Assembly (NCBI GenBank): GCA_012843025.1
Contig: DURT01000051.1
Location: forward strand, 1 to 63,832
Direction: 5' to 3'
Source: Tissierellia bacterium
GTDB taxonomy: Bacteria > Bacillota > Clostridia > Tissierellales > Sedimentibacteraceae
Length of the DNA: 63,832 bases
Shown: positions 1-63,832 of the stretch, one piece after another
How the letters are laid out: every line of letters begins with the position of its first letter
Numbering within the stretch: the stretch's first letter is position 1
Notes under the pieces: generated by a model
Told to the model about the DNA's origin: nothing
What the model saw: only the letters and a program-made list of their open reading frames with translations
Database searches by the model: none
Translations under genes and position numbers: made by a program

Positions 1-995
1 ATCCTGAAGGTTTTTTCCTTTAATTCTCCATACCCGTTAGAAATGGCAAATCCTCTCTTGCCTAATTCTTCATTTAATTCCTTAACACTTATATTTTTAG
101 TATTTTTTACCGTTGTAAGTGTTACCGAGGAATATTTTTCATCGGCAAAAAGAGCAAAATGTTTTTTAGCCCAACCTCTGACGTATTCTGCCATTTCCAT
201 ATGTCTTTTAAACCTGTTTTCCAGTCCTTCTTCCATTATTAAGTCTAGCTGGTAATCTAAAGCATACATAAGAGATAAGTTAGGAGTTGAAGGATACTGA
301 TAGTCCTTTTTTCTTATTGTATCATAAAGTTGTACCAAGTCTAAATAATAACCTCTGTTTTCAACTGTTCTTGCTTTTTCAATAGCTCTCTCCGTTATTG
401 TACAGATAGCAAGTCCAGGAGGCAATCCCAATGCTTTTTGAGAAGAAGTTATACATATGTCTATTCCTAATTTATCCGTTTGGATTTCCACTCCACCTGC
501 AGAGCTTACTGCATCTACACAAAATATTACTTCCGGATACTTTTTTACAACTTTGCTTATTTCCTCTAAGGGATTCATAACTCCAGTTGACGTTTCATTG
601 TGGGTTATTGTTATTAAGTCATACTTACCTGTTGATAATACCTCATCAACCATTTCCGGGATAGTAATACTTCCTAAATCAGATTTAAACAGATCAGCCT
701 TAACTCCGTTGGAAACAGCCATAGTATGCCATCTGTTTCCAAAAGAACCTATGGAAAATATTGCAGCTCTTTCCTTGGTGCAGCATCGAACTGCCCCTTC
801 CATCAAACCGCTTCCTGAGGAGGTTGAAAGCAATACTTCGTTTTCTGTAAAAAAAAGTTTTCTAAGCTTTTCCGAAATTCCTCTTTGCAAATTAGAAGCT
901 TCCTTGCTTCTATGACCTATCATGGGCAAGGACATCTTTTTGAGAATGTCTTCCTTTACTTCTATAGGCCCTGGTATGAATAATTTTTTGTGCAT
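1..995 (-). CDS. class V aminotransferase (serine-pyruvate / alanine-glyoxylate type), C-terminus cut by window edge
   Basis: Reading the minus strand from an ATG at 995 gives about 331 residues without a stop to the window edge, so the C-terminal part is missing. The start MHKKLFIPGP is preceded by an AGGAGG-like site. The protein resembles PLP-dependent class V aminotransferases that interconvert serine or alanine with pyruvate or glyoxylate. The motif ITSSQKALGLPPG contains the expected PLP lysine, and the aspartate in FCVDAVSSAGG fits the pyridine-nitrogen contact. In clostridia this family often sits before a phosphoglycerate dehydrogenase gene, which would lie outside the window. Exact substrate is inferred, not shown. 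Confidence 0.88.
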   Translation of the reverse strand, partial: MHKKLFIPGPIEVKEDILKKMSLPMIGHRSKEASNLQRGISEKLRKLFFTENEVLLSTSSGSGLMEGAVRCCTKERAAIFSIGSFGNRWHTMAVSNGVKADLFKSDLGSITIPEMVDEVLSTGKYDLITITHNETSTGVMNPLEEISKVVKKYPEVIFCVDAVSSAGGVEIQTDKLGIDICITSSQKALGLPPGLAICTITERAIEKARTVENRGYYLDLVQLYDTIRKKDYQYPSTPNLSLMYALDYQLDLIMEEGLENRFKRHMEMAEYVRGWAKKHFALFADEKYSSVTLTTVKNTKNISVKELNEELGKRGFAISNGYGELKEKTFR

Positions 996-1037
996 TGAGT
1001 CCTCCTTTTTCCTTTCATATAGTTGACCGAATCATAG

Positions 1038-1067
1038 AAAAACCTCCCATCTGTTATGAAATGAGAG
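1038..1067 (-). terminator. terminator-like hairpin in the leader of the aminotransferase gene
   Basis: On the minus strand CTCTCAT (1061-1067) can pair with ATGGGAG (1044-1050, one G-U pair) around a 10-nt loop, and a run of T follows (complement of A at 1038-1042). It lies between the promoter at 1090-1118 and the start codon at 995, so it would act as an attenuator, not as a gene end. No known aptamer is recognisable. Confidence 0.4.
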
Positions 1068-1089
1068 CTTAGTCCAAATTATTTGTTAG

Positions 1090-1118
1090 AGTATATAACT
1101 TTATTAAATTTGTGTCAA
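1090..1118 (-). promoter_or_regulatory. sigma-A promoter of the aminotransferase gene
   Basis: Minus strand shows TTGACA (1113-1118), a 17-nt spacer and TATACT (1090-1095). The predicted transcript has a leader of roughly 85-90 nt before the start codon at 995. Confidence 0.6.
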
Positions 1119-1205
1119 GTACAATATTCGTATAGTTCTATCCAACAAAGTCGATAAATGTTACGAAAATTAAATATTTGCAGAGGGAAATATTATTTTT
1201 TTATA

Positions 1206-1238
1206 TTGACATTTATTTTGTATTAGTATACTATACTA
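1206..1238 (+). promoter_or_regulatory. promoter of the GntR-ABC operon with an overlapping palindromic operator
   Basis: TTGACA (1206-1211) is followed by TATA-rich -10 sequence around 1229-1234. A perfect 15-bp palindrome, TAGTATACTATACTA (1224-1238), covers the -10 region. Its position 36 bp before the regulator start suggests autoregulation by the YtrA-type GntR protein encoded next. The palindrome is seen directly; the regulator assignment is inferred. Confidence 0.6.
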
Positions 1239-1273
1239 CTATGACACTAATACATGCGAAAGAAGGTGATCAG

Positions 1274-1642
1274 TTGGAATTTAATAATAACATACCTATT
1301 TATCTGCAGGTAATAGAAAAAATTAAACAGGACATAGTTTCAGGAAAACTTAAACCCGGCGAAAAAATGCCTTCTTCAAGAGATTATTCATATGAATTAG
1401 GTATAAATTTTAATACTGTTGCAAGAGTGTATAAGGAGTTAGAAATGGAAGAAATAGTTTTTACTAAAAGAGGTCTGGGAACATTTGTAACAGAATCTAC
1501 TCAACTAATTGAAAAGTTAAGAAAAAACATGGCTGAAAAGTTAGTGGAAGAATTTGTATCGGGAATGAAACAAATAGGTTATACCCAAGAAGAAATGATT
1601 AATTTTATAAAATCAAAAAATCGTATAGAAAGGAATGAATAA
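1274..1642 (+). CDS. YtrA-subfamily GntR transcriptional regulator
   Basis: A short, 122-residue DNA-binding protein. Residues 1-75 form a winged helix-turn-helix typical of GntR proteins (IPIYLQVIEKIKQDIVSGKL, then LGINFNTVARVYKELE, then the wing RGLGTFV). Only a short helical tail follows, which is the YtrA layout without a large ligand domain. I chose the TTG at 1274 because AGAAGGTGATC lies just before it and IPIYLQ then sits at the usual distance from the N-terminus. An upstream ATG at 1178 would lie before the promoter. It overlaps the ABC ATPase gene, and relatives of this set repress small ABC exporters that respond to envelope stress. The inducer is unknown. Confidence 0.88.
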   Translation: MEFNNNIPIYLQVIEKIKQDIVSGKLKPGEKMPSSRDYSYELGINFNTVARVYKELEMEEIVFTKRGLGTFVTESTQLIEKLRKNMAEKLVEEFVSGMKQIGYTQEEMINFIKSKNRIERNE

Positions 1643-1646
1643 AATA

Positions 1647-2339
1647 ATGTTGATAATTAAGGATTTATCAAAAAAGTATTACAATAAAACAGCCTTAAGA
1701 AAGGTTACGTTAAACTTTGAGCCAGGTAAAATCTACGGCTTATTAGGACCAAACGGCAGCGGAAAAACTACCCTTATGAAGGTTGTGGCAGGTCTTCACA
1801 AACAAAACAGCGGGGAAGTTTTAATAAATAATATGGAATTGTCCCATAAGACCAAGGCCTATGTCTCATACATGCCTACGGAAAATTTTTTGTATGATTC
1901 TTTCAAAGTAAGAGATCTATTAAAATTTTACAAGGATATGTATGATGATTTTAGAAAAGATTATGCAGAAGAACTTCTTTGTAATATAGACATTAATTTA
2001 AATTATAAAATTGCAAATTTATCCTCAGGGCAAGTAGGCAAGGTTAAATCTGTTTTGGCCCTGTCTAGGGATGCGGATATATACATGCTTGATGAACCCT
2101 TAAACGGTGTTGATATATTGTCGAGAGACACTATTTTGGATATTATAATAAGATCTTACAATGAAAATAAAATTATTATTATATCTACCCACTTAGTTGG
2201 TGAAATAGAAAAAATACTTGATTCTGTCATTTTTCTCAAGGATGGTTCTGTAGAACTTTTAGGTGAGGTTGAGGAATTAAGACAGAGCCATCAATTATCC
2301 GTGGAAAACTTGTATAAGGAGGTTTACAAGGATGTTTAA
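1647..2339 (+). CDS. ABC transporter ATP-binding protein
   Basis: A cytoplasmic ATPase of about 230 residues that would drive the permease encoded directly downstream. It has Walker A GPNGSGKT, the signature LSSGQ, Walker B IYMLDEP and a switch histidine in STHLV. The ATG at 1647 fits the AAGGA at 1630-1634 better than the ATG at 1635, which touches that site. The gene starts 5 bp after the end of the GntR gene (9 bp inside it if the earlier ATG is used) and overlaps the permease gene by 8 bp, so the three are very likely one operon. Similar to the YtrB/CcmA group, with unknown substrate. Confidence 0.9.
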   Translation: MLIIKDLSKKYYNKTALRKVTLNFEPGKIYGLLGPNGSGKTTLMKVVAGLHKQNSGEVLINNMELSHKTKAYVSYMPTENFLYDSFKVRDLLKFYKDMYDDFRKDYAEELLCNIDINLNYKIANLSSGQVGKVKSVLALSRDADIYMLDEPLNGVDILSRDTILDIIIRSYNENKIIIISTHLVGEIEKILDSVIFLKDGSVELLGEVEELRQSHQLSVENLYKEVYKDV

Positions 2340-3123
2340 ACTAATAAAGTATGAATTTATTAAAAAATATAGATTAATTACCCTTATTCTAATTACGGCT
2401 GTTGCTTTTAATATATTTTTAATATTTAGGGGCGCAGAAGGAAGTCTGCTATTTCTAATATTCTCACCTATAGTACTGTACATTCTATACTTAGTTGACA
2501 TTATTAAAATGTATGGGGATGATCTTAACAAGAAAACCGGCTATATGATTTTTATGACACCTAACAGCGGTTATAAAATTATAACTTCTAAATTATTGAC
2601 TGCTGTCTTGGAAGGATTAGGGCTTTTATTTATATACTTTTTGTTTTTTATAGCAAACAGCCTATACATTATCTCATCCTTAGGTGGATACATAGGCTTA
2701 AGCCATGTAATAAATGAAATTAACAGCTTTTTTTCCGGGAATATAGGTTATCAATTTAATATAGTACATTTATTCCTTTTCTTATTAACAGCCATGGTAG
2801 TCTTGATAGCCTTTATAACCACTGTATACACAGCTATAACCATAAGAAAAAGTTTGTTTTCAGAAGTTAAATACGGAGGTCTTTTGAGTTTCATAATATT
2901 TGTGTTTATTAACTGGACAATTTCTTGGCTATCAGACCGTTTCTTTGATTTTTTGAGCATTACAACTTATAACAATAATTTCGAATTTTTAATAGATACA
3001 GGAAGATTCTTGCCAGACACTTTTTATATGTTCTTACTTCCAATAGTAGCTTTTGCCCTTATTCAGATAATGGTATTGGCTGCATTTTCAGGATATCTTT
3101 TGGAAAAGAAAATTAATTTATAA
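2332..3123 (+). CDS. ABC transporter permease, six-helix exporter type
   Basis: A 263-residue integral membrane protein with about six hydrophobic segments and no soluble domain. It begins MFKLIKYEFIKKYR, a charged N-terminal helix common in ABC-2 type permeases paired with CcmA/YtrB ATPases. The start overlaps the ATPase end and is preceded by AGGAGG. No substrate motif is visible. A strong terminator follows at 3128. Confidence 0.8.
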   Translation: MFKLIKYEFIKKYRLITLILITAVAFNIFLIFRGAEGSLLFLIFSPIVLYILYLVDIIKMYGDDLNKKTGYMIFMTPNSGYKIITSKLLTAVLEGLGLLFIYFLFFIANSLYIISSLGGYIGLSHVINEINSFFSGNIGYQFNIVHLFLFLLTAMVVLIAFITTVYTAITIRKSLFSEVKYGGLLSFIIFVFINWTISWLSDRFFDFLSITTYNNNFEFLIDTGRFLPDTFYMFLLPIVAFALIQIMVLAAFSGYLLEKKINL

Positions 3124-3127
3124 ATAT

Positions 3128-3155
3128 AGCACACATCCCTACATGTGTGCTTTTT
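3128..3155 (+). terminator. rho-independent terminator of the GntR-ABC operon
   Basis: AGCACACAT (3128-3136) pairs perfectly with ATGTGTGCT (3143-3151) around a 6-nt loop and is followed by a T run. Confidence 0.9.
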
Positions 3156-3237
3156 CATTTTATCCGGGTCTTTTGTTTAAACTTGTCTAAATTTAGGTAT
3201 ATATATAAATATAGCAATGTGTAAAAAGAATAACTCC

Positions 3238-3266
3238 TTTACAGTTTTCCATTTCTATTGTATAAT
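3238..3266 (+). promoter_or_regulatory. sigma-A promoter of the glycogen operon
   Basis: TTTACA (3238-3243), 17-nt spacer, TATAAT (3261-3266). The start site would fall near 3273, downstream of an in-frame ATG at 3258, which argues against that ATG being used for glgB. Confidence 0.7.
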
Positions 3267-3311
3267 TTAATTAACAAAATAATACAATTCCTAGGTTTCA
3301 TGGAGTGTTTT

Positions 3312-5213
3312 ATGCAAAAGAATAACCAATTACCCATTTATTTATTCCACCAAGGTACAAACTACCATTCATATAAATTTTTAGGCTCGCATATTATAGA
3401 AAAAGGTGCCGTCTTCAGAGTATGGGCACCTAAGGCAAAAAAAGTATTTGTTGCGGGCAATTTTTGTAATTGGCAAAAAAGAGATGAATATGAAATGATA
3501 AAAATATCCGAAGGAGGAATCTGGGAATTATATATTGAAGGAATAAATGAGGGAGAATTATATAAGTATATAATTACCACATCAGATGACAGGGATATTT
3601 ATAAAGCAGATCCCTTTGCTTTTTCCTCCCAAACAATGACTGAGTCTGCGTCAATCCTTTACAAAAGCAATTACCAATGGAATGATGGTAACTGGCAAAA
3701 TTATAAAAAAAATATTAATCTATATGAAATTCCCATAAATATTTATGAAGTTAATCTATCCTCGTGGAAGCGAAAAGAAAACGGGGATTTTTACACATAT
3801 AAAGAAATTACCCCCCTCCTTATAGCTCATGCCAAGGAGCACTTCTTTACCCATATAGAACTTATGCCTGTTATGGAACATCCTTATGACGGTTCCTGGG
3901 GATATCAAGTTACAGGTTATTATGCCCCTACCAGACGCTTCGGAGAGCCTGATGACTTAAAATATCTTATTGATCAATGTCACCAACACGGCATAGGTGT
4001 TATATTGGATTGGGTTCCTGCCCACTTTCCCAAGGATGAACAGGGGCTGTATAAGTTTGACGGAAGTTGGCTTTATGAATATGAAGACCCTCAAAAAAGA
4101 GAAAATATAAGCTGGGGAACTCATAAATTTGATTATGGAAAAAATGAAGTGCAATCATTTCTAATATCAAATGCAATATATTGGCTGGATGTTTATCATG
4201 CCGACGGCTTAAGAGTTGATGCTGTAAGTTCCATGTTGTATTTAGATTATGACAAAAAAGAAGGGGAATGGGCTCCCAATATTTACGGAGGTAATGAAAA
4301 TTTAGAAGCTATTGTATTCTTGAGAAAACTTAACGAGGCTGTATTTAAAGAATTCCCCCATACCATGATGATTGCTGAAGAATCAACAGCCTGGCCAATG
4401 GTTACAAAACCTACTTACTTAGGAGGCTTAGGTTTTAATTTTAAATGGAATATGGGATGGATGAACGACATTTTAGAATATATGAAGACAGATCCTTTTT
4501 TCAGAAAATATAAGCATGAAAACATTACCTTTTCCCTCCATTATGCCTTCAGTGAAAATTTTATACTTCCTCTGTCCCACGATGAAGTTGTTCACGGCAA
4601 AAAATCCATTATTAATAAAATGCCAGGACCTTATGAAGAAAAATTTGCCAATACAAGAGTCCTTTTAGGCTTCATGATGGCTCACCCCGGGAAAAAATTA
4701 AATTTCATGGGATATGAAATCGGGCAGTTTAAAGAATGGGATTATAACAGCGAAATTGAATGGTTTATGACAGATTTTGAATATCATAAAAAATTAAATA
4801 CATATATTAAGGACTTAAATGAATTTTATTTAAAACATTCTCCCCTTTGGGAAATTGATTATTCATGGAAAGGGTTTAAATGGATTTCCAATGACGATTT
4901 CGAACAGAATATAGTATCTTTTAAAAGAATAAATAAAAAGTGTGATGAATTAATCTTTGTAGTTAATTTTTCTCCCGTGGAAAGACATAATTATTTAATT
5001 GGTGCAGAAAAGGGATGCTACATTGAAATATTCAATTCTAACAGGGAAGAATACGGAGGTACAGGTACGGGAAATAAAGATATAATTATATCATCCATTG
5101 GCTCTATGCATGGATATAATTCATATATTTCAATTACATTGCCACCACTTTCTATTATTTGCCTAAAAAGAGAAGTGAAGAATAAAGGGGGTAAAGTTTA
5201 TGAAATTAATTAA
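3312..5213 (+). CDS. glgB: 1,4-alpha-glucan branching enzyme
   Basis: Cleaves alpha-1,4-glucan chains and re-attaches them through alpha-1,6 bonds, making the branch points of glycogen. From ATG 3312 (GGAG 7 bp upstream) the protein has 633 residues, normal for GlgB. An N-terminal beta-sandwich module ([12 protein letters not shown]) precedes the GH13 barrel and a C-terminal beta domain. Catalytic motifs are visible: GLRVDAVSS with nucleophile Asp near 303, MIAEEST with the acid/base Glu near 356-357, and [10 protein letters not shown] with Asp near 424. It is the first gene of the glycogen operon; glgC begins inside its last 14 bases. Confidence 0.95.
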
Positions 5214-6360
5214 AAAAGAATGTGTAGTTATGCTTCTTGCAGGAGGACAGGGCAGCAGACTGGGAGCTCTTACAACTAAAATTGCCAAACCATCCGTGCC
5301 CTTTGGAGGAAAATACAGAATAATTGACTTTCCGCTGTCAAATTGTGTTAACTCTAACTTGGATACCATAGGTGTTTTAACCCAATACCAGCCACTAACT
5401 TTAAATTCTTACATAGGTGACGGAAAGTCATGGGATTTGGACAGGATGCATGGAGGAATTCAAATACTACCCCCCTACCAAAGGGTGGGAGATTCTGAAT
5501 GGTATTCAGGCACTGCCAACGCAATCTATCAAAATATGAATTTTATTGACCTTTACAGTCCCGAATATGTGCTTATTTTATCTGGCGATCACATTTACAA
5601 AATGGATTATTCCTTAATGATAAATTATCACAAGGAAAAAGATGCTGACTGTACAATTTCCGTAATAGAAGTTCCCATGGAAGAAGCATCCCGATTCGGT
5701 ATTTTAAGTTCAGACGAAGATGGAAGAATTACAGACTTTGAAGAAAAACCTGAAAACCCCAAAAGCAATCAGGCATCCATGGGTATTTACGTATTTAAGT
5801 GGGATAAATTAAAGAAATATCTTGAAATAGACGAAAATAATCCTCATTCCACCAACGATTTCGGCAAGGATGTCATTCCTCTTATGCTTAAATCAAATGA
5901 AAAAATGTATGCTTATAAGTTCAAGGGTTATTGGAAGGACGTGGGGACCATTGATTCCTTGTGGCAGGCAAATATGGATCTATTAGATAAAGACGGACTT
6001 GATTTGTCCGATGATTGGGTAATTTATTCAAGACACGCTGAAAAGCCTCCCCATTACATAAGTAAGGAAGCTTTAGTTAAAAATTCTATAATTTCTGAAG
6101 GTGCAGTAATTTTCGGCACCGTAGAAAATTCTATTATATTTTCAGGAGTAACTGTGGGAAAAAACTCCTATGTAAAAGACTCCGTTATAATGGCAGATGT
6201 GGAAATAAAGGAAAATACGGTAATTAACTATGCGATTATAGATGAAATGGTAAAAATAGGATCTAATTTGCAAATAGGAGAACCTATAGGAGATAAGTCA
6301 AAAATAACGGTAATACCCAGAGAAAGTGTGATTAATTCAAATGAGGGGGTAATAATATGA
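5200..6360 (+). CDS. glgC: glucose-1-phosphate adenylyltransferase (ADP-glucose pyrophosphorylase), catalytic subunit
   Basis: Makes ADP-glucose from ATP and glucose-1-phosphate, the committed step of bacterial glycogen synthesis. The 386-residue protein has the nucleotide loop [14 protein letters not shown], then [20 protein letters not shown], the catalytic region [10 protein letters not shown], the sugar-phosphate site FEEKPENP and a C-terminal left-handed beta-helix of hexapeptide-like repeats. It starts within the end of glgB and shares ATGA with glgD, suggesting translational coupling. Probably acts as a heterotetramer with GlgD, as described for other Firmicutes. Confidence 0.95.
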
Positions 6361-7475
6361 ACGCCTTAGGAATTATTTTTTCAGATATTCAAGATTGGAA
6401 TATGACTGAATTGGCATCTCACCGCTCTGTTGCTGCCATACCCTTCGGAGGAAGGTACAGGTTAATTGATTTTCCTCTTTCCAACATGGTTAATTCAGGA
6501 ATAAACAAGGTATGTGTTATTACCAAGAGTAATTATCGCTCACTGATGGAACACATAGGCTCGGGAAAAGATTGGGACTTGTCGAGGAAAAAAGGAGGAA
6601 TACTGATTTTCCCTCCCTATGCAGTAGGAGACAACCACGGACTCTACCAGGGAAGATTAGATGCTTTAAAAAGAGTTTTGGACTATATTGTTAACTCAAA
6701 GGAAAAATATGTGGTTTTATCCGACTGTGACATGATTTATGATATAGATTACAGAAAAGTTATTAAATATCATGAAGAGAAAAACTCGGACATCACTGCA
6801 TTATACACAAAGACTGGAATAAATAAGAGCAATTCTGTTCACAAAATACTATATAAATTTGACGAAGAAGGTAGAGTAAGTGATGTTTTAGTTTATCCCA
6901 TTACAGAAGGTACTCACAATATTGGCCTTAATTCATGGGTAATGAACAAGGAATTCTTAGAAGCATTAATATATGATGCTATTGCAAGAAACTACAAGGA
7001 CTTCAGCTATGATGTTTTGGCAGCAAGAGTTCGCTCCTTAAGAATTTACGGTTATGAATATAAAGGATTTTTTGCCCATATAGATTCTCTTCAAAGTTAC
7101 TACGACAACAGTATGAAACTGTTAAATATAGAAACACTGCAAAGTATTTTTTACTCAAAAACTGGACCTATTTATACAAAGAGAAAAGACTCGACCCCAA
7201 CCAAGTATTGCAAGGAGGCCGTAGTTAAAAATTCATTGATTGCCAGCGGTTGTATTATTGAAGGAACCGTTGAAAACTCCATAATTTTCAGGGGTGTGAA
7301 AATAGGAAAAAATGCGGTAGTAAAAAATTCAATCATAATGCAACACAGCACCATAGGAGAAAATGCTCAGTTGAATTCCATAATAACAGATACTTATGCC
7401 TATGTGAACAATGACAGAGTCTTGTTGGGATATGCAAACTGTCCTTTCTTTATCAAGAAAAATTCAATAGTATAG
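6357..7475 (+). CDS. glgD: GlgD, regulatory paralogue of ADP-glucose pyrophosphorylase
   Basis: A 372-residue relative of GlgC that keeps the fold ([21 protein letters not shown], a C-terminal beta-helix) but not the glycine-rich nucleotide loop: the equivalent stretch reads [16 protein letters not shown] instead of AGGQGSRL. Firmicute GlgD proteins are mostly inactive alone and raise the activity of GlgC in a mixed complex, so this is best read as the regulatory partner. The start overlaps the glgC stop by 4 bp. Confidence 0.93.
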
Positions 7476-7484
7476 GAGGGTACA

Positions 7485-8924
7485 ATGAGTAAATTAAAGG
7501 TTTTATATGCTGTTTCTGAAGCAGCTCCCTTTATTACGACTGGCGGTTTAGGAGAAGTGGCAGGCTCCTTACCTAAGGCTTTAGCAGAAAAATATAAAGA
7601 TAAAATAGATATTAGAATAGTCCTCCCCTTATATCAGAATATAAGAGACAGAAGTGATTTTGAATTTATTGGAAAAACAACAGTCCCCCTTGCCTGGAGG
7701 CAACAATACTGCGGTGTTTTTAAAAAAGACATAAACGATGTTACCTACTACTTCATAGACAATGAATATTACTTTAAAAGAAATGAATGCTACGGCCATT
7801 TTGACGATGGCGAAAGGTTCGCATTTTTTTCAAAAGCTGTATTGTATATATTACCTATGATAAAGTTTATGCCAGACATTGTTCACGCCAATGATTGGCA
7901 AACATCATTGGTTCCCATATATTTAACTACTAAGTATTCTCCTTACGAAGGTTACAGGGATATTAAGTCAATTATCACAATCCACAATATTGAATACCAG
8001 GGAATTTTTGACTTGGGTATTGCGGAAGATATATTTGACCTTCATGGTAAAGAAAAAGGAATTGTTGAATATCATGGAACCATTAATCTACTAAAGGGTG
8101 CTTTAGAAACAGCCCATATTATCAGTACTGTAAGCGAAACTTATGCTGAGGAAATTTTAGATGATTATTATGCAAAAGGATTAGCTCCCATAATACAAAA
8201 AAATTCCCATAAATTAAGAGGTATATTAAACGGTATAGATACAGAAGTCTATAATCCAGAAACCGATGAAGCATTATTTGAAAATTACAACTTAAATAAT
8301 ATAGAGAAAAAATATATAAACAAAAGAAATATGCAGTCCCTGGCAGGACTCCCTCAGGATGAAGATATTCCTGTAATCGGAATAATATCTAGACTAGTTA
8401 AGCATAAGGGATTTGATTTAATAATAAATGCTATGGAAGAAATACTAAAGGAAAAAGTTCAATTTATTATTTTAGGCAAGGGGGACAGAGGATATGAACT
8501 GTATTTTGAATCCCTTCAGGACAGTTACCATGAAAAAGTAGCTGCGAGAATTGATTTTAATTCTGATTTAGCAAGAAAAATTTATGCAGGAGCAGATATT
8601 TTTCTCATGCCTTCCATAAGCGAACCCTGTGGTATAGCACAGATGATTTCTTCCCGTTACGGTACGGTACCTATTGTTCGGGAAACAGGTGGTTTAAAAG
8701 ATTCCATTAAGGATGCAAGCTTAGGAATCGGCAATGGTTTTACCTTTAGGGAGGAAACTCCAGAAGCACTGTGCCATGCCATAAAAAGAGCCTTAAGAGT
8801 GTATAACAACAGGGATGATTGGCGGAAATTAGTTGAAACGGTAATGAAGATAGATTTCAGCTGGACAAAATCTGCTGAAAAGTACTACAATATGTATCTT
8901 AACTTAAGAGGTATAGGAGAATAA
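7485..8924 (+). CDS. glgA: glycogen synthase (ADP-glucose type)
   Basis: A GT5 glycosyltransferase that extends alpha-1,4-glucan from ADP-glucose. The 479-residue length and both Rossmann domains are typical. The N-terminus has the ADP-glucose loop TTGGLGEVAGSLPKAL (bacterial KxGGL-type site with TGGL here), VHANDWQTSL lies at about 134-143, and the C-terminal half has GIISRLVKHKG and the E-X7-E-like motif SISEPCGIAQM. AGGAGG lies just before the ATG. It is fifth from the end of the operon's biosynthetic block and directly precedes glgP. Confidence 0.95.
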   Translation: MSKLKVLYAVSEAAPFITTGGLGEVAGSLPKALAEKYKDKIDIRIVLPLYQNIRDRSDFEFIGKTTVPLAWRQQYCGVFKKDINDVTYYFIDNEYYFKRNECYGHFDDGERFAFFSKAVLYILPMIKFMPDIVHANDWQTSLVPIYLTTKYSPYEGYRDIKSIITIHNIEYQGIFDLGIAEDIFDLHGKEKGIVEYHGTINLLKGALETAHIISTVSETYAEEILDDYYAKGLAPIIQKNSHKLRGILNGIDTEVYNPETDEALFENYNLNNIEKKYINKRNMQSLAGLPQDEDIPVIGIISRLVKHKGFDLIINAMEEILKEKVQFIILGKGDRGYELYFESLQDSYHEKVAARIDFNSDLARKIYAGADIFLMPSISEPCGIAQMISSRYGTVPIVRETGGLKDSIKDASLGIGNGFTFREETPEALCHAIKRALRVYNNRDDWRKLVETVMKIDFSWTKSAEKYYNMYLNLRGIGE

Positions 8925-8926
8925 GA

Positions 8927-11347
8927 ATGACTAAAATCGATGCAAAACTCATTAATAGATTAATTGATGAGGAGATTATTCGATACTATAATACAGATCC
9001 AGAAAAGGCGGATGCAAATCAAATTTACAGAGCTCTTTCCATTGTGTTGAGAGATTTGCTTCTGAAAAAAAGAAACAAGTTCATTAATATGCAGAAGGAA
9101 AATAAGCAGGTTTACTATATTTGTATGGAATTTCTCATAGGTAAGTCTTTAAAAAATAATTTATATAATTTAAATATAGAAGACGAAGCAGCAAAAGCTT
9201 TAAAAAAATACAGGGTAAGTTTAGAAGACTTGTATGAAATAGAAAAGGACCCTGGTTTAGGTAACGGAGGATTGGGCAGGCTTGCTGCCTGTTTTATGGA
9301 TTCCCTGGCAACACAGAATTATCCGGCGACTGGATTCTCAATTAAATATGAATACGGTCTCTTCAAACAGAAAATAATTGACGGCTGGCAGACGGAACTC
9401 CCTGATGACTGGCTTACTACATCCGATGTATGGCTTATGCCAAGAATTGAAGAAAGAGTAATTATAAGATTTGACGGAAGTATAAGAGAAGAATGGACCC
9501 GTGAAGGATTGAAAATATACCATGAACATCCCACGGAAGTGGAAGCAATACCTTATGATCTGATGATTTCAGGATATAACAGTGAAGGTGTAAGCCTTTT
9601 AAGACTTTGGGAAGCGAAGAGTTTAAACAGTTTCGACATGAACCTGTTTTCCCAGGGTGACTATATAAGAGCTTTATCGGAAGATTCAATGGCAGAAGCA
9701 ATATCGAAAGTCTTATATCCCTCTGACAACCATAATGAAGGTAAAATTCTCAGACTTAAACAACAATACTTCCTAGTATCTGCCTCGGCTCAAACTATTG
9801 TTACATACCATATGAAGAAATACAAGACCTTGGATAATTTTCATACAAAAAATGCAATCCATATAAATGATACCCATCCTGCCCTTATTATTCCGGAATT
9901 GATGCGTATTTTTATGGATGAGTATAATTATTCCTGGGAAAAAGCATGGTACTTAGTTGAAAATACAGTTTCATATACAAATCACACTGTAATGGCAGAA
10001 GCCTTGGAAACTTTTGATGAAAATATTGTAAGAACTAAGATACCGAGAATATATATGATTATAAAAGAAATCAACAGAAGATTCTTGGAAGAAGCATCAG
10101 CTAAGTACGGTGACTACCAAAAGGCATTGAATATGTCCATATTCGGCTACGGCAGAATAAACATGGCCAGCCTGTGCATAATGGGAAGTCACAAAGTAAA
10201 TGGTGTAGCTAACTTACATTCAGAAATAATTAAGAGAACCGTCTTTAAAAACTTCTATGAATATAGTCCTAGTAAATTTTTAAATGTCACCAATGGAATT
10301 ACACACAGACGGTGGCTGAATCAGGCTAATCCCTTACTTAGCTCCCTTATTGACCAGCTAATAGGACAAGATTACCGCAGAGATCCTCAAAAGCTTAAGA
10401 TGCTGAAAAACTATAAAGATGATGAGGAAGTTTTAAGTAAACTATATATAATTAAACAGGAAAATAAAAAGAGACTTGCCCAATACGTAAGAAAACACAA
10501 CCATATCGACTTAAATATTGAATCGATTTTCAACGTACAGGCCAAAAGACTTCACGAGTACAAGAGACAGCTTTTAAACGCATTAAGAATCATAAGCATC
10601 ATTATTGATATAAATGAAGGAAAAACAGAAGACATTGTTCCAGAAACATTTTTATTTGCTGCTAAGGCAGCTCCCGGCTACTATAGGGCAAAGGAAATAA
10701 TACAGCTAATTTTCGCCTTAAGCCAGTACATTAATAAAAACACATTTGTAAAAAAATATATAAATGTTGTATTTTTGGAAAATTACTCTGTTAGTTTAGC
10801 AGAATTAATAATACCTGCCGGAGAATTAAGCCAGCAAATATCCCTTGCAGGTAAAGAAGCTAGCGGAACGGGAAATATGAAATTCATGCTTAACGGTGCT
10901 CTTACCATCGGTACTTATGACGGAGCCAATGTAGAAATAATCAATGAAGTAGGAGAAGAAAACTTCTTCTTATTCGGTATGAGGGACTATGAAGTTGAAA
11001 ACTTATGGAAAAATGGTTATTCTTCCCTCCATTATTACCAAAAAAATCAAAAGTTAAGGAAAATCATCGATTTCCTGAATAAGGGTATAGCAGGAAAATC
11101 TTTTGAATCTATTTCCAAATACTTACTGGGAGGTCCTGTTGTAGGAGACCCTTACATGTGCTTTGCAGATTTTGACAGTTATATGGAAGTTAGTAAAAAA
11201 GCATGCCACCTATACTGCAAGGATAAAAGAAAATGGAACCAGATGTCCTTGTTAAATATAGCTTCTGCAGGATTTTTTTCTTCCGACAGAACTATAAAAG
11301 AATATGCCCAGAATATATGGGGAATAGATGAGGCACACCTGACCTAA
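8927..11347 (+). CDS. glgP: glycogen phosphorylase
   Basis: Releases glucose-1-phosphate from the non-reducing ends of glycogen using phosphate and PLP. The 806-residue protein matches the family length. PGLGNGGLGRLAACFMDS and YEYGLF are in the N-terminal half, and GTGNMKFMLNGALTIGT near residues 645-662 carries the lysine that holds PLP. The gene begins two bases after glgA. Synthesis and breakdown enzymes sharing one transcript suggests control at the protein level rather than separate induction. Confidence 0.95.
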   Translation: MTKIDAKLINRLIDEEIIRYYNTDPEKADANQIYRALSIVLRDLLLKKRNKFINMQKENKQVYYICMEFLIGKSLKNNLYNLNIEDEAAKALKKYRVSLEDLYEIEKDPGLGNGGLGRLAACFMDSLATQNYPATGFSIKYEYGLFKQKIIDGWQTELPDDWLTTSDVWLMPRIEERVIIRFDGSIREEWTREGLKIYHEHPTEVEAIPYDLMISGYNSEGVSLLRLWEAKSLNSFDMNLFSQGDYIRALSEDSMAEAISKVLYPSDNHNEGKILRLKQQYFLVSASAQTIVTYHMKKYKTLDNFHTKNAIHINDTHPALIIPELMRIFMDEYNYSWEKAWYLVENTVSYTNHTVMAEALETFDENIVRTKIPRIYMIIKEINRRFLEEASAKYGDYQKALNMSIFGYGRINMASLCIMGSHKVNGVANLHSEIIKRTVFKNFYEYSPSKFLNVTNGITHRRWLNQANPLLSSLIDQLIGQDYRRDPQKLKMLKNYKDDEEVLSKLYIIKQENKKRLAQYVRKHNHIDLNIESIFNVQAKRLHEYKRQLLNALRIISIIIDINEGKTEDIVPETFLFAAKAAPGYYRAKEIIQLIFALSQYINKNTFVKKYINVVFLENYSVSLAELIIPAGELSQQISLAGKEASGTGNMKFMLNGALTIGTYDGANVEIINEVGEENFFLFGMRDYEVENLWKNGYSSLHYYQKNQKLRKIIDFLNKGIAGKSFESISKYLLGGPVVGDPYMCFADFDSYMEVSKKACHLYCKDKRKWNQMSLLNIASAGFFSSDRTIKEYAQNIWGIDEAHLT

Positions 11348-11364
11348 TGTCCCAAGGAGGAATT

Positions 11365-13137
11365 ATGTATATATTTGATCCTAAGTCCGATTTTCACAGA
11401 CATCCTCAGGGGGGAATAAGGTCTATGAGTACAATAACTTTTAGAATATTTTCAAAACGTAACAGGCCCATCCCTGAATTGTTAATTGAGAAAAGAGAGG
11501 ATTATAATAAACACTTATACAAGCAAGTTAAAATGCAGTGGATATCTTTGCAAAAAAATTATGATTTATACCAGGTCCAGCTATTAATAGAGGAATATGG
11601 TCATTACTATTATTCCTTTATTTTTGGCGAAGAAAAATCAGAAAGCTATGAGTTGCTCATTTACCATGAAAACTACTCAACTCCTGATTGGGTAAAAGGA
11701 GGAACAATCTATCATATTTTCGTTGATAGATTTTATAGGACAAAGCCACTTTCTAAGGAAGGTGTCCTTATACGTAATTGGGGAGAAACTCCTCATTATT
11801 TACCTAATGAAAAGGGAGAAATTTTAAATAATGACTTCTTTGGAGGCAACTTAGAAGGTATAAAGGAAAAATTACCCTATATTGCAAGTTTAGGGGTAAA
11901 TATTATTTATCTTTCTCCCATATTTGAAGCATATTCAAACCATAAATATGATACAGGAGATTACCACAAGATCGACCCTATGTTTGGAAATGAAGAAATT
12001 CTTAAAGAATTATGTGAAGAAGCTAAAAAATATGGCATTTACATTATTCTTGACGGTGTTTTTAGCCATACAGGGGACAATAGTATTTATTTCAATAAGT
12101 ATGGCAGCTATGATTCCTTAGGTGCCTACCAGAGCAAGGACTCTCCCTACTATGAATGGTACACCTTCAATGAATGGAGGGATGACTATGTATGCTGGTG
12201 GGGTATTAAAACATTGCCAGAAGTGAACGAAAACAATGAATCCTATGTAGAATTCATAACTGGCGAAAAAGGAGTTATACAGCACTGGCAAAAGATAGGT
12301 GTTATGGGATGGCGTTTGGACGTGGCCGATGAACTCTTAGATGAATTTATTAAAAAGCTGCGTTCTTCCATCAAAAAAGAAAATAAAGATACTTTCATAA
12401 TCGGTGAAGTATGGGAAGATGCATCAAACAAGTATGCCTACGGTAAACTAAAAGGCTACTTACTAGGGAAGCAGTTAGACTCTGTTACTAATTACCCTCT
12501 TAGAAATGGAATTATTGAATACCTTAAAAATAAAGACTGTACCTTGTTATACGACACCATGAGTAAAATTATGGAAACATATCCACCACCTACGGTTAAC
12601 TGCCTTATGAACATCCTTGGAACCCACGATACGGAAAGAATACTAACAGTATTAGGAAGTAAGTCTCAACCTATAAGCAAAAGTGAAATGGCAGAAAGCA
12701 GGCTTACTGAAGAAGAAATTAAGGAGGGAATTAAACTTCTAAAAATTGCTACCTTATTACAATTTACTCTTCCAGGAATACCATGTATTTACTACGGAGA
12801 TGAAGTTGGTTTGGAAGGATGGATTGACCCCTTTAACAGAAGATGCTACCCTTGGGGAAGGGAAAATAAGGAAATATTGAAACATTATTTATACCTGGCC
12901 AAGTTACGAAAAGAAATGAAAGTATTGGCTGAAGGTAAGTATAGATGCTTAATTCATGATAAAGAAATTTTTGTATTTGAAAGATATAATGACAAAGAAA
13001 AATTAATAGTTGCAGTAAATTTGCTACCTAGAACAATTACCTTAAAATTTAAAGAAAAATTAAAAGAGTGGGAAAGCAATCAGAAAAAGAATGAATTCAA
13101 ATTAGAAAAGGAAAGCTACTTGGTTTTATCATCCTAA
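11365..13137 (+). CDS. GH13 alpha-glucan hydrolase (neopullulanase / maltogenic amylase-like), cytoplasmic
   Basis: About 590 residues with no signal peptide, so likely acts on internal glycogen or on imported maltodextrins. An N-terminal beta domain (1-110) is followed by the barrel: IYHIFVDRFYR, GVFSHTG, GWRLDVADELL (nucleophile Asp), IIGEVWEDA (acid/base Glu) and LGTHDTERIL (third Asp). ATG 11365 has AAGGAGG at the right distance; ATG 11347 has none. Last gene of the operon; its final 9 bases overlap the end of malQ on the other strand. Cyclomaltodextrinase, neopullulanase or alpha-amylase activity cannot be separated by eye. Confidence 0.88.
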   Translation: MYIFDPKSDFHRHPQGGIRSMSTITFRIFSKRNRPIPELLIEKREDYNKHLYKQVKMQWISLQKNYDLYQVQLLIEEYGHYYYSFIFGEEKSESYELLIYHENYSTPDWVKGGTIYHIFVDRFYRTKPLSKEGVLIRNWGETPHYLPNEKGEILNNDFFGGNLEGIKEKLPYIASLGVNIIYLSPIFEAYSNHKYDTGDYHKIDPMFGNEEILKELCEEAKKYGIYIILDGVFSHTGDNSIYFNKYGSYDSLGAYQSKDSPYYEWYTFNEWRDDYVCWWGIKTLPEVNENNESYVEFITGEKGVIQHWQKIGVMGWRLDVADELLDEFIKKLRSSIKKENKDTFIIGEVWEDASNKYAYGKLKGYLLGKQLDSVTNYPLRNGIIEYLKNKDCTLLYDTMSKIMETYPPPTVNCLMNILGTHDTERILTVLGSKSQPISKSEMAESRLTEEEIKEGIKLLKIATLLQFTLPGIPCIYYGDEVGLEGWIDPFNRRCYPWGRENKEILKHYLYLAKLRKEMKVLAEGKYRCLIHDKEIFVFERYNDKEKLIVAVNLLPRTITLKFKEKLKEWESNQKKNEFKLEKESYLVLSS

Positions 13138-14610
13138 GGTCATCCTTCTGCTTTCCTTTGTTAAAGCCCTAATTTCTACTGCCAATTTCTCACTTAGCAC
13201 GGAACCATTTAATCGCCACTGCCAATTGCTCCCGACAGTTGAAGGGGTATTTATTCTAGCCTTTTCTCCTAAGGAAAGGAAATCCTGTAAGGGAATAATA
13301 CACCATTTAGCTTTGTTATTAAACAATATTTTAATTATATTAAAAATAATATCATCAATATTTTTTTCTTTAATGTTTAAACTCTTTAAAATATATTCTC
13401 TTGTATAATTATCAAGCTTTTCATACCATCCCCTTAAAGTGTCATTATCGTGGGTACCGGTATATGCCACTGAATTTTCCTCATAATTTTCCGGCAGGTA
13501 GGGATTATTAGGATTACCGTCGAAAGCAAATTGTAAAACCTTCATTCCAGGAAAACTAAATTCATTTTTTAATTTAGTTACACTGTCAGTAATAATTCCT
13601 AAGTCCTCAACAATTATATTTAATTTTCCTGACTTCTCCCGTAATTTATTAAACAACTCCTTACCATAAGCTTTCATCCACTTTCCCTTAATGGCATTTT
13701 CCGAGCCGTAAGGAACAGCCCAAAATTCATCAAATCCCCTGAAGTGGTCAAGCCTTACAACATCATAAAGTTTAAATGAAAAATTTATTCGATTTATCCA
13801 CCATTCATATTCAGTTTTCTTTAAATATTCCCAGTCAAAAACTGGATTTCCCCAAAGCTGACCTTCTTCTGAAAAATCATCGGGGGGTACTCCGGCAACA
13901 AATTTGGGCAGATTGTCTTCATCCATAAGAAAAACATCCCTGTCCCACCAAACATCTGCACTGTCCAGGGCAGCATAAATGGGTATATCACCAATTATTG
14001 ATATACCATTATTATTGGCATACTCTTTCAACTTGAAATATTGCTTAAAAAACAAATGCTGTAAGAAAATCCAAAATCTTATTTCATCTTCAAGGTCTTT
14101 TTTAGCATAATAAATTTCATTTTTTTCTTTATCTATAAGCTTTTCATCCCATTTATACCAGGGAAGCTGTTTGTTTTTATACTTCAATGCCATAAACAGT
14201 CCATAGTTCTCAACCCAGGGATTCTCTATTACAAAATTATCTATATCAAAACTATTCCTGGCATTTTCCCAGGCTTTTCTTAAAACTAAGTACCTGTTCT
14301 CAAATAATTTTTTATAATCTATTCTTTCATTACCAAAATCAATATTTTCAAGGAAGGATTCTTCTAATAATCCTTCCTCTATCAATATTTCTAAATCTAT
14401 GAAGTAGGGATTTCCTCCAAATACTGAAAAGGGTGAATAGGGAGAATCACCATAGGAAGTATGTCCTAAGGGGAGAATCTGCCAATATTTTTGTCCTGCT
14501 AAGCGTAAAAAATCGACAAATTCGTAAGCTTTTTTACCAAATGTTCCAATGCCGTATTTTGAGGGAAGGGAAAAAACCGGCAATAAAATCCCCGAACTTC
14601 TGTTAAGCAT
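13129..14610 (-). CDS. malQ: 4-alpha-glucanotransferase (amylomaltase)
   Basis: A GH77 enzyme that moves maltosyl units between glucans, freeing glucose and keeping chains long enough for phosphorylase. The 493 residues show the family start RSSGILLPVFSLPSKYGIGTFG, GDIPIYAALDSADVWW, VRLDHFRGF (nucleophile Asp), IVEDLGI (acid/base Glu) and YTGTHDNDT. It faces the glycogen operon tail-to-tail. metK lies upstream on the same strand with a 14-bp hairpin in the 41-bp gap, so malQ could be partly read through from metK. Confidence 0.95.
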   Translation of the reverse strand: MLNRSSGILLPVFSLPSKYGIGTFGKKAYEFVDFLRLAGQKYWQILPLGHTSYGDSPYSPFSVFGGNPYFIDLEILIEEGLLEESFLENIDFGNERIDYKKLFENRYLVLRKAWENARNSFDIDNFVIENPWVENYGLFMALKYKNKQLPWYKWDEKLIDKEKNEIYYAKKDLEDEIRFWIFLQHLFFKQYFKLKEYANNNGISIIGDIPIYAALDSADVWWDRDVFLMDEDNLPKFVAGVPPDDFSEEGQLWGNPVFDWEYLKKTEYEWWINRINFSFKLYDVVRLDHFRGFDEFWAVPYGSENAIKGKWMKAYGKELFNKLREKSGKLNIIVEDLGIITDSVTKLKNEFSFPGMKVLQFAFDGNPNNPYLPENYEENSVAYTGTHDNDTLRGWYEKLDNYTREYILKSLNIKEKNIDDIIFNIIKILFNNKAKWCIIPLQDFLSLGEKARINTPSTVGSNWQWRLNGSVLSEKLAVEIRALTKESRRMTLG

Positions 14611-14624
14611 AAATACCTCAATAG

Positions 14625-14656
14625 AATAAAATAGAGTAAGTATACTCTATTTTATT
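14625..14656 (-). terminator. hairpin at the end of metK
   Basis: AATAAAATAGAGTA (14625-14638) pairs perfectly over 14 bp with 14643-14656 around a 4-nt loop; the stem includes the metK stop codon. The T run on the minus strand is weak, so readthrough into malQ is possible. Confidence 0.6.
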
Positions 14657-15833
14657 TCAAATATTTTTTTAATATATCTTTTTTATCTGTTTTTTCCCAT
14701 GGAAGATCTAAGTCCTCTCTTCCAAAGTGGCCATATGCGGCAATTTGTTGGTAAATAGGTCTTCTTAAATCAAAGTTGTTAATAATTGCTGCTGGTCTTA
14801 GGTCAAAATTCTCATCTATGGCTTTTTCGATTATTTCTTCACTTACTTTATTCGTTCCAAAGGTATCTACCATTATAGAAACAGGTTTAGCAACTCCAAT
14901 TGCATATGCAAGCTGAACTTCACACTTATCTGCAAGACCTGCTGCAACTATATTTTTAGCAATATATCTTGCTGCATAGGCTCCTGAACGGTCAACCTTT
15001 GTAGGATCCTTTCCGGAAAAAGCTCCTCCTCCGTGTCTTGCATATCCACCGTAAGTATCTACAATAATTTTTCTTCCTGTTAAGCCAGAGTCACCTTGAG
15101 GTCCTCCAATAACAAACCTGCCTGTAGGATTTACATAGTATTTTGTATTCTCATCTAATAGATGAGCAGGTACTACTGCATTAACTACATATTCCTTCAA
15201 ATCTTTTTCAATTATTTTTTTATCCACAGTTGGATCATGCTGGGTTGATATAACTATAGTATCAACTCTTACGGGAACATTGTCATGGTATTCCACAGTT
15301 ACCTGGGTTTTTCCATCAGGTCGTAGATAATCAACCACCTTATTTTTTCTTACTTCCGCTAATTTCATTGCAAGTTTGTGAGCTAAGGATATGGGCATGG
15401 GCATTAGTTCCGGTGTTTCATTGCAGGCAAATCCAAACATCATACCTTGATCTCCTGCTCCAATTATATCATTGTCGTCGGATTGACATTTCTTGTACTC
15501 ATCAGCATTATCAACACCCATTGCTATATCCTGAGACTGTTCTTCTATGGAAGTAAATACAGCACAGGTTTTATAGTCGAAACCATATTCTGAATTGTTA
15601 TAGCCTATATTTGCAATTGTTTCTCTCACTATTTTGGGAATATCAATATAGCAGGTTGTGCTTATTTCCCCTGCAACAAGGACAAAACCAGTCTTTGTAA
15701 CTGTTTCACAGGCAACTCTTCCATTGGGATCCTGTTCTAAAATAGCATCTAAGATGCCATCGGATATCTGGTCGCACATTTTATCAGGATGACCTTCCGT
15801 TACTGACTCAGATGTAAAGAACCATTTTTTCAT
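14652..15833 (-). CDS. metK: S-adenosylmethionine synthetase
   Basis: Joins methionine and ATP to form S-adenosylmethionine. The 393-residue protein has the family blocks [32 protein letters not shown] and [16 protein letters not shown] with conserved ATP- and phosphate-binding residues. A SAM-I riboswitch with its own terminator lies upstream on the same strand, which directly supports feedback control of this gene by its product. Confidence 0.97.
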
Positions 15834-15949
15834 ATCTTTTCCTTTCTTTTTGGTGCATTTTTAACTCATCTAAGAGTACAGAGGTATGCACCTTAATTAT
15901 TGTCATTTGTATATGCGTAAGATTGGATTTCTTACGTCGTATAATTCAT

Positions 15950-15976
15950 AAAAAAACCCCTTCCACAGAAGAGGTT
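15950..15976 (-). terminator. terminator arm of the metK SAM riboswitch
   Basis: AACCCCTTC (15955-15963) and GAAGAGGTT (15968-15976) form a 9-bp stem on the minus strand, followed by seven Ts (complement of 15950-15956). Its 5' arm touches the closing helix of the aptamer, the normal switch arrangement. About 115 nt remain before metK; they hold two more small stems (7 bp at 15916-15936 and 7 bp at 15852-15892) with no assigned role. Confidence 0.9.
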
Positions 15977-16084
15977 ATCTATTCTATATAGCCTCATCTT
16001 TCGGAAATCCGCGGGAATTGGCACCTTGAATAAATCAGGCTGCCGGGTTTCATTGGGCCTCGTCCCTCCACCACTCTTGATAAG
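15975..16084 (-). ncRNA. SAM-I (S-box) riboswitch aptamer of metK
   Basis: The minus strand reads CTTATCAAGAGTGGTGGAGG, GACGAGGCCCAATGAAACCC and GGCAGCC, the nearly invariant core of the S-box aptamer, closed by TTATC/GATAA. When SAM binds, the following terminator forms and metK is turned down. Location between the promoter at 16096-16124 and metK supports the call. Confidence 0.96.
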
Positions 16085-16095
16085 GTCTTTTTTGT

Positions 16096-16124
16096 ATATT
16101 ATCACATACTTATTTTAAAGTCAA
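16096..16124 (-). promoter_or_regulatory. sigma-A promoter of metK
   Basis: Minus strand TTGACT (16119-16124), 17-nt spacer, TAATAT (16096-16101), ending about 12 bp before the aptamer. The rest of the 449-bp gap to the next gene (16125-16282) is AT-rich with only a TATAAT box at 16254-16259 that could serve the following gene. Confidence 0.7.
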
Positions 16125-16282
16125 TAAGCAAGGGAAATAATTTTTATGGAACTATAATAACTTATTTTCGTCTATATTAAAATATAATCCTGAATTGCTA
16201 TAATTTACTACTGTAAACAGCCTTATTATATGGCAATCGATTATTACTTTTGATATAATATGCTTAGAAAGGAATGATTGAC

Positions 16283-18874
16283 ATGATACTAAGAAAAATA
16301 GCAGCAATATCAGCAGCTATAGTACTTTTATTATCACCCAAGGCTTACGCCAACCTATATACCGTATACGACTTAACTGAAGAAGTACGACTTTCAACAG
16401 GAATTACATATGAAAGAATTGAGAAATACACCTCATCCGGATGGATGAACATTAACGTTATACGTGCCGATTTAACAGATGAATACACTAGCATATCCCC
16501 TATTAACAGCGAAGAAGGGATTTCAAACAGGGAAGTTTTAAGTTCCATGATGAAGTCTTCAGGAGCAGTAGGAGCAGTAAACGGAGATTTCTTTTACATG
16601 GGAGATCCTACCTATACCTATGGACCTATAATTCGTAATAATAAACTTATAACATCTCCCCTTCCTCACAACTACGGCTACCCTACAGTTGCAAGACTTT
16701 CAGATGGAGCTGTAGATATTTCCGTATGGGATCCGAAAATTACTCTTTTTGCCTCAGATTCCACGGAATATACAGTAACTGTAATAAATAAAACTTCTTC
16801 CTTAGACTGGGGACCTACTATTTTAACCTCCGATTGGAACATAACATCACCAGGATATACAGATAAAGACATTGTTGAAGTGGTAGTAATAAACAACACT
16901 GTATCTGAAGTAAGAAAAAACCAACCTCCTGTAGTAATTCCAAAAGAAGGCTACATAATTGCAAGCAGCCATGTAGATACCATGGAAAAAATGCTTAATT
17001 CTTTTAAACCAGGACATGAAATATCTTTAAATATTGAATTGAATTTCAATCCTGAAGAAGTTGAATGGGCTTTCGGAGCACTGAATTACCTGGTAAAAGA
17101 CGGTAAGGAAAATGAAATAAGCTCTGAAGTACTGGGTACACACCCAAGAACTGCCATTGGCTTTAATAGGGATAATACTGAAATGATGCTGGTAACGGTA
17201 GACGGCAGACACAGGGATTACGTAGGTGTAAAGCAATCGGAACTGGCACAAATTTTAATCGACTTAGGTGCTTACAATGCAGTAAATATGGATGGAGGCG
17301 GCTCTACCACCATGGGGATTGACTTTTTGAAAAACGCCAATATTACTATTGTAAACCTGCCTTCAGATGGAAGAGAAAGAAAAATTGCCTCAGGAGTTGG
17401 AGTATTTAATAATTCTCCCGAAAGTAACCAGGTAGATAAAATTATAATCGAAGCAACACAAGACAAGGTATTTAACAAGACAGAAACAGAATTACAGCTA
17501 AAATTTTTCAACGAATACTATACTCCTTTAAATGTGGATTTAAAAGATGTGAATTTCAGTGTTTCCCCTGCTGGAGCTGGGAAAGTTGTAAACAATGTAT
17601 TTATGCCTGAAAAACCAGGAAAAGCAATTATAACTGCCTCTGTGGGAAAGGCAGAAGGACAAATTGAAATTGATGTTTTAGACAGCCCTGTAGCCTTAAA
17701 AACAGATACTGATACCATAACCTTGGGATTCAATGAAGAATATTACTTAGGTGAGGTTTTGGGAATAGACAAAGATGGAAATTCGGCCCTTATACCTTGG
17801 AAATACTTGAATTTTTCCTATAGAAACAGAGTGGGTAAAATTGAAGAAGGTATATTTACATCTAGTGATATTTCCAATACAGGAGCAGTAACAATAACCT
17901 TCAAAGATGCAGTAAAAAATATATTAGTTAAGGTAGGCTATAGATTTAAAACATTAAACCGTTTTGAAGATATGGATAATATAAAATTAACCTTGTACCC
18001 GGAAGATTCCTTGGGTGAAATATCAATCACAAAGGATTTTGTAAAGGAAGGAAACCATGCTTTAAGATTAGATTATGATTTTACAAAAATGACAGACCAA
18101 AGTATTGCCTTTATAGAGTTTGGTAAGGACGGGGAAGGAATTGTGTTGGAAGATAAACCATTAGCAATAGGAATGTGGGTTTATGGTGACGGTAAGGATC
18201 ATTGGCTTAGAACAAGAATAACTGATGCCTATGGTAACTTGGTGAAAATTGATTTTGCAGAGGAAGTAGACTGGACTGGATGGAAATGGGTGGAGGCAAA
18301 GATACCAGAAGGTATTGCATACCCCATAACCCTGAAAAATATTTACTTAGCGGAAATAAACGAAACTAAAAAAGACACTGGGACAATATATATAGATAAT
18401 TTAAGAATAATGTATGAGCCTAAGGACAAACAATTGGGATTAAGGGAAGAAACTAAGTTTAAAGATCCCCTTAAAACCGAAGAAATTAAAAATTATCTTG
18501 AAAAATTAACAATATCTGAAGGTGAATACAATTATGAAGGAAGTGGATCCCTAGTATTTTGCGAAGGGATAATTTCTGGTGGAACCATGAGCAGTTCAAA
18601 TACTACCATGTGGAATAACATTAAATCACTAGCCAATTACCAGGATAAAGTATTGGTTCTAGCCTTAAACAGCGATATAGACAACATAAAAGACGAAAGA
18701 GAAGTAAGAATTTTAAAAGAAATTCTAAAGAAGGCCTCTGAAAACAATGATGTATTCCTTGTTTTCCAAGGAGAAGAAGAAAATACTGTAATAGAGGATG
18801 GGGTAAGGTATATTACTTATACAGATAACTTTGAAATAGCCATAACTCCTGAAAAAGTACTCTATAAAAATTAA
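16283..18874 (+). CDS. secreted phosphodiester glycosidase family protein (NAGPA-like domain)
   Basis: An 863-residue exported protein. A cleavable signal peptide (MILRKIAAISAAIVLLLS, cut after AYA near residue 20) is followed by a domain like the human uncovering enzyme NAGPA, about residues 60-370, with VNGDFFYMGDPTYTYGP and the glycine-rich VNMDGGGSTTM. Beyond 380 come beta-rich Ig-like segments and a carbohydrate-binding-like module around 550-710 (IAFIEFGKDGEG, TIYIDNLRIMY). The ATG at 16283 suits the GAAAGGA site better than 16274. Bacterial members act on phosphodiester-linked sugars of surface polymers; the actual substrate is unknown. Confidence 0.85.
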   Translation: MILRKIAAISAAIVLLLSPKAYANLYTVYDLTEEVRLSTGITYERIEKYTSSGWMNINVIRADLTDEYTSISPINSEEGISNREVLSSMMKSSGAVGAVNGDFFYMGDPTYTYGPIIRNNKLITSPLPHNYGYPTVARLSDGAVDISVWDPKITLFASDSTEYTVTVINKTSSLDWGPTILTSDWNITSPGYTDKDIVEVVVINNTVSEVRKNQPPVVIPKEGYIIASSHVDTMEKMLNSFKPGHEISLNIELNFNPEEVEWAFGALNYLVKDGKENEISSEVLGTHPRTAIGFNRDNTEMMLVTVDGRHRDYVGVKQSELAQILIDLGAYNAVNMDGGGSTTMGIDFLKNANITIVNLPSDGRERKIASGVGVFNNSPESNQVDKIIIEATQDKVFNKTETELQLKFFNEYYTPLNVDLKDVNFSVSPAGAGKVVNNVFMPEKPGKAIITASVGKAEGQIEIDVLDSPVALKTDTDTITLGFNEEYYLGEVLGIDKDGNSALIPWKYLNFSYRNRVGKIEEGIFTSSDISNTGAVTITFKDAVKNILVKVGYRFKTLNRFEDMDNIKLTLYPEDSLGEISITKDFVKEGNHALRLDYDFTKMTDQSIAFIEFGKDGEGIVLEDKPLAIGMWVYGDGKDHWLRTRITDAYGNLVKIDFAEEVDWTGWKWVEAKIPEGIAYPITLKNIYLAEINETKKDTGTIYIDNLRIMYEPKDKQLGLREETKFKDPLKTEEIKNYLEKLTISEGEYNYEGSGSLVFCEGIISGGTMSSSNTTMWNNIKSLANYQDKVLVLALNSDIDNIKDEREVRILKEILKKASENNDVFLVFQGEEENTVIEDGVRYITYTDNFEIAITPEKVLYKN

Positions 18875-18876
18875 TC

Positions 18877-18915
18877 ATACCCAACTTATTGTTACTATAA
18901 CAATAAGTTGGGTAT
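18877..18915. terminator. 18-bp perfect hairpin between the glycosidase gene and mscL
   Basis: 18877-18894 pairs perfectly with 18898-18915, leaving a 3-nt loop. T run on the + side is short and interrupted, so it may be a terminator or a processing/stability hairpin. Confidence 0.65.
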
Positions 18916-18949
18916 ATTTATCTTGTAATTACTATAAACGGAGGATAAT

Positions 18950-19381
18950 ATGTGGAAAGAATTTAAAGAATTTGCCCTAAGAGGTAATGTATTGGATTTG
19001 GCAGTAGGGGTTATTATGGGTGGTGCCTTTGGAAAAATAGTAACCTCTGTAGTAAATGATTTAATTATGCCTATTTTAGGATACTTTATGGCAGGGATGG
19101 ATTTTAAATCGCTAAAATATGTATTAAGCGAAGCTGTTATGGAAGGAGATACAGTTGTAAAACCTGAAGCTGCCATTATGTATGGAAACTTTATTCAAAA
19201 TGTTGTTGATTTCTTAATTGTTGCCCTTTCAATTTTCGTTTTTATAAAGTTAATTAACAAATCTAAAGAAAAGTTTAAAAAGTCAGAAGAAGCTAGTACT
19301 GAACCAGAACCAGAAACGCCCCCAGCACCAACTACAGAAGAACTTCTTACTGAAATAAGAGATTTATTGAAGGAGAAATAA
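18950..19381 (+). CDS. mscL: large-conductance mechanosensitive channel
   Basis: A pentameric emergency valve that opens under membrane stretch during osmotic downshock. The 143 residues begin [28 protein letters not shown]-, the amphipathic N-helix and TM1 signature of MscL, then a periplasmic-type loop, TM2 ([16 protein letters not shown]) and a charged C-terminal helix with a Pro/Glu-rich linker ([11 protein letters not shown]). Good GGAGG before the ATG. Transcribed alone; only a weak 5-bp hairpin follows in the 192-bp gap. Confidence 0.96.
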
Positions 19382-19517
19382 GTAGGCAAATATAGTATGC
19401 CTTAACCGTCCAAAATTATATAGTCATTAATCCACATGAGCAAGTAATGTAGTAAACATACAGGAGTACATTGTAATAGCTATTAATAGAATAATATTCT
19501 CAATAAGTAAATAGCTG

Positions 19518-19545
19518 TTGAATTTTTTGATTTTCGTGATAAAAT
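19518..19545 (+). promoter_or_regulatory. probable promoter of the SEC-C gene
   Basis: TTGAAT (19518-19523), 16-nt spacer, TAAAAT (19540-19545), ending 28 bp before the start codon at 19574. Confidence 0.5.
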
Positions 19546-19573
19546 AATCTTAGTTTTGATTATGGAGGAAATT

Positions 19574-20074
19574 ATGAGCTTATATAAACAATGGACGGAA
19601 AAGTTAGAATCAATTCAAACTCAGGAAGAATACCAGGAATTTTTCAATGTTTATATGTCTAAGGAAGCAGAATGCTACAAAAATATTCTTTTAAGCAAAA
19701 GTCCGCTTATTGAGGGAAAAATTAAGGATTTGGCAGAAAAAAACAATATGACACCCGTTGAATTTATCGGTTTTTTAGACGGGGCAAACACCAGTTTCAA
19801 AGAAGAATTAGCATTGGATACATTAACAGAAGAATCGGAAATAAAAGCAGAATTAGACTTTGAAAAACTCTTGTGGAACATGCATGATGCTAAGGCAGAA
19901 TGGCTTTATGGCATGGAAGAATGGGAAAATATCTTTGATGAAAATAAGAGAAAACAAATAAAGAAAGATTATAATCGTTCTAAAATAGTTGTAAAAGGAG
20001 AAAAAATAGGCAGAAATGATCCTTGCCCCTGCGGCTCTGGATTAAAATACAAAAAGTGTTGCGGCAAAAAATAA
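19574..20074 (+). CDS. SEC-C metal-binding motif protein
   Basis: A 166-residue soluble protein ending in [20 protein letters not shown], a SEC-C zinc-binding motif of the kind found at the SecA C-terminus. The first 140 residues are a helical region ([20 protein letters not shown]) without a recognisable catalytic motif. ATG 19574 follows GGAGG at a proper distance, so upstream in-frame ATGs are not needed. It is only 13 bp from the transporter gene downstream and likely cotranscribed. Function unknown; a role near ribosomes or SecA partners would be guesswork. Confidence 0.75.
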
Positions 20075-20087
20075 GAAGGGGGGCAGC

Positions 20088-20948
20088 ATGAATAAAACCA
20101 AGGGCTTAACTTTTGGAATTTTAGCAGGCTTCATTTATGGTTTCACACCCATATTGGGAAAGTTAACCTATTCAGAGGGAAGTAATCCAATATCACTTAC
20201 CTTTTATCGAAGCCTCCTTTCAATTCCATTTTTTTTTATAATGTTAAAATATAATAAAATAGATATGAAAGTAGAAAAAGAACAGTCGATAAAATTAGCA
20301 ATACTGGCAATACTGGCGTCAATGACTGCTCTCACTCTCTATGGTTCTTACAATTATATTTCCGTTGGAATGAGTACAACCATTCATTATATTTATCCTG
20401 TATTAGTTGCTGCTGCAAGCATTATAATTTTTAAAGAAAAATTAAGCAGGGACAAGGCTGTGTCCTTAATACTCTCTACTATTGGGATAACCTTATTTTT
20501 TGAAGGGAATATTAATATTATAGGAATAGTCATATCTTTTTTATCCGGTGTATTATTTGCAGGATACTTACTCTATATGGATAAAAGCTGTATGAATACT
20601 ATGTATCCATTTAAATTAACATTTTATATTACTATTTTTTCATCCATTTTTCTTTTTATTGTCGGTATAGTAAACAAAAAATTAGTATTTAATATGACAC
20701 CTACAGGGTGGATTTATACTGTCTTGGTTGCTTTATTTGTTTCTTTTTTTGCAAATACTTTCGTAGCATTGGCAGTTAAAAACGTAGGTCCAACAGTAAC
20801 CAGTATAGTAGCAATGCTTGAACCTATTACCAGTATAATAATGGGGATTTTATTTTTGCATGAAGCTGTAACATTTAAAAGTATAGCAGCCTGTATTCTT
20901 ATTTTACTTGGAGTGTTAATAGTTACACTGGCAAAAGAGAACAATTAG
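20088..20948 (+). CDS. EamA/DMT family transporter
   Basis: A 286-residue membrane protein with about ten transmembrane helices in two EamA repeats (first around 5-140, second around 150-284). GFTPILGKLTYSEGSNPISLTFYR and the end of repeat two, NVGPTVTSIVAMLEPITSIIMG, are typical of drug/metabolite exporters. Ligand unknown. Preceded by AAGGGGGG. A large hairpin begins on its last base. Confidence 0.88.
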   Translation: MNKTKGLTFGILAGFIYGFTPILGKLTYSEGSNPISLTFYRSLLSIPFFFIMLKYNKIDMKVEKEQSIKLAILAILASMTALTLYGSYNYISVGMSTTIHYIYPVLVAAASIIIFKEKLSRDKAVSLILSTIGITLFFEGNINIIGIVISFLSGVLFAGYLLYMDKSCMNTMYPFKLTFYITIFSSIFLFIVGIVNKKLVFNMTPTGWIYTVLVALFVSFFANTFVALAVKNVGPTVTSIVAMLEPITSIIMGILFLHEAVTFKSIAACILILLGVLIVTLAKENN

Positions 20949-20999
20949 GGACATTACTATTGACTATCCCACATAGGATTCTATCAATAATAATGTCCC
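20948..20999. terminator. bidirectional GGGACATTA hairpin between the transporter and fhs genes
   Basis: GGGACATTA (20948-20956) pairs with TAATGTCCC (20991-20999), and inside it TATTGA (20958-20963) pairs with TCAATA (20984-20989). It fills the gap between two convergent genes. One of several GGGACA/GGAGACA-type hairpins in this window. Confidence 0.65.
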
Positions 21000-21005
21000 C
21001 TTTAC

Positions 21006-22679
21006 TTAAAACAGCCCCTTTATTTTGCCATCATTATCAATATCTATATTTTCAGCTGCCGGTACCTTGGGAAGTCCAGGCATCTTCATAATATCACCCG
21101 TCAGTACCACCAAAAATCCTGCTCCTGCAGATATGGTAATATCCCTGATAGTTATATTAAAGCCTGTAGGCCTGCCAAGAATCTTGGGATCATCTGTCAA
21201 AGAATATTGATTCTTTGCCATACATATGGGAAGATTTCCAAATCCCATTTTTTCAAAATTAGCTATTTCCTTACTTGCTTTAGCTGAAAATTCTACATCA
21301 TCAGCCCCGTAGAGCTTCCTGGCAATTGCTTTTATTTTATCTTTTATAGACATATCTAGGTCATAGGCATATTCCATAGAGCTTTCCTCTTCGGCCAGTT
21401 TTATTACCTCTTGGGCAAGCTCCATACCACCTGAACCTCCCTTTGCCCATACTTCTGATAACTTTACATTAACTCCTAACGATCTACACTTTTCTTTAAT
21501 TAAATTTAATTCACTTTCTGTGTCTGTAGGAAACTTGTTAATTGCCACAACTGCCGGTATTTTAAATACCTGAGTAATATTTTCCACATGTTTTAACAAA
21601 TTAGGAATTCCTTTACTTAGAGCATCTAAATTTTCTATTCCTAATTCTGACTTAGGAACTCCTCCATTATACTTTAAGGCCTTAACTGTCGCCACTATAA
21701 CTACAGCACTAGGTTTCAATCCTGTTTTCCGACACTTTATATCAATAAACTTTTCCGCACCTAAATCTGCACCAAAACCAGCCTCTGTAATAGTGTAGTC
21801 TGCAATTTTATTAGCCATTCGCGTAGCTATGACAGAATTACAGCCATGGGCTATGTTGGCAAAAGGTCCTCCGTGGATAAATGCAGGAGTTCCTTCCAAT
21901 GTTTGAACTAAATTAGGCTTTAATGCGTCCTTTAAAAGGGCAGCCATGGCTCCGTGGGCTTTTAACTGTCCAGCAGTAACAGGCTCTCCAGCCCGGTTAT
22001 AAGCCACAATAATTTTAGATAAGTTTTCTTTCAATTCCATAATATCATTAGAAAGGCAAAAGACCGCCATTACTTCCGATGCCACCGTAATATCAAAGCC
22101 ATCTTCTCTCGGCACTCCTTGTACCCTGCCTCCAAGGCCGCTTACTATTTGTCTTAGCTGCCTGTCATTCATATCAAGGGCTCTTCTCCATACAATTCGC
22201 CTAGTGTCAATATCTAATTCATTACCCTGGTGTATATGATTATCAACCATTGCTGCTAAAAGATTATTTGCAGCCCCTATAGCATGAAAATCTCCCGTGA
22301 AATGTAAATTTATATCCTCCATGGGTACAACCTGGGCATATCCTCCCCCTGCTGCCCCTCCCTTTATACCGAATACTGGGCCTAATGAAGGTTCTCGAAG
22401 AGCTATTATTGTTTTCTTTCCTAATCTGCTAAGGGCGTCTCCAAGGCCGATAGTTGTTGTAGTTTTACCTTCCCCAGCTGGCGTAGGATTTATTGCAGTT
22501 ACTAAAATAAGTTTGCCATCTTTCTTGTCTTTTAACTCTTCCAAGTAATATTTATAATCTATTTTTGCTTTATACTTGCCGTAGTTTTCAACGTATTTTT
22601 CTGGAATATTTATTTTTTCCGCAATTCTATTTATTACTTCTAATTTAGCACCTTGAGCAATTTCAATATCACTTAACAT
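21006..22679 (-). CDS. fhs: formate--tetrahydrofolate ligase
   Basis: ATP-dependent ligation of formate to THF giving 10-formyl-THF, the entry step of the one-carbon/Wood-Ljungdahl methyl branch and of purine synthesis from formate. The 557 residues carry the P-loop-like [40 protein letters not shown] and DIELKCR-like [11 protein letters not shown] blocks. Start ATG follows GGGAGGAG. Neighbouring FolT-like ECF component (on the other strand) also concerns folates. No THF riboswitch was recognised upstream. Confidence 0.97.
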
Positions 22680-22805
22680 AACTCCTCCCTATGTATAGAA
22701 TTAATATTATAGCTATATTAACCATATAGTCTAAAAATGGCTCCTTCTTAAAGTTTAAATAATTATAGCACTTTTAAAAACAGGGCACAATAGAAAGGCA
22801 ATAAA

Positions 22806-22839
22806 AAATTAAACAGTAGTTAAATCTACTGTTTAATTT
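22806..22839 (-). terminator. terminator left behind downstream of the flavoprotein remnant
   Basis: A 14-bp perfect stem (22806-22819 with 22826-22839), 6-nt loop, followed on the minus strand by a T run (complement of 22803-22808). It lies just after the stop codon of the decayed reading frame at 22875, as a normal terminator for that lost gene would. Confidence 0.7.
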
Positions 22840-22874
22840 TAATATTCATATTAACCAATTATTATATCCGACAC

Positions 22875-23034
22875 TTAATTAGCTGCCGCATGTTCTCCTG
22901 CAATTCTGCCAGATACAAAGCAATCCTTGTGCAACACCACCAAAGTTTGCATATCCTTTTTTATTTGTAAATAGTACTCCCATTGAGTCAGTACCAACCG
23001 CGTACAAGCCTTCTATTACTTCCCCATTATCTTA
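22875..23034 (-). pseudogene. C-terminal remnant of a FAD-dependent oxidoreductase (fumarate reductase flavoprotein-like)
   Basis: The minus strand encodes GEVIEGLYAVGTDSMGVLFT, then NFGGVAQG, and after one frameshift FVSGRIAGEHAA before a TAA at 22875. EGLYAVG and SGRIAGEHAA are hallmarks of the C-terminus of fumarate reductase/succinate dehydrogenase-type flavoproteins. Upstream there is an in-frame stop almost at once (near 23034) and no further similarity, so nearly all of the gene has been deleted. It occupies much of the 457-bp space between fhs and the ECF gene. Confidence 0.8.
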
Positions 23035-23136
23035 TAGCACTTCAAATAGAAATATAACTAAAAACCATCGACTTATAGTTTTATATATGTTAATATGGGT
23101 AAACATAGTAGAGAATTAAAGTTTGAGGATGAGAAA

Positions 23137-23877
23137 ATGAGTAGTAATAGTGAACCAAAAAAATTTACATCTTTAACTATTGTAAGAGCAGGTCTCTTTA
23201 TATCAATGAGCCTTGTGTTAAAAGTAATCTTTGAAGTATATATTCCCCTTGGAGGAATTCCGGCTCTTCGGATAAATTTCTCTTCGGTGCCTTTGTTGCT
23301 TTCCGGAATATTATTAGGACCTTTTGCAGGTTTCTTAACAGGAGCAGCGGCAGATATAATTAATTTTATAGCAAAGCCAGGAGGACCTTTTTTCCCGGGC
23401 TTTACCCTTGTAAGTGGATTAACAGGATTTATACCGGGAATTATATATAAATATGTAAAAAAAGATATAAACTATAATCTACTTAATACTATTTTTATAT
23501 CTTTATTGTCTGTAGGGTTTGTTTTAGTATTTATATATAAAGGTTTATTAACATTTGATAAGGGTATACTGTACGGAGGAGAACCTTTAAATCCTATTTA
23601 TATAATTGGATTTTTCTTACTTGTTTGCATATACCTTATATTACCTATTAAGGTAACTTCCACAGATAAAGACCTTAATATGAACAAAATTGTATTTACT
23701 GTCAGCATAACTCAACTAATTACATCCATAATTTTAAATACTTACTTTCTATATATTTTGTACGGGATAGGAATTATGGTAACTTTGCCTGCAAGAATAT
23801 TGACCAATTTCTTCATGATACCCCTTTATTCATTTATCATTGCGGCCATATTAAACGCAGTAAAAGGAAGGATTTAA
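23137..23877 (+). CDS. folate-family ECF transporter S component
   Basis: Substrate-binding membrane subunit of an energy-coupling-factor importer. The protein (246 residues from ATG 23137) has six or more hydrophobic segments; FTSLTIVRAGLFISMSLVLK and the loop LLSGILLGPFAGFLTGAAADIINF are typical of the FolT family. ATG 23137 is preceded by GAGGATGAG, while 23095 has no ribosome site. The energising EcfAA'T genes are not nearby, as expected for group II S components. Folate is the likely ligand, by family only; it is longer than usual, with extra hydrophobic segments in the second half. Confidence 0.8.
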   Translation: MSSNSEPKKFTSLTIVRAGLFISMSLVLKVIFEVYIPLGGIPALRINFSSVPLLLSGILLGPFAGFLTGAAADIINFIAKPGGPFFPGFTLVSGLTGFIPGIIYKYVKKDINYNLLNTIFISLLSVGFVLVFIYKGLLTFDKGILYGGEPLNPIYIIGFFLLVCIYLILPIKVTSTDKDLNMNKIVFTVSITQLITSIILNTYFLYILYGIGIMVTLPARILTNFFMIPLYSFIIAAILNAVKGRI

Positions 23878-23910
23878 GAAAGGGACATCCAGCTAAGGAA
23901 TGTCCCTTTC
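23878..23910. terminator. GGGACAT hairpin between convergent genes
   Basis: GAAAGGGACAT (23878-23888) pairs perfectly with ATGTCCCTTTC (23900-23910). It begins immediately after the ECF stop codon and overlaps the last codons of the gene on the other strand. Confidence 0.7.
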
Positions 23911-25113
23911 TATTGCTTCTGCAGCTAACTTTGCTGTTGAAAAAGCTGCCTGAATATTAAATCCTCCCGTATTGCCATCATAGTCTAGTACTTCCCCTGC
24001 AAAGTATAATCCGGAGATTTTTTTGGATTCCATTGTTTTTGAATTCACTTCATCAGTTGAAACTCCACCCTTAGTGACCATGGCAATATGGTAGTCTCCA
24101 AGATTTTTTATTTTCATAGAATAGGATGAAAATAACTGAATTAATTTTTTCCTGTAATTTTTATTAAGCTGACTGCACAGTATATTTTCGTCAATGCCGG
24201 CTATTTCTAATACTTTCTCAATAAATCGCTTTGGTATATTTAGCTGTTTTAAAGCACTTTTAATACTTAGTTTCCCTGAATCTCTAATTAAGTTCTCAAA
24301 ATAAACCCTGAATTCTTCTTCATTATGTAGTGATGTGAAGTTAATTTTTAAAATATCTCCTGCATCCATGTAGCGGGAATTATTTAATATTACAGGTCCC
24401 GAAATATTTACATGGGTAAAAAGAAAACTGCCTGTAAACTCATTAAATTTTCTGTTGCCCTTCCATAAGGATATTTTAATATTTTTAAAAGAAATACCTG
24501 AAAGTTCTTTAAATGGGTAATCCTCCACATATACAGGAGTAAGGGCAGGTTTAGGCTCTACTAGGGTATGGCCTAATGACCTTGCAAATTGGTAACCATC
24601 CCCTGTAGATCCGCTACCTGGATAAGATTTTCCTCCTGTTGTAATTATAAGATTGTAAGATGCAAAAGTATTGCTATGAGTTTTAACGTAGAACAACTTC
24701 TTATCTTCATCGTAAAGTACTTTTTCTGCTGCTGTACGTGTAAGAATCTCTACATGGTTAACTGAATCAATCAATACCTCAAGAACATCCTTAGCTTTAA
24801 GGGAATGAGGAAAAACTTTACCATCTTCTCTAATAATACTTTTTAGTCCTTTCCTATCAAAAAAATCAATAACATCACAATTAGTGAAATTATAAAGGGC
24901 AGTCTTAAGAAACCTGCCCTTACTGCCATATTGTTTAAGAAACTCACTAATAGCCATATTATTAGTATAATTGCATTGGCCAGCACCGGACAATAAGAGC
25001 TTTTTGCCCGGTATTTCATTTTTTTCAAGTAATAATATTTTTTTATCTCTAATATTTGCTCCAGCAAATAAACCAGCAGGTCCTCCGCCTATTATTATTA
25101 CATGGTATATCAT
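23893..25113 (-). CDS. NAD(P)/FAD-dependent oxidoreductase of the YhiN/HI0933 family
   Basis: A 406-residue soluble flavoprotein. The N-terminal FAD motif is VIIGGGPAGLFAGANI, followed by GKKLLLSGAGQCNYTN, and near the C-terminus KISGLYFAGEVLDYDGNTGGFNIQAAFSTAKLAA, all diagnostic for the family, including GGVSTDEVNSKTM. The reaction is not established for this group. Its ATG shares one base with the stop codon of the lipoprotein gene upstream, so the two are translationally coupled. Confidence 0.92.
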   Translation of the reverse strand: MIYHVIIIGGGPAGLFAGANIRDKKILLLEKNEIPGKKLLLSGAGQCNYTNNMAISEFLKQYGSKGRFLKTALYNFTNCDVIDFFDRKGLKSIIREDGKVFPHSLKAKDVLEVLIDSVNHVEILTRTAAEKVLYDEDKKLFYVKTHSNTFASYNLIITTGGKSYPGSGSTGDGYQFARSLGHTLVEPKPALTPVYVEDYPFKELSGISFKNIKISLWKGNRKFNEFTGSFLFTHVNISGPVILNNSRYMDAGDILKINFTSLHNEEEFRVYFENLIRDSGKLSIKSALKQLNIPKRFIEKVLEIAGIDENILCSQLNKNYRKKLIQLFSSYSMKIKNLGDYHIAMVTKGGVSTDEVNSKTMESKKISGLYFAGEVLDYDGNTGGFNIQAAFSTAKLAAEAIERDIP

Positions 25114-26036
25114 TAAACTGTATCTCCTGTTTCTTGGCTTTCAACAGTTTCAACTGAGTTGTTTAATTCATATATTTCCTTTAATTTATCCAAGGAAAGG
25201 GATGCTTTAATTTCATATTCTATCCCATTGTTGTCTATATATTCTCCCATAAATACTATATCATTATTCTTCAAATTAAAATCCGTATACTTGCTGCTGT
25301 CTAAGTTAATTTGCTTGGTGCTGTCTTTAATAAAGTCATATAAAAGAAAGTTATTATTACTGTCCTTAAACAAAATAACGGTAGTACCTTCTATTAAGTA
25401 TATTTTTTGTGCATCTTTAAAAGAACCAGTTATTTTTTTGTTATTAATATCTAAAACCTTACTTTCACTCTTGGAGTCGGTTATTAGCAAGTATTCACCA
25501 AGCCAGGAATAGGAGCCTTCCTTATCAATAACTCCACCTTCAATTAAGAAGGGTTCCTTATTACCTTCTTCCCATATAAATATTTGGCTGTAGTTTTCCC
25601 CATATCCTATAGTCCTGAATACTAGAGGGTGGTCTTCTTTTATAATTTCAATACCCTTTAAGCTATCATTTAATAAATTTCCACTATCCTTTAAATAGGA
25701 AACAATACTATCTAAGTCTGCATTTTCAACACTGAACTGGGGTACATCTTCACTTTCTATAATTTTTAACTTTGACTGAGCTTCTTCAAGCATGGAAACT
25801 AAATTTTCTTCTTTATTAGCAAGATTTTCATTTTCTTTTTGAAGTTCTTCCAATTCTTTCTTTATTATATCCAATTCCTCTTTTAAACTTTCATTTTCTT
25901 CTATTATATCTTCCCTATGGACAATTCCTTTATATTCACCAGGACCTACTCCCGTTTCTTCGGAAGGAGGTAGCTTAGTACATGCAGATATTAATACCAA
26001 AGTTAAAAGGGTAATTAGCAGTGTAACTTTTCTCAT
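25113..26036 (-). CDS. predicted lipoprotein with coiled coil, function unknown
   Basis: 307 residues. A lipoprotein signal peptide ends in LISAC, so Cys19 would be lipidated and the protein held on the outer face of the membrane. Residues about 40-95 are a charged coiled coil (EELQKENENLANKEENLVSM), and the rest is beta-rich with short WxGEYLLITDSKS-like repeats suggesting a propeller or sandwich. No enzyme motif is visible. Coupled to the YhiN gene downstream. Confidence 0.75.
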   Translation of the reverse strand: MRKVTLLITLLTLVLISACTKLPPSEETGVGPGEYKGIVHREDIIEENESLKEELDIIKKELEELQKENENLANKEENLVSMLEEAQSKLKIIESEDVPQFSVENADLDSIVSYLKDSGNLLNDSLKGIEIIKEDHPLVFRTIGYGENYSQIFIWEEGNKEPFLIEGGVIDKEGSYSWLGEYLLITDSKSESKVLDINNKKITGSFKDAQKIYLIEGTTVILFKDSNNNFLLYDFIKDSTKQINLDSSKYTDFNLKNNDIVFMGEYIDNNGIEYEIKASLSLDKLKEIYELNNSVETVESQETGDTV

Positions 26037-26055
26037 TTTATCCTCCTATTTGGAA

Positions 26056-26077
26056 AAAAGCATCTTTCGATGCTTTT
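26056..26077 (-). terminator. terminator of the SLH protein gene
   Basis: AAAAGCATC (26056-26064) pairs with GATGCTTTT (26069-26077), with a T run after it on the minus strand. The stem includes the SLH gene stop codon. Confidence 0.85.
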
Positions 26078-27914
26078 ACTGTATCATTATGCTTGCTGCT
26101 ACATATTCTCCACCTTGGGGAACAGCAAAGCTCAATATATTTTCTCCTTCTTTCAAGTCTTTAAAGTACTTGGTTGCTCCAGAAGTATCAAAAATTTTCG
26201 TATTATTTGTTATACGCAGATGTATAAGCTCCGTTTTTCCATTTGAAGTAACATTCTGCATCATAATTAATCTGTCTTTTTCATTTATAAATATAATCTT
26301 TCCGGAAAAACTCTTTGCTGTTTCAATTTCAGATACTTCCATGGTTACTATTTCGTCACCGGAGGTATTTACATTTACATTGTAACCAAGTCGTAAATCA
26401 TAAATTGAAACATTCCTGTTTCCTATAGTTATAATAACATTGTTGCTTACGGAGTACTGAGTTACATTGCCATCTTCATCTGCAATTTTTATCTTGCTTT
26501 GTGGAGCAATCAATATTTCTCTAATAACACCGCTTAATTCTGCCTCTTTGGCAACAGTGTTAATTGCAATCATTTCATCATACTCGGTAGTTACGGTAAC
26601 TTCATCTCCCACTCTTACCTGGTCGAAACTGGAGTCTTTATCGTTTCTTGTCACTTCCACATCACTGGTGAAAACAAATGTCTTCTCAACATCTCCATCA
26701 GTTTTTATAGTTACCTTGATGGGATAATTATAGTCTATGGATGTTATAACACCGTCGTAATGTTTAATTCGGCTTATAGAATTTATCTGATATACCTTAT
26801 TATTATCCAAGAGCAGGGTAACTTCATCATTCTTTTTAAGCTGTTTTAATTCCGTCGCCTTTCCATCATGGTATACATCCACGTCCTTATCTATGGAATA
26901 TGTAACCCTGTCTCTGTCTTGGTCGTAAATTGTAATACTTGCAGGAGATACATATGCTACATAGTAAATGGTGCCCCTTACTACATCCTTACTAGTGTCC
27001 GCCCTAACCTCCAAGGCAAGACGGTCAGCATTTATTTTACATGTAACAATCATATCCTTTTTCAGATCGGAAAATTCTCTTATCCTACCGTTTACTGTAA
27101 TTTCCGTATCTTTATTGATTTTAACAATACTTTCTACTCCTCTTTCATTTTTTATATAGATGTAAGATTCAGACCTTCCTTCTGATATTTCAGAAATTAT
27201 CCCCTCTTCCGTGGTAGTAGGTTCATATTTATCCAAATTGGGAAATACATCATTATCTTCTATGTAGTCATAGGCCTTGTCCAAAAGTGTAGCAATTTCT
27301 GCCCTGGTTATTTTCGCTTCCGGTTTAATATTTTTATTATCGTCTCCCAGCATTATTTTCTTTTCATACATTAAATATATATATGGTCTTGCTGATGGCG
27401 TAATTTCATCACTGTCTTTAAAGGGCAGCACATACGTTTTTAAACTCTTGGCTTCATCGTTAAGTCCCATTGCCTTTGTAAGGAGGACTGCCACTTCCTC
27501 TCTTTCAGCATCAGCAAAAATTGTTTTCCTTGTGAACATGTCCTTAAGGGCCTGCTCAGTAACTATATTAAGTTCTATTGCTAAAGCAAGATAATCTAAA
27601 GCCCATTCGTTGTATAAAACATTGGGCATATTTTTTAAAGAAGGCTTATATTCATCTATGATTTCCTTTTTTATATCTTTGTCAATATCGTAAAGTCTTG
27701 ACATCATTACTATGGATTCCAATACAGTTACATTATTATCAGGCTTAAAAGTACCGTCCTCATAACCTGAAACAATACCGTTTTTTGCTACTCTCTCTAT
27801 GTAACTTTTCCCCCAATGATCTGTAATATCAGTGAAAGTTGCCGCATTTATATTCATGGTAAAAAGTAAAGAAAGTACCACAGTCAGCAATATAATTCTA
27901 CTTGATTTTTTCAT
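26076..27914 (-). CDS. S-layer homology domain protein with tandem beta-domain repeats
   Basis: 612 residues. Signal peptide MKKSSRIILLTVVLSLLF...NAA, then three SLH segments: FTDITDHWGKSYIERVAKNG (about 27-78), a weaker one at about 100-152, and PFKDSDEI...ITRAEIATLLDKAY (about 162-217). SLH modules bind pyruvylated wall polymers. From about 230 to the end come roughly five related 70-85-residue units, each with an opening GxIxxI, a T/D-x-x-V/I-x-x-N/D strand and a closing DLKxGDxVxV, resembling DUF5666-type beta barrels. Likely a cell-surface structural or binding protein; ligand unknown. Confidence 0.85.
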   Translation of the reverse strand: MKKSSRIILLTVVLSLLFTMNINAATFTDITDHWGKSYIERVAKNGIVSGYEDGTFKPDNNVTVLESIVMMSRLYDIDKDIKKEIIDEYKPSLKNMPNVLYNEWALDYLALAIELNIVTEQALKDMFTRKTIFADAEREEVAVLLTKAMGLNDEAKSLKTYVLPFKDSDEITPSARPYIYLMYEKKIMLGDDNKNIKPEAKITRAEIATLLDKAYDYIEDNDVFPNLDKYEPTTTEEGIISEISEGRSESYIYIKNERGVESIVKINKDTEITVNGRIREFSDLKKDMIVTCKINADRLALEVRADTSKDVVRGTIYYVAYVSPASITIYDQDRDRVTYSIDKDVDVYHDGKATELKQLKKNDEVTLLLDNNKVYQINSISRIKHYDGVITSIDYNYPIKVTIKTDGDVEKTFVFTSDVEVTRNDKDSSFDQVRVGDEVTVTTEYDEMIAINTVAKEAELSGVIREILIAPQSKIKIADEDGNVTQYSVSNNVIITIGNRNVSIYDLRLGYNVNVNTSGDEIVTMEVSEIETAKSFSGKIIFINEKDRLIMMQNVTSNGKTELIHLRITNNTKIFDTSGATKYFKDLKEGENILSFAVPQGGEYVAASIMIQ

Positions 27915-28001
27915 AATACCTCCTGCTTGTCCGTATTTTTATAAATTATACCATATGTAATTTTATACCGCAATTGTAAATTCAAAAAGGAACCACGGTT
28001 C

Positions 28002-28934
28002 TCACTGGTGTATCCAAGTGCCCGTACTTCCTGCTAATCCATCAGCCGCCTTTTCCAAGGATGTAATTAATGCTTTTCTTCCTTTATTGGAAGCTACAAA
28101 GGATATTGCTGCTATTACTTTTGGAAGCATTGATCCTTCAGCAAATTCCTTGCTTTCAATATACTTCTCAGCTTCCTCTATAGTTAAATCCGCTATCCAC
28201 TTTTCTTCCGGCTTTCCAAAGTTAATGGCTACTTTTTCAACTGCCGTAAGAATAACCAAAGTATCTGCATTAATTTTTTCTGCCAGCAAAGAAGCAGTTA
28301 AGTCTTTATCTATTACAGCACCTACTCCTTTTAATGAATTACCTTCCCTTACAACAGGAATTCCTCCGCCGCCGCAGACTATTCCAATTTGTCCCTTTTC
28401 CAATAATAGTTTTATAGTTTCAATTTCCACTATATCCCGTGGTTTGGGAGAAGGAACCACCCTTCTATATCCTCGTCCCGAATCTTCCACAACTACCATA
28501 CCTTTTTTACGGGCTTTTTCTGCTTCTTCCTCAGTCATAAAGGAGCCTATAGGTTTTGTAGGCCTGTTAAATGCCGGATCATTCTCATCTACCACCACCT
28601 GGGTAATAACGGAGGTAACTTCTTTATTAATCCCTCTTCTAAGAAGTTCTTCCCTAAGAGCATTTTGCAAGCTATAACCAATATAAGCCTGACTCATGGC
28701 TACACACATGGATAATGGCATGGAAGGAAACTTATAATCAACTTTCCCATATTCTGTAAAGGCATTATTTATCATCCCTACCTGAGGACCGTTTCCGTGG
28801 GTAATTACAACTTCATATCCACTTTCAACCAAGTCTGTTATTGCAGAAGCAGTGTGTTTTACTGCTTCCTCCTGTTCTTCCAAGGTATTGCCTAAGGCAT
28901 TGCCACCTAATGCTACAACTATTTTCTTGTTCAT
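28002..28934 (-). CDS. arcC: carbamate kinase
   Basis: Transfers phosphate between carbamoyl phosphate and ADP, usually to make ATP at the end of arginine, agmatine or purine-derived catabolism. The 310-residue protein has VVALGGNALG, THGNGPQVG, AMSQAYIGYSLQNAL, CGGGGIPVV and DKDLTASLLAEKI, all family blocks. No arginine deiminase or carbamoyltransferase gene is next to it, so it stands alone. Start ATG follows AGGAG. Confidence 0.96.
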   Translation of the reverse strand: MNKKIVVALGGNALGNTLEEQEEAVKHTASAITDLVESGYEVVITHGNGPQVGMINNAFTEYGKVDYKFPSMPLSMCVAMSQAYIGYSLQNALREELLRRGINKEVTSVITQVVVDENDPAFNRPTKPIGSFMTEEEAEKARKKGMVVVEDSGRGYRRVVPSPKPRDIVEIETIKLLLEKGQIGIVCGGGGIPVVREGNSLKGVGAVIDKDLTASLLAEKINADTLVILTAVEKVAINFGKPEEKWIADLTIEEAEKYIESKEFAEGSMLPKVIAAISFVASNKGRKALITSLEKAADGLAGSTGTWIHQ

Positions 28935-29017
28935 AATGATCTCCTGTAAATTTATATATTAATTTTATCACTTTCTTTTTAACGAAACAATATTTTTTCA
29001 TAAGATAGAAAAAACTA

Positions 29018-29045
29018 TTGACATCCTTCAATATTGTGATAAATT
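29018..29045 (+). promoter_or_regulatory. promoter of the DAHP synthase gene
   Basis: TTGACA (29018-29023), 16-nt spacer, TAAATT (29040-29045). GGAGGTG follows at 29060-29066. Confidence 0.6.
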
Positions 29046-29093
29046 CAAACATAAGAACTGGAGGTGTAGATTATTTTAGAAAATTACAAAAGA

Positions 29094-29894
29094 GTGAATA
29101 GAACAAATCATCCTCATAATACTGAAATCAATGTAGCTGGCAATCTGGTAGGAGGAAAGAAAATAGCAGTTATGGCAGGTCCCTGCTCCGTGGAAAGTAG
29201 GGAGCAAATACTATCCATTGCAAAAGACGTTAAAAAGTCTGGAGCAACTTTTTTGAGAGGAGGAGCCTTTAAGCCTCGCACCTCGCCCTACAGTTTTCAA
29301 GGTCTTAAAGAGGAGGGCTTGGAACTATTGAAATTAGCTAAGAAAGAAACTGGCCTTCCCCTTGTAACTGAAATTACTTCCATGGAATACTTGGACGAAT
29401 ATATTGAAAATGTTGATATAATTCAAGTGGGTGCCAGAAATATGCAAAATTATGAGCTATTAAAACAATTGGGCAAGACACGAAAACCCATACTGTTAAA
29501 AAGAGGTTTCTCTTCCACTATTGAAGAATTACTTATGTCAGCAGAATATATAATGGTTGAAGGTAACGAAAATATTATACTATGTGAAAGAGGAATAAGG
29601 ACTTTTGAAAATTTCACCCGAAATACATTGGATTTAAGTGCTATTCCAGCAATAAAAAAATTAAGTCACCTGCCTGTTGTAGTCGATCCCAGTCACGGTA
29701 CCGGCATTTGGTGGATGGTGGAACCTATGGCCTTGGCAGCAGTGGCTGCAGGAGCTGATGGATTGTTAATTGAAGTTCATAATGATCCTGAAAACGCCCT
29801 GTGTGATGGAATACAGTCAATTAAAACAGATAAGTTTGCTTCCTTAATGCAAAAATTAAAATTAATTGTAGAATCATTGGGTAGAGAAATATAG
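29094..29894 (+). CDS. aroF: 3-deoxy-7-phosphoheptulonate synthase (short AroA/KDO8P-like type)
   Basis: First step of aromatic amino-acid synthesis: phosphoenolpyruvate plus erythrose-4-phosphate. The catalytic barrel is complete, with [37 protein letters not shown] and [10 protein letters not shown]. There is no N-terminal ferredoxin-like or chorismate mutase regulatory domain, so the enzyme is the short form. The GTG at 29094 lacks a ribosome site. A strong GGAGGTG (29060-29066) instead points to a start near 29070-29073, where the open frame reads ATT ATT TTA GAA AAT TAC AAA AGA; a TAG at 29067 closes the frame. Thus 8 extra residues from an AUU start are possible. A chorismate mutase gene follows after 14 bp. 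Confidence 0.92.
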
Positions 29895-29908
29895 AAAGGA
29901 CATTAAAA

Positions 29909-30178
29909 ATGGAATTAGATAAACTAAGATATGAAATATGTAACTTAGATAAGGAAATAGTAAGGCTGCTGGAAAAAAGATTTAACAAGGTAATTGAAAT
30001 AGGTCATTATAAAAGAAAGAACAATCTTCCCATTTTTGATGAGGAAAGAGAAAAAAGAGTTGTGGAAAATTGTATAAGTTTTTTAGAAAATAAAGATTAT
30101 TCCAAATATATTGATGATATTTATTTTCAAATTATGAGAACCTGCAAGGATATTCAGAACAATATAATAAAAGAATAA
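29909..30178 (+). CDS. chorismate mutase, AroQ type
   Basis: 89-residue all-helical enzyme converting chorismate to prephenate for phenylalanine and tyrosine. It shows the AroQ pattern: LRYEICNLDKEIVRLLEKRF in helix 1, a lysine in IGHYKRKNN, DEEREKRVVE, and a final helix with IMRTCKDIQ. It is cotranscribed with the DAHP synthase; in B. subtilis the two activities are fused in one protein, so here the same partnership is split. Confidence 0.9.
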   Translation: MELDKLRYEICNLDKEIVRLLEKRFNKVIEIGHYKRKNNLPIFDEEREKRVVENCISFLENKDYSKYIDDIYFQIMRTCKDIQNNIIKE

Positions 30179-30221
30179 GATTCTTCCATTAGTCAGAAGC
30201 ATACACCTAAGGGAAGAATCT
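30178..30221 (+). terminator. stem-loop after the chorismate mutase gene
   Basis: AGATTCTTCC (30178-30187) pairs with GGAAGAATCT (30212-30221). The loop is 24 nt and the T run is poor, so termination strength is uncertain. Confidence 0.5.
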
Positions 30222-30230
30222 CTTAGTTAT

Positions 30231-30369
30231 GAAATCGGGTTAGGTCATCTCACAGTCTCATTCACCAAAGTATTTGCTCCCTTCGGTCGCGTATTTTGGG
30301 AATTCGTTGCGAATGACCTACCATCGATTTCTTCTTCCTTTCAGTCGAAGAAATCGGGTTAGGTCATCT
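30231..30369. repeat. three-copy direct/inverted repeat element at the end of putP
   Basis: GAAATCGGGTTAGGTCATCT occurs twice as a perfect 20-bp direct repeat (30231-30250 and 30350-30369); the second copy contains the putP stop codon. An inverted, slightly altered copy lies at 30311-30331. The copies can pair in two exclusive ways: copy 1 with the inverted copy, or the inverted copy with copy 2 through CGATTTCTTC (30325-30334) and GAAGAAATCG (30347-30356). A smaller stem sits between at 30264-30299. It may end putP transcription; it may also be a mobile-derived palindrome. Confidence 0.7.
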
Positions 30370-31920
30370 TTGTTTTTTGACCATTTCAAATTCCTTCTGG
30401 ATTTCTTCTGAAGGTTCGGGTGTCATCTTGGATACCACATAAATAAATATACATGAAACTATAAATGCAGGCAGAAGTTCATATACTCCGAAAATCCCGC
30501 CCATGGGTCTGAGGATCAACTTCCAAACAAATACCGTTATTCCTCCGGAAAGCATTCCTGCAATTGCACCTTCCTTGTTAGTTCTCTTCCAGAACAAAGA
30601 AAATAGTATTATAGGTCCGAAAGTTGCACCAAAACCTGCCCAGGCGAAAGATACAATTGTAAATATTACACTGTTTTCATCTAATGCAATAATTACTCCT
30701 ATAAGGCTGATTGCTACCAAAATAATTCTTGAAATAGTCATAACTTGGTCATCGGTAGCATCCTTCTTAATTAAGTGCTGATATATATTTTTAGAAAATG
30801 CCGATGCAGCTATAAGCAAGTATGAATCTGATGAACTTATTGTAGCTGCCAATATCCCTGCCATTACAAGGCCAGCTAAAAATGCAGGCAGTAAATTAGA
30901 TGACAATAAAATAAATATGCTTTCTGATTCGCTGTAGGTTAAAAGTTCTGTGGGGAATAAGGATCTACCTATTATTCCTATTGAAACGGCAGCACCTAAG
31001 GAAATAATTACCCAGACAGTAGCTATACGTCTCGATAGTTTAAGTTCATTGGAATCCCTTATAGCCATGAATCTTAGCAATACCTGAGGCATTCCAAAGT
31101 AACCTAAACCCCATGCAAGAGTCGATAAAATAGTATATAGTCCATACTTTCCTGCTTCATTAAATTGAGGTACTCCATTAACAACTTGCTGAACCCCATC
31201 TACTGTGGCGGGAGATGCTATACCGAAAAATTCAAAGAATCCGGGAATTGATTTTGCATTTTCAATCACTACAGAAACTCCTCCTGCAGCATTTACTCCC
31301 ACACCTAAGGCTGTTACCAAGGCAAATATCATTACAATAGCTTGCATGGTATCTGATGCGGTTTCTGCCAGGAATCCTCCAACATAGGTGTAAAATAGTA
31401 CGAAAATGGCTCCCAATACCATCATGTACTGGTATTTAAATCCAAATAGGGCGTTGAAAAGTTTGCCCACTGTAACGAAACAACTGGCAGCATAAACAGT
31501 GAAGAAAACTAAAATGAAAACTGCAGAAATAGTCATTATTACTTTATTCTTTTCCTTAAATCTATTGCTCAAAAAGTCAGGTATAGTTATTGAGTCATTA
31601 GCAGCAACGGAATAGTTGTGAAGCCTTTTGGCAACAAACAGCCAGTTTAAATATGTTCCTGCAGCAAGACCGATGGCAGTCCATATAGCATCACTTAAAC
31701 CATACCAGTAAGCAACTCCTGGAAGACCCATTAACAACCACCCGCTCATATCTGATGCTTCCGCACTCATAGCGGTAACTAAGGGTCCTAAAGATCTGCC
31801 TCCCAAAAAGTAGTTCTCACTACTTTCATTAGCACGCTTAGCAAAATATAATCCAATACCTATTACAATTGACATATAACTTATCATTGCAATTAAAACT
31901 TGTAACGTATCCCCTTTCAT
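30364..31920 (-). CDS. putP: sodium/proline symporter
   Basis: A 518-residue SSS-family transporter with 13 predicted helices that couples Na+ entry to proline uptake. It contains the family pattern AMSAEASDMSGWLLMGLPG, the helix TETASDTMQAIV-like region (LAETASDTMQA), and SSSDSYLLIAASAF, which holds Na+ ligands. A T-box leader with a proline specifier lies directly upstream, giving independent support for proline as substrate and for induction when uncharged tRNA-Pro accumulates. Confidence 0.94.
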   Translation of the reverse strand: MKGDTLQVLIAMISYMSIVIGIGLYFAKRANESSENYFLGGRSLGPLVTAMSAEASDMSGWLLMGLPGVAYWYGLSDAIWTAIGLAAGTYLNWLFVAKRLHNYSVAANDSITIPDFLSNRFKEKNKVIMTISAVFILVFFTVYAASCFVTVGKLFNALFGFKYQYMMVLGAIFVLFYTYVGGFLAETASDTMQAIVMIFALVTALGVGVNAAGGVSVVIENAKSIPGFFEFFGIASPATVDGVQQVVNGVPQFNEAGKYGLYTILSTLAWGLGYFGMPQVLLRFMAIRDSNELKLSRRIATVWVIISLGAAVSIGIIGRSLFPTELLTYSESESIFILLSSNLLPAFLAGLVMAGILAATISSSDSYLLIAASAFSKNIYQHLIKKDATDDQVMTISRIILVAISLIGVIIALDENSVIFTIVSFAWAGFGATFGPIILFSLFWKRTNKEGAIAGMLSGGITVFVWKLILRPMGGIFGVYELLPAFIVSCIFIYVVSKMTPEPSEEIQKEFEMVKKQR

Positions 31921-31989
31921 AATATCCTCCTTAATCTAATTTACCATAGCGCTATACTCATTGACTAGTCAATTGCCTTTAGGTCATAA

Positions 31990-32020
31990 AACAAAAAATC
32001 CACCTCAATAAGAGGCGGAT
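31990..32020 (-). terminator. T-box terminator upstream of putP
   Basis: ATCCACCTC (31998-32006) pairs with GAGGCGGAT (32012-32020); on the minus strand six Ts follow. Its 5' arm adjoins the T-box sequence, as expected for a terminator/antiterminator switch. Confidence 0.9.
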
Positions 32021-32200
32021 GTCCGCGGTACCACTCTAACTGCACTAAGTACAGTATCTCATTTTAAATAAGGGTTTGTGCCCTTTGGGTTGTTACTCCC
32101 AAATGCTCCAAGGCGGGTTCAATCTACAGTGGGACAAAGGCATCTCACCAAACAGCCTTCTCTCTGAGTCCATGTATCATTACTATTCCTCTTCACAGCA
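31990..32200 (-). ncRNA. T-box leader of putP, proline specifier
   Basis: The minus strand has the T-box core AGAGTGGTACCGCGGAC (complement of 32021-32037) before the terminator. Upstream, stem I shows the AGAGAGAAGG ... TTGGTGAGA elements, and the specifier region reads GAA CCC GCC TTGGAGC, with CCC (proline) at 32115-32117. Uncharged tRNA-Pro would stabilise the antiterminator and allow transcription of putP. The specifier codon is read by position relative to the conserved GAA; the rest is seen directly. Confidence 0.92.
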
Positions 32201-32218
32201 AATATTTATTTAGGTAAG

Positions 32219-32248
32219 ATAATACACTATATAATTATACTTTGTCAA
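32219..32248 (-). promoter_or_regulatory. promoter of the T-box/putP unit
   Basis: Minus strand TTGACA (32243-32248), 18-nt spacer, TATTAT (32219-32224). The remaining part of the gap, 32249-32382, shows no gene or clear structure. Confidence 0.6.
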
Positions 32249-32382
32249 GTAAAATTTTGAATTAATTTTCGTTTTTTTGAATTAAGTTAACCCCATACTC
32301 CTATTTAGTTATTACTTCTTTTATAGTCATAAGATTATTTTTATTATTTAGCTTTACACCAGAATGCCAAGACTTAAGAATA

Positions 32383-32432
32383 TAGGGGACACCCTTACGG
32401 ATATCCCCATATACTCTTGAAAGTGTCCCCTA
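32383..32432 (-). terminator. GGGGACAC hairpin after the V-ATPase operon
   Basis: TAGGGGACAC (32383-32392) pairs with GTGTCCCCTA (32423-32432), which includes the atpD stop codon. The 30-nt loop holds GGATATCC, a small inner palindrome. It is the likely end of the V-ATPase transcript, although no strong T run follows. Confidence 0.55.
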
Positions 32433-33125
32433 CTTATTTTGACGAAAACCGTCAATTGCATTCTTGGTTCTTTCCTGTTTTTCTACTATTGCTTCCTCAA
32501 GCATCATATCCTTAACCTTCATGAGCCTTACTTGATTTCCTCTTTCGTTTTCATCTAGCTTCATTTGAATATACTTAATAGTTTCTTCAAATTTAGGAAT
32601 CATAATATACTCAAGTGCATTAACTCTTCTTCTGGTTTTCTCAATTTCCGCAGCAAGAAGCTGTACTTCTTTTTCAACAGCTGCCAATTTCAACAACTCG
32701 GGAAAAATATTAGACAAATTTTCTATTGCGTTGTCAAGTTCCGCCGAAGTATTGGCAAAACCGTAGGGATAAATATTTGCAGTATCATCGGTGGTAGTTT
32801 TAAAATCAAAAACTGGTACGTCCACACTCATTACGTTTTTTTTGCCTACATCAATGGATACTCCCTGTTTTGGATACATCAATGCTTCTTCCATAACTTC
32901 TGAGGACATTACTGCACTGGCTATTACAAAATTTGAATAAGCATCCCTTAATTGTTTTTCCACCTGTTCTCGTAAAGCTTTATTCACTCTTGCCAGCTCC
33001 AAGAACTGTTTCATAAGCTCATCCCGTTTATCCTTAAGCATTTTATGACCTTTTACAGCCACTCTTAAACGGTTTTTCAGGGTGGTAAGTACCATTCTGG
33101 TAGGATTAACATTTAATCTTGCCAC
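32430..33125 (-). CDS. atpD: V-type ATPase subunit D (central stalk)
   Basis: 231 residues forming a long helical hairpin that turns inside the A3B3 ring. The N-terminus MARLNVNPTRMVLTTLKNRLRVAVKGHKMLKDKRDEL and the C-terminal EKTRRRVNALEYIMIPKFEETIKYI are diagnostic of subunit D. Last gene of the nine-gene operon. Confidence 0.96.
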   Translation of the reverse strand: MARLNVNPTRMVLTTLKNRLRVAVKGHKMLKDKRDELMKQFLELARVNKALREQVEKQLRDAYSNFVIASAVMSSEVMEEALMYPKQGVSIDVGKKNVMSVDVPVFDFKTTTDDTANIYPYGFANTSAELDNAIENLSNIFPELLKLAAVEKEVQLLAAEIEKTRRRVNALEYIMIPKFEETIKYIQMKLDENERGNQVRLMKVKDMMLEEAIVEKQERTKNAIDGFRQNK

Positions 33126-33139
33126 TAAACCACCTCTTC

Positions 33140-34516
33140 CTATTCATTTTTTGGATAATATTTTTCAAGATATTCATCCCTTATACGTTTTAATTCACCC
33201 TTAGGTAGGAGGGTTAATAACTTCCAGCCAATTTCCAAAGTTTCTTCTATGGATCTGTTGGTTTCATAACCCTGAGATACATATATCTTTTCAAATTCAT
33301 CGGCAAATTTAGCAAAATATTTGTCTGCATCAGAAAGTGCAGCTTCACCAAGTATTGCCATAAGTTCCTTTGCTTCCTTACCTCTTGCATAGGCAGCAAA
33401 CAACTGGTTCAATACATCAGAGTGATCTTCCCTAGTTTTTCCTTCACCTATACCCTTGTCTTTCAAACGTGAAAGGGAAGGTAAAACATCTATAGGAGGC
33501 TTGATATTCTTTCTGTATAATTCACGTGAAAGAATAATTTGTCCTTCCGTAATATATCCTGTAAGGTCAGGAATTGGGTGAGTTTTATCATCTTCTGGCA
33601 TGGTAAGAATTGGAATCATAGTTATGGAACCTTTATGATCTCTTTTTCTTCCTGCCCTTTCATAAATTGTAGCTAAGTCGGTATACAGATATCCCGGATA
33701 ACCACGTCTTCCAGGAACTTCCTTACGGGCAGCTGAAACTTCCCGCAAAGCTTCTGCATAGTTAGTAATATCAGTCAATATTACAAGTACGTGCATATCC
33801 TTATCAAATGCCAAGTACTCTGCCGCTGTCAAAGCCATACGAGGGGTGGATATACGCTCGATAGCCGGGTCATCAGCTAAGTTCATAAACAGTACGGTTC
33901 TGTCTATAGCTCCAGTACGTCTGAAGTCAGAAATAAAGAATTCTGCTTCTTCATAAGTTATACCGATCGCAGCAAATACAACGGCAAACTTGGAATCCGT
34001 TCCCAAAACCCTTGACTGGCGGGCAATTTGTGCTGCCAATTCAGCATGGGGGAGTCCGGAGCCAGAGAATATAGGCAATTTTTGTCCTCTTACCAATGTA
34101 TTCAAACCATCTATTGCAGAAACTCCTGTTTGAATAAATTCGTTAGGATAGTCCCTTGCCGCTGGATTCATAGGCAGACCGTTAATATCCAATCTCTTTT
34201 CTGGTATAATTTCAGGACCGTTGTCAATAGGTCTTCCCAGTCCGTCAAAAACGCGGCCTAACATGTCCTGAGAAACTGCCAGCTCCATTCCTCTTCCCAA
34301 GAATTTTACCTTTGATTCTGCAAGATTAATACCTGCAGAACTTTCGAACAGCTGTACCAATGCATCGGTACCGTTTATTTCAAGAACACGGCAACTCCTT
34401 TTTTCACCATTGGGAAGTTCGATTATACCTAACTCATCATAAGCCACATTTTCCACATCTTTTACAAGCATCAAAGGTCCTGCTACTTCGGTAATAGTTT
34501 TATATTCTCTAATCAT
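33140..34516 (-). CDS. atpB: V-type ATPase subunit B (non-catalytic)
   Basis: 458 residues. Begins [21 protein letters not shown]; contains [21 protein letters not shown], the degenerate P-loop region of non-catalytic subunits, and a C-terminal [10 protein letters not shown]. Forms the hexamer with subunit A. Its start overlaps the atpA stop by 4 bp. Confidence 0.97.
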
Positions 34517-36288
34517 TCTATTCCCTCCTTGCTTGCTTTTAGAGCGGCAATTTCTGAATCCAATTGCTTATCTATTTCTTCATAAACTTCATTTACATTC
34601 TTTTCTTCAGTATATTTAAATCTTCCTATTCTTTCTCTTACAGGAAGTTCCGTCAATGCTTTAAAGTCAGCGCCTTCATTTAATGCTTCTAATCCTTTAT
34701 GATAGTACTTCAATATAAGGGAAAGCATTTTATACTGTTTTTCCAAAGAAGTAAAAGTGTCCACATCATGGAATGCATTTTGATGCAGGTAGTCTTCCCT
34801 TATGGAACGGGTTGCTTCTAACTTCAGCCTGTCGCTGTAGGACAGGGAGTCAACACCCACCAACTGAACTATTTCGTTTAATTCTGCCTCTTCTTGCAGA
34901 AGCCTCATAGTTTCATTACGCATGTCAGTCCAGTTCTTTGCCACATTCTCATTGAACCAGTTACTTAAATTGTTTATATAAAGTGAATAACTGTTTAACC
35001 AGTTAATTGCCGGGAAGTGTCGTGCATAGGCCAACTGTGCATCAAGAGCCCAGAAAACTTTAACTATTCGTAGAGTTGCCTGGGACACCGGCTCGGAAAT
35101 ATCTCCTCCAGGAGGTGAAACTGCACCTATAACAGATAGTGCTCCTTCCCTTCCTTCCCTACCTAAACTAATAACCCTTCCTGCTCTTTCATAGAACTGA
35201 GCAAGTCGAGATGCTAAGTAGGCAGGATAACCTTCCTCACCAGGCATTTCTTCGAGACGTCCTGACATTTCACGAAGTGCCTCTGCCCAACGGGATGTGG
35301 AATCAGCCATAAGGGCAACCGAATATCCCATGTCTCTGAAATATTCTGCAATGGTAATTCCCGTATAAATTGATGCCTCACGGGCTGCAACAGGCATGTC
35401 AGAAGTATTGGCAATCAATACTGTTCGCTTCATCAGGGATTCTCCTGTCCTTGGGTCCTGCAACTCAGGGAACTCCATCAGAACGTCTGTCATTTCATTT
35501 CCACGCTCTCCACAGCCTATGTATACAACTATTTCGGCATCTGCCCACTTGGCTAACTGATGTTGTACAACTGTCTTACCGCTACCGAAGGGGCCTGGAA
35601 CAGCTGCAACACCACCCTTGGATATGGGGAACAAGGTATCTATTACTCTTTGGCCAGTTACCAAGGGATTTACAGGAACTAATTTTTCCTTATACGGACG
35701 ACCTCGCCTTACAGGCCACTTCTGCATCATTGTCAAGTTTACAGTTTCTCCGTTGTCCTTTTTTACAACACATACCGTTTCCTCTACGGTGAAACTTCCT
35801 TCCTTTATATCAACAACTTCCCCTGAAATACCGTAAGGAACCATTATTCTATGTTCAACAACAATTGTTTCTTGTACAGTACCTATTATATCTCCCGCTT
35901 GTACCTTATCTCCTACTTTTACCTTAGGAACAAAGTCCCATTTTTTTTCCCTGTTTAGGGATGGAACGCTTATACCTCTTGCAATATTAGGTCCCGCAAT
36001 TTTTCTTATTTCTTCTAAGGGACGCTGTATACCGTCATATATGGTCTCAATAAGTCCCGGTCCTAATTCCACAGAAAGCTGTGCCCCAGTTGTTACAACT
36101 GGTGCTCCAGGAGCTAATCCTGCTGTTTCTTCATAAACCTGTATAGATGCCAGTTCACCCCGCATCTCCAAGATTTCACCTATAAGACCTTGCTCGCTAA
36201 CACGAACAACGTCAAACATATTGGCTTCTTTTATGCCGTCTGCAATAACCAACGGACCGGAAACCTTAACTATTCTACCTTGGCTCAT
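34513..36288 (-). CDS. atpA: V-type ATPase catalytic subunit A
   Basis: 591 residues. Catalytic P-loop [18 protein letters not shown], the A-subunit-specific insertion (about residues 110-200), the catalytic glutamate region [13 protein letters not shown] and [32 protein letters not shown]. This subunit hydrolyses or makes ATP. Standard length for bacterial V/A-type enzymes. Confidence 0.97.
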
Positions 36289-36317
36289 TACTAATCACCT
36301 GCTTTCTTATTTTAACC

Positions 36318-36638
36318 TTAGTCTTCATTAAATAATATGTCGGCACCAACTGCTTTTTCAACTGCCTTCTTTATGTTCCTAAGTCCTATTCCCATAGATC
36401 CCTTCATTCCAGGGATAGGAATAATTGCTGGCAGACGCTGTTCATTATATTGGTAAATTGTTTCTTTCATTTCGTCATAAAAATTTTCTGTTATATAAAT
36501 TATTGCATAGTCTTCTTCAGCAATTCTCTGGAGCGTACTTTTTGCATCTTCCCTTGTATGGCAGTCGAATACATCTAAACCTACAGCCTTGAAACCTTGA
36601 ACGCTTTGCTTATCTCCTATTACTCCTATCTTATACAT
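36318..36638 (-). CDS. atpF: V-type ATPase subunit F
   Basis: 106-residue Rossmann-like subunit of the central stalk. MYKIGVIGDKQSVQGFKAVGLDVF at the N-terminus and IPIPGMKGSMGIGLRNIKKAVEKAVGADIL near the end are typical. Overlaps atpC by 8 bp. Confidence 0.94.
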   Translation of the reverse strand: MYKIGVIGDKQSVQGFKAVGLDVFDCHTREDAKSTLQRIAEEDYAIIYITENFYDEMKETIYQYNEQRLPAIIPIPGMKGSMGIGLRNIKKAVEKAVGADILFNED

Positions 36639-37644
36639 AAGTCTCTCTCAACCTCTCTCTAATAAGTTCCGGCGAGATGCCTGCTACTTTGCCTGCCAAT
36701 ATTATTCTTACTGTTTTAATTTCATTTTCCTTTGCTAGTATGTATCCTACAAGAGCTTCTATACCGTAGGGAACATACTTGGCATTTCTTATATGATCCA
36801 TTAGTTTGTTATCCAAAAGTTTTTCCAATTTCGTAAACTTGCCTGTTTCCTCCAAATCCTCTATGCCTTCAAGAAAAATTTCTCTGAAATCAAAAGCCAA
36901 TAGTTGCTCTGCAAATTTGTCAAAAGGCTCATCATAGTTCTTTATAAATACATGTTCATGAATATTACCACCAGGCAAAAACACTTTAGTGAAAAAATCC
37001 CAGGATTTGTTCATTCTTTTAAGTCTGACATAGGTTTTTACATTTATTGAATCTATTTGCAACTTAATGTAATCAATTATAAATTTGCTTTTAGTTTCTT
37101 CTGCAGTCTTAAGCATTTCATCATAGCAATATTTGTCTAAAATAATATCTATAAGCTGCGGGTCCTTTGTTTTGGGAAAAGTATCGGTAATCTCCTTCAA
37201 AGCCTTTTCCATATTTTCTGTCAACTCAGAAAAATCCCTTTCGTTGACAGCATATTTTAAAACTTTTAAATCTATAGAACCTGTATCAACAAGAATATCT
37301 GTCTCATCCTTGTTCAAATACTCACTTTTCATAAGTACTTTCAAATTATGATAATCATAGGGATACAAAAACATATTTAAATGCTCTGGATTGGGAGCAA
37401 GAGACATAATAAAATCATATGTCTTTTTATGCTCTTGAGTAAGCAATGTTTCATAGTCATTAGACTCAATCATTTCACCTTCAAAGCCGTAATTGCACTC
37501 ATCCAAAACCCTTATAGCGTCTTCAAATCTTTTAGCATCTATCATTTTTTCGACTCTTTCATGAGTAAGCATATGTTTTTCTATGCTTCTAATCCTCGAT
37601 GTAGGGTATAAATAATCGGAGTCCTTAATCTTCGCCAAAATCAT
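36631..37644 (-). CDS. atpC: V-type ATPase subunit C (AtpC/d-type rotor cap)
   Basis: 337 residues, mostly helical, linking the central stalk to the membrane ring. It shows the three-part repeated helical fold (YETLLTQEHKKTYDFIMS, YHNLKVLMKSEYLN, LVGYILAKENEIKTVRIILAGK) with the well-conserved ending AKENEIKTVRIILAGKVAGI. Position between E and F matches other bacterial operons. Confidence 0.92.
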   Translation of the reverse strand: MILAKIKDSDYLYPTSRIRSIEKHMLTHERVEKMIDAKRFEDAIRVLDECNYGFEGEMIESNDYETLLTQEHKKTYDFIMSLAPNPEHLNMFLYPYDYHNLKVLMKSEYLNKDETDILVDTGSIDLKVLKYAVNERDFSELTENMEKALKEITDTFPKTKDPQLIDIILDKYCYDEMLKTAEETKSKFIIDYIKLQIDSINVKTYVRLKRMNKSWDFFTKVFLPGGNIHEHVFIKNYDEPFDKFAEQLLAFDFREIFLEGIEDLEETGKFTKLEKLLDNKLMDHIRNAKYVPYGIEALVGYILAKENEIKTVRIILAGKVAGISPELIRERLRETYV

Positions 37645-37664
37645 TCCTCCTTTCAGGCAGGATC

Positions 37665-38246
37665 TTATTTAAAAAGCGCATTTGCAATTTCACCGATAAG
37701 CTCATCTTTCATTGAATCTAAAATGGTTTCAAATGTACTGTTAATTTCAATATTTTCCTTTTTTAGCACAAAGCCTCCGCTTGCTTGAATTGTTTCATTG
37801 CCCAATAGGACTTTTTCTGAATTTAATTCTTTGTTAACAGCTTTTATAAGTTTTTCACCAATATTCTCCTTGTCTTTGGCATTCAGAAATATTGTACCTT
37901 CACAATTAGGTATTTTAACAATTTCCTGCACCAAGAAATTCAAATATTGGTCCTCCGGCATGACCTTAAGCTTATCGAATGCTACATCGAAACTTTTTTT
38001 TATCGCTTCCTGCTTGGCTGATAACAACATATTTCTGCCCTGGAGTTCTGCAGCAGAAACTTTTCTACTTTTTATATCTTCAGCATCTTTTATTGCTTTT
38101 TCTGCTTCAATTTTTATTATTGTTTCTGCTTCGATCTTAGCATTATTTATAATTTCCTGCTTCGTTTTTTCTGCATCCATCAAAATATTTTCAGCAGCAT
38201 TTTCTGCATCGCTTAAAATTTTTGACTTTATATTGTCAATGCTCAT
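37665..38246 (-). CDS. atpE: V-type ATPase subunit E (peripheral stalk)
   Basis: 193 residues. The first 110 are a long alanine/lysine/glutamate coiled coil (ILSDAENAAENILMDAEKTKQ); the rest is the small C-terminal domain that binds the A3B3 head. Pairs with the subunit H protein encoded at the operon start. Sequence similarity is mostly in shape and position, hence slightly lower certainty than for A and B. Confidence 0.88.
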   Translation of the reverse strand: MSIDNIKSKILSDAENAAENILMDAEKTKQEIINNAKIEAETIIKIEAEKAIKDAEDIKSRKVSAAELQGRNMLLSAKQEAIKKSFDVAFDKLKVMPEDQYLNFLVQEIVKIPNCEGTIFLNAKDKENIGEKLIKAVNKELNSEKVLLGNETIQASGGFVLKKENIEINSTFETILDSMKDELIGEIANALFK

Positions 38247-38285
38247 TTAATCACATCCTCATATTGAAATTATGAAACATACTAG

Positions 38286-38765
<480 letters not shown>

Positions 38766-40751
38766 TTAAAAATCCTCCTTGATAATTTTGTAATATTTAG
38801 TATTTTTAACTAGTGGATTGAATGCCTCTCCACCACCTTCGTAAAATTTACCAAAAAACTCAACATATTGTAATCTTGCCGCATGGACAAATGCGCCAAG
38901 AGCATTTATTGCAAAATTGAAACTGTGACCAACAACCATTGCAACTGCAAACAGAAGAATTCCTAAAACATTTCTGCCTCCCATAGATCCAAGTATACTT
39001 ACAACTGACGATACAACACCAGTTGCTAATCCTAAAGCAAGCAATCTTGAATATGAAAGAATATCACTTAAATAACCTGTTATACCATATAAGCTAAGAA
39101 CACCACTAATTAACTTACTAGCCACATTTGTTTTAGCTCTTCCTTGTGTTAAAACTAAACCAATTGCAAAGACTATTGTCATCCATTTACCTACTAGGTT
39201 CGATCCGGGTATTATAATGTTTCCAAATAGCCAAAGGGCTATTCCTATTATAAATCCATACCAAAATCCTATATCAAATACTGCATCCAACTTTTTACCA
39301 TCTCTTACAAGCATATAAGCATTAACTGCCATACCGGTGAACAAATGTATAACACCGAAAACAAAAGAAAAGATAAGCAATGTCATTGGATCTTCCATAG
39401 GATTTAACCAAAGGGGTTTTATTATGAAATCAGAATTAAACAACAATTTTGCAGCAGCTTGTATGGCATCACCAAGTACACTTCCAAACATCAAACCCCA
39501 AAATGCTGTTGAAATTCCACAGTAAAAGAATACCTTCAAGAGTTTTTGCAATCCACCTTCAGGTTTATATTTCTTTAACACTAGAAAACATAAAATGGAC
39601 ATTATGGCGCCATAACCTACATCAGCTAACATAAGTCCGAAGAATAAAATGTAAAAAGGTGTCATAAATATTGTAGGATCAATATTTGATGGTGAAGGTA
39701 GACTATATAGTTCAGTAATTGATTCAAAGGGCTGTACAAAAGAATTATTCTTCATTAAGACTGGGAATTCCTCTCCCTCTTCTGGCTGTTTGATGTCATA
39801 CCAACATTGGTATTCATCTAAAACAACTTTAACACTTTCTTTTTTTGCTTCAGGTATCCAACCCTCAATATAAAAAGTTGTGTCTGTTTTAAGTAAGTTG
39901 TTAAGTATTTTGTTCTTATCTCTTTCAATTATGATATGGTCATAGAAAAGTTGAATTTCTTCTTTAAAGATAACTAATTCTGTTAATTTATTTTCTATTT
40001 CTTCTTTCTTAACAGATATATCTTTAAGGTAGTTTTCATACTTCAAAATATTTTCTGCTGCAGTACCTTCAATATCTTTAAACAGGATAGGGCTAAAACC
40101 GTACTTTTTCAGCAAGTCATATACATCTTCTTTTTCATCTTTTAGGCATATAAATGAAAAATAGAATTGATCCTTGTCACTCTCTATTAGGTTCATATAA
40201 AATTTGCCTATTTCTTGAGACATTTCTGCTTTTAGCTTCTCTATGTCTGCAATACTGGGTATAGCACCGATAAATATACTTGTATACTTAGTTTCAGTCA
40301 TATTTAGGGGAATAGTGTACTTAACCCATGGTTTCAAACTTAAAATAACTGCTTCTAACTTGTTTTCCTCTGAGCACAACTCCCTAAATGACTTATTTAG
40401 TTCAAGAACAGTAGATACGTTTTCATTAACATGAGAGTTATTGTTTAGAACTGCTTCATCAAATTCATCAGATGATATAGCTTTTCTCGTACTGAATAAA
40501 GGTCTTTTCCTTGTATCGTATTTTTCAAGACTAGTCAGAACTTCATTAAGATTGGATATTTTCATATCCAAGTTTAATACCTCGTTTTCATTGCCATCCT
40601 TCTTTACATAGTTAATCCATTCTGGATCTGTAAGTTTAGAATCCTGAGAGCTTATTTCCACAACTCCCAAATCCATAATTTCTTTAACTAACTCAGTTTT
40701 TATGTCGTTTAAGCCTATGATGCTTATTTTATTCATTTTAACTATTGCCAC
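38766..40751 (-). CDS. atpI: V-type ATPase subunit I (a-type stator)
   Basis: 661 residues: a cytoplasmic half (1-330, coiled coil) and a membrane half with seven or eight helices carrying the ion half-channels. The C-terminal region has SLYGITGYLSDILSYSRLLALGLATGV with the essential arginine, and HSFNFAINALGAFVHAARLQYVEFFGKFY. The GTG start at 40751 gives MAIVKM, the usual family start, and overlaps the preceding gene by 14 bp; an ATG 15 bases on is the alternative. Confidence 0.95.
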   Translation of the reverse strand: MAIVKMNKISIIGLNDIKTELVKEIMDLGVVEISSQDSKLTDPEWINYVKKDGNENEVLNLDMKISNLNEVLTSLEKYDTRKRPLFSTRKAISSDEFDEAVLNNNSHVNENVSTVLELNKSFRELCSEENKLEAVILSLKPWVKYTIPLNMTETKYTSIFIGAIPSIADIEKLKAEMSQEIGKFYMNLIESDKDQFYFSFICLKDEKEDVYDLLKKYGFSPILFKDIEGTAAENILKYENYLKDISVKKEEIENKLTELVIFKEEIQLFYDHIIIERDKNKILNNLLKTDTTFYIEGWIPEAKKESVKVVLDEYQCWYDIKQPEEGEEFPVLMKNNSFVQPFESITELYSLPSPSNIDPTIFMTPFYILFFGLMLADVGYGAIMSILCFLVLKKYKPEGGLQKLLKVFFYCGISTAFWGLMFGSVLGDAIQAAAKLLFNSDFIIKPLWLNPMEDPMTLLIFSFVFGVIHLFTGMAVNAYMLVRDGKKLDAVFDIGFWYGFIIGIALWLFGNIIIPGSNLVGKWMTIVFAIGLVLTQGRAKTNVASKLISGVLSLYGITGYLSDILSYSRLLALGLATGVVSSVVSILGSMGGRNVLGILLFAVAMVVGHSFNFAINALGAFVHAARLQYVEFFGKFYEGGGEAFNPLVKNTKYYKIIKEDF

Positions 40752-41064
40752 TGGTCTTCACTATCCTTTCCAGTATGATTGTCACTGCATCATTCATGTT
40801 ATCATTTGCTCTGTTGGATATTTCCTCACATTCCCTTTTAGTTTCATTTATAATGTCATCATAAAGAAGTTGTCCTTCAGATTCTGCTTTACTTATTACT
40901 GACTTTCTGTTAAACTCCGCCTCTTTTACGGCTTCATCTAAAATTCTTTGAGCCTCCTCATTAGCATCGGTAACAATTGACTTGGCTTTTGACAAAGCTT
41001 CTTTCTTTATTTCTTCAGCTTTTTCCTCCGCCTCCCTTATTACCTTAATCACTTCAATTGACAA
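40738..41064 (-). CDS. V-type ATPase subunit H/G (peripheral stalk)
   Basis: 108 residues, almost all coiled coil (IKVIREAEEKAEEIKKEALS). Such proteins pair with subunit E to form the outer stalk. It begins with TTG after AGGTGGTGG and is the first gene of the operon, 51 bp downstream of the promoter at 41115-41143. The name follows position and shape; sequence alone is low-complexity. Confidence 0.85.
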   Translation of the reverse strand: MSIEVIKVIREAEEKAEEIKKEALSKAKSIVTDANEEAQRILDEAVKEAEFNRKSVISKAESEGQLLYDDIINETKRECEEISNRANDNMNDAVTIILERIVKTSGNS

Positions 41065-41114
41065 TACACCACCACCTCTGCTTCATTTTAAAAAAATTTT
41101 CCCTATATTATAAT

Positions 41115-41143
41115 ATGATAAATAAAAATGCAACCCTTGTCAA
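41115..41143 (-). promoter_or_regulatory. promoter of the V-ATPase operon
   Basis: Minus strand TTGACA (41138-41143), 17-nt spacer, TATCAT (41115-41120). The rest of the 359-bp gap to fabZ is AT-rich and holds only the hairpin at 41301-41328. Confidence 0.65.
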
Positions 41144-41300
41144 CAATTCATTATTAACAGTAAAAAACTAAAAGGAATTATTTTTCCTAATATTATAATA
41201 ATCGTAACTTTTAATAGAATTTGATAAAGGATTGTTTTTTAAATAACAATACCTTCTTTACATTTGTAATATTATTTATAATATCCTATCATTTAAAATA

Positions 41301-41328
41301 AGCTTTTATCATAATAATGATAAAAGCT
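41301..41328. terminator. 12-bp hairpin between fabZ and the V-ATPase promoter
   Basis: AGCTTTTATCAT (41301-41312) pairs perfectly with 41317-41328 around AATA. It lies about 95 bp past the fabZ stop codon. A T run is weak on either side, so terminator is the likely but unproved role. Confidence 0.5.
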
Positions 41329-41423
41329 ACTATTTAAGTTTCCTAATTATTATGCCTTATTCTTATAATTATTATAACATATAGAAGCATACTTTCATAT
41401 AAAATTATTGTAAATTTTCATAA

Positions 41424-41849
41424 TTACTCTACCACAAATATTAGTTCAGCTTCTGCTGCAACTTCCTCTCCCACATAGGCTGTTGCCTTTCCAATGCCAA
41501 AAGTGGACTTCATTTTTGTTATTTCTGTAACTAATTTTAAAGTATCTCCCGGCAATACCTTTCTTTTGAACTTAGCACTTTTTATTCCACCAAAATATAC
41601 AGTTTTATTTTTAAACTTATCCATGGACAATATGGCCACTGCTCCTGTCTGCGCCAAGGCTTCAATTATTAATACCCCTGGCATAACAGGGTTTCCAGGA
41701 AAATGTCCCTGAAAAAATCCTTCATTCATGGTCAGATTCTTAATTCCTACAGCCCTTTGTCCTTCCTGAATTTCAATTATTTTGTCAATTAAAAGCATTG
41801 GATATCGGTGTGGAATAATACTTTGTATATCATTTATATTATAAACCAT
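41424..41849 (-). CDS. fabZ: 3-hydroxyacyl-ACP dehydratase FabZ
   Basis: 141 residues, hotdog fold. IQSIIPHRYPMLLIDKI, then FFQGHFPGNPVMPGVLIIEALAQTGA with the catalytic histidine and glutamate. Removes water from 3-hydroxyacyl-ACP in each elongation round. Last gene of the fab operon. Confidence 0.96.
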   Translation of the reverse strand: MVYNINDIQSIIPHRYPMLLIDKIIEIQEGQRAVGIKNLTMNEGFFQGHFPGNPVMPGVLIIEALAQTGAVAILSMDKFKNKTVYFGGIKSAKFKRKVLPGDTLKLVTEITKMKSTFGIGKATAYVGEEVAAEAELIFVVE

Positions 41850-41857
41850 AATAACCT

Positions 41858-43090
41858 CTATTCTTTAAACTTCTTAATTACCAATGACGAATTATGTCCT
41901 CCAAATCCAAAAGCATTGGATAAGGCATAATCAAATTCTTTGGATATTCCTACATTAGGCACATAGTTCAAATCTAATTCCGGATCTGTCTCCCTGTGAT
42001 TTATAGTAGCAGGTATGAAGGAATCTTCAACAGCTTTAGCACAGATTATTGCTTCAACGGCTCCTGCCGCTCCAAGCAGGTGACCAGTCATAGACTTAGT
42101 GGAACTTACTAATAAATTTTTGGCATCTTCTTTAAATATTTTCTTAATAGCCTGAGTTTCAAACTTATCGTTGTAAAGGGTACTGGTACCGTGAGCATTG
42201 ATGTAGGTAATGTCCTTAGTTTCAATGCCTGCATCCTTTATAGCGTTTAACATGGACTTGGCAGCTCCTTCAGAACTAGGGTCAGGGCTGGTCATATGGT
42301 AAGCATCACAAGTTGCACCATAACCTACTATTTCAGCATATATTCTTGCTCCTCTTTTCACGGCATGATCGTAATCTTCAAGGACCATTACTCCTGCCCC
42401 TTCACCCATTACGAATCCATGTCTTTCCTTATCAAAGGGAATTGATGCCCTGTTAATATCTCTTGTTGTTGACAAGGTGGTAAGGGCGGTAAACCCTGCT
42501 ATAGAACAAGGAGTTATGGCAGCTTCCGAACCTCCTGCAATCATTACATGGCAAGAACCTTCCTGTATTCTCTTGAAAGATTCCCCTATTGCATTGGCTC
42601 CTGTGGCACAAGCAGTTACAGTACTTATGTTTACCGCTTTTGCACTATACTTTATAGCAATTAATCCTGATGCCATGTTAGATAACATCATAGGTATAAA
42701 AAATGTTGATACCTTGCTGGGACCCTTTGAAAGTAATTTTGCATGTTCCGTTTCAATAGTATGAATTCCTCCCACTGCACTTCCCACAATACAACCGAAC
42801 CTGTCATGGTCAACTTTTTCAATATTAAGTCCTGAATCCTTAACTGCAATATCAGCTGCAGCAAGGGCAAACTGACTGTATCTGTCCATCCTTTTGGATT
42901 CTTTTTTTTCCATATAATCGGTAGGATCAAAATCTTTTACTTCTGCAGCAATTTTTACGCTGAAATCGGAAGTGTCAAAAGATTTTATAAAATCTATTCC
43001 ATTAGTTCCCTTTTTTACATTTTCCCAAAAGCTTTCGCCTGTTCCGATGGGGCTTACTACCCCTATTCCTGTTATAACAACTCTTTTCAT
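41858..43090 (-). CDS. fabF: beta-ketoacyl-ACP synthase II
   Basis: 410 residues from ATG 43090 (MKRVVITGIGVVSPIG), which has GGGAG upstream; a longer frame to 43183 reads back into fabG and is not needed. Catalytic Cys is in STVTACATGANAIGES, and the two histidines are in NAHGTSTLYND and STKSMTGHLLGAAGAVE. Condenses malonyl-ACP with growing acyl-ACP. Confidence 0.96.
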   Translation of the reverse strand: MKRVVITGIGVVSPIGTGESFWENVKKGTNGIDFIKSFDTSDFSVKIAAEVKDFDPTDYMEKKESKRMDRYSQFALAAADIAVKDSGLNIEKVDHDRFGCIVGSAVGGIHTIETEHAKLLSKGPSKVSTFFIPMMLSNMASGLIAIKYSAKAVNISTVTACATGANAIGESFKRIQEGSCHVMIAGGSEAAITPCSIAGFTALTTLSTTRDINRASIPFDKERHGFVMGEGAGVMVLEDYDHAVKRGARIYAEIVGYGATCDAYHMTSPDPSSEGAAKSMLNAIKDAGIETKDITYINAHGTSTLYNDKFETQAIKKIFKEDAKNLLVSSTKSMTGHLLGAAGAVEAIICAKAVEDSFIPATINHRETDPELDLNYVPNVGISKEFDYALSNAFGFGGHNSSLVIKKFKE

Positions 43091-43163
43091 TTTATTCTCC
43101 CTATTACCATGTATTTTGTTCACATCCACTCTAAATTGAGAATATACAGGATCTCCCAGTCTG

Positions 43164-43895
43164 CTACATATAATAACCGCCATTAACAGAAATAACCTGA
43201 CCAGTTATATAAGATGCCTTGTCAGAAATTAAAAATTCAACACAATCTGCAATATCGGAAGGCTGCCCTAATCTTTGAAGAGGGATATTTTTCAACATTT
43301 CTTCCTTCAATTCTTGAGGGATTTTTTCTGTCATTTCTGTTTGGATAAATCCAGGCGCCACAACATTTATCAGAATATTTTTCCTTCCTAATTCTCTTGC
43401 CATAGACTTGGTCAAACCTATTACCCCTGCCTTAGAAGCAGAATAGTTTACCTGACCTGCATTTCCAGCAAGACCTACCACGGAAGATATGTTAATAATT
43501 CTCCCTTGTTTCTGCTTTATCATTCTTTTGGCAATATGTTTGCAGCAGTTAAAAGTACCTTTTAAATTTATTTCAATTACCTGGTCGAATTCTTCTTCTG
43601 TCATTAAAGGAAGCAGATTGTCCTTAGTAATTCCTGCATCATTAATAATCACATCCACGGTGCCAAAATTTTTATATGCTTCTTCTATAAGCTTTTTAGC
43701 TTCTTCATAATTGGATATATCACATTTTACAATAATATTTTTTGTTCCCTTATTGGTAAAACTATTGATGAGTTCTTCCATGGAAGAAGTGCTGCTCCTG
43801 TAGTTCAAGACTAAGTTATAATTTAATTCATTGAGTCTTTTTGCAATTTCTGCACCTATTCCCCTGGAAGCTCCTGTAATAATAGCAGTCTTCAT
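43164..43895 (-). CDS. fabG: 3-oxoacyl-ACP reductase
   Basis: 243 residues, short-chain dehydrogenase. NADPH loop TGASRGIGAEIAKRL, NDAGITKDNLL and catalytic Ser-Tyr-Lys in NISSVVGLAGNAGQVNYSASKAGVIGLTK. Middle of the fab operon. Confidence 0.96.
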   Translation of the reverse strand: MKTAIITGASRGIGAEIAKRLNELNYNLVLNYRSSTSSMEELINSFTNKGTKNIIVKCDISNYEEAKKLIEEAYKNFGTVDVIINDAGITKDNLLPLMTEEEFDQVIEINLKGTFNCCKHIAKRMIKQKQGRIINISSVVGLAGNAGQVNYSASKAGVIGLTKSMARELGRKNILINVVAPGFIQTEMTEKIPQELKEEMLKNIPLQRLGQPSDIADCVEFLISDKASYITGQVISVNGGYYM

Positions 43896-43909
43896 ATCTT
43901 TTCCTTTCT

Positions 43910-44848
43910 TTATGCTCCTGCTAACTGCAGGTATGAATTCAATTCCTGAATATTTTCTATATTAAAGATTTTTACATTTCTGTCTATTTTCTTAATGAAT
44001 GCAGATAAAGTTCTTCCCGGTCCTATTTCAACAAAGGTATTAACACCATCTGCAATCATTCTTCTTACACAAGCTTCCCACCTGACGGGATTGTAGACCT
44101 GTTTTTCCAACTTATCAGCAATTACTTCACCTGTTTCGTAATAAGAAGAATCCACATTTGAAACAACATTATTTTCCGGCTTTTTAAACTTAATTTCATC
44201 TAAATCCTCTTTTAATTTTTTCCCTGCTGGTTTAAGCATTGATGTGTGAAAAGGTGCACTTACTTTTAATTTTACTGCTCTTTTAACATTAAACCTAGGT
44301 GCTTCATTTAAGGCCATGTTAATAGCCTTACTCTTTCCCCCAGCCACTATTTGTCCAGGACAATTGAAGTTCGCAGGCTCCAGCAAGCCATATTTATTAG
44401 TAATTTCTTCACAAAATGCAATTGCATCTTCATCACTACAACCTAAAAGAGCCAACATTCCCCCTTCTCCTACAGGTACCGTGTTTTGCATGTAGCTTCC
44501 TCTCTTATACACTAATTTTACGGCTGTTTCGAAATCCATAGCTCCCGCTGCAGTCAAGGCGGAATATTCACCAAGACTCAATCCTCCCATTGCAACAGGA
44601 TAATTTTGACTTTTCTTCAATACTTCATATATAGCCATGCACACCGTAAGAAGTGCAGGCTGAGTTATTTTCGTAATACTTAAATTTTCCTCCGGGCCTT
44701 CAAAGCAAAGCTTGGTAATATCAAATCCCAATGCTTCGTTTGCCCTATTAAATATTTCCCGACTTTCTTTAAAATTATGGTAGAAATCCTTTCCCATACC
44801 TGCATACTGAGCACCTTGACCGGGAAATACGAAAGCTGTCTTATTCAT
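43910..44848 (-). CDS. fabD: malonyl-CoA--ACP transacylase
   Basis: 312 residues. FVFPGQGAQYAGMGKDFY, the nucleophile loop GGLSLGEYSALTAAGAM, the substrate-carboxylate arginine region LVYKRGSYMQN and the second catalytic His in SAPFHTSML. Loads malonyl groups on ACP. Overlaps the fabK end by 8 bp. Confidence 0.96.
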   Translation of the reverse strand: MNKTAFVFPGQGAQYAGMGKDFYHNFKESREIFNRANEALGFDITKLCFEGPEENLSITKITQPALLTVCMAIYEVLKKSQNYPVAMGGLSLGEYSALTAAGAMDFETAVKLVYKRGSYMQNTVPVGEGGMLALLGCSDEDAIAFCEEITNKYGLLEPANFNCPGQIVAGGKSKAINMALNEAPRFNVKRAVKLKVSAPFHTSMLKPAGKKLKEDLDEIKFKKPENNVVSNVDSSYYETGEVIADKLEKQVYNPVRWEACVRRMIADGVNTFVEIGPGRTLSAFIKKIDRNVKIFNIENIQELNSYLQLAGA

Positions 44849-45788
44849 TGTTACCTCCTGCCAGGTTCTTCATTATTTTTTCTGCTTCCTCAAACATTTC
44901 AACAATAATTTCTTTACAGCTTTGCTCCTTACTTAGTAAACCTGCAATTTGTCCCGACATTACTGACCCGTAAACCACATCCCCCAAGACGGCGGCCTGG
45001 TAAAGCTTTCCCCTTCCCAATTCCTCCATCTCTTCAACAGAGGCATTATTTTTTTCTAATTCCCTGAATTGATTAGCCAATCTGTTTTTAAGCACTCTTA
45101 CAGGATGTCCTGTCTTTCTTCCTGTTACTACAGTGGCTGTATCATTTGCTTTTATTACTTTGTCCTTGTAATTTTGGTGGACCCTACACTCTTTTGCCAA
45201 AATAAACCTTGTTCCCACCTGTACTCCTTTTGCCCCTAAACAAAAGGCTGCAGCAATTCCCCTACCATCTCCTATACCTCCGGCAGCTACTACAGGAATC
45301 TTAACTGCATCTACCACTTGGGGAGTAATACACATGGTGGTAATTTCCCCTACATGGCCTCCTGCTTCCGTTCCTTCGCAAATTATGGCATCTGCCCCCA
45401 ATTTTTCAAAATGCTTTGCAAAAGCTACAGAGGGTACCACAGGTACTACCTTAATCCCTGCTTCTTTCCATATTCTCATGTATTTTCCGGGATTACCTGC
45501 CCCGGTTATTATTACAGGAACTTTTTCTTCAACAAATAACTGGCTTACTTCCTCTACATGGGGGCTTAAAAGCATTACATTTACCCCAAAAGGTTTATCT
45601 GTCAATTCTCTGATTTTATGTATTTCTGATTTTACAAGTGCAGGAGGGCTGTTTCCTGATGCTATTACTCCCAATCCTCCTGCCTCAGAAACGGCAGCTG
45701 CTAATTTAGCATCTGATATTTGAGCCATTCCTCCCTGAAAAATAGGATACTTTATATTAAGCAATTTACATATTTCCGTATAAATCAT
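44841..45788 (-). CDS. fabK: enoyl-ACP reductase II (FMN-dependent FabK)
   Basis: 315 residues from ATG 45788, preceded by AAGGAG; the frame extends to 45806 but without a better site. It belongs to the nitronate monooxygenase/FabK barrel family: YPIFQGGMAQISDAKLAAAVSEAGGLGVIASG, GTEAGGHVGEITT with the catalytic His, and AAGGIGDGRGIAAAFCLGAKGVQVGTRF. Operon context makes FabK much more likely than nitronate monooxygenase. Completes each elongation cycle. Confidence 0.94.
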   Translation of the reverse strand: MIYTEICKLLNIKYPIFQGGMAQISDAKLAAAVSEAGGLGVIASGNSPPALVKSEIHKIRELTDKPFGVNVMLLSPHVEEVSQLFVEEKVPVIITGAGNPGKYMRIWKEAGIKVVPVVPSVAFAKHFEKLGADAIICEGTEAGGHVGEITTMCITPQVVDAVKIPVVAAGGIGDGRGIAAAFCLGAKGVQVGTRFILAKECRVHQNYKDKVIKANDTATVVTGRKTGHPVRVLKNRLANQFRELEKNNASVEEMEELGRGKLYQAAVLGDVVYGSVMSGQIAGLLSKEQSCKEIIVEMFEEAEKIMKNLAGGNNE

Positions 45789-45807
45789 ATGAACTCCTTG
45801 TAACACA

Positions 45808-45826
45808 AAACGCCTATCCGGCGTTT
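45808..45826 (-). terminator. small hairpin between acpP and fabK
   Basis: AAACGCC (45808-45814) pairs with GGCGTTT (45820-45826); on the minus strand the tail is TTTTGTG. It may partly end or stabilise the acpP transcript, which would allow more ACP than downstream enzymes. Confidence 0.45.
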
Positions 45827-45829
45827 ATA

Positions 45830-46060
45830 TTATTTATTCTTTTCTGTAAGATAATCTACTAGGTTTCCAACGGTAATGAGTTTGCCGTAATCATCTTCAT
45901 CGATATTTACATCAAGCTCATCTTCAATTCTGCTTATTAGTTCAAATAAGTCCAATGAATCTGCTCCCAAATCTTCTTTAATTTTGCTATCTAAGGTTAT
46001 ACTTTCTTCTTCAACATCTAATTCTTCAACTAATATTTCTTTCACTTTTTCTAAAATCAT
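45830..46060 (-). CDS. acpP: acyl carrier protein
   Basis: 76 residues from ATG 46060 (MILEKVKEILVEELDVEEES), which has AGGAGG at the right distance. The phosphopantetheine serine is in GADSLDLFELISRIEDELDV. Acidic throughout, normal size. First gene of the fab operon. No fabH or acc genes are in the cluster. Confidence 0.94.
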   Translation of the reverse strand: MILEKVKEILVEELDVEEESITLDSKIKEDLGADSLDLFELISRIEDELDVNIDEDDYGKLITVGNLVDYLTEKNK

Positions 46061-46098
46061 TTTTTCCTCCTGACTATCCAATATTTAATTATTTTGAC

Positions 46099-46123
46099 TA
46101 TTTGATTTATTCTAAATCAAATA
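46099..46123 (-). promoter_or_regulatory. palindromic operator in the fab operon leader
   Basis: TATTTGATTTA (46099-46109) and TAAATCAAATA (46113-46123) form a perfect 11-bp inverted repeat with a 3-bp centre, about 14-38 bp downstream of the -10 box. The TTTGA...TCAAA core resembles the box bound by FabT-type MarR regulators. No regulator gene is nearby, so this is inference by similarity. Confidence 0.55.
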
Positions 46124-46136
46124 TTTTGATATTCGA

Positions 46137-46165
46137 AGTATATAATAATAATATTCCTTTGTCAA
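46137..46165 (-). promoter_or_regulatory. sigma-A promoter of the fab operon
   Basis: Minus strand TTGACA (46160-46165), 17-nt spacer, TATACT (46137-46142). Confidence 0.75.
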
Positions 46166-46197
46166 TATATTTTTTGACTAAGTAGTTGCGATTCACA

Positions 46198-46382
46198 AAA
46201 AAATAATGGAAATATCCGCTTACGGTTTCGGCCACGAATAATTCTAAAGCTTATGACCGCTAAAAATCCTACAGCTTGCAAACACTAAAACAGTGTAAGC
46301 TGCTTAACGGATTTTTAGCCTCATTCGCTAAGAATTATAATTGTGTCCTGTAAATGTTTGCTAAATATTTCCATTATTTTTT
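46198..46382. repeat. 185-bp nested palindromic element at the end of wecB
   Basis: An 18-bp perfect inverted repeat bounds the element (46198-46215 and 46365-46382); the right arm contains the wecB stop codon. Inside, ATAATTCT pairs with AGAATTAT, GCTAAAAATCC with GGATTTTTAGC (11 bp, perfect), CAGCTT with AAGCTG and CACT with AGTG, all in the same nested order. On the minus strand a T-rich stretch follows the closing arm, so it could act as a very large terminator, a structured RNA, or a cruciform/MITE-like element. No reading frame of note lies in it. Confidence 0.8.
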
Positions 46383-47498
46383 GCATAATTGCTCTTTTAT
46401 AGCTTCTATTATATAGTATGCAGCCTTACCGTCTCCGTAGGGATTGACAGCATTGGCCATTTTCCTATATTCTTCTTGGTTGTTAATAAGCAAATCTATT
46501 TCTTTATAAATATTATCCTTATTAGTACCCACCAATTTTGCAGTACCTGCTTCTATACCTTCCGGTCTTTCTGTTTCTCTTCTTACAACTAATACAGGTT
46601 TTCCCAAAGAAGGAGCTTCTTCCTGTATCCCACCTGAGTCTGTAACAACTAAGTAACATTTATTCATCAAATTAGTAAAAGGAAGATAGTCTAAGGGCTC
46701 AATTAAATGAACATTTTTCATTCCGCCCAAAATATTATAGGCTATTTCCCTTACCCTAGGATTTAAGTGCATGGGATAAATAACTTCCACATCATTATTG
46801 TTTTCCGTAATTTCTTTCAAAGCAGAAAATATATTTTCCATGGGCTTTCCTATATTTTCTCTTCGATGGGCAGTTAATAGTATTATTTTTTTGTTAAAAT
46901 CTATATTATTAATTATTTCATTTTCAAATCTATAATTTTCATCTATAACCCAGCTTAAAGCATCAATAGATGTATTTCCCGTTACAAATATTTTATTTTC
47001 CTCATATCCCTCTCGTAAAAGATTGCTTTTCGCCGTTTCTGTAGGGGCAAAATGGAAATCCGTTATTACTCCAGTCATCATTCTGTTTGCTTCTTCTGGA
47101 TAGGGAGAATAAATATTGCCACTTCGGAGACCTGCTTCCACATGGCCTATTTTAACCTGGTGGTAAAAGGCTGCTAAAGCACCTGCAAATACAGTAGTAG
47201 TATCTCCCTGTACCAAAATTATACTAGGTTTGAAATCCTTTATAACTTCTTCCAAACCCGTTAAAGCCCGGCAGGTTATTTGAGTCAGTGTTTGTCCATC
47301 CTCAAAAATATCCAAATCATAATCTGGCTTAATATCGAAAATCCTTAAAACCTGGTCTAACATATCTCTGTGCTGGGCAGTAACACATATTCTTGAGTCG
47401 AAATATTCCACATTTTTTCTTAAAGCTTTTACTACGGGAGCCATTTTTACAGCTTCCGGTCTTGTGCCAAACACCACCAGCACCTTTATTTTGTCCAT
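46374..47498 (-). CDS. wecB: UDP-N-acetylglucosamine 2-epimerase (non-hydrolysing)
   Basis: 374 residues, GT-B fold. VLVVFGTRPEAVKMAPVVKAL, VQGDTTTVFAGALAAFYHQVKIGHVEAGLRS and TDSGGIQEEAPSLGKPVLVVR are typical. Makes UDP-ManNAc for wall teichoic acid linkage units or other surface polymers, which fits with tagO directly before it in the operon. Confidence 0.95.
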   Translation of the reverse strand: MDKIKVLVVFGTRPEAVKMAPVVKALRKNVEYFDSRICVTAQHRDMLDQVLRIFDIKPDYDLDIFEDGQTLTQITCRALTGLEEVIKDFKPSIILVQGDTTTVFAGALAAFYHQVKIGHVEAGLRSGNIYSPYPEEANRMMTGVITDFHFAPTETAKSNLLREGYEENKIFVTGNTSIDALSWVIDENYRFENEIINNIDFNKKIILLTAHRRENIGKPMENIFSALKEITENNNDVEVIYPMHLNPRVREIAYNILGGMKNVHLIEPLDYLPFTNLMNKCYLVVTDSGGIQEEAPSLGKPVLVVRRETERPEGIEAGTAKLVGTNKDNIYKEIDLLINNQEEYRKMANAVNPYGDGKAAYYIIEAIKEQLCKK

Positions 47499-47499
47499 T

Positions 47500-48528
47500 C
47501 TATTGCTCCTTCCTTACAAATAATCCTGCCTTCTTGGCAAATATAAACACAGCTACAACAACAAGGGTTGCCACCATAAGTCCAATAAAAGGATCCGTAT
47601 CGGCAATTATTACTGCAACAATCCCTAACAACGTACTTATAAAATACATTATTAATACCGTTTGTCTCTGATTAAGTCCAAACTTCATAAGTTTGTGATG
47701 AAGATGGTCCCTGTCTGCTTCCATTATGGGCTTTTTGTTTACGTATCTTCTAATAATGGCAAAGGCCGTATCAAATATAGGCAGACCTAAGGCAAACACC
47801 GGCACTGCCAAAGCAACAACCGCAACACTTTTTACCATTCCTAATACAGATGTAACTGCAAGCATGTAGCCTAAGAGCAGGGAACCTGTGTCCCCCATAA
47901 ATATTTTAGCAGGATTGAAATTAAAAGGTAAAAAACCTAAAGAAGCTCCTGCTATAATTGCACACTGCATAACGATAAAATCATGTCCCATTCTTGCTGC
48001 AGTAAATAAAAGAGTGGTGGCTGCAATGCTGGCAACTCCCGATGCAAGTCCGTCTAAACCATCAATTAAATTTATTGTATTGGTAATCCCTACTATCCAA
48101 AATAAAGTTATAGCAAAGGATAACCAGTTGAACAGGTAACTCATACCTGTTTTTGAAAGAGGATTAGTGATAAAATGTATCTGCACTCCTCCCCGTATTG
48201 CAATTATTGCTGCCGAAATCTGTATAAGAAGTTTTATTTTGGCCGGCATGCCGTACATATCATCAATTATTCCTCCAAGAACAATTATTGTTGCCCCTAC
48301 CATAACATGGTAGTTAGTAGAAGTTGAAGGCATGTAAACAAACATACATGAAATTATTGCAACATATATTGCAAGTCCTCCAAAATAAGGCATGGCTCTT
48401 TTATGGATTTTCCTTGATTCTTTTGGAATATCCAGGGCTCCTACCTTTATAGCTAACTTTCTGGCAGGAGGAGTCATTACGAATGATATAATAACAGCAG
48501 AAATAAAAGCAATTAAATTCTCCGTCAT
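47500..48528 (-). CDS. tagO: UDP-GlcNAc:undecaprenyl-phosphate GlcNAc-1-phosphate transferase (TagO/WecA)
   Basis: 342 residues with about ten helices. GGIIDDMYGMPAKIKLLIQ has the aspartate pair for Mg2+, NLIDGLDGLASGVASIA and FMGDTGSLLLGYMLA are the other catalytic loops, and DRDHLHHKLM the cytoplasmic His-rich loop. Starts lipid-linked surface polymer synthesis. One base separates it from wecB. Confidence 0.94.
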   Translation of the reverse strand: MTENLIAFISAVIISFVMTPPARKLAIKVGALDIPKESRKIHKRAMPYFGGLAIYVAIISCMFVYMPSTSTNYHVMVGATIIVLGGIIDDMYGMPAKIKLLIQISAAIIAIRGGVQIHFITNPLSKTGMSYLFNWLSFAITLFWIVGITNTINLIDGLDGLASGVASIAATTLLFTAARMGHDFIVMQCAIIAGASLGFLPFNFNPAKIFMGDTGSLLLGYMLAVTSVLGMVKSVAVVALAVPVFALGLPIFDTAFAIIRRYVNKKPIMEADRDHLHHKLMKFGLNQRQTVLIMYFISTLLGIVAVIIADTDPFIGLMVATLVVVAVFIFAKKAGLFVRKEQ

Positions 48529-48543
48529 CTTATTCCTCTTCTT

Positions 48544-48981
48544 TTATTTTTCTATTTCCATTATTTTGTTTATTCTGTTTTCATGTCTTCCCCCTTCAAA
48601 TTCCGTGGAAAGCCATACATCAACAATGTCTAAGGCAAGACCTGTACCTATAACTCTGCCTCCTAAAGCAAGGACATTGGCATTATTATGCAGCCTTGAC
48701 ATTTTAGCCATATATTCATTGGTGCAGAGAGCACATCTTATTCCTTTAACCTTATTTGCGGCAATAGATATACCTATCCCAGTTCCACATACGATTATAC
48801 CCCTGTCTACTTCCTTGTTAGCTACCATTAAAGCAGCCTTCTTGCCGTATTCAGGATAGTCAACAGATTCTGTGCTGTAAACACCAATATCTTCTATACT
48901 ATAACCTTTTTTTATTAAATGATCCTTAATTGCTTCCTTTAATTCAAATCCTCCATGATCACTTGCTAGTACTATTTTCAT
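48544..48981 (-). CDS. rpiB: ribose-5-phosphate isomerase B
   Basis: 145 residues. VLASDHGGFELKEAIKDHL at the start, YPEYGKKAALMVANKE, and CGTGIGISIAANKVKGIRCALC with the catalytic Cys. Interconverts ribose-5-P and ribulose-5-P. Overlaps the phosphatase gene by 4 bp. Confidence 0.95.
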   Translation of the reverse strand: MKIVLASDHGGFELKEAIKDHLIKKGYSIEDIGVYSTESVDYPEYGKKAALMVANKEVDRGIIVCGTGIGISIAANKVKGIRCALCTNEYMAKMSRLHNNANVLALGGRVIGTGLALDIVDVWLSTEFEGGRHENRINKIMEIEK

Positions 48982-49463
48982 ATTTCCTCCAGCTTATCTA
49001 TATTTTTAAGTATTTTCTTTAAATCCTCTATAATTTCATCCCTGGTTTTTTTATAAACATGGTGGCTTCTGCCATAAGGGTCATCAATATCTAATTTTAA
49101 AGGTTTTTCACCACTAATCTTAGCAGCAAATTCCTTTAATGTATAAATCTTAGGCAGCTTTTCCTTTCTGTGCTTATAATAATCTTCAATTATTCTCTTA
49201 TGATTTAATGTCATAGTTAAAATTAAGTCTGTATTCATTATTTCATCCGTCAACTGCCTCGCCCTGTGATCCCTTATATCAATTCCCATTTCTTTTAAAG
49301 CTGAAATTGATTTTTCATTGGCAGTTTCTCCTGGAAAAACACTTATACCTGCGGAAGAAACATTGATACCTTCAATATTGTTTTCCTTCAGCATATTTTT
49401 GAAAATACCCTCTGCCATGGGACTTCTGCATGTATTACCAGTACAAACAAATAAAATATTCAT
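48978..49463 (-). CDS. ywlE: low-molecular-weight phosphatase, probably protein-arginine phosphatase (YwlE-like)
   Basis: 161 residues from the ATG at 49463 (GAGG upstream). P-loop CTGNTCRSP (C-X5-R) at residues 7-15 and the general-acid loop DDPYGRSHHVY near the end. A Thr in the P-loop (CTGNT) is the residue that sets arginine-phosphate specificity in B. subtilis YwlE, where tyrosine phosphatases have Ile or similar. Together with the neighbours ywlC and rpiB this matches the ywl cluster of B. subtilis. Would counter McsB-type arginine kinase, which is not in this window. Confidence 0.85.
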   Translation of the reverse strand: MNILFVCTGNTCRSPMAEGIFKNMLKENNIEGINVSSAGISVFPGETANEKSISALKEMGIDIRDHRARQLTDEIMNTDLILTMTLNHKRIIEDYYKHRKEKLPKIYTLKEFAAKISGEKPLKLDIDDPYGRSHHVYKKTRDEIIEDLKKILKNIDKLEEI

Positions 49464-49464
49464 A

Positions 49465-50550
49465 CTATACCTCAATTACTTCACTGGCTGCTTTTCCCAA
49501 CCGGTTCAATATTGCTTTTCCAATGCCCTTTTCATCAATTGCTTCCGCCAATATTACATCTACTCCCATATGATCGAAGTCTCTTAATTCCTTAAATAGG
49601 TTTGACGAAATTGTAAGGGGTTTTGTTCTGTCCCCTAAGCAAATTGTTGTTTTTCCTTCATAGGATTTTTCCGTCTGAACTGTTGACATTATGCCAGGTT
49701 TTAGTCCCAAGGATATATATTTTTCATAATCTATATTTATTCTCTTTACAATATTTTCCACAGAGCCTTTGTATAGTATTACCTTTGCTTTGGGAGAATA
49801 ATGCCTGTATTTCTGTCCCGGTGATTTAGGAACAATCTTTTCTTCACTTCTTATTATGGCAGGATCATAACTACATTCACCTAGGACCTCTACTATATCT
49901 TCCCTGGTTACTCCTCCCGGCCTTAAAATCATAGGAACAGAACTGGTCATATCCAAGACTGTAGACTCGAGGCCTATATAGGTTTTTCCCCCATCAATTA
50001 TCATATCCACCTTTCCCATTAAATCCTCTATTACATGGGAAGCTTCAGTAGGGCTGGGTCTACCTGAAGTATTGGCACTGGGAGCTGCAATAGGTTTTTT
50101 GCTTTCCCTTATTATTGCCAAAGCAATATTGTTGGCAGGAAGGCGTATGGCTACTGTATCTAAGCCTGCCGTAATTTTGTCTGACAATATATCTTTTTTA
50201 TTTAATATTATAGTAAGAGGTCCCGGCCAGAATTTTTCAGCTAAAATTTTTGCTTTTTCCGGCACTTCCTCCACTAAATCATATAAATCATGAAAATCTC
50301 CAATATGCACTATTAAGGGATTATCCTGAGGTCTTCCCTTTGCTGTAAATATTTTGTCCACTGCTTCATCATTTAATGCATCAGCACCGATTCCGTAAAC
50401 CGTTTCCGTAGGAAATACCACTGTACCTCCTCTGTTAATAATATCTGCAGCTTCTTTTATTATATTATAATCTAAATTTCCTGGGTCAACTTTTACTATT
50501 TTAGTGTTTATATTAATATCAATTACCTTCTTTCTAATACCAAGTTTCAT
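49465..50550 (-). CDS. ywlC: L-threonylcarbamoyladenylate synthase with Sua5 C-terminal domain
   Basis: 361 residues. The YrdC domain (about 20-220) has GGTVVFPTETVYGIGADALND, KGRPQDNPLIVHI and APSANTSGRPSPTEASHV; the C-terminal Sua5 domain (about 240-361) starts near SPGQKYRHYSPKAKVILY. Makes the activated intermediate for the t6A modification of ANN-decoding tRNAs. First gene of its operon. Confidence 0.95.
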   Translation of the reverse strand: MKLGIRKKVIDININTKIVKVDPGNLDYNIIKEAADIINRGGTVVFPTETVYGIGADALNDEAVDKIFTAKGRPQDNPLIVHIGDFHDLYDLVEEVPEKAKILAEKFWPGPLTIILNKKDILSDKITAGLDTVAIRLPANNIALAIIRESKKPIAAPSANTSGRPSPTEASHVIEDLMGKVDMIIDGGKTYIGLESTVLDMTSSVPMILRPGGVTREDIVEVLGECSYDPAIIRSEEKIVPKSPGQKYRHYSPKAKVILYKGSVENIVKRINIDYEKYISLGLKPGIMSTVQTEKSYEGKTTICLGDRTKPLTISSNLFKELRDFDHMGVDVILAEAIDEKGIGKAILNRLGKAASEVIEV

Positions 50551-50641
50551 TGTTTATTATATACTACAATAACTTTCTGTACAAGATTACTTCTTTAATA
50601 ATTCTTTAATTTCTTAAGTTGCATATATATTTAAGGAAGGG

Positions 50642-50665
50642 AGACACCTTATTCAAAGGATGTCT
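50642..50665. repeat. short GGAGACA-type hairpin between ywlC and the ZIP gene
   Basis: AGACACC and GGATGTCT can pair with one bulge around a 9-nt loop. It resembles the other GGGACA-like hairpins of this window but is weaker, and here it sits upstream of two divergent genes. Confidence 0.35.
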
Positions 50666-50701
50666 GTTAGTTAAGATAGTTCTGGAAAAGAGGAGGTAGA
50701 A

Positions 50702-51439
50702 GTGAATATTTTAAATTATTTTCTATTGGGCTTTTTATTTGGAGGAGTAGGAACACTGATAGGAGGAATACTTTCCATATTACTATATAAACCCAGCGAT
50801 AGAATTGCAGCGGGAATTTTAAGCTTTGCCGCAGGAATAATGATTGCTGTAACATCCTTTGATTTAATGCCTCAAGCTTATAATATAGGGGGATTTTTCA
50901 TAGTTACCCTAGGTTTGGCTTTAGGACTTATAATAGTGTTTTTAGCAGAAGATTTGCTTCCTAACAAAAAACTATATAAGTACAGAGGGAAAAAATTAAG
51001 CTACCTACGGATGAGTTTAATTATTATGATAAGCATAAGTCTCCACAACTTCCCAGAAGGTGTGGCTGTAGGTTCCGGCTACATTTATTCCCAAAACTTA
51101 GGTATAAAAATAGGAATACTGATTGCAGCTCACGATATTCCTGAAGGTATAAGCGTAGGAGTCCCCCTTATATTGGCAGGGGTATCCCCCCTGAAAGTAG
51201 TATTATTAACCCTGCTTACGGGACTTCCCACAGCTTTAGGGACAGTATTGGGAGCAGCAGTGGGAGGATTATCAGATTATTTCATTGCATTTTGCCTTGC
51301 TGCCGCATCCAGCAGCATGCTTTATGTATCTGCCAATGAGCTTATTCCTGAAGCCAATATTTTACACAAAGGAAAAAGCAGCTTTATATTCTTGCTGCTT
51401 GGTTTCATGAGCGGATGTTATTTATCCTTTGGCTTTTAA
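50702..51439 (+). CDS. ZIP-family divalent metal transporter
   Basis: 245 residues, about eight helices. HNFPEGVAVGSGYIYSQ (helix 4) and AAHDIPEGISVGVPL (helix 5) carry the histidine/glutamate metal site of ZIP proteins. GTG start directly after GAGGAGGTAGAA. Likely imports zinc or moves iron/manganese; no metalloregulator site was seen. Transcribed alone. Confidence 0.9.
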   Translation: MNILNYFLLGFLFGGVGTLIGGILSILLYKPSDRIAAGILSFAAGIMIAVTSFDLMPQAYNIGGFFIVTLGLALGLIIVFLAEDLLPNKKLYKYRGKKLSYLRMSLIIMISISLHNFPEGVAVGSGYIYSQNLGIKIGILIAAHDIPEGISVGVPLILAGVSPLKVVLLTLLTGLPTALGTVLGAAVGGLSDYFIAFCLAAASSSMLYVSANELIPEANILHKGKSSFIFLLLGFMSGCYLSFGF

Positions 51440-51476
51440 TTGCCCCAGGTGCTTCCTCCCTATAAAGATTTATGGG

Positions 51477-52061
51477 CTACTCCATTTCATCCAAAGTAAG
51501 GGTGTAACCTTCCATAAATTCATCCATAAATATATTTACTTCAGGCATGTCCATCTTTTGTATTTCATTTAAGAGCGACTGTTTTGCCTTAAGAAATTCC
51601 TTGTTGCCGGATTTTTCTTCTTCAATACATTTAATATAGGCACTTATTTTATCTGCTGCCTTTATAGTCTTCCATACTTGCTTATCCTCTTCCTTGGGGA
51701 TTAAAATATCCTGGTATTCTTCAATAAAGTCCGGAGGAAGAAGATTTAATAACCTCTTGCTGGCCGACAATTCCACTTCCTTGTAAGCAGATTTTATAAC
51801 AGAATTATAATATTTAACAGGAGTTGGCATGTCGCCGGTAATTATTTCGGAAACATCGTGAAAAATAGCATAGAGAGCAGTCCTCTCTGGATTTACGTCC
51901 ATCTTCAACCGTTTTTTCTGTATTATGGACAAACCATGGGCAATTACAGCAACTTCCAAACTGTGCTCCGATACATTTTCTTCCTTCACATTTCGCATTA
52001 AACCCCAGCGATTAATGTACTTCATTCTTGATATGAATGCAAAAAAGTTAGACTTTTTCAT
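51477..52061 (-). CDS. HD-domain nucleotidase (YfbR-like)
   Basis: 194 residues. NVSEHSLEVAVIAHGL provides the first histidine, FHDVSEIITGDMPTP the HD pair, and IKAADKISAYIKCIEEE the last aspartate, as in YfbR 5'-deoxynucleotidases that dephosphorylate dNMPs. Stands alone, with no partner in its transcript. Confidence 0.88.
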   Translation of the reverse strand: MKKSNFFAFISRMKYINRWGLMRNVKEENVSEHSLEVAVIAHGLSIIQKKRLKMDVNPERTALYAIFHDVSEIITGDMPTPVKYYNSVIKSAYKEVELSASKRLLNLLPPDFIEEYQDILIPKEEDKQVWKTIKAADKISAYIKCIEEEKSGNKEFLKAKQSLLNEIQKMDMPEVNIFMDEFMEGYTLTLDEME

Positions 52062-52079
52062 AAAATCCCCCTAAGAAGC

Positions 52080-52111
52080 GGAGACAATGCTCTTCGAACC
52101 AGCATGTCTCC
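52080..52111. repeat. GGAGACA hairpin upstream of the HD gene / downstream of the propeller gene
   Basis: GGAGACA (52080-52086) pairs with TGTCTCC (52105-52111), and GCT/AGC extends it inside. Member of the recurrent hairpin set in this window. Confidence 0.5.
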
Positions 52112-52134
52112 CTGTGATTGTCAAAATTCCCGGG

Positions 52135-52161
52135 ACCCCAACAATTTGTTTGCCTTGGGGT
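52135..52161 (-). terminator. hairpin after the beta-propeller gene
   Basis: ACCCCAA (52135-52141) pairs with TTGGGGT (52155-52161) ten bases past the propeller stop codon. No clear T run. Confidence 0.45.
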
Positions 52162-52170
52162 TGGGTTTTC

Positions 52171-54393
52171 CTAATAAATTGTTAACTCACTTATCTGTTG
52201 ATCTGTTTTAAGGCTGTGTACCTGCATTATATTATCGGAAAATGTGTACAGGTAATCTCCAATATATATTATTCTTCTTACTTCATTTCCATAGGTCATA
52301 TCTGCTTTTCTGTGGGTTATTTGATTTTTTAGGGTAATACTGTCATTGGTTATATTGTATACATAAGCTCCATTAAAATCTGTTTTGTAATTATCGCTGG
52401 TCCTGTTAACAGGGAATGCCATAAGTCCCTTACTTAAAGAAAACATCAAGGCTTTATGATTGTACAGAAGCTCTGAATAGGTGCCCCTGCTTCCTATAAC
52501 TTCCGTAAAAGTTTCCTTGGGTCTGTTTATATCGGAAACATCAAACATTGAAATTTTAAATCCTCCCGTTACAGTTCCTCCCCATTCACTTTCTTCCGTG
52601 TCATAACCAAAACCTAGTATATAGTTTTCATCCACTAAGTGTAAGTAGGTGCTGTATCCAGGAATTTTCAGCATTCCTTTAACCAAGGGTGCCCTTGGAT
52701 TTGATGTGTCTATTACATATAGAGGATCCACCTGCCTGAAAGTAACCATGTAGGCTCTGTCTCCGGCAAAGCGGGTGCTGTAAATTCTCTCTCCTGGAGC
52801 TAAGCCTTCTAATTTTCCTATTATTTTTAAATTTTCATCCAAGATGTACAAGTTGTTTTTGGATGTATTGTTCCACATATCTCCAGTAGTAGTTGCAATT
52901 CTAAAGTTTTTCTTATGTTCATCCATCGAAAACTGATTAATAATAGTTCCAGGTACTTCTCCCTGCACAGCAGTACCTATTTTACCTTCATTGAGTTTGA
53001 ATTTATATATTACTGTACTTGTTGTATATTCAGGACTGTACAACTCTCCCTGTTCTATTCTGTAATCATAGGAATAGTCGGTAACAGCTGTATACATATT
53101 TTCATTTGAAACATAAATTGTGTTGCTACCTCCTAAGTATACATCCACATGAGGCTGGGATTCTATATCAGACAAATTGATTCCCACAGTATACATATAC
53201 CTGCTGTCTATATAATTGGGAAAATATTTAATATTTTCATAACCGAACTCATTTCTTTTATTTTTCAGAACATCTGTATAGTAGGGAAGAGGTACTTCTA
53301 TATCTTCCTTTTGGTAAAAATTATATCCTAAGTTAATATACTTATTGGTAATTAAGTATAAATTATTATCTATTTCCCTGCCAGACACATAATTGCCGTC
53401 AAACAAGTATTCTCTTTCTAAAACAGGTTTTTCTATATTTTCTATATTGTAAATCAATACATTAGTTCTGTCTTCGTAATATCTGGGAGGCATTATATAT
53501 GCTTCAAAGGTTTTGTCTGGTGCATCAGTTACAGGCTCATCCATAATGTAGAAAAAGCTGTTCTGTCCTATTACAATTAACTTGTTTTCTGCTATAAAGA
53601 TTTCATTTATACTGGTGTTTTCCGGAACTGGAACGGTGTATACCACCTTAGGGTTTTCAGGATTTGAATCAATTATTTTTAACCCTCTTCCTGTATTGAC
53701 ATAAATATACTTTCCGTCATTTTTAATAATGTCTCCTTCCTGAACTCCTTCTACTTGTTGGTTAGTATTAGAACTATCTTTAGCTGAGGTAGCTTCCTGT
53801 TCCACAGAGGGAGCTTCTGAAGCTAATCCATCACTTCCTGCAACACTGTCAATGGCAATTCCTCTTCCTCCCCATATATAATTGTAAAGCTTGGAATTAT
53901 ATTCTAACAATGCAATTAAGTTTTCCTTTGAACCTACTGTTGTAATTACATTTTTTTCAAGGGGAAAAGTATCGCCTTTAGTAATGTAAATAGAATTTGT
54001 ACTTTCATCCCATTTTACCCTATGTCCTAAATTTTCCGTAATAAATCTAAGGGGAGCAAAGGTTCTGCTGTTAATCATCTTCACTGGTACATCAATATCC
54101 CTGACCCTGCCATTTACCAGTACTTTATTCTTGCCTAAAATCATCTCTATTTCGTTATATTCATCCTTAATAACTACTTCTAAAAGGCTTTTATTCCAAT
54201 CTACCCGGGCACCTAATTTTTCAAAAACACCCCTTAAGGGAACCATTGTTCTTCCCTTCTCTATAAAAGGTTCCACGTCAAAATCAATTTTTTCTCCATC
54301 AACATAAACTTTTAATCCTGTATCAGCATAGGCTGTAATGCTGAAAGAAAGTATTAAAATTAATATAAATATAGTAATTTTATTAATTTTCAT
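52171..54393 (-). CDS. secreted beta-propeller protein with copper-amine-oxidase-N-like domain
   Basis: 740 residues. Signal peptide (residues 1-23, cut after AYA). Residues about 25-135 carry two repeats of the CuAO_N1-type stalk domain (VPLRGVFEKLGARVDWNKS, FAPLRFITENLGHRVKWDES), a common surface-anchoring module in clostridia despite its name. The rest is a beta-propeller family (PF09826-like), entered at QVEGVQEGDIIKNDGKYIYV, with calcium-like and beta-blade repeats. Likely surface-bound; function unknown. Preceded by AGGAGGGG. Confidence 0.85.
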   Translation of the reverse strand: MKINKITIFILILILSFSITAYADTGLKVYVDGEKIDFDVEPFIEKGRTMVPLRGVFEKLGARVDWNKSLLEVVIKDEYNEIEMILGKNKVLVNGRVRDIDVPVKMINSRTFAPLRFITENLGHRVKWDESTNSIYITKGDTFPLEKNVITTVGSKENLIALLEYNSKLYNYIWGGRGIAIDSVAGSDGLASEAPSVEQEATSAKDSSNTNQQVEGVQEGDIIKNDGKYIYVNTGRGLKIIDSNPENPKVVYTVPVPENTSINEIFIAENKLIVIGQNSFFYIMDEPVTDAPDKTFEAYIMPPRYYEDRTNVLIYNIENIEKPVLEREYLFDGNYVSGREIDNNLYLITNKYINLGYNFYQKEDIEVPLPYYTDVLKNKRNEFGYENIKYFPNYIDSRYMYTVGINLSDIESQPHVDVYLGGSNTIYVSNENMYTAVTDYSYDYRIEQGELYSPEYTTSTVIYKFKLNEGKIGTAVQGEVPGTIINQFSMDEHKKNFRIATTTGDMWNNTSKNNLYILDENLKIIGKLEGLAPGERIYSTRFAGDRAYMVTFRQVDPLYVIDTSNPRAPLVKGMLKIPGYSTYLHLVDENYILGFGYDTEESEWGGTVTGGFKISMFDVSDINRPKETFTEVIGSRGTYSELLYNHKALMFSLSKGLMAFPVNRTSDNYKTDFNGAYVYNITNDSITLKNQITHRKADMTYGNEVRRIIYIGDYLYTFSDNIMQVHSLKTDQQISELTIY

Positions 54394-54484
54394 ATCACAC
54401 CCCTCCTGTTATTATAGACGAAAAACATTGATACTTGTTCCTATTTATACCACAATTTCATAATAAAAACCACCTCAGAGCATA

Positions 54485-54508
54485 AAAAAAAGGATGAAAC
54501 CATCCTTT
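54485..54508 (-). terminator. terminator of the DUF1540 gene
   Basis: AAAAAAAGGATG (54485-54496 region) pairs with CATCCTTTTTT (54500-54510 region), 9-10 bp, with a T run on the minus strand. Confidence 0.8.
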
Positions 54509-54512
54509 TTTA

Positions 54513-54821
54513 TCAAGTTCTAAAAGTGCTGCAGCTAGTTTCCTCCGGCTCCTTTGCATTTTTACCGTTAATTACAATATCCGTTGCCTCGCAGCGCTCA
54601 TCATCATTGTAAACACATTTCACTGCCATACAGCTAATAGGTGTGTTATCCTTGGGTTCATTTACGGAACTTCTCATTCCAGGTTTTTGTTCAATAAAAG
54701 TATCACACTTGGTGGATCGGCTTTCATCAGCATTTCTTCCATCAACGGTAATGGTTGGGGCTGTACAGCCTAATCTCTTATTATAATAGCAATTTGTTAC
54801 TGTACATTTAATTTCTGCCAT
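54513..54821 (-). CDS. DUF1540 protein, two copies of the cysteine motif
   Basis: 102 residues from ATG 54821 (GGAG upstream), MAEIKCTVTNCYYNKRLGCTAP. Two repeats of the C-x5-C-x6-C...C pattern are seen, at about 5-38 and 64-99, so eight cysteines that could bind zinc or another metal. Members are common in spore formers; function unknown. A 10-bp AT hairpin AAAAAAGGATG/CATCCTTTTTT at 54485-54508 follows as terminator. Confidence 0.85.
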   Translation of the reverse strand: MAEIKCTVTNCYYNKRLGCTAPTITVDGRNADESRSTKCDTFIEQKPGMRSSVNEPKDNTPISCMAVKCVYNDDERCEATDIVINGKNAKEPEETSCSTFRT

Positions 54822-54874
54822 TGCATAATCTCCTTTCATCCTTGGTAACATTAGTTTATCCCAAAGATTTTTAA

Positions 54875-55945
54875 TTATGCCTGCCTATAATATGCCAAGA
54901 GCAAATCAACCATCCTTCCATAGCTTTTCACACCATCTTTTTGATTATTTATTTTCAAATAAGTATCATTTACTTTGTTGGAAACTTCCGCAATTTTTGT
55001 TTCAAACTTTTTCCAATAGTTTTTCGAATACTCCAAGTCCCTTCTTACATCCTCCGAATACATATGGTACAAGCGTACAAATTCATCATAATCCTCCATA
55101 TAAAGAGCATTCATGGAATAAGTCAAAGCCAACATGGTACCGCTGTAATAAAAATCATCGTATCCGGAATTAATACATGCCAAATAGGATATGAAGTTTG
55201 CTTCATCCTCTCTCATAAATCCTCTTAGATGAACCAATTCATGAAGCATAACTGCAGGAATTTGATAAGGTGGTATATGAACATTTACATTGGCTTCAAA
55301 AGTAAAGGGGAAAAAAACTCCCGTTATCCGCAAATAAGACATTACTATTGAGTTTTTTACAGGCTTAGGTGCAGAAAATTTTCCTGACAGGACTTCATAT
55401 TCTTCCGCCAATCTGTTTATGGAATTTTTAGCTCTTTCTCCTGTTTCGTAGTAATCATCTAAGTGCACTGTTCCCTTTTCATTTTCCCTTAAGTTTTCTC
55501 TTTTTTTGTTGGCATCCTCTATTAAAATTTCACAAAGCTTTATTAATTCTTCCTTGGATGATTTTTTGATTTCCAAACCGCTGTAATGTGTAAACTCATA
55601 CCTGTAGTAATTTATTCCGCAAAATAGAACAAACAATAATATTACCACTGAAAAAAAGGATATAATTCCAAAAATATATTTTTTAATATAGATAAATGTT
55701 TGAGTTTCAATAGTTTTTACAATAATAAAAACAGTGGACAATATTATGGCTAATAACAAAAATATTATAATTAATTCTGCCAAGGACCGACGAGTTAAAA
55801 ATGAAAACAATCCCCATGTCTTAACAAAAAAGGGATAAATATTGAGAGCATAATACTCTGCATAATGAGGATTAGCTTTAACAATTAATATAATTAAAAG
55901 TGATAAGGGTATAAGTCCGAAAAAATATTTGTAGTGTATTTTCAT
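54875..55945 (-). CDS. DUF3810 membrane protein with zinc-protease-like HEXXH
   Basis: 356 residues. About three hydrophobic segments in the first 110 residues, then an external or cytoplasmic domain. HELVHLRGFMREDEANF (about 240-256) is an HEXXH motif followed by a glutamate in DEA, the layout of a gluzincin metallopeptidase. DUF3810 proteins are otherwise uncharacterised. No partner gene is visible; promoter not obvious. Confidence 0.85.
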   Translation of the reverse strand: MKIHYKYFFGLIPLSLLIILIVKANPHYAEYYALNIYPFFVKTWGLFSFLTRRSLAELIIIFLLLAIILSTVFIIVKTIETQTFIYIKKYIFGIISFFSVVILLFVLFCGINYYRYEFTHYSGLEIKKSSKEELIKLCEILIEDANKKRENLRENEKGTVHLDDYYETGERAKNSINRLAEEYEVLSGKFSAPKPVKNSIVMSYLRITGVFFPFTFEANVNVHIPPYQIPAVMLHELVHLRGFMREDEANFISYLACINSGYDDFYYSGTMLALTYSMNALYMEDYDEFVRLYHMYSEDVRRDLEYSKNYWKKFETKIAEVSNKVNDTYLKINNQKDGVKSYGRMVDLLLAYYRQA

Positions 55946-56073
55946 TGATAATACCTTCTATTTATATTCTACATTTATATTATTTGATTAATACTATACT
56001 GATTTACACTAGTATGAAATATATTTATATATTACTATAGTTTCCATGATCTTTCAATTGATTTTTCAACGAA

Positions 56074-56095
56074 AAACCCCGGCGAGCCGGGGTTT
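56074..56095 (-). terminator. GC-rich terminator of the copA gene
   Basis: AACCCCGG/CCGGGGTT palindrome with a short loop (56075-56094) and a T run on the minus strand, just after the copA stop codon. Confidence 0.9.
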
Positions 56096-56106
56096 AAAAT
56101 TTCATT

Positions 56107-56316
56107 TTACTTTACTTCTACTACTTCATATCCTGCATCTGTTACTGCCTTTGTCAGTTCATCATTTGCTACTTCCTTGTTAAGTGTAACTTCTGCTGAT
56201 TTTTTTTCTAAATCTACCACTGCATTTTCTACTCCATCTACTGCCTTTAATGCTTTTTCAACGGCTGCCTTGCAGTGTCCGCAGCTCATTCCTTCAACTT
56301 TTAAAACTTTCTTCAT
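56107..56316 (-). CDS. copZ: possible separate CopZ copper chaperone from an internal start in copA
   Basis: Inside copA, GGAGG (complement of 56324-56328) lies 7 bp before an in-frame ATG at 56316. From there the 69-residue protein MKKVLKVEGMSCGHCKAAVE... is exactly a normal-sized CopZ chaperone. So the same stretch may be made both as the tail of CopA and as a free protein. Seen: the site, ATG, frame and length. Not seen: evidence that it is used. CopA-CopZ pairs from one gene are known in E. coli, by frameshifting. Confidence 0.5.
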   Translation of the reverse strand: MKKVLKVEGMSCGHCKAAVEKALKAVDGVENAVVDLEKKSAEVTLNKEVANDELTKAVTDAGYEVVEVK

Positions 56317-58680
56317 ATCATTTCCTCCATTTTCTTTATTTTCATCATTTATTGATTCGTGAGAAGAATTGACAGTTTCCTTTTCTCCCACGTTGTCATA
56401 ATGTCTTGTATCTTTAACAGTTCTTACAGGCTTAAAAAATTTCAATCTCAAAGCATTGGATACTACTGAAACGGAGCTTAAACTCATGGCTGCCCCTGCA
56501 AACATGGGATTTAGCTTCCATCCCAATAAAGTATAAAACATTCCTGCTGCTAAGGGTATACCTATGGTATTGTAAATAAATGCCCAGAACAGGTTTTGTT
56601 TGATATTTTTAATAGTTGCCTTACTTAACTGGACGGCCGTAACTGCATCCAACAAATCGCTCCTTATTAAAACAATGTCTGCAGATTCTATGGCAACATC
56701 CGTACCTGCACCTATGGCAATTCCTACATCGGCTCTGGCAAGAGCAGGAGCATCATTTATACCATCACCTATCATAGCAACCTTCCTGCCTTCTTCCTGG
56801 ATTTTTCTTATTTCTCTTTCCTTGTCCTGAGGCAGTACTTCTGCAACAGCTCTACTAATGTTTAACTCTTTCCTTATTGCTTCGGCAGTATTTTTATTGT
56901 CCCCTGTAAGCATTACAACTTCAATTCCCATTTCCTGAAACTCTTTAATTGCTGCTGCGCTGGTAGGTTTAACAACATCTGCTACTGATATTATACCTAA
57001 GACCACTCTTTCATCTGCAAAATATAAAGGAGTTTTTCCTTCTTCAGCAAACTTGGTGCTTTTCTCTTCAAAATTTCTTATATCTATATTTTGCTCATTT
57101 ATAAGCCTTAAATTGCCTAAATAATATATTTTATTGTTAATTCTTGCTCTTAACCCTTTACCGGGAATTGCTTCAAATGCTTCTACCGGATAAAGATCTA
57201 ATTTTAATTTTTCCGCTTCTTCCACTATGGCATCTGCTAAGGGATGTTCCGAGCCTTTTTCTGCCGATGCAGCTATTCTAAGCATTTCTAATTCATCTAT
57301 TCCATCAGCTAATAAATCTGTTACTTTAGGTTTTCCTTCCGTAATGGTTCCTGTCTTATCCATTACTACTGTTTGTACGTGATGAGCTATTTCCAATGCT
57401 TCAGCCGACTTAATAAGTATGCCGTTTTCAGCACCCTTGCCAGTACCTACCATTATAGCCGTAGGGGTGGCAAGACCCAAGGCGCAAGGACAGGAAATAA
57501 CTAGTACAGCAATTCCTATGGAAAGGGCAAATTCAAAGGTTGCTCCTAAGATAAGCCATACAATTGTAGCAGCAATGGCTATGACAATTACCACAGGAAC
57601 AAACACACCACTTATTTTATCCGCCATTTTCGAAATTGGTGCTTTTGAAGAACTGGCTTCTTCTACCAACTTTATTATTTGAGACAGGGTAGTGTCATCT
57701 CCTACTTTTTCTGCTTTAAATTTAAAGAATCCAGATTTATTAATACTTGCTCCTGTTACCTTATCTCCTGCTTTCTTTTCCACGGGAATACTCTCCCCTG
57801 TAAGCATGGACTCATCAATAGATGTATTGCCGAAAACTATGGTGCCGTCAACAGGTACTGCCTGCCCTGGCTTTACAATTACAATATCTCCTATTACTAC
57901 ATCTTCCACAGGAATTTCAATTTCCATTCCGTCCCTTTCCACCAATGCTGTCTTAGGAGATAAATCCATCAGCTTTCTTATAGCATCGGAGGTTCTGCCC
58001 TTTGCCCTTGCCTCCAAGAACTTCCCCAAGGTTATAAGAGCTAAAACAACGGCAGCAGATTCAAAATACAAATCCATGGAAAACTGCCTCACCATGTCCA
58101 TATCCATGTGTCCTAAGCCATAGCCTATTTTATATATTGCATAAACTCCGTATGCTGCAGCTGCAGAGGTACCAATGGCAATTAAGGAATCCATGTTGGG
58201 AGAACCCATGAACAAGGTTTTAAATCCCACCTTGTAATACTTGCTGTTTACAACCATTACGGGTATACAAAGGATAAACTGTGTAAATGCAAATATTAGC
58301 GCATTTTCCTCCCCGTGGAAAATTCCCGGCAAAGGCCAGTTAAGCATGTGACCCATGGAAATATAAAACAAGGGGATGGCAAATATCATGGAAACTAAGA
58401 GCCTTTTTTTCATTTCGTCAATTTCTGATTTATCTTCTTTTACCTCTTTTGCTTCCGACCGCCTTTTCTCCGAGGATGAAGCTCCGTATCCTGTGTTTTC
58501 AACCACTCTAATTATATCTTCAGTGCTAAGAAGAGCATCATCATATTTTACCGTCATGCTGTTAGTAAGTAAATTTACGTTGGCTTCAATAACTCCCTCA
58601 GTCTTGTTTATATTTTTTTCTATTCTTGCTGAACATGCAGAGCATGTCATACCTGTAACATCAAATTTTTCCGTTTTCAT
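56107..58680 (-). CDS. copA: copper-exporting P-type ATPase with C-terminal CopZ-like domain
   Basis: 857 residues. N-terminal heavy-metal domain with GMTCSACSARIEK (CxxC, residues 11-16), eight helices, the Cu-transport motif SCPCALG (near 396), phosphorylated Asp in DKTGTITEG (near 441), SEHPLADAIVEEAE, and GDGINDAPALARADVGIAIGAG. After the last helix a linker (about 745-788) joins a complete second HMA domain from Met789 to the end, with GMSCGHCKAA, i.e. a CopZ chaperone in frame. See the internal start below. It follows csoR by 14 bp. Confidence 0.95.
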   Translation of the reverse strand: MKTEKFDVTGMTCSACSARIEKNINKTEGVIEANVNLLTNSMTVKYDDALLSTEDIIRVVENTGYGASSSEKRRSEAKEVKEDKSEIDEMKKRLLVSMIFAIPLFYISMGHMLNWPLPGIFHGEENALIFAFTQFILCIPVMVVNSKYYKVGFKTLFMGSPNMDSLIAIGTSAAAAYGVYAIYKIGYGLGHMDMDMVRQFSMDLYFESAAVVLALITLGKFLEARAKGRTSDAIRKLMDLSPKTALVERDGMEIEIPVEDVVIGDIVIVKPGQAVPVDGTIVFGNTSIDESMLTGESIPVEKKAGDKVTGASINKSGFFKFKAEKVGDDTTLSQIIKLVEEASSSKAPISKMADKISGVFVPVVIVIAIAATIVWLILGATFEFALSIGIAVLVISCPCALGLATPTAIMVGTGKGAENGILIKSAEALEIAHHVQTVVMDKTGTITEGKPKVTDLLADGIDELEMLRIAASAEKGSEHPLADAIVEEAEKLKLDLYPVEAFEAIPGKGLRARINNKIYYLGNLRLINEQNIDIRNFEEKSTKFAEEGKTPLYFADERVVLGIISVADVVKPTSAAAIKEFQEMGIEVVMLTGDNKNTAEAIRKELNISRAVAEVLPQDKEREIRKIQEEGRKVAMIGDGINDAPALARADVGIAIGAGTDVAIESADIVLIRSDLLDAVTAVQLSKATIKNIKQNLFWAFIYNTIGIPLAAGMFYTLLGWKLNPMFAGAAMSLSSVSVVSNALRLKFFKPVRTVKDTRHYDNVGEKETVNSSHESINDENKENGGNDMKKVLKVEGMSCGHCKAAVEKALKAVDGVENAVVDLEKKSAEVTLNKEVANDELTKAVTDAGYEVVEVK

Positions 58681-58694
58681 ATCTTCGCCTCCTG

Positions 58695-58958
58695 CTACTT
58701 GGATATCTTGTTTATTATGGAAATAATTTCATCAATTTTATCATCTTCATTTCCTTCTATAAAAGCTTCCTTCACACACATATGCATATGAGCCTTCAAA
58801 ATTTCATTGTTTGCCTTTCTGAGTATTGAATGAACTGCCAATATCTGATTTGAAATATCTATACAATATCTGTCTTCTTCAACCATCTTTAAAATACCTT
58901 CAATTTGTCCGGCAGCAGTTTTCAACAGTCTGTTAATTTTTTTCTTGTCAGCCTTCAT
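58695..58958 (-). CDS. csoR: copper-sensing repressor CsoR
   Basis: 87 residues, DUF156 family helical repressor. Cu(I) ligands Cys32, His57 and Cys61 are in place (YCIDIS, AHMHMC), the pattern that distinguishes CsoR from FrmR/RcnR. Releases its operator when copper binds. The gene sits directly before copA with a G/C-tract operator upstream. Confidence 0.94.
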   Translation of the reverse strand: MKADKKKINRLLKTAAGQIEGILKMVEEDRYCIDISNQILAVHSILRKANNEILKAHMHMCVKEAFIEGNEDDKIDEIISIINKISK

Positions 58959-58981
58959 ACTTCCACCTCTTTTCTACCACT

Positions 58982-58996
58982 ATCCCCCAGGGGGGT
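58982..58996 (-). promoter_or_regulatory. CsoR operator
   Basis: ATCCCCCAGGGGGGT, a G/C-tract inverted repeat of the type bound by CsoR, lies just downstream of the promoter -10 and about 24 bp before csoR. Its place supports autoregulation of csoR-copA. Confidence 0.75.
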
Positions 58997-59004
58997 GTTA
59001 CCTT

Positions 59005-59033
59005 ATATTATACTATATTTTTTTATTTGTCAA
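59005..59033 (-). promoter_or_regulatory. promoter of csoR-copA
   Basis: Minus strand TTGACA (59028-59033), 17-nt spacer, TAATAT (59005-59010). Confidence 0.75.
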
Positions 59034-59121
59034 TACAAAGTAATTAGCTTTCTTGAATCTTTTCTTAATTAATTAAAAACTTGCCGCATATACTGTCTTA
59101 GTACAGATTATGAGGTGGGTT

Positions 59122-60642
59122 ATGAGAAAAAATATTATTATGGGTACTTTGATTTTAACAGTGGCAACTACCTCAGTCCGTTTCGTAGGCATGTTTTTTC
59201 GGATTTATTTGGCCAAGACTATGGGAGCAGAAGGAATGGGGCTATATCAATTGGTTCTTTCATTTTATTTTCTCATGGTTACTCTTGCCACTTCCGGAAT
59301 AAGGGTTGCCATATCAAAACTAATTTCAGAAGAAATTGCCCTTAGAAATTATGCCAATGCTAAAAAAGTTCTCTATCAGGCAGTGGGACTATCCCTTTTT
59401 ACAGGACTTACGGCAGGATTTATTTTATATTTTTTTGCAGATTACATAGGTGCCAATATATTAAATGAAAAAAGAACGGTTCTGGCATTAATGTACTTGG
59501 CTCCCAGTCTGCCTATTTTAGCAGTTTCAAATTGTTTTAAGGGATATTTTTACGCCTTAGGAAAAGTTACTCAACCTTCCATTATTCAAATAACAGAACA
59601 GTTCGTAAGAATATTTTTGATATTTTTTATAATGGATTATTATTTATCCAGAGGACTGGAATACGGCTGTGCTGCCATTGCCTTAGGAATGACTGCAGAA
59701 GAAATATTTGCACTCTTCCTTGTTTGGTTTCTATATATTTTTGATAAAAAACCTTGGAAAAATACAAATAAAAAAGCAGGAAATATGATTTTTAATATCC
59801 TTAGTGTTTCCCTGCCCATATCCGGGACATCCTACTTGAATTCCATACTAAGAACAGTTGAAAATACCATGATTCCTGCAGGACTTTTAATTTACGGACT
59901 TTCTTCAGAAAGAGCAATCAGTCTTTATGGTATGGTGAAAGGTATGGTTCTTCCTTTGTTATTTTTCCCTTCATCCATACTTACATCCCTTTCGGCCATA
60001 TTAATTCCCTCCGTGGCAGGAGATAATGCCGTTTCTAATGAAAAAAGCGTTTCAAAAACCTTGTCCCAAGTACTACATTTTACTGCCATTTCCGGAATAT
60101 TGGTAGTAGCTGTATTCATTGCCTTTCCCAGTGAAATAGCCATGGCTGTCTACGGTGATACAGAAGTAAGTGCTATGATAAAAATAATATCCTATGTATG
60201 TCCCTTCATGTACATGAACATGGTTATATCCTCAATGTTAAATGCACTAGGAGAACAATTCAGCTCATTTATAGTAAACATTGTTGAATCCATATTAAAA
60301 ATTTCCATAATATATTTCTTTGTTCCCATTTACGGATTCAATGCTTATTTATTCGCATTATTCCTTACTACAATTTTAAACACTATAATGTACCTAGTAA
60401 GACTTTTACAGGTATCCTGTATTGTCTTTGATATATCCAACTGGATATTCAAACCCATTACTGCAGCAGCAATAGCAGTTGTATTATCTAAGTATTCATT
60501 TTTGTTATTTTCACATAATTCCAATATCCTTGCTTTATTTTCATCAGTAACAATACTAGGTCTTCTTTATTTAATGGGCTTGATTGCCTTTAAAAGTATC
60601 CGATTAGATTCCATTCATGATATAAAAAGTTATTTTAGATAG
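59122..60642 (+). CDS. SpoVB-like polysaccharide/lipid flippase (MOP superfamily)
   Basis: 506 residues with about 14 helices. The start TSVRFVGMFFRIYLAKTMGAEGMGLYQLVLSFYFLM is the MATE/MurJ-like signature of stage V sporulation protein B. Likely moves a lipid-linked precursor during spore cortex or surface polymer assembly. I chose ATG 59122 because of AGGTGG before it. CATATACT at 59088-59095, with AT-rich sequence upstream, resembles a sigma-E -10 box, consistent with sporulation control but weak evidence. Confidence 0.85.
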   Translation: MRKNIIMGTLILTVATTSVRFVGMFFRIYLAKTMGAEGMGLYQLVLSFYFLMVTLATSGIRVAISKLISEEIALRNYANAKKVLYQAVGLSLFTGLTAGFILYFFADYIGANILNEKRTVLALMYLAPSLPILAVSNCFKGYFYALGKVTQPSIIQITEQFVRIFLIFFIMDYYLSRGLEYGCAAIALGMTAEEIFALFLVWFLYIFDKKPWKNTNKKAGNMIFNILSVSLPISGTSYLNSILRTVENTMIPAGLLIYGLSSERAISLYGMVKGMVLPLLFFPSSILTSLSAILIPSVAGDNAVSNEKSVSKTLSQVLHFTAISGILVVAVFIAFPSEIAMAVYGDTEVSAMIKIISYVCPFMYMNMVISSMLNALGEQFSSFIVNIVESILKISIIYFFVPIYGFNAYLFALFLTTILNTIMYLVRLLQVSCIVFDISNWIFKPITAAAIAVVLSKYSFLLFSHNSNILALFSSVTILGLLYLMGLIAFKSIRLDSIHDIKSYFR

Positions 60643-60746
60643 ATTTTACAACATATGAAAACTTCTTAATTAGATACATAAATTAGCATTTTTACCTAGG
60701 CATATTACTGCAAAATCTCCAAAGAATATGAAAAAGGAGTGAGATT

Positions 60747-61298
60747 ATGCAGTATGATATGTTTAATTTCTTACTGTTTTTTATAATATACGGATTTTTA
60801 GGATTTTTAGGGGAAACAATTTTCAGAAGTATTGTAGAAAAGAAATTATTTATCAGCAGAGGATTTTTAACCAATGGATTTTGCCCACTATACGGCATAT
60901 GTGGAATTCTTATTGTTGAAATATTTACCATGAGTGAATTAATAATAAGCAGTTCCCTGTGGGCTCTTATATGGGCTACAATAGTCAGTATTGCCCTAGT
61001 AACCCTACTTGAATATATAACGGGAAGAGTATTAGACAGGGTTTTCCACTACAAGCTTTGGGATTATAGTAAGTATCCCCTTAATCTTCATTCTTATATC
61101 TGCCTGGAGTTTTCCTTGCTTTGGGGGATTTTGGCAATAATACTTGCAAACTTCATTCATCCTGTCATGGAAGTGTTAGTTTATGCCATAACCTATGAAA
61201 TCAGGACCTTTATTTCAGTTTTAGTTTTATCAGTTTTATTTGTAAATGCATCCTACAACCTGCGCCAAAGATATAATTTAGATATAATTAAGTTATAG
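60747..61298 (+). CDS. CmpB-like membrane protein (putative ABC-transporter type IV, PF06541 family)
   Basis: 183 residues with five or six helices. YGFLGFLGETIFRSIVEKKLFISRGFLTNGFCPLYGICG and YITGRVLDRVFHYKLWDYSKYPLNLHSYIC are family hallmarks. No ATPase gene is beside it, so the ABC label of the family is doubtful. Ribosome site AAAGGAG. Confidence 0.85.
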   Translation: MQYDMFNFLLFFIIYGFLGFLGETIFRSIVEKKLFISRGFLTNGFCPLYGICGILIVEIFTMSELIISSSLWALIWATIVSIALVTLLEYITGRVLDRVFHYKLWDYSKYPLNLHSYICLEFSLLWGILAIILANFIHPVMEVLVYAITYEIRTFISVLVLSVLFVNASYNLRQRYNLDIIKL

Positions 61299-61326
61299 GG
61301 GATGTCCTGCAAAAGGATCATTCCCC
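61298..61326. repeat. GGGGATG-type hairpin between convergent genes
   Basis: GGGGA (61298-61302) pairs with TCCCC (61322-61326) and TCCT with AGGA inside. Begins at the last base of the CmpB-like gene. Confidence 0.5.
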
Positions 61327-61354
61327 TAAGGCTATATCTTACCGATCATTCATT

Positions 61355-62341
61355 CTATTGACCAAAATACGATTTAATTAATTCAACATCCCCTATTACT
61401 TGGTAGATTCTTTCGTATACAGGCATGGACTTTAATCGGAGGTCTAATTTTACCTCATAGGGTAAATCAATTATAGTCATACCCTTATCTATAAGGAAGT
61501 TCTTTATTTCTTCAAAGCGTTCATCCGCTTTTTCTCTTGCATATACAGTTGCCCTTTTGGCAGCTAAGTCCATTATAGCTTTTTCAGTAGGAGTAAGGCT
61601 GTTATAAAACTTATCGCTGGTTATTAGAGTAAGTAAGTGGGGCAGATGGTAAGTGTTTATAACATAGTCTTGAACATCATATAAATTTAATGCAGCAATA
61701 ACTTCATAGGGATTTTCTTGCGCATCTATTAAACCAAGTTCTAAATTACGGTATACTTCACTGACAGGCAGTGGTATTACAGTTGCTCCTAAATTACTCC
61801 AAAAAGCTTCATGATTACGGTTTTGTATGGTACGTATTCTGATACCTCTGAAATCATCTGTACTTCTAATTTCTTTGTTACTGGTCATATGCCTGAATAA
61901 TTGATCCGCAATTCCTAATAGTTTATATCCTCCTTCCCTGTAAACATTACTTATTTCTTCATAGAATTCTTTGTTATCAATTGCATTTCTTAAATCATTT
62001 ATATCCATATATGCTAAGGGTATATCAAATACAGACAGTTTAGGCATGAAAGGGGCTTGGGGAGCTGTAGTTTGAGCAATAAAGTGAATATTGCTATTTT
62101 GAAGAATAGACCTCAGCATTTGCCTGTCTGTTCCTAATTGTGCATCCGTATATATTTGTATTCTTATTCTCCCGTCGCTTAGATTGTATACTTCTTCAGC
62201 AAACTTCTCTGCATATAAGTAAGTTACCGTATCCTTTGGACTGTCAATTCCCAATAAGAGACACATATTTCTTATTTCATTATTAACTTGGGAGGCTTTG
62301 GCATATATATTATTTCTATACTTAAAAGATAAATACTCCAT
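61355..62341 (-). CDS. TRAP-type substrate-binding protein (DctP family) without signal peptide
   Basis: 328 residues. The fold is that of DctP binding proteins: LYAEKFAEEVYNLSDGRIRIQIYTDAQLGTDRQML, GIRIRTIQNRNHEAFWSNLGATVIPLPVSEVYRNLELGLIDAQENPYEV and the conserved carboxylate-binding Arg within RIRTIQN. But the start, MEYLSFKYRNNIYAK, has no signal peptide, and the ATG has a good AAGGAAGG site. No permease genes (DctQ/DctM) are nearby. It could be a cytosolic relative, an incompletely degraded gene or a ligand-binding protein with another job. Confidence 0.8.
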   Translation of the reverse strand: MEYLSFKYRNNIYAKASQVNNEIRNMCLLLGIDSPKDTVTYLYAEKFAEEVYNLSDGRIRIQIYTDAQLGTDRQMLRSILQNSNIHFIAQTTAPQAPFMPKLSVFDIPLAYMDINDLRNAIDNKEFYEEISNVYREGGYKLLGIADQLFRHMTSNKEIRSTDDFRGIRIRTIQNRNHEAFWSNLGATVIPLPVSEVYRNLELGLIDAQENPYEVIAALNLYDVQDYVINTYHLPHLLTLITSDKFYNSLTPTEKAIMDLAAKRATVYAREKADERFEEIKNFLIDKGMTIIDLPYEVKLDLRLKSMPVYERIYQVIGDVELIKSYFGQ

Positions 62342-62471
62342 ATCAATACCTTCCTTTTTAGATTTATATACTTAATATATTCAAGTAAAAGGAATAGGTA
62401 ATACTATAGGTAAAGTTTATCGAAATTATTTTTACAATATAGTAATAATATTGATACTAAGTAAGCTGATC

Positions 62472-62500
62472 TTGTAAAAAGAATAAAAATAATATAAAAT
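62472..62500 (+). promoter_or_regulatory. promoter of the NUDIX gene
   Basis: TTGTAA (62472-62477), 17-nt spacer, TAAAAT (62495-62500). Confidence 0.5.
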
Positions 62501-62555
62501 ATACTATAAAGGAATTATCTTCCTAATTAAGGCGAAAGCATGTAATGGAGGCAGG

Positions 62556-63065
62556 ATGATTAGATTTAGAAATATAGTAACAGCCTTTTTAACTAATGGA
62601 GATGACTTTTTGCTAATGGAAAGAACAAATACAAAAAAACTATATCCAGGCTACTGGGCAGGAGTTGGAGGTCATATAGAACCACATGAAATTAACGATC
62701 CCAGAACTGCCTGTATACGAGAAATATACGAAGAAACAGGAATTAAGGAAGGCCAAATTGTTGATTTAAAATTAAGGTATATAGTATTAAGAAGAAGTAA
62801 AAACGAAACAGTAATAAACTATATGTATTTTGGAAAATCCTTAACCAGAGAAGTGACTAAAAGTGATGAAGGTAATTTGTACTGGATAAATAGAAATGAT
62901 ATATTAAACCATCTATACTTGGATGTCATTAGATTAACCTTAGCTCATTATTTAGAATTTGGTGAAAAGACAAATGATATACTGGTAGGAGTCACAAACA
63001 TAGATGAAAATAATGAATGTAGATTAAATTGGAATGTTTTAAAAGATATGGAGAATTTATTATAG
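62556..63065 (+). CDS. NUDIX hydrolase
   Basis: 169 residues, hydrolysing nucleoside diphosphate derivatives. The NUDIX box is G-HIEPH-E then REIYEETGI, but with nine rather than seven residues between the E and REI, i.e. a two-residue insertion. The start, IRFRNIVTAFLTNGDDFLLMERTNTKKLYPGYWAGVGG, is otherwise typical of MutT-like enzymes. AGGAGG-like GGAGGCAGG before the ATG. Substrate unknown. Confidence 0.85.
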   Translation: MIRFRNIVTAFLTNGDDFLLMERTNTKKLYPGYWAGVGGHIEPHEINDPRTACIREIYEETGIKEGQIVDLKLRYIVLRRSKNETVINYMYFGKSLTREVTKSDEGNLYWINRNDILNHLYLDVIRLTLAHYLEFGEKTNDILVGVTNIDENNECRLNWNVLKDMENLL

Positions 63066-63076
63066 AAATTTTAAAT

Positions 63077-63107
63077 TAAGCACTGACAGAAATTCTGTCA
63101 GTGCTTA
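63077..63107. terminator. bidirectional terminator between the NUDIX and Lin0512 genes
   Basis: TAAGCACTGACAG (63077-63089) pairs perfectly with CTGTCAGTGCTTA (63095-63107), loop AAATT, between two convergent genes. T runs are short. Confidence 0.75.
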
Positions 63108-63111
63108 GCTA

Positions 63112-63465
63112 TTATACATCTACATAAACTGTAAGGGCTGCCACGACTACTTGAATAGTACTGCCATCACCAAAGGCAGGAACTTCTAAACCTTGAACTT
63201 CCAGGCCCCCTTTAACTACTTCTATTTCCCCATTACCTACGGGAATTGCTTTTAGTACCTCTTCCTTATCCAATTTGTCCGGGTCAGTACATCCAATTTT
63301 TACGTGAACTTTCATTTTAAGGGGATCTGTATTTAATACTTCCTCTAAACCGCATAAGCAACTTCTGTTAGTTGCATCCTTAATTGCCTTAATAGCAGCT
63401 TTTGTAATGTCCCCACCGTGAAGATCCGCACCCATACCTAATTCAACAATATACCTTTTTAGCAT
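63112..63465 (-). CDS. Lin0512 family protein
   Basis: 117 residues. MLKRYIVELGMGADLHGGDITKAAIKAIKDA and the core VVAALTVYVDV match the Lin0512 family of unknown function, found in Firmicutes. Contains one CxCG motif (SCLCGLEE). Preceded by AGGAAGG. No operon partner visible. Confidence 0.85.
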   Translation of the reverse strand: MLKRYIVELGMGADLHGGDITKAAIKAIKDATNRSCLCGLEEVLNTDPLKMKVHVKIGCTDPDKLDKEEVLKAIPVGNGEIEVVKGGLEVQGLEVPAFGDGSTIQVVVAALTVYVDV

Positions 63466-63534
63466 ACCAATACTCCTTCCTCCCTAAATATTTTTTATTA
63501 TTTTACAAACCTAGTCCCATAGGAACTACTTACA

Positions 63535-63832
63535 TTAGCGAATTAAATTAAGGGCATTTATTACTTTTGGTACTATTTGTTTTTTCCTTGAAACACATTT
63601 TTCAACGTAAATTCCTTGGTGCACACTATCTTTTTCAAAAATACTTTTTATTAGTTTTTCCTTGGATGAAGTGTAGAAAATATATGAACCTTCATTTACT
63701 ATATCGGTTACCGCCATGATGAATAAATAAAAATCTTTTTCATAGGTAATGCTGTCGATTTTACTGATAAATTCATCTTTTCTGTCCATTATTTCTTTTA
63801 TATCTAAGGTAAAGACCTGTGATATTCCTACA
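63535..63832 (-). CDS. manganese-dependent inorganic pyrophosphatase, C-terminal part only
   Basis: The minus-strand frame is open from the window edge (VGISQVFTLDIKEIMDRKDEF) to a stop at 63535, so only about 98 C-terminal residues are seen and the first half lies outside. ISQVFTLD, FYLFIMAVTDIVNEGSYI and CVSRKKQIVPKVINAL are the DHHA2 domain of family II pyrophosphatases, which hold the substrate. A start at the ATG at 63789 would leave only 84 residues, too few. Could be a DHH phosphoesterase relative, less likely. Confidence 0.85.
   Translation of the reverse strand, partial: VGISQVFTLDIKEIMDRKDEFISKIDSITYEKDFYLFIMAVTDIVNEGSYIFYTSSKEKLIKSIFEKDSVHQGIYVEKCVSRKKQIVPKVINALNLIR

Follow-up and report, generated by a model that had tools for sequence, protein, structure and literature searches.

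A fused copA-copZ gene of Bacillota in which a proposed internal start may add a free chaperone to a copper pump

The window (the whole 63,832-nucleotide stretch of DNA analyzed here, from a Tissierellia bacterium) carries a copA gene in which a copper pump and a CopZ-like domain share one reading frame. By sequence, the 857-amino-acid (aa) product is assigned as a copper-type P1B ATPase (CopA), ordered as an N-terminal HMA domain, the Cu-ATPase core, a variable linker, and a C-terminal CopZ-like HMA domain. It scores above the cutoffs of TIGR01511 (copper-translocating; 601.8 bits, cutoff of 397) and TIGR01525 (653.7 bits, cutoff of 346.25) and below that of the Escherichia coli-type CopA equivalog NF007952 (713.6 bits, cutoff of 1316). 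The CPC motif at residues 397 to 399 and the DKTGT phosphorylation motif at residues 441 to 445 are both invariant in a 13-sequence alignment. The 69-aa tail matches the full Pfam HMA profile PF00403 with residues 4 to 64 (62.6 bits, cutoff of 24.8), and when taken alone it falls narrowly below the NCBIfam CopZ-type cutoffs (NF047957, 78.6 versus 85; NF033795, 74.8 versus 91; TIGR00003, 60.7 versus 62).

A Shine-Dalgarno (SD) sequence, GGAGG, lies within the coding sequence, separated from an in-frame ATG (Met789) by the 7-nucleotide (nt) spacer AAATGAT. A sequence-only reading of this DNA had described the CopA C terminus as a CopZ-size domain preceded by these in-frame signals; the sequence confirms this, and the coordinates that it gave bracket the CopZ part correctly. 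Upstream of copA lies a gene for a CsoR-type metal-sensing repressor, and the order and strand of the two genes indicate that they likely form one operon. The inverted repeat 3' of copA is a possible terminator and is absent from the output of a simple scan. In the mRNA of the window, the SD can pair weakly with an upstream UUCUUCU. The total fold of a 100-nt stretch in the window is no better than that of shuffled sequences, and no RNA structure control is indicated there. The positions of these features are collected in Table 1.

Table 1. Features of the fused copA-copZ locus, and HMA-only frames elsewhere in the same genome
Feature	Position	Strand	Evidence or remark
Fused copA-copZ gene	56107..58680	-	857 aa, single open frame
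Two HMA matches in fused copA	58486-58665 and 56125-56307	-	Domain search
Internal Shine-Dalgarno GGAGG within coding sequence	56324..56328	-	Sequence
Internal in-frame ATG (Met789), proposed free-CopZ start	56314..56316	-	Sequence and homologue comparison
CopZ reading frame inside copA	56107..56316	-	69 aa up to stop, motif GMSCGHC
Variable A-rich linker, 39 aa (KPVRTVKD...NGGND), from last pump segment to Met789	56317..56433	-	
CsoR-type metal-sensing repressor gene, upstream of copA	58695..58958	-	Pfam PF02583, 89.6 bits
Inverted repeat AAACCCCGG-CTCG-CCGGGGTTT, then T, 3' of copA	56074..56095	-	Spotted by eye
HMA-only frames in the window's genome (L003, L004)	G000 C36:4213-4404 and C66:38983-39150		Beside other P-type ATPases, not close to CopZ

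A search of the family covered 27 genomes. In the window's own genus code, where those members that have names belong to Sedimentibacter, the junction is readable in 19 genomes (18 genes compared side by side and the partial gene L054), and all 19 are fused, with GGAG-N8-ATG ahead of the CopZ domain. The family's two other genera (G001 and G026; L051 and L052) are likewise fused and carry the site. Linkers in the genus, including that of the window's gene (L002 in this comparison), range from 27 to 70 aa, yet GGAG-N8-ATG is identical in 18 of 18 genes; the internal signals therefore look maintained rather than left over. Median identity in the genus is 74% for the CopZ domains and, under a lenient global alignment, 47% for the linkers. 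The sequence-only reading had suggested that one gene could yield both a fused and a free chaperone, and this part is borne out by the comparison. Its other part, a recent loss of the stop codon between copA and copZ with leftover start signals, does not agree with the fused state of the family's other genera, with signals that look maintained while linkers vary, or with a CopA tree (some of its branches weak) in which many separate-copZ genes sit within mostly fused clades. Relatives with separate genes and a stop between them are absent from the 19 readable same-genus junctions. Fusion without the ribosome site in every relative, the outcome that would have spoken against the reading, is the opposite of what these 19 genomes and 142 of 146 fused genes overall show. 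A fusion of once-separate genes at some older time is possible.

The stops in relatives G003 and G005 reflect slightly shorter C termini and do not split copZ from copA. An assembly error as the source of the fusion as such is contradicted by the presence of the fused gene in 142 genomes. L023/L045 (G008) has a 7-residue insertion (SFFKNDK region) after the internal ATG and ahead of the CopZ domain; the SD and ATG on its upstream side are retained.

Searches at the order, class, and phylum levels covered 150, 291, and 348 genomes and gave matches in at least 133, 234, and 248 of them, respectively. Stretches were chosen among the matches listed, favoring those that reach the query end, and the resulting 146 fused and 61 split genes thus do not represent a prevalence. 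Genes without a stop in the stretch, with N, or without the CPC[A/S] motif were dropped before counting, and identical C termini were kept once. This left out L050 (G010) for N, the truncated L012/L048, and L054, which has no CPC part. A start was counted if its SD energy was -6 kcal/mol or better, and sites of -8.3 kcal/mol or better were taken as the strong class. On this basis, 142 of the 146 nonredundant fused genes have an in-frame start codon (136 ATG, 5 GTG, and 1 TTG) and an SD right before the last metal-binding domain. In 116 of the 142, the G of GMxCxxC follows the start at a distance of exactly 8 codons, and the SD ahead of the CopZ start belongs to the strong class in 137 of the 146. 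Four fused genes (L019, L105, L158, and L251) are without an internal start. Group codes are available for 130 of the genes, which represent 49 families and 89 genera; 48 of these families and 86 of these genera include one or more genes with the start. Thinning by pump-core identity (limits of 75, 65, and 60%) leaves the share with the start unchanged (89/93, 46/49, and 24/25, respectively).

Several genes of this wider set deserve individual mention. Cultured species with the fused gene include Sedimentibacter hydroxybenzoicus DSM 7310 (L010) and Ruminiclostridium sufflavum DSM 19573 (L017). L098, L100, and L102 (G100, G097, and G078) encode two C-terminal HMA domains, with a start codon and SD ahead of the last one alone. 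In L168 (G413), the linker is longer by two VGADIIRPRDVEGAVPY-type peptide copies, which may represent an interspersed repeat, and the SD and ATG are kept. L019, L021, and L026 are clostridial-type copA genes on contigs labeled as Bacteroidetes or Deltaproteobacteria metagenome-assembled genomes, pointing to either transfer or misbinning.

The history of the fusion was approached with a FastTree phylogeny of 207 pumps, 146 fused and 61 not (L026, a frameshifted copy, was entered as split). This CopA tree requires at least 12 changes between the fused and unfused states. A large clade is mostly fused and has many unfused (separate-copZ) genes nested within it, and several branches are weak. A small fused clade (L126, L129, L130, L142, and L144) stands beside unfused genes and may mark a second origin. 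The fusion is old: fused forms are found in 49 family codes and reach deep into the CopA tree. Transitional states are also seen. In L252, a single in-frame TAA interrupts the linker, and both the CopZ frame and its SD are intact downstream; in L116 the stop and start overlap, with the SD located inside copA. Pumps that stop short of CopZ are often followed by a separate copZ with an SD, but some unfused pumps have none nearby.

These data bear on the view that the internal site is a relic, in which a stop codon was lost, the genes fused, and the old copZ start signals have simply not decayed. The internal start does resemble the starts of separate copZ genes, where the SD is of the strong class in 37 of 37 cases (pump starts, 89.7% of 155), and because the two look alike, the internal site probably descends from a separate copZ start. 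A lack of decay is hard to reconcile with fused forms in so many family codes and so deep in the tree, and with an SD and ATG that stay in place while the linkers around them diverged in length and sequence. It is also at odds with codon usage. The mean SD energy is -10.18, versus -7.35 when the 7 codons ahead of the start are shuffled synonymously, and 0 of 300 shuffle sets reach the observed mean, also when genes are thinned at 60% identity. We therefore regard undecayed remnants as a very unlikely explanation.

A second view holds that the fused pump alone matters and that the SD-like run either pauses the ribosome or merely accompanies a favored G/E/K-rich linker peptide. K, E, N, and G are indeed abundant in the linkers, and the synonymous shuffles still average -7.35. 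Compared with -10.18 observed, this value means that the amino acids used, through their purine-rich codons, account for part of the SD signal and that codon choice strengthens it further. Gene by gene, the same test is significant at 0.05 in only 18 of 115 genes. Permutation of the linker codons gives a mean of -3.3, and 0 of 200 permutations reach the observed value. The energy at the CopZ start was taken as the best among start codons 4 to 20 codons ahead of the motif, a best-of-range rule shared by the tandem-HMA controls, with other internal ATGs scored at one site each. Scored in this way, 108 of 3,720 other in-frame ATGs inside the fused genes have a strong-class site, as does the second HMA domain of an N-terminal pair in 1 of 24 cases. 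Such sites further occur at 1.6% of 1,413 other linker positions and in 6.1% of codon-permuted linkers. Where the C terminus holds a pair of HMA domains (three genes), a strong-class site precedes the first in 0 of 3 cases, and the last has the SD.

The absence of the SD at other HMA borders thus argues against a pause or by-product, as does the start codon itself, which a pause would not need and which is present at the CopZ start in nearly all fused genes, GTG and TTG included. Moreover, the SD occupies two main codon phases with different residues (54/54/3 among 111 genes), and the hexapeptides preceding the start are mostly distinct (97 of 111). Because phases vary and peptides differ, the feature that is kept appears to be a nucleotide signal and not a peptide. 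On this evidence, a pause or peptide by-product is very improbable. The RNA around the CopZ start is weakly structured (60-nt folding energy of -2.0 versus -11.9 kcal/mol at other internal Met codons), partly because the region is A-rich; G+C is 0.30 at CopZ starts versus 0.46 at other internal Met codons.

Also very unlikely is the third view, that free CopZ arises from a short transcript of an internal promoter or from linker proteolysis, with the SD serving the short mRNA or nothing: E. coli rpn genes-within-genes have internal transcription starts according to the accessible text of PMC10327210, and the linkers are long and probably exposed, but a simple consensus scan found no minus-strand site from 57669 to the CopZ start (11 sites in the region versus 9.7 expected), and proteolysis would make both SD and start codon unnecessary.

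Stand-alone CopZ frames were sought in 109 fused genomes, 105 with an internal start and 4 without, among open frames of <150 aa. With a score limit of approximately 48 bits, set after seeing the data and mixing two scoring scales, such frames occur in 2 of the 4 genomes without the start (G149 and G221) and in 4 of the 105 with it (G292, G494, G646, and G393); the Fisher P value of 0.0145 carries this post hoc limit and counts related genomes singly. G669 and G428, both without an internal start, have no separate CopZ frame of approximately 48 bits or more. The open reading frame at L201 (G221:C299) went unscored because the wrong frame was picked. Among 25 genomes with the start, 6 (G001, G026, G074, G086, G208, and G304) have no HMA-only frame of <150 aa at all. 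Two further HMA-only frames of the window's genome (G000) score 43.5 and 34.3 bits and carry the motifs LTCPSC and LNCANC; they presumably belong to other metal ATPases nearby. In G393, a separate CopZ-like frame (contig C110, 1250-1441) lies directly upstream of the fused copA with an internal start.

Taken as a whole, the comparison of homologues makes it highly probable that the single gene copA gives rise to two products, the pump with its attached chaperone and a free CopZ, and that the internal start is kept by selection. The in-frame start and SD are kept beyond coding constraint, as the sequence criterion for a gene-within-gene demands. Initiation at the N terminus would give a copper pump with the CopZ-like domain tethered at its C terminus through a presumably flexible linker, and initiation at the internal SD and ATG would release the last 69 residues as free CopZ. 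Free CopZ would bind Cu(I) in the cytosol and pass it on to the pump, and the tethered copy would load or regulate its own pump. A single CsoR-controlled mRNA would govern both products, and the proportion of tethered and free chaperone would depend in part on the internal SD.

We lean slightly toward a broader proposal, that a pump plus a free chaperone from copA evolved at least twice: by 5' frameshifting in E. coli, and by 3' internal initiation across much of the Clostridia-like Bacillota. In the latter, the start would have been kept since the old fusion, SD strength would set the tethered/free ratio, and a separate CopZ gene would tend to take over where the start is lost. If this is true, the C-terminal metal-binding domain of such pumps is a disguised chaperone gene, one-protein annotation overlooks a second protein in many Bacillota, and there is a second, mechanistically different route to a pump and chaperone from one gene. 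The natural series of fused genes with the start, fused genes without it, overlapping stop-start genes, and separate genes lends itself to probing the roles of tethered versus free chaperone. No report of a dual product from a fused copA-copZ gene was found in the open-licence PMC literature, which is weak evidence of novelty.

The E. coli copA gene and its CopA(Z) product were reportedly described by Meydan et al. in 2017. According to the accessible portions of PMC5009743 and PMC9548414, E. coli copA yields a free chaperone of 70 residues through -1 frameshifting. As far as these portions go, the two systems would be alike in that a single copA gene is the source of both the pump and, from one of its metal-binding domains, a free chaperone of approximately 70 residues. 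They differ in that the E. coli product comes from the 5' end by a frameshift, whereas the route proposed here is internal initiation in the same frame, with its own SD and a 3'-end product. Genes-within-genes with internal in-frame starts are described in the accessible text for rpn (PMC10327210) and Cas11b (PMC11899642), in which the C-terminal part of the protein is also made separately from an internal start, as proposed here. In those accounts the genes serve defense and the product was demonstrated experimentally; the present case concerns a metal pump with its chaperone, and comparison points to the product.

Separate copA-copZ operons of other Bacillota (L064, L065, and L086) have the same gene order and the same type of SD and ATG before copZ; a stop ends copA first in these operons, whereas the frame runs through in the fused gene. 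In Archaeoglobus fulgidus CopA, one metal-binding domain (MBD) is C-terminal. With metal-binding domains at both ends, this pump resembles the fused CopA. The accessible part of PMC11970713 describes two MBDs in it. The same part reports that Archaeoglobus CopZ delivers Cu(I) straight to the membrane part of CopA, whereas the isolated pump MBDs failed to do so in vitro. Because of this difference, as given there, a free and an attached chaperone need not be interchangeable.
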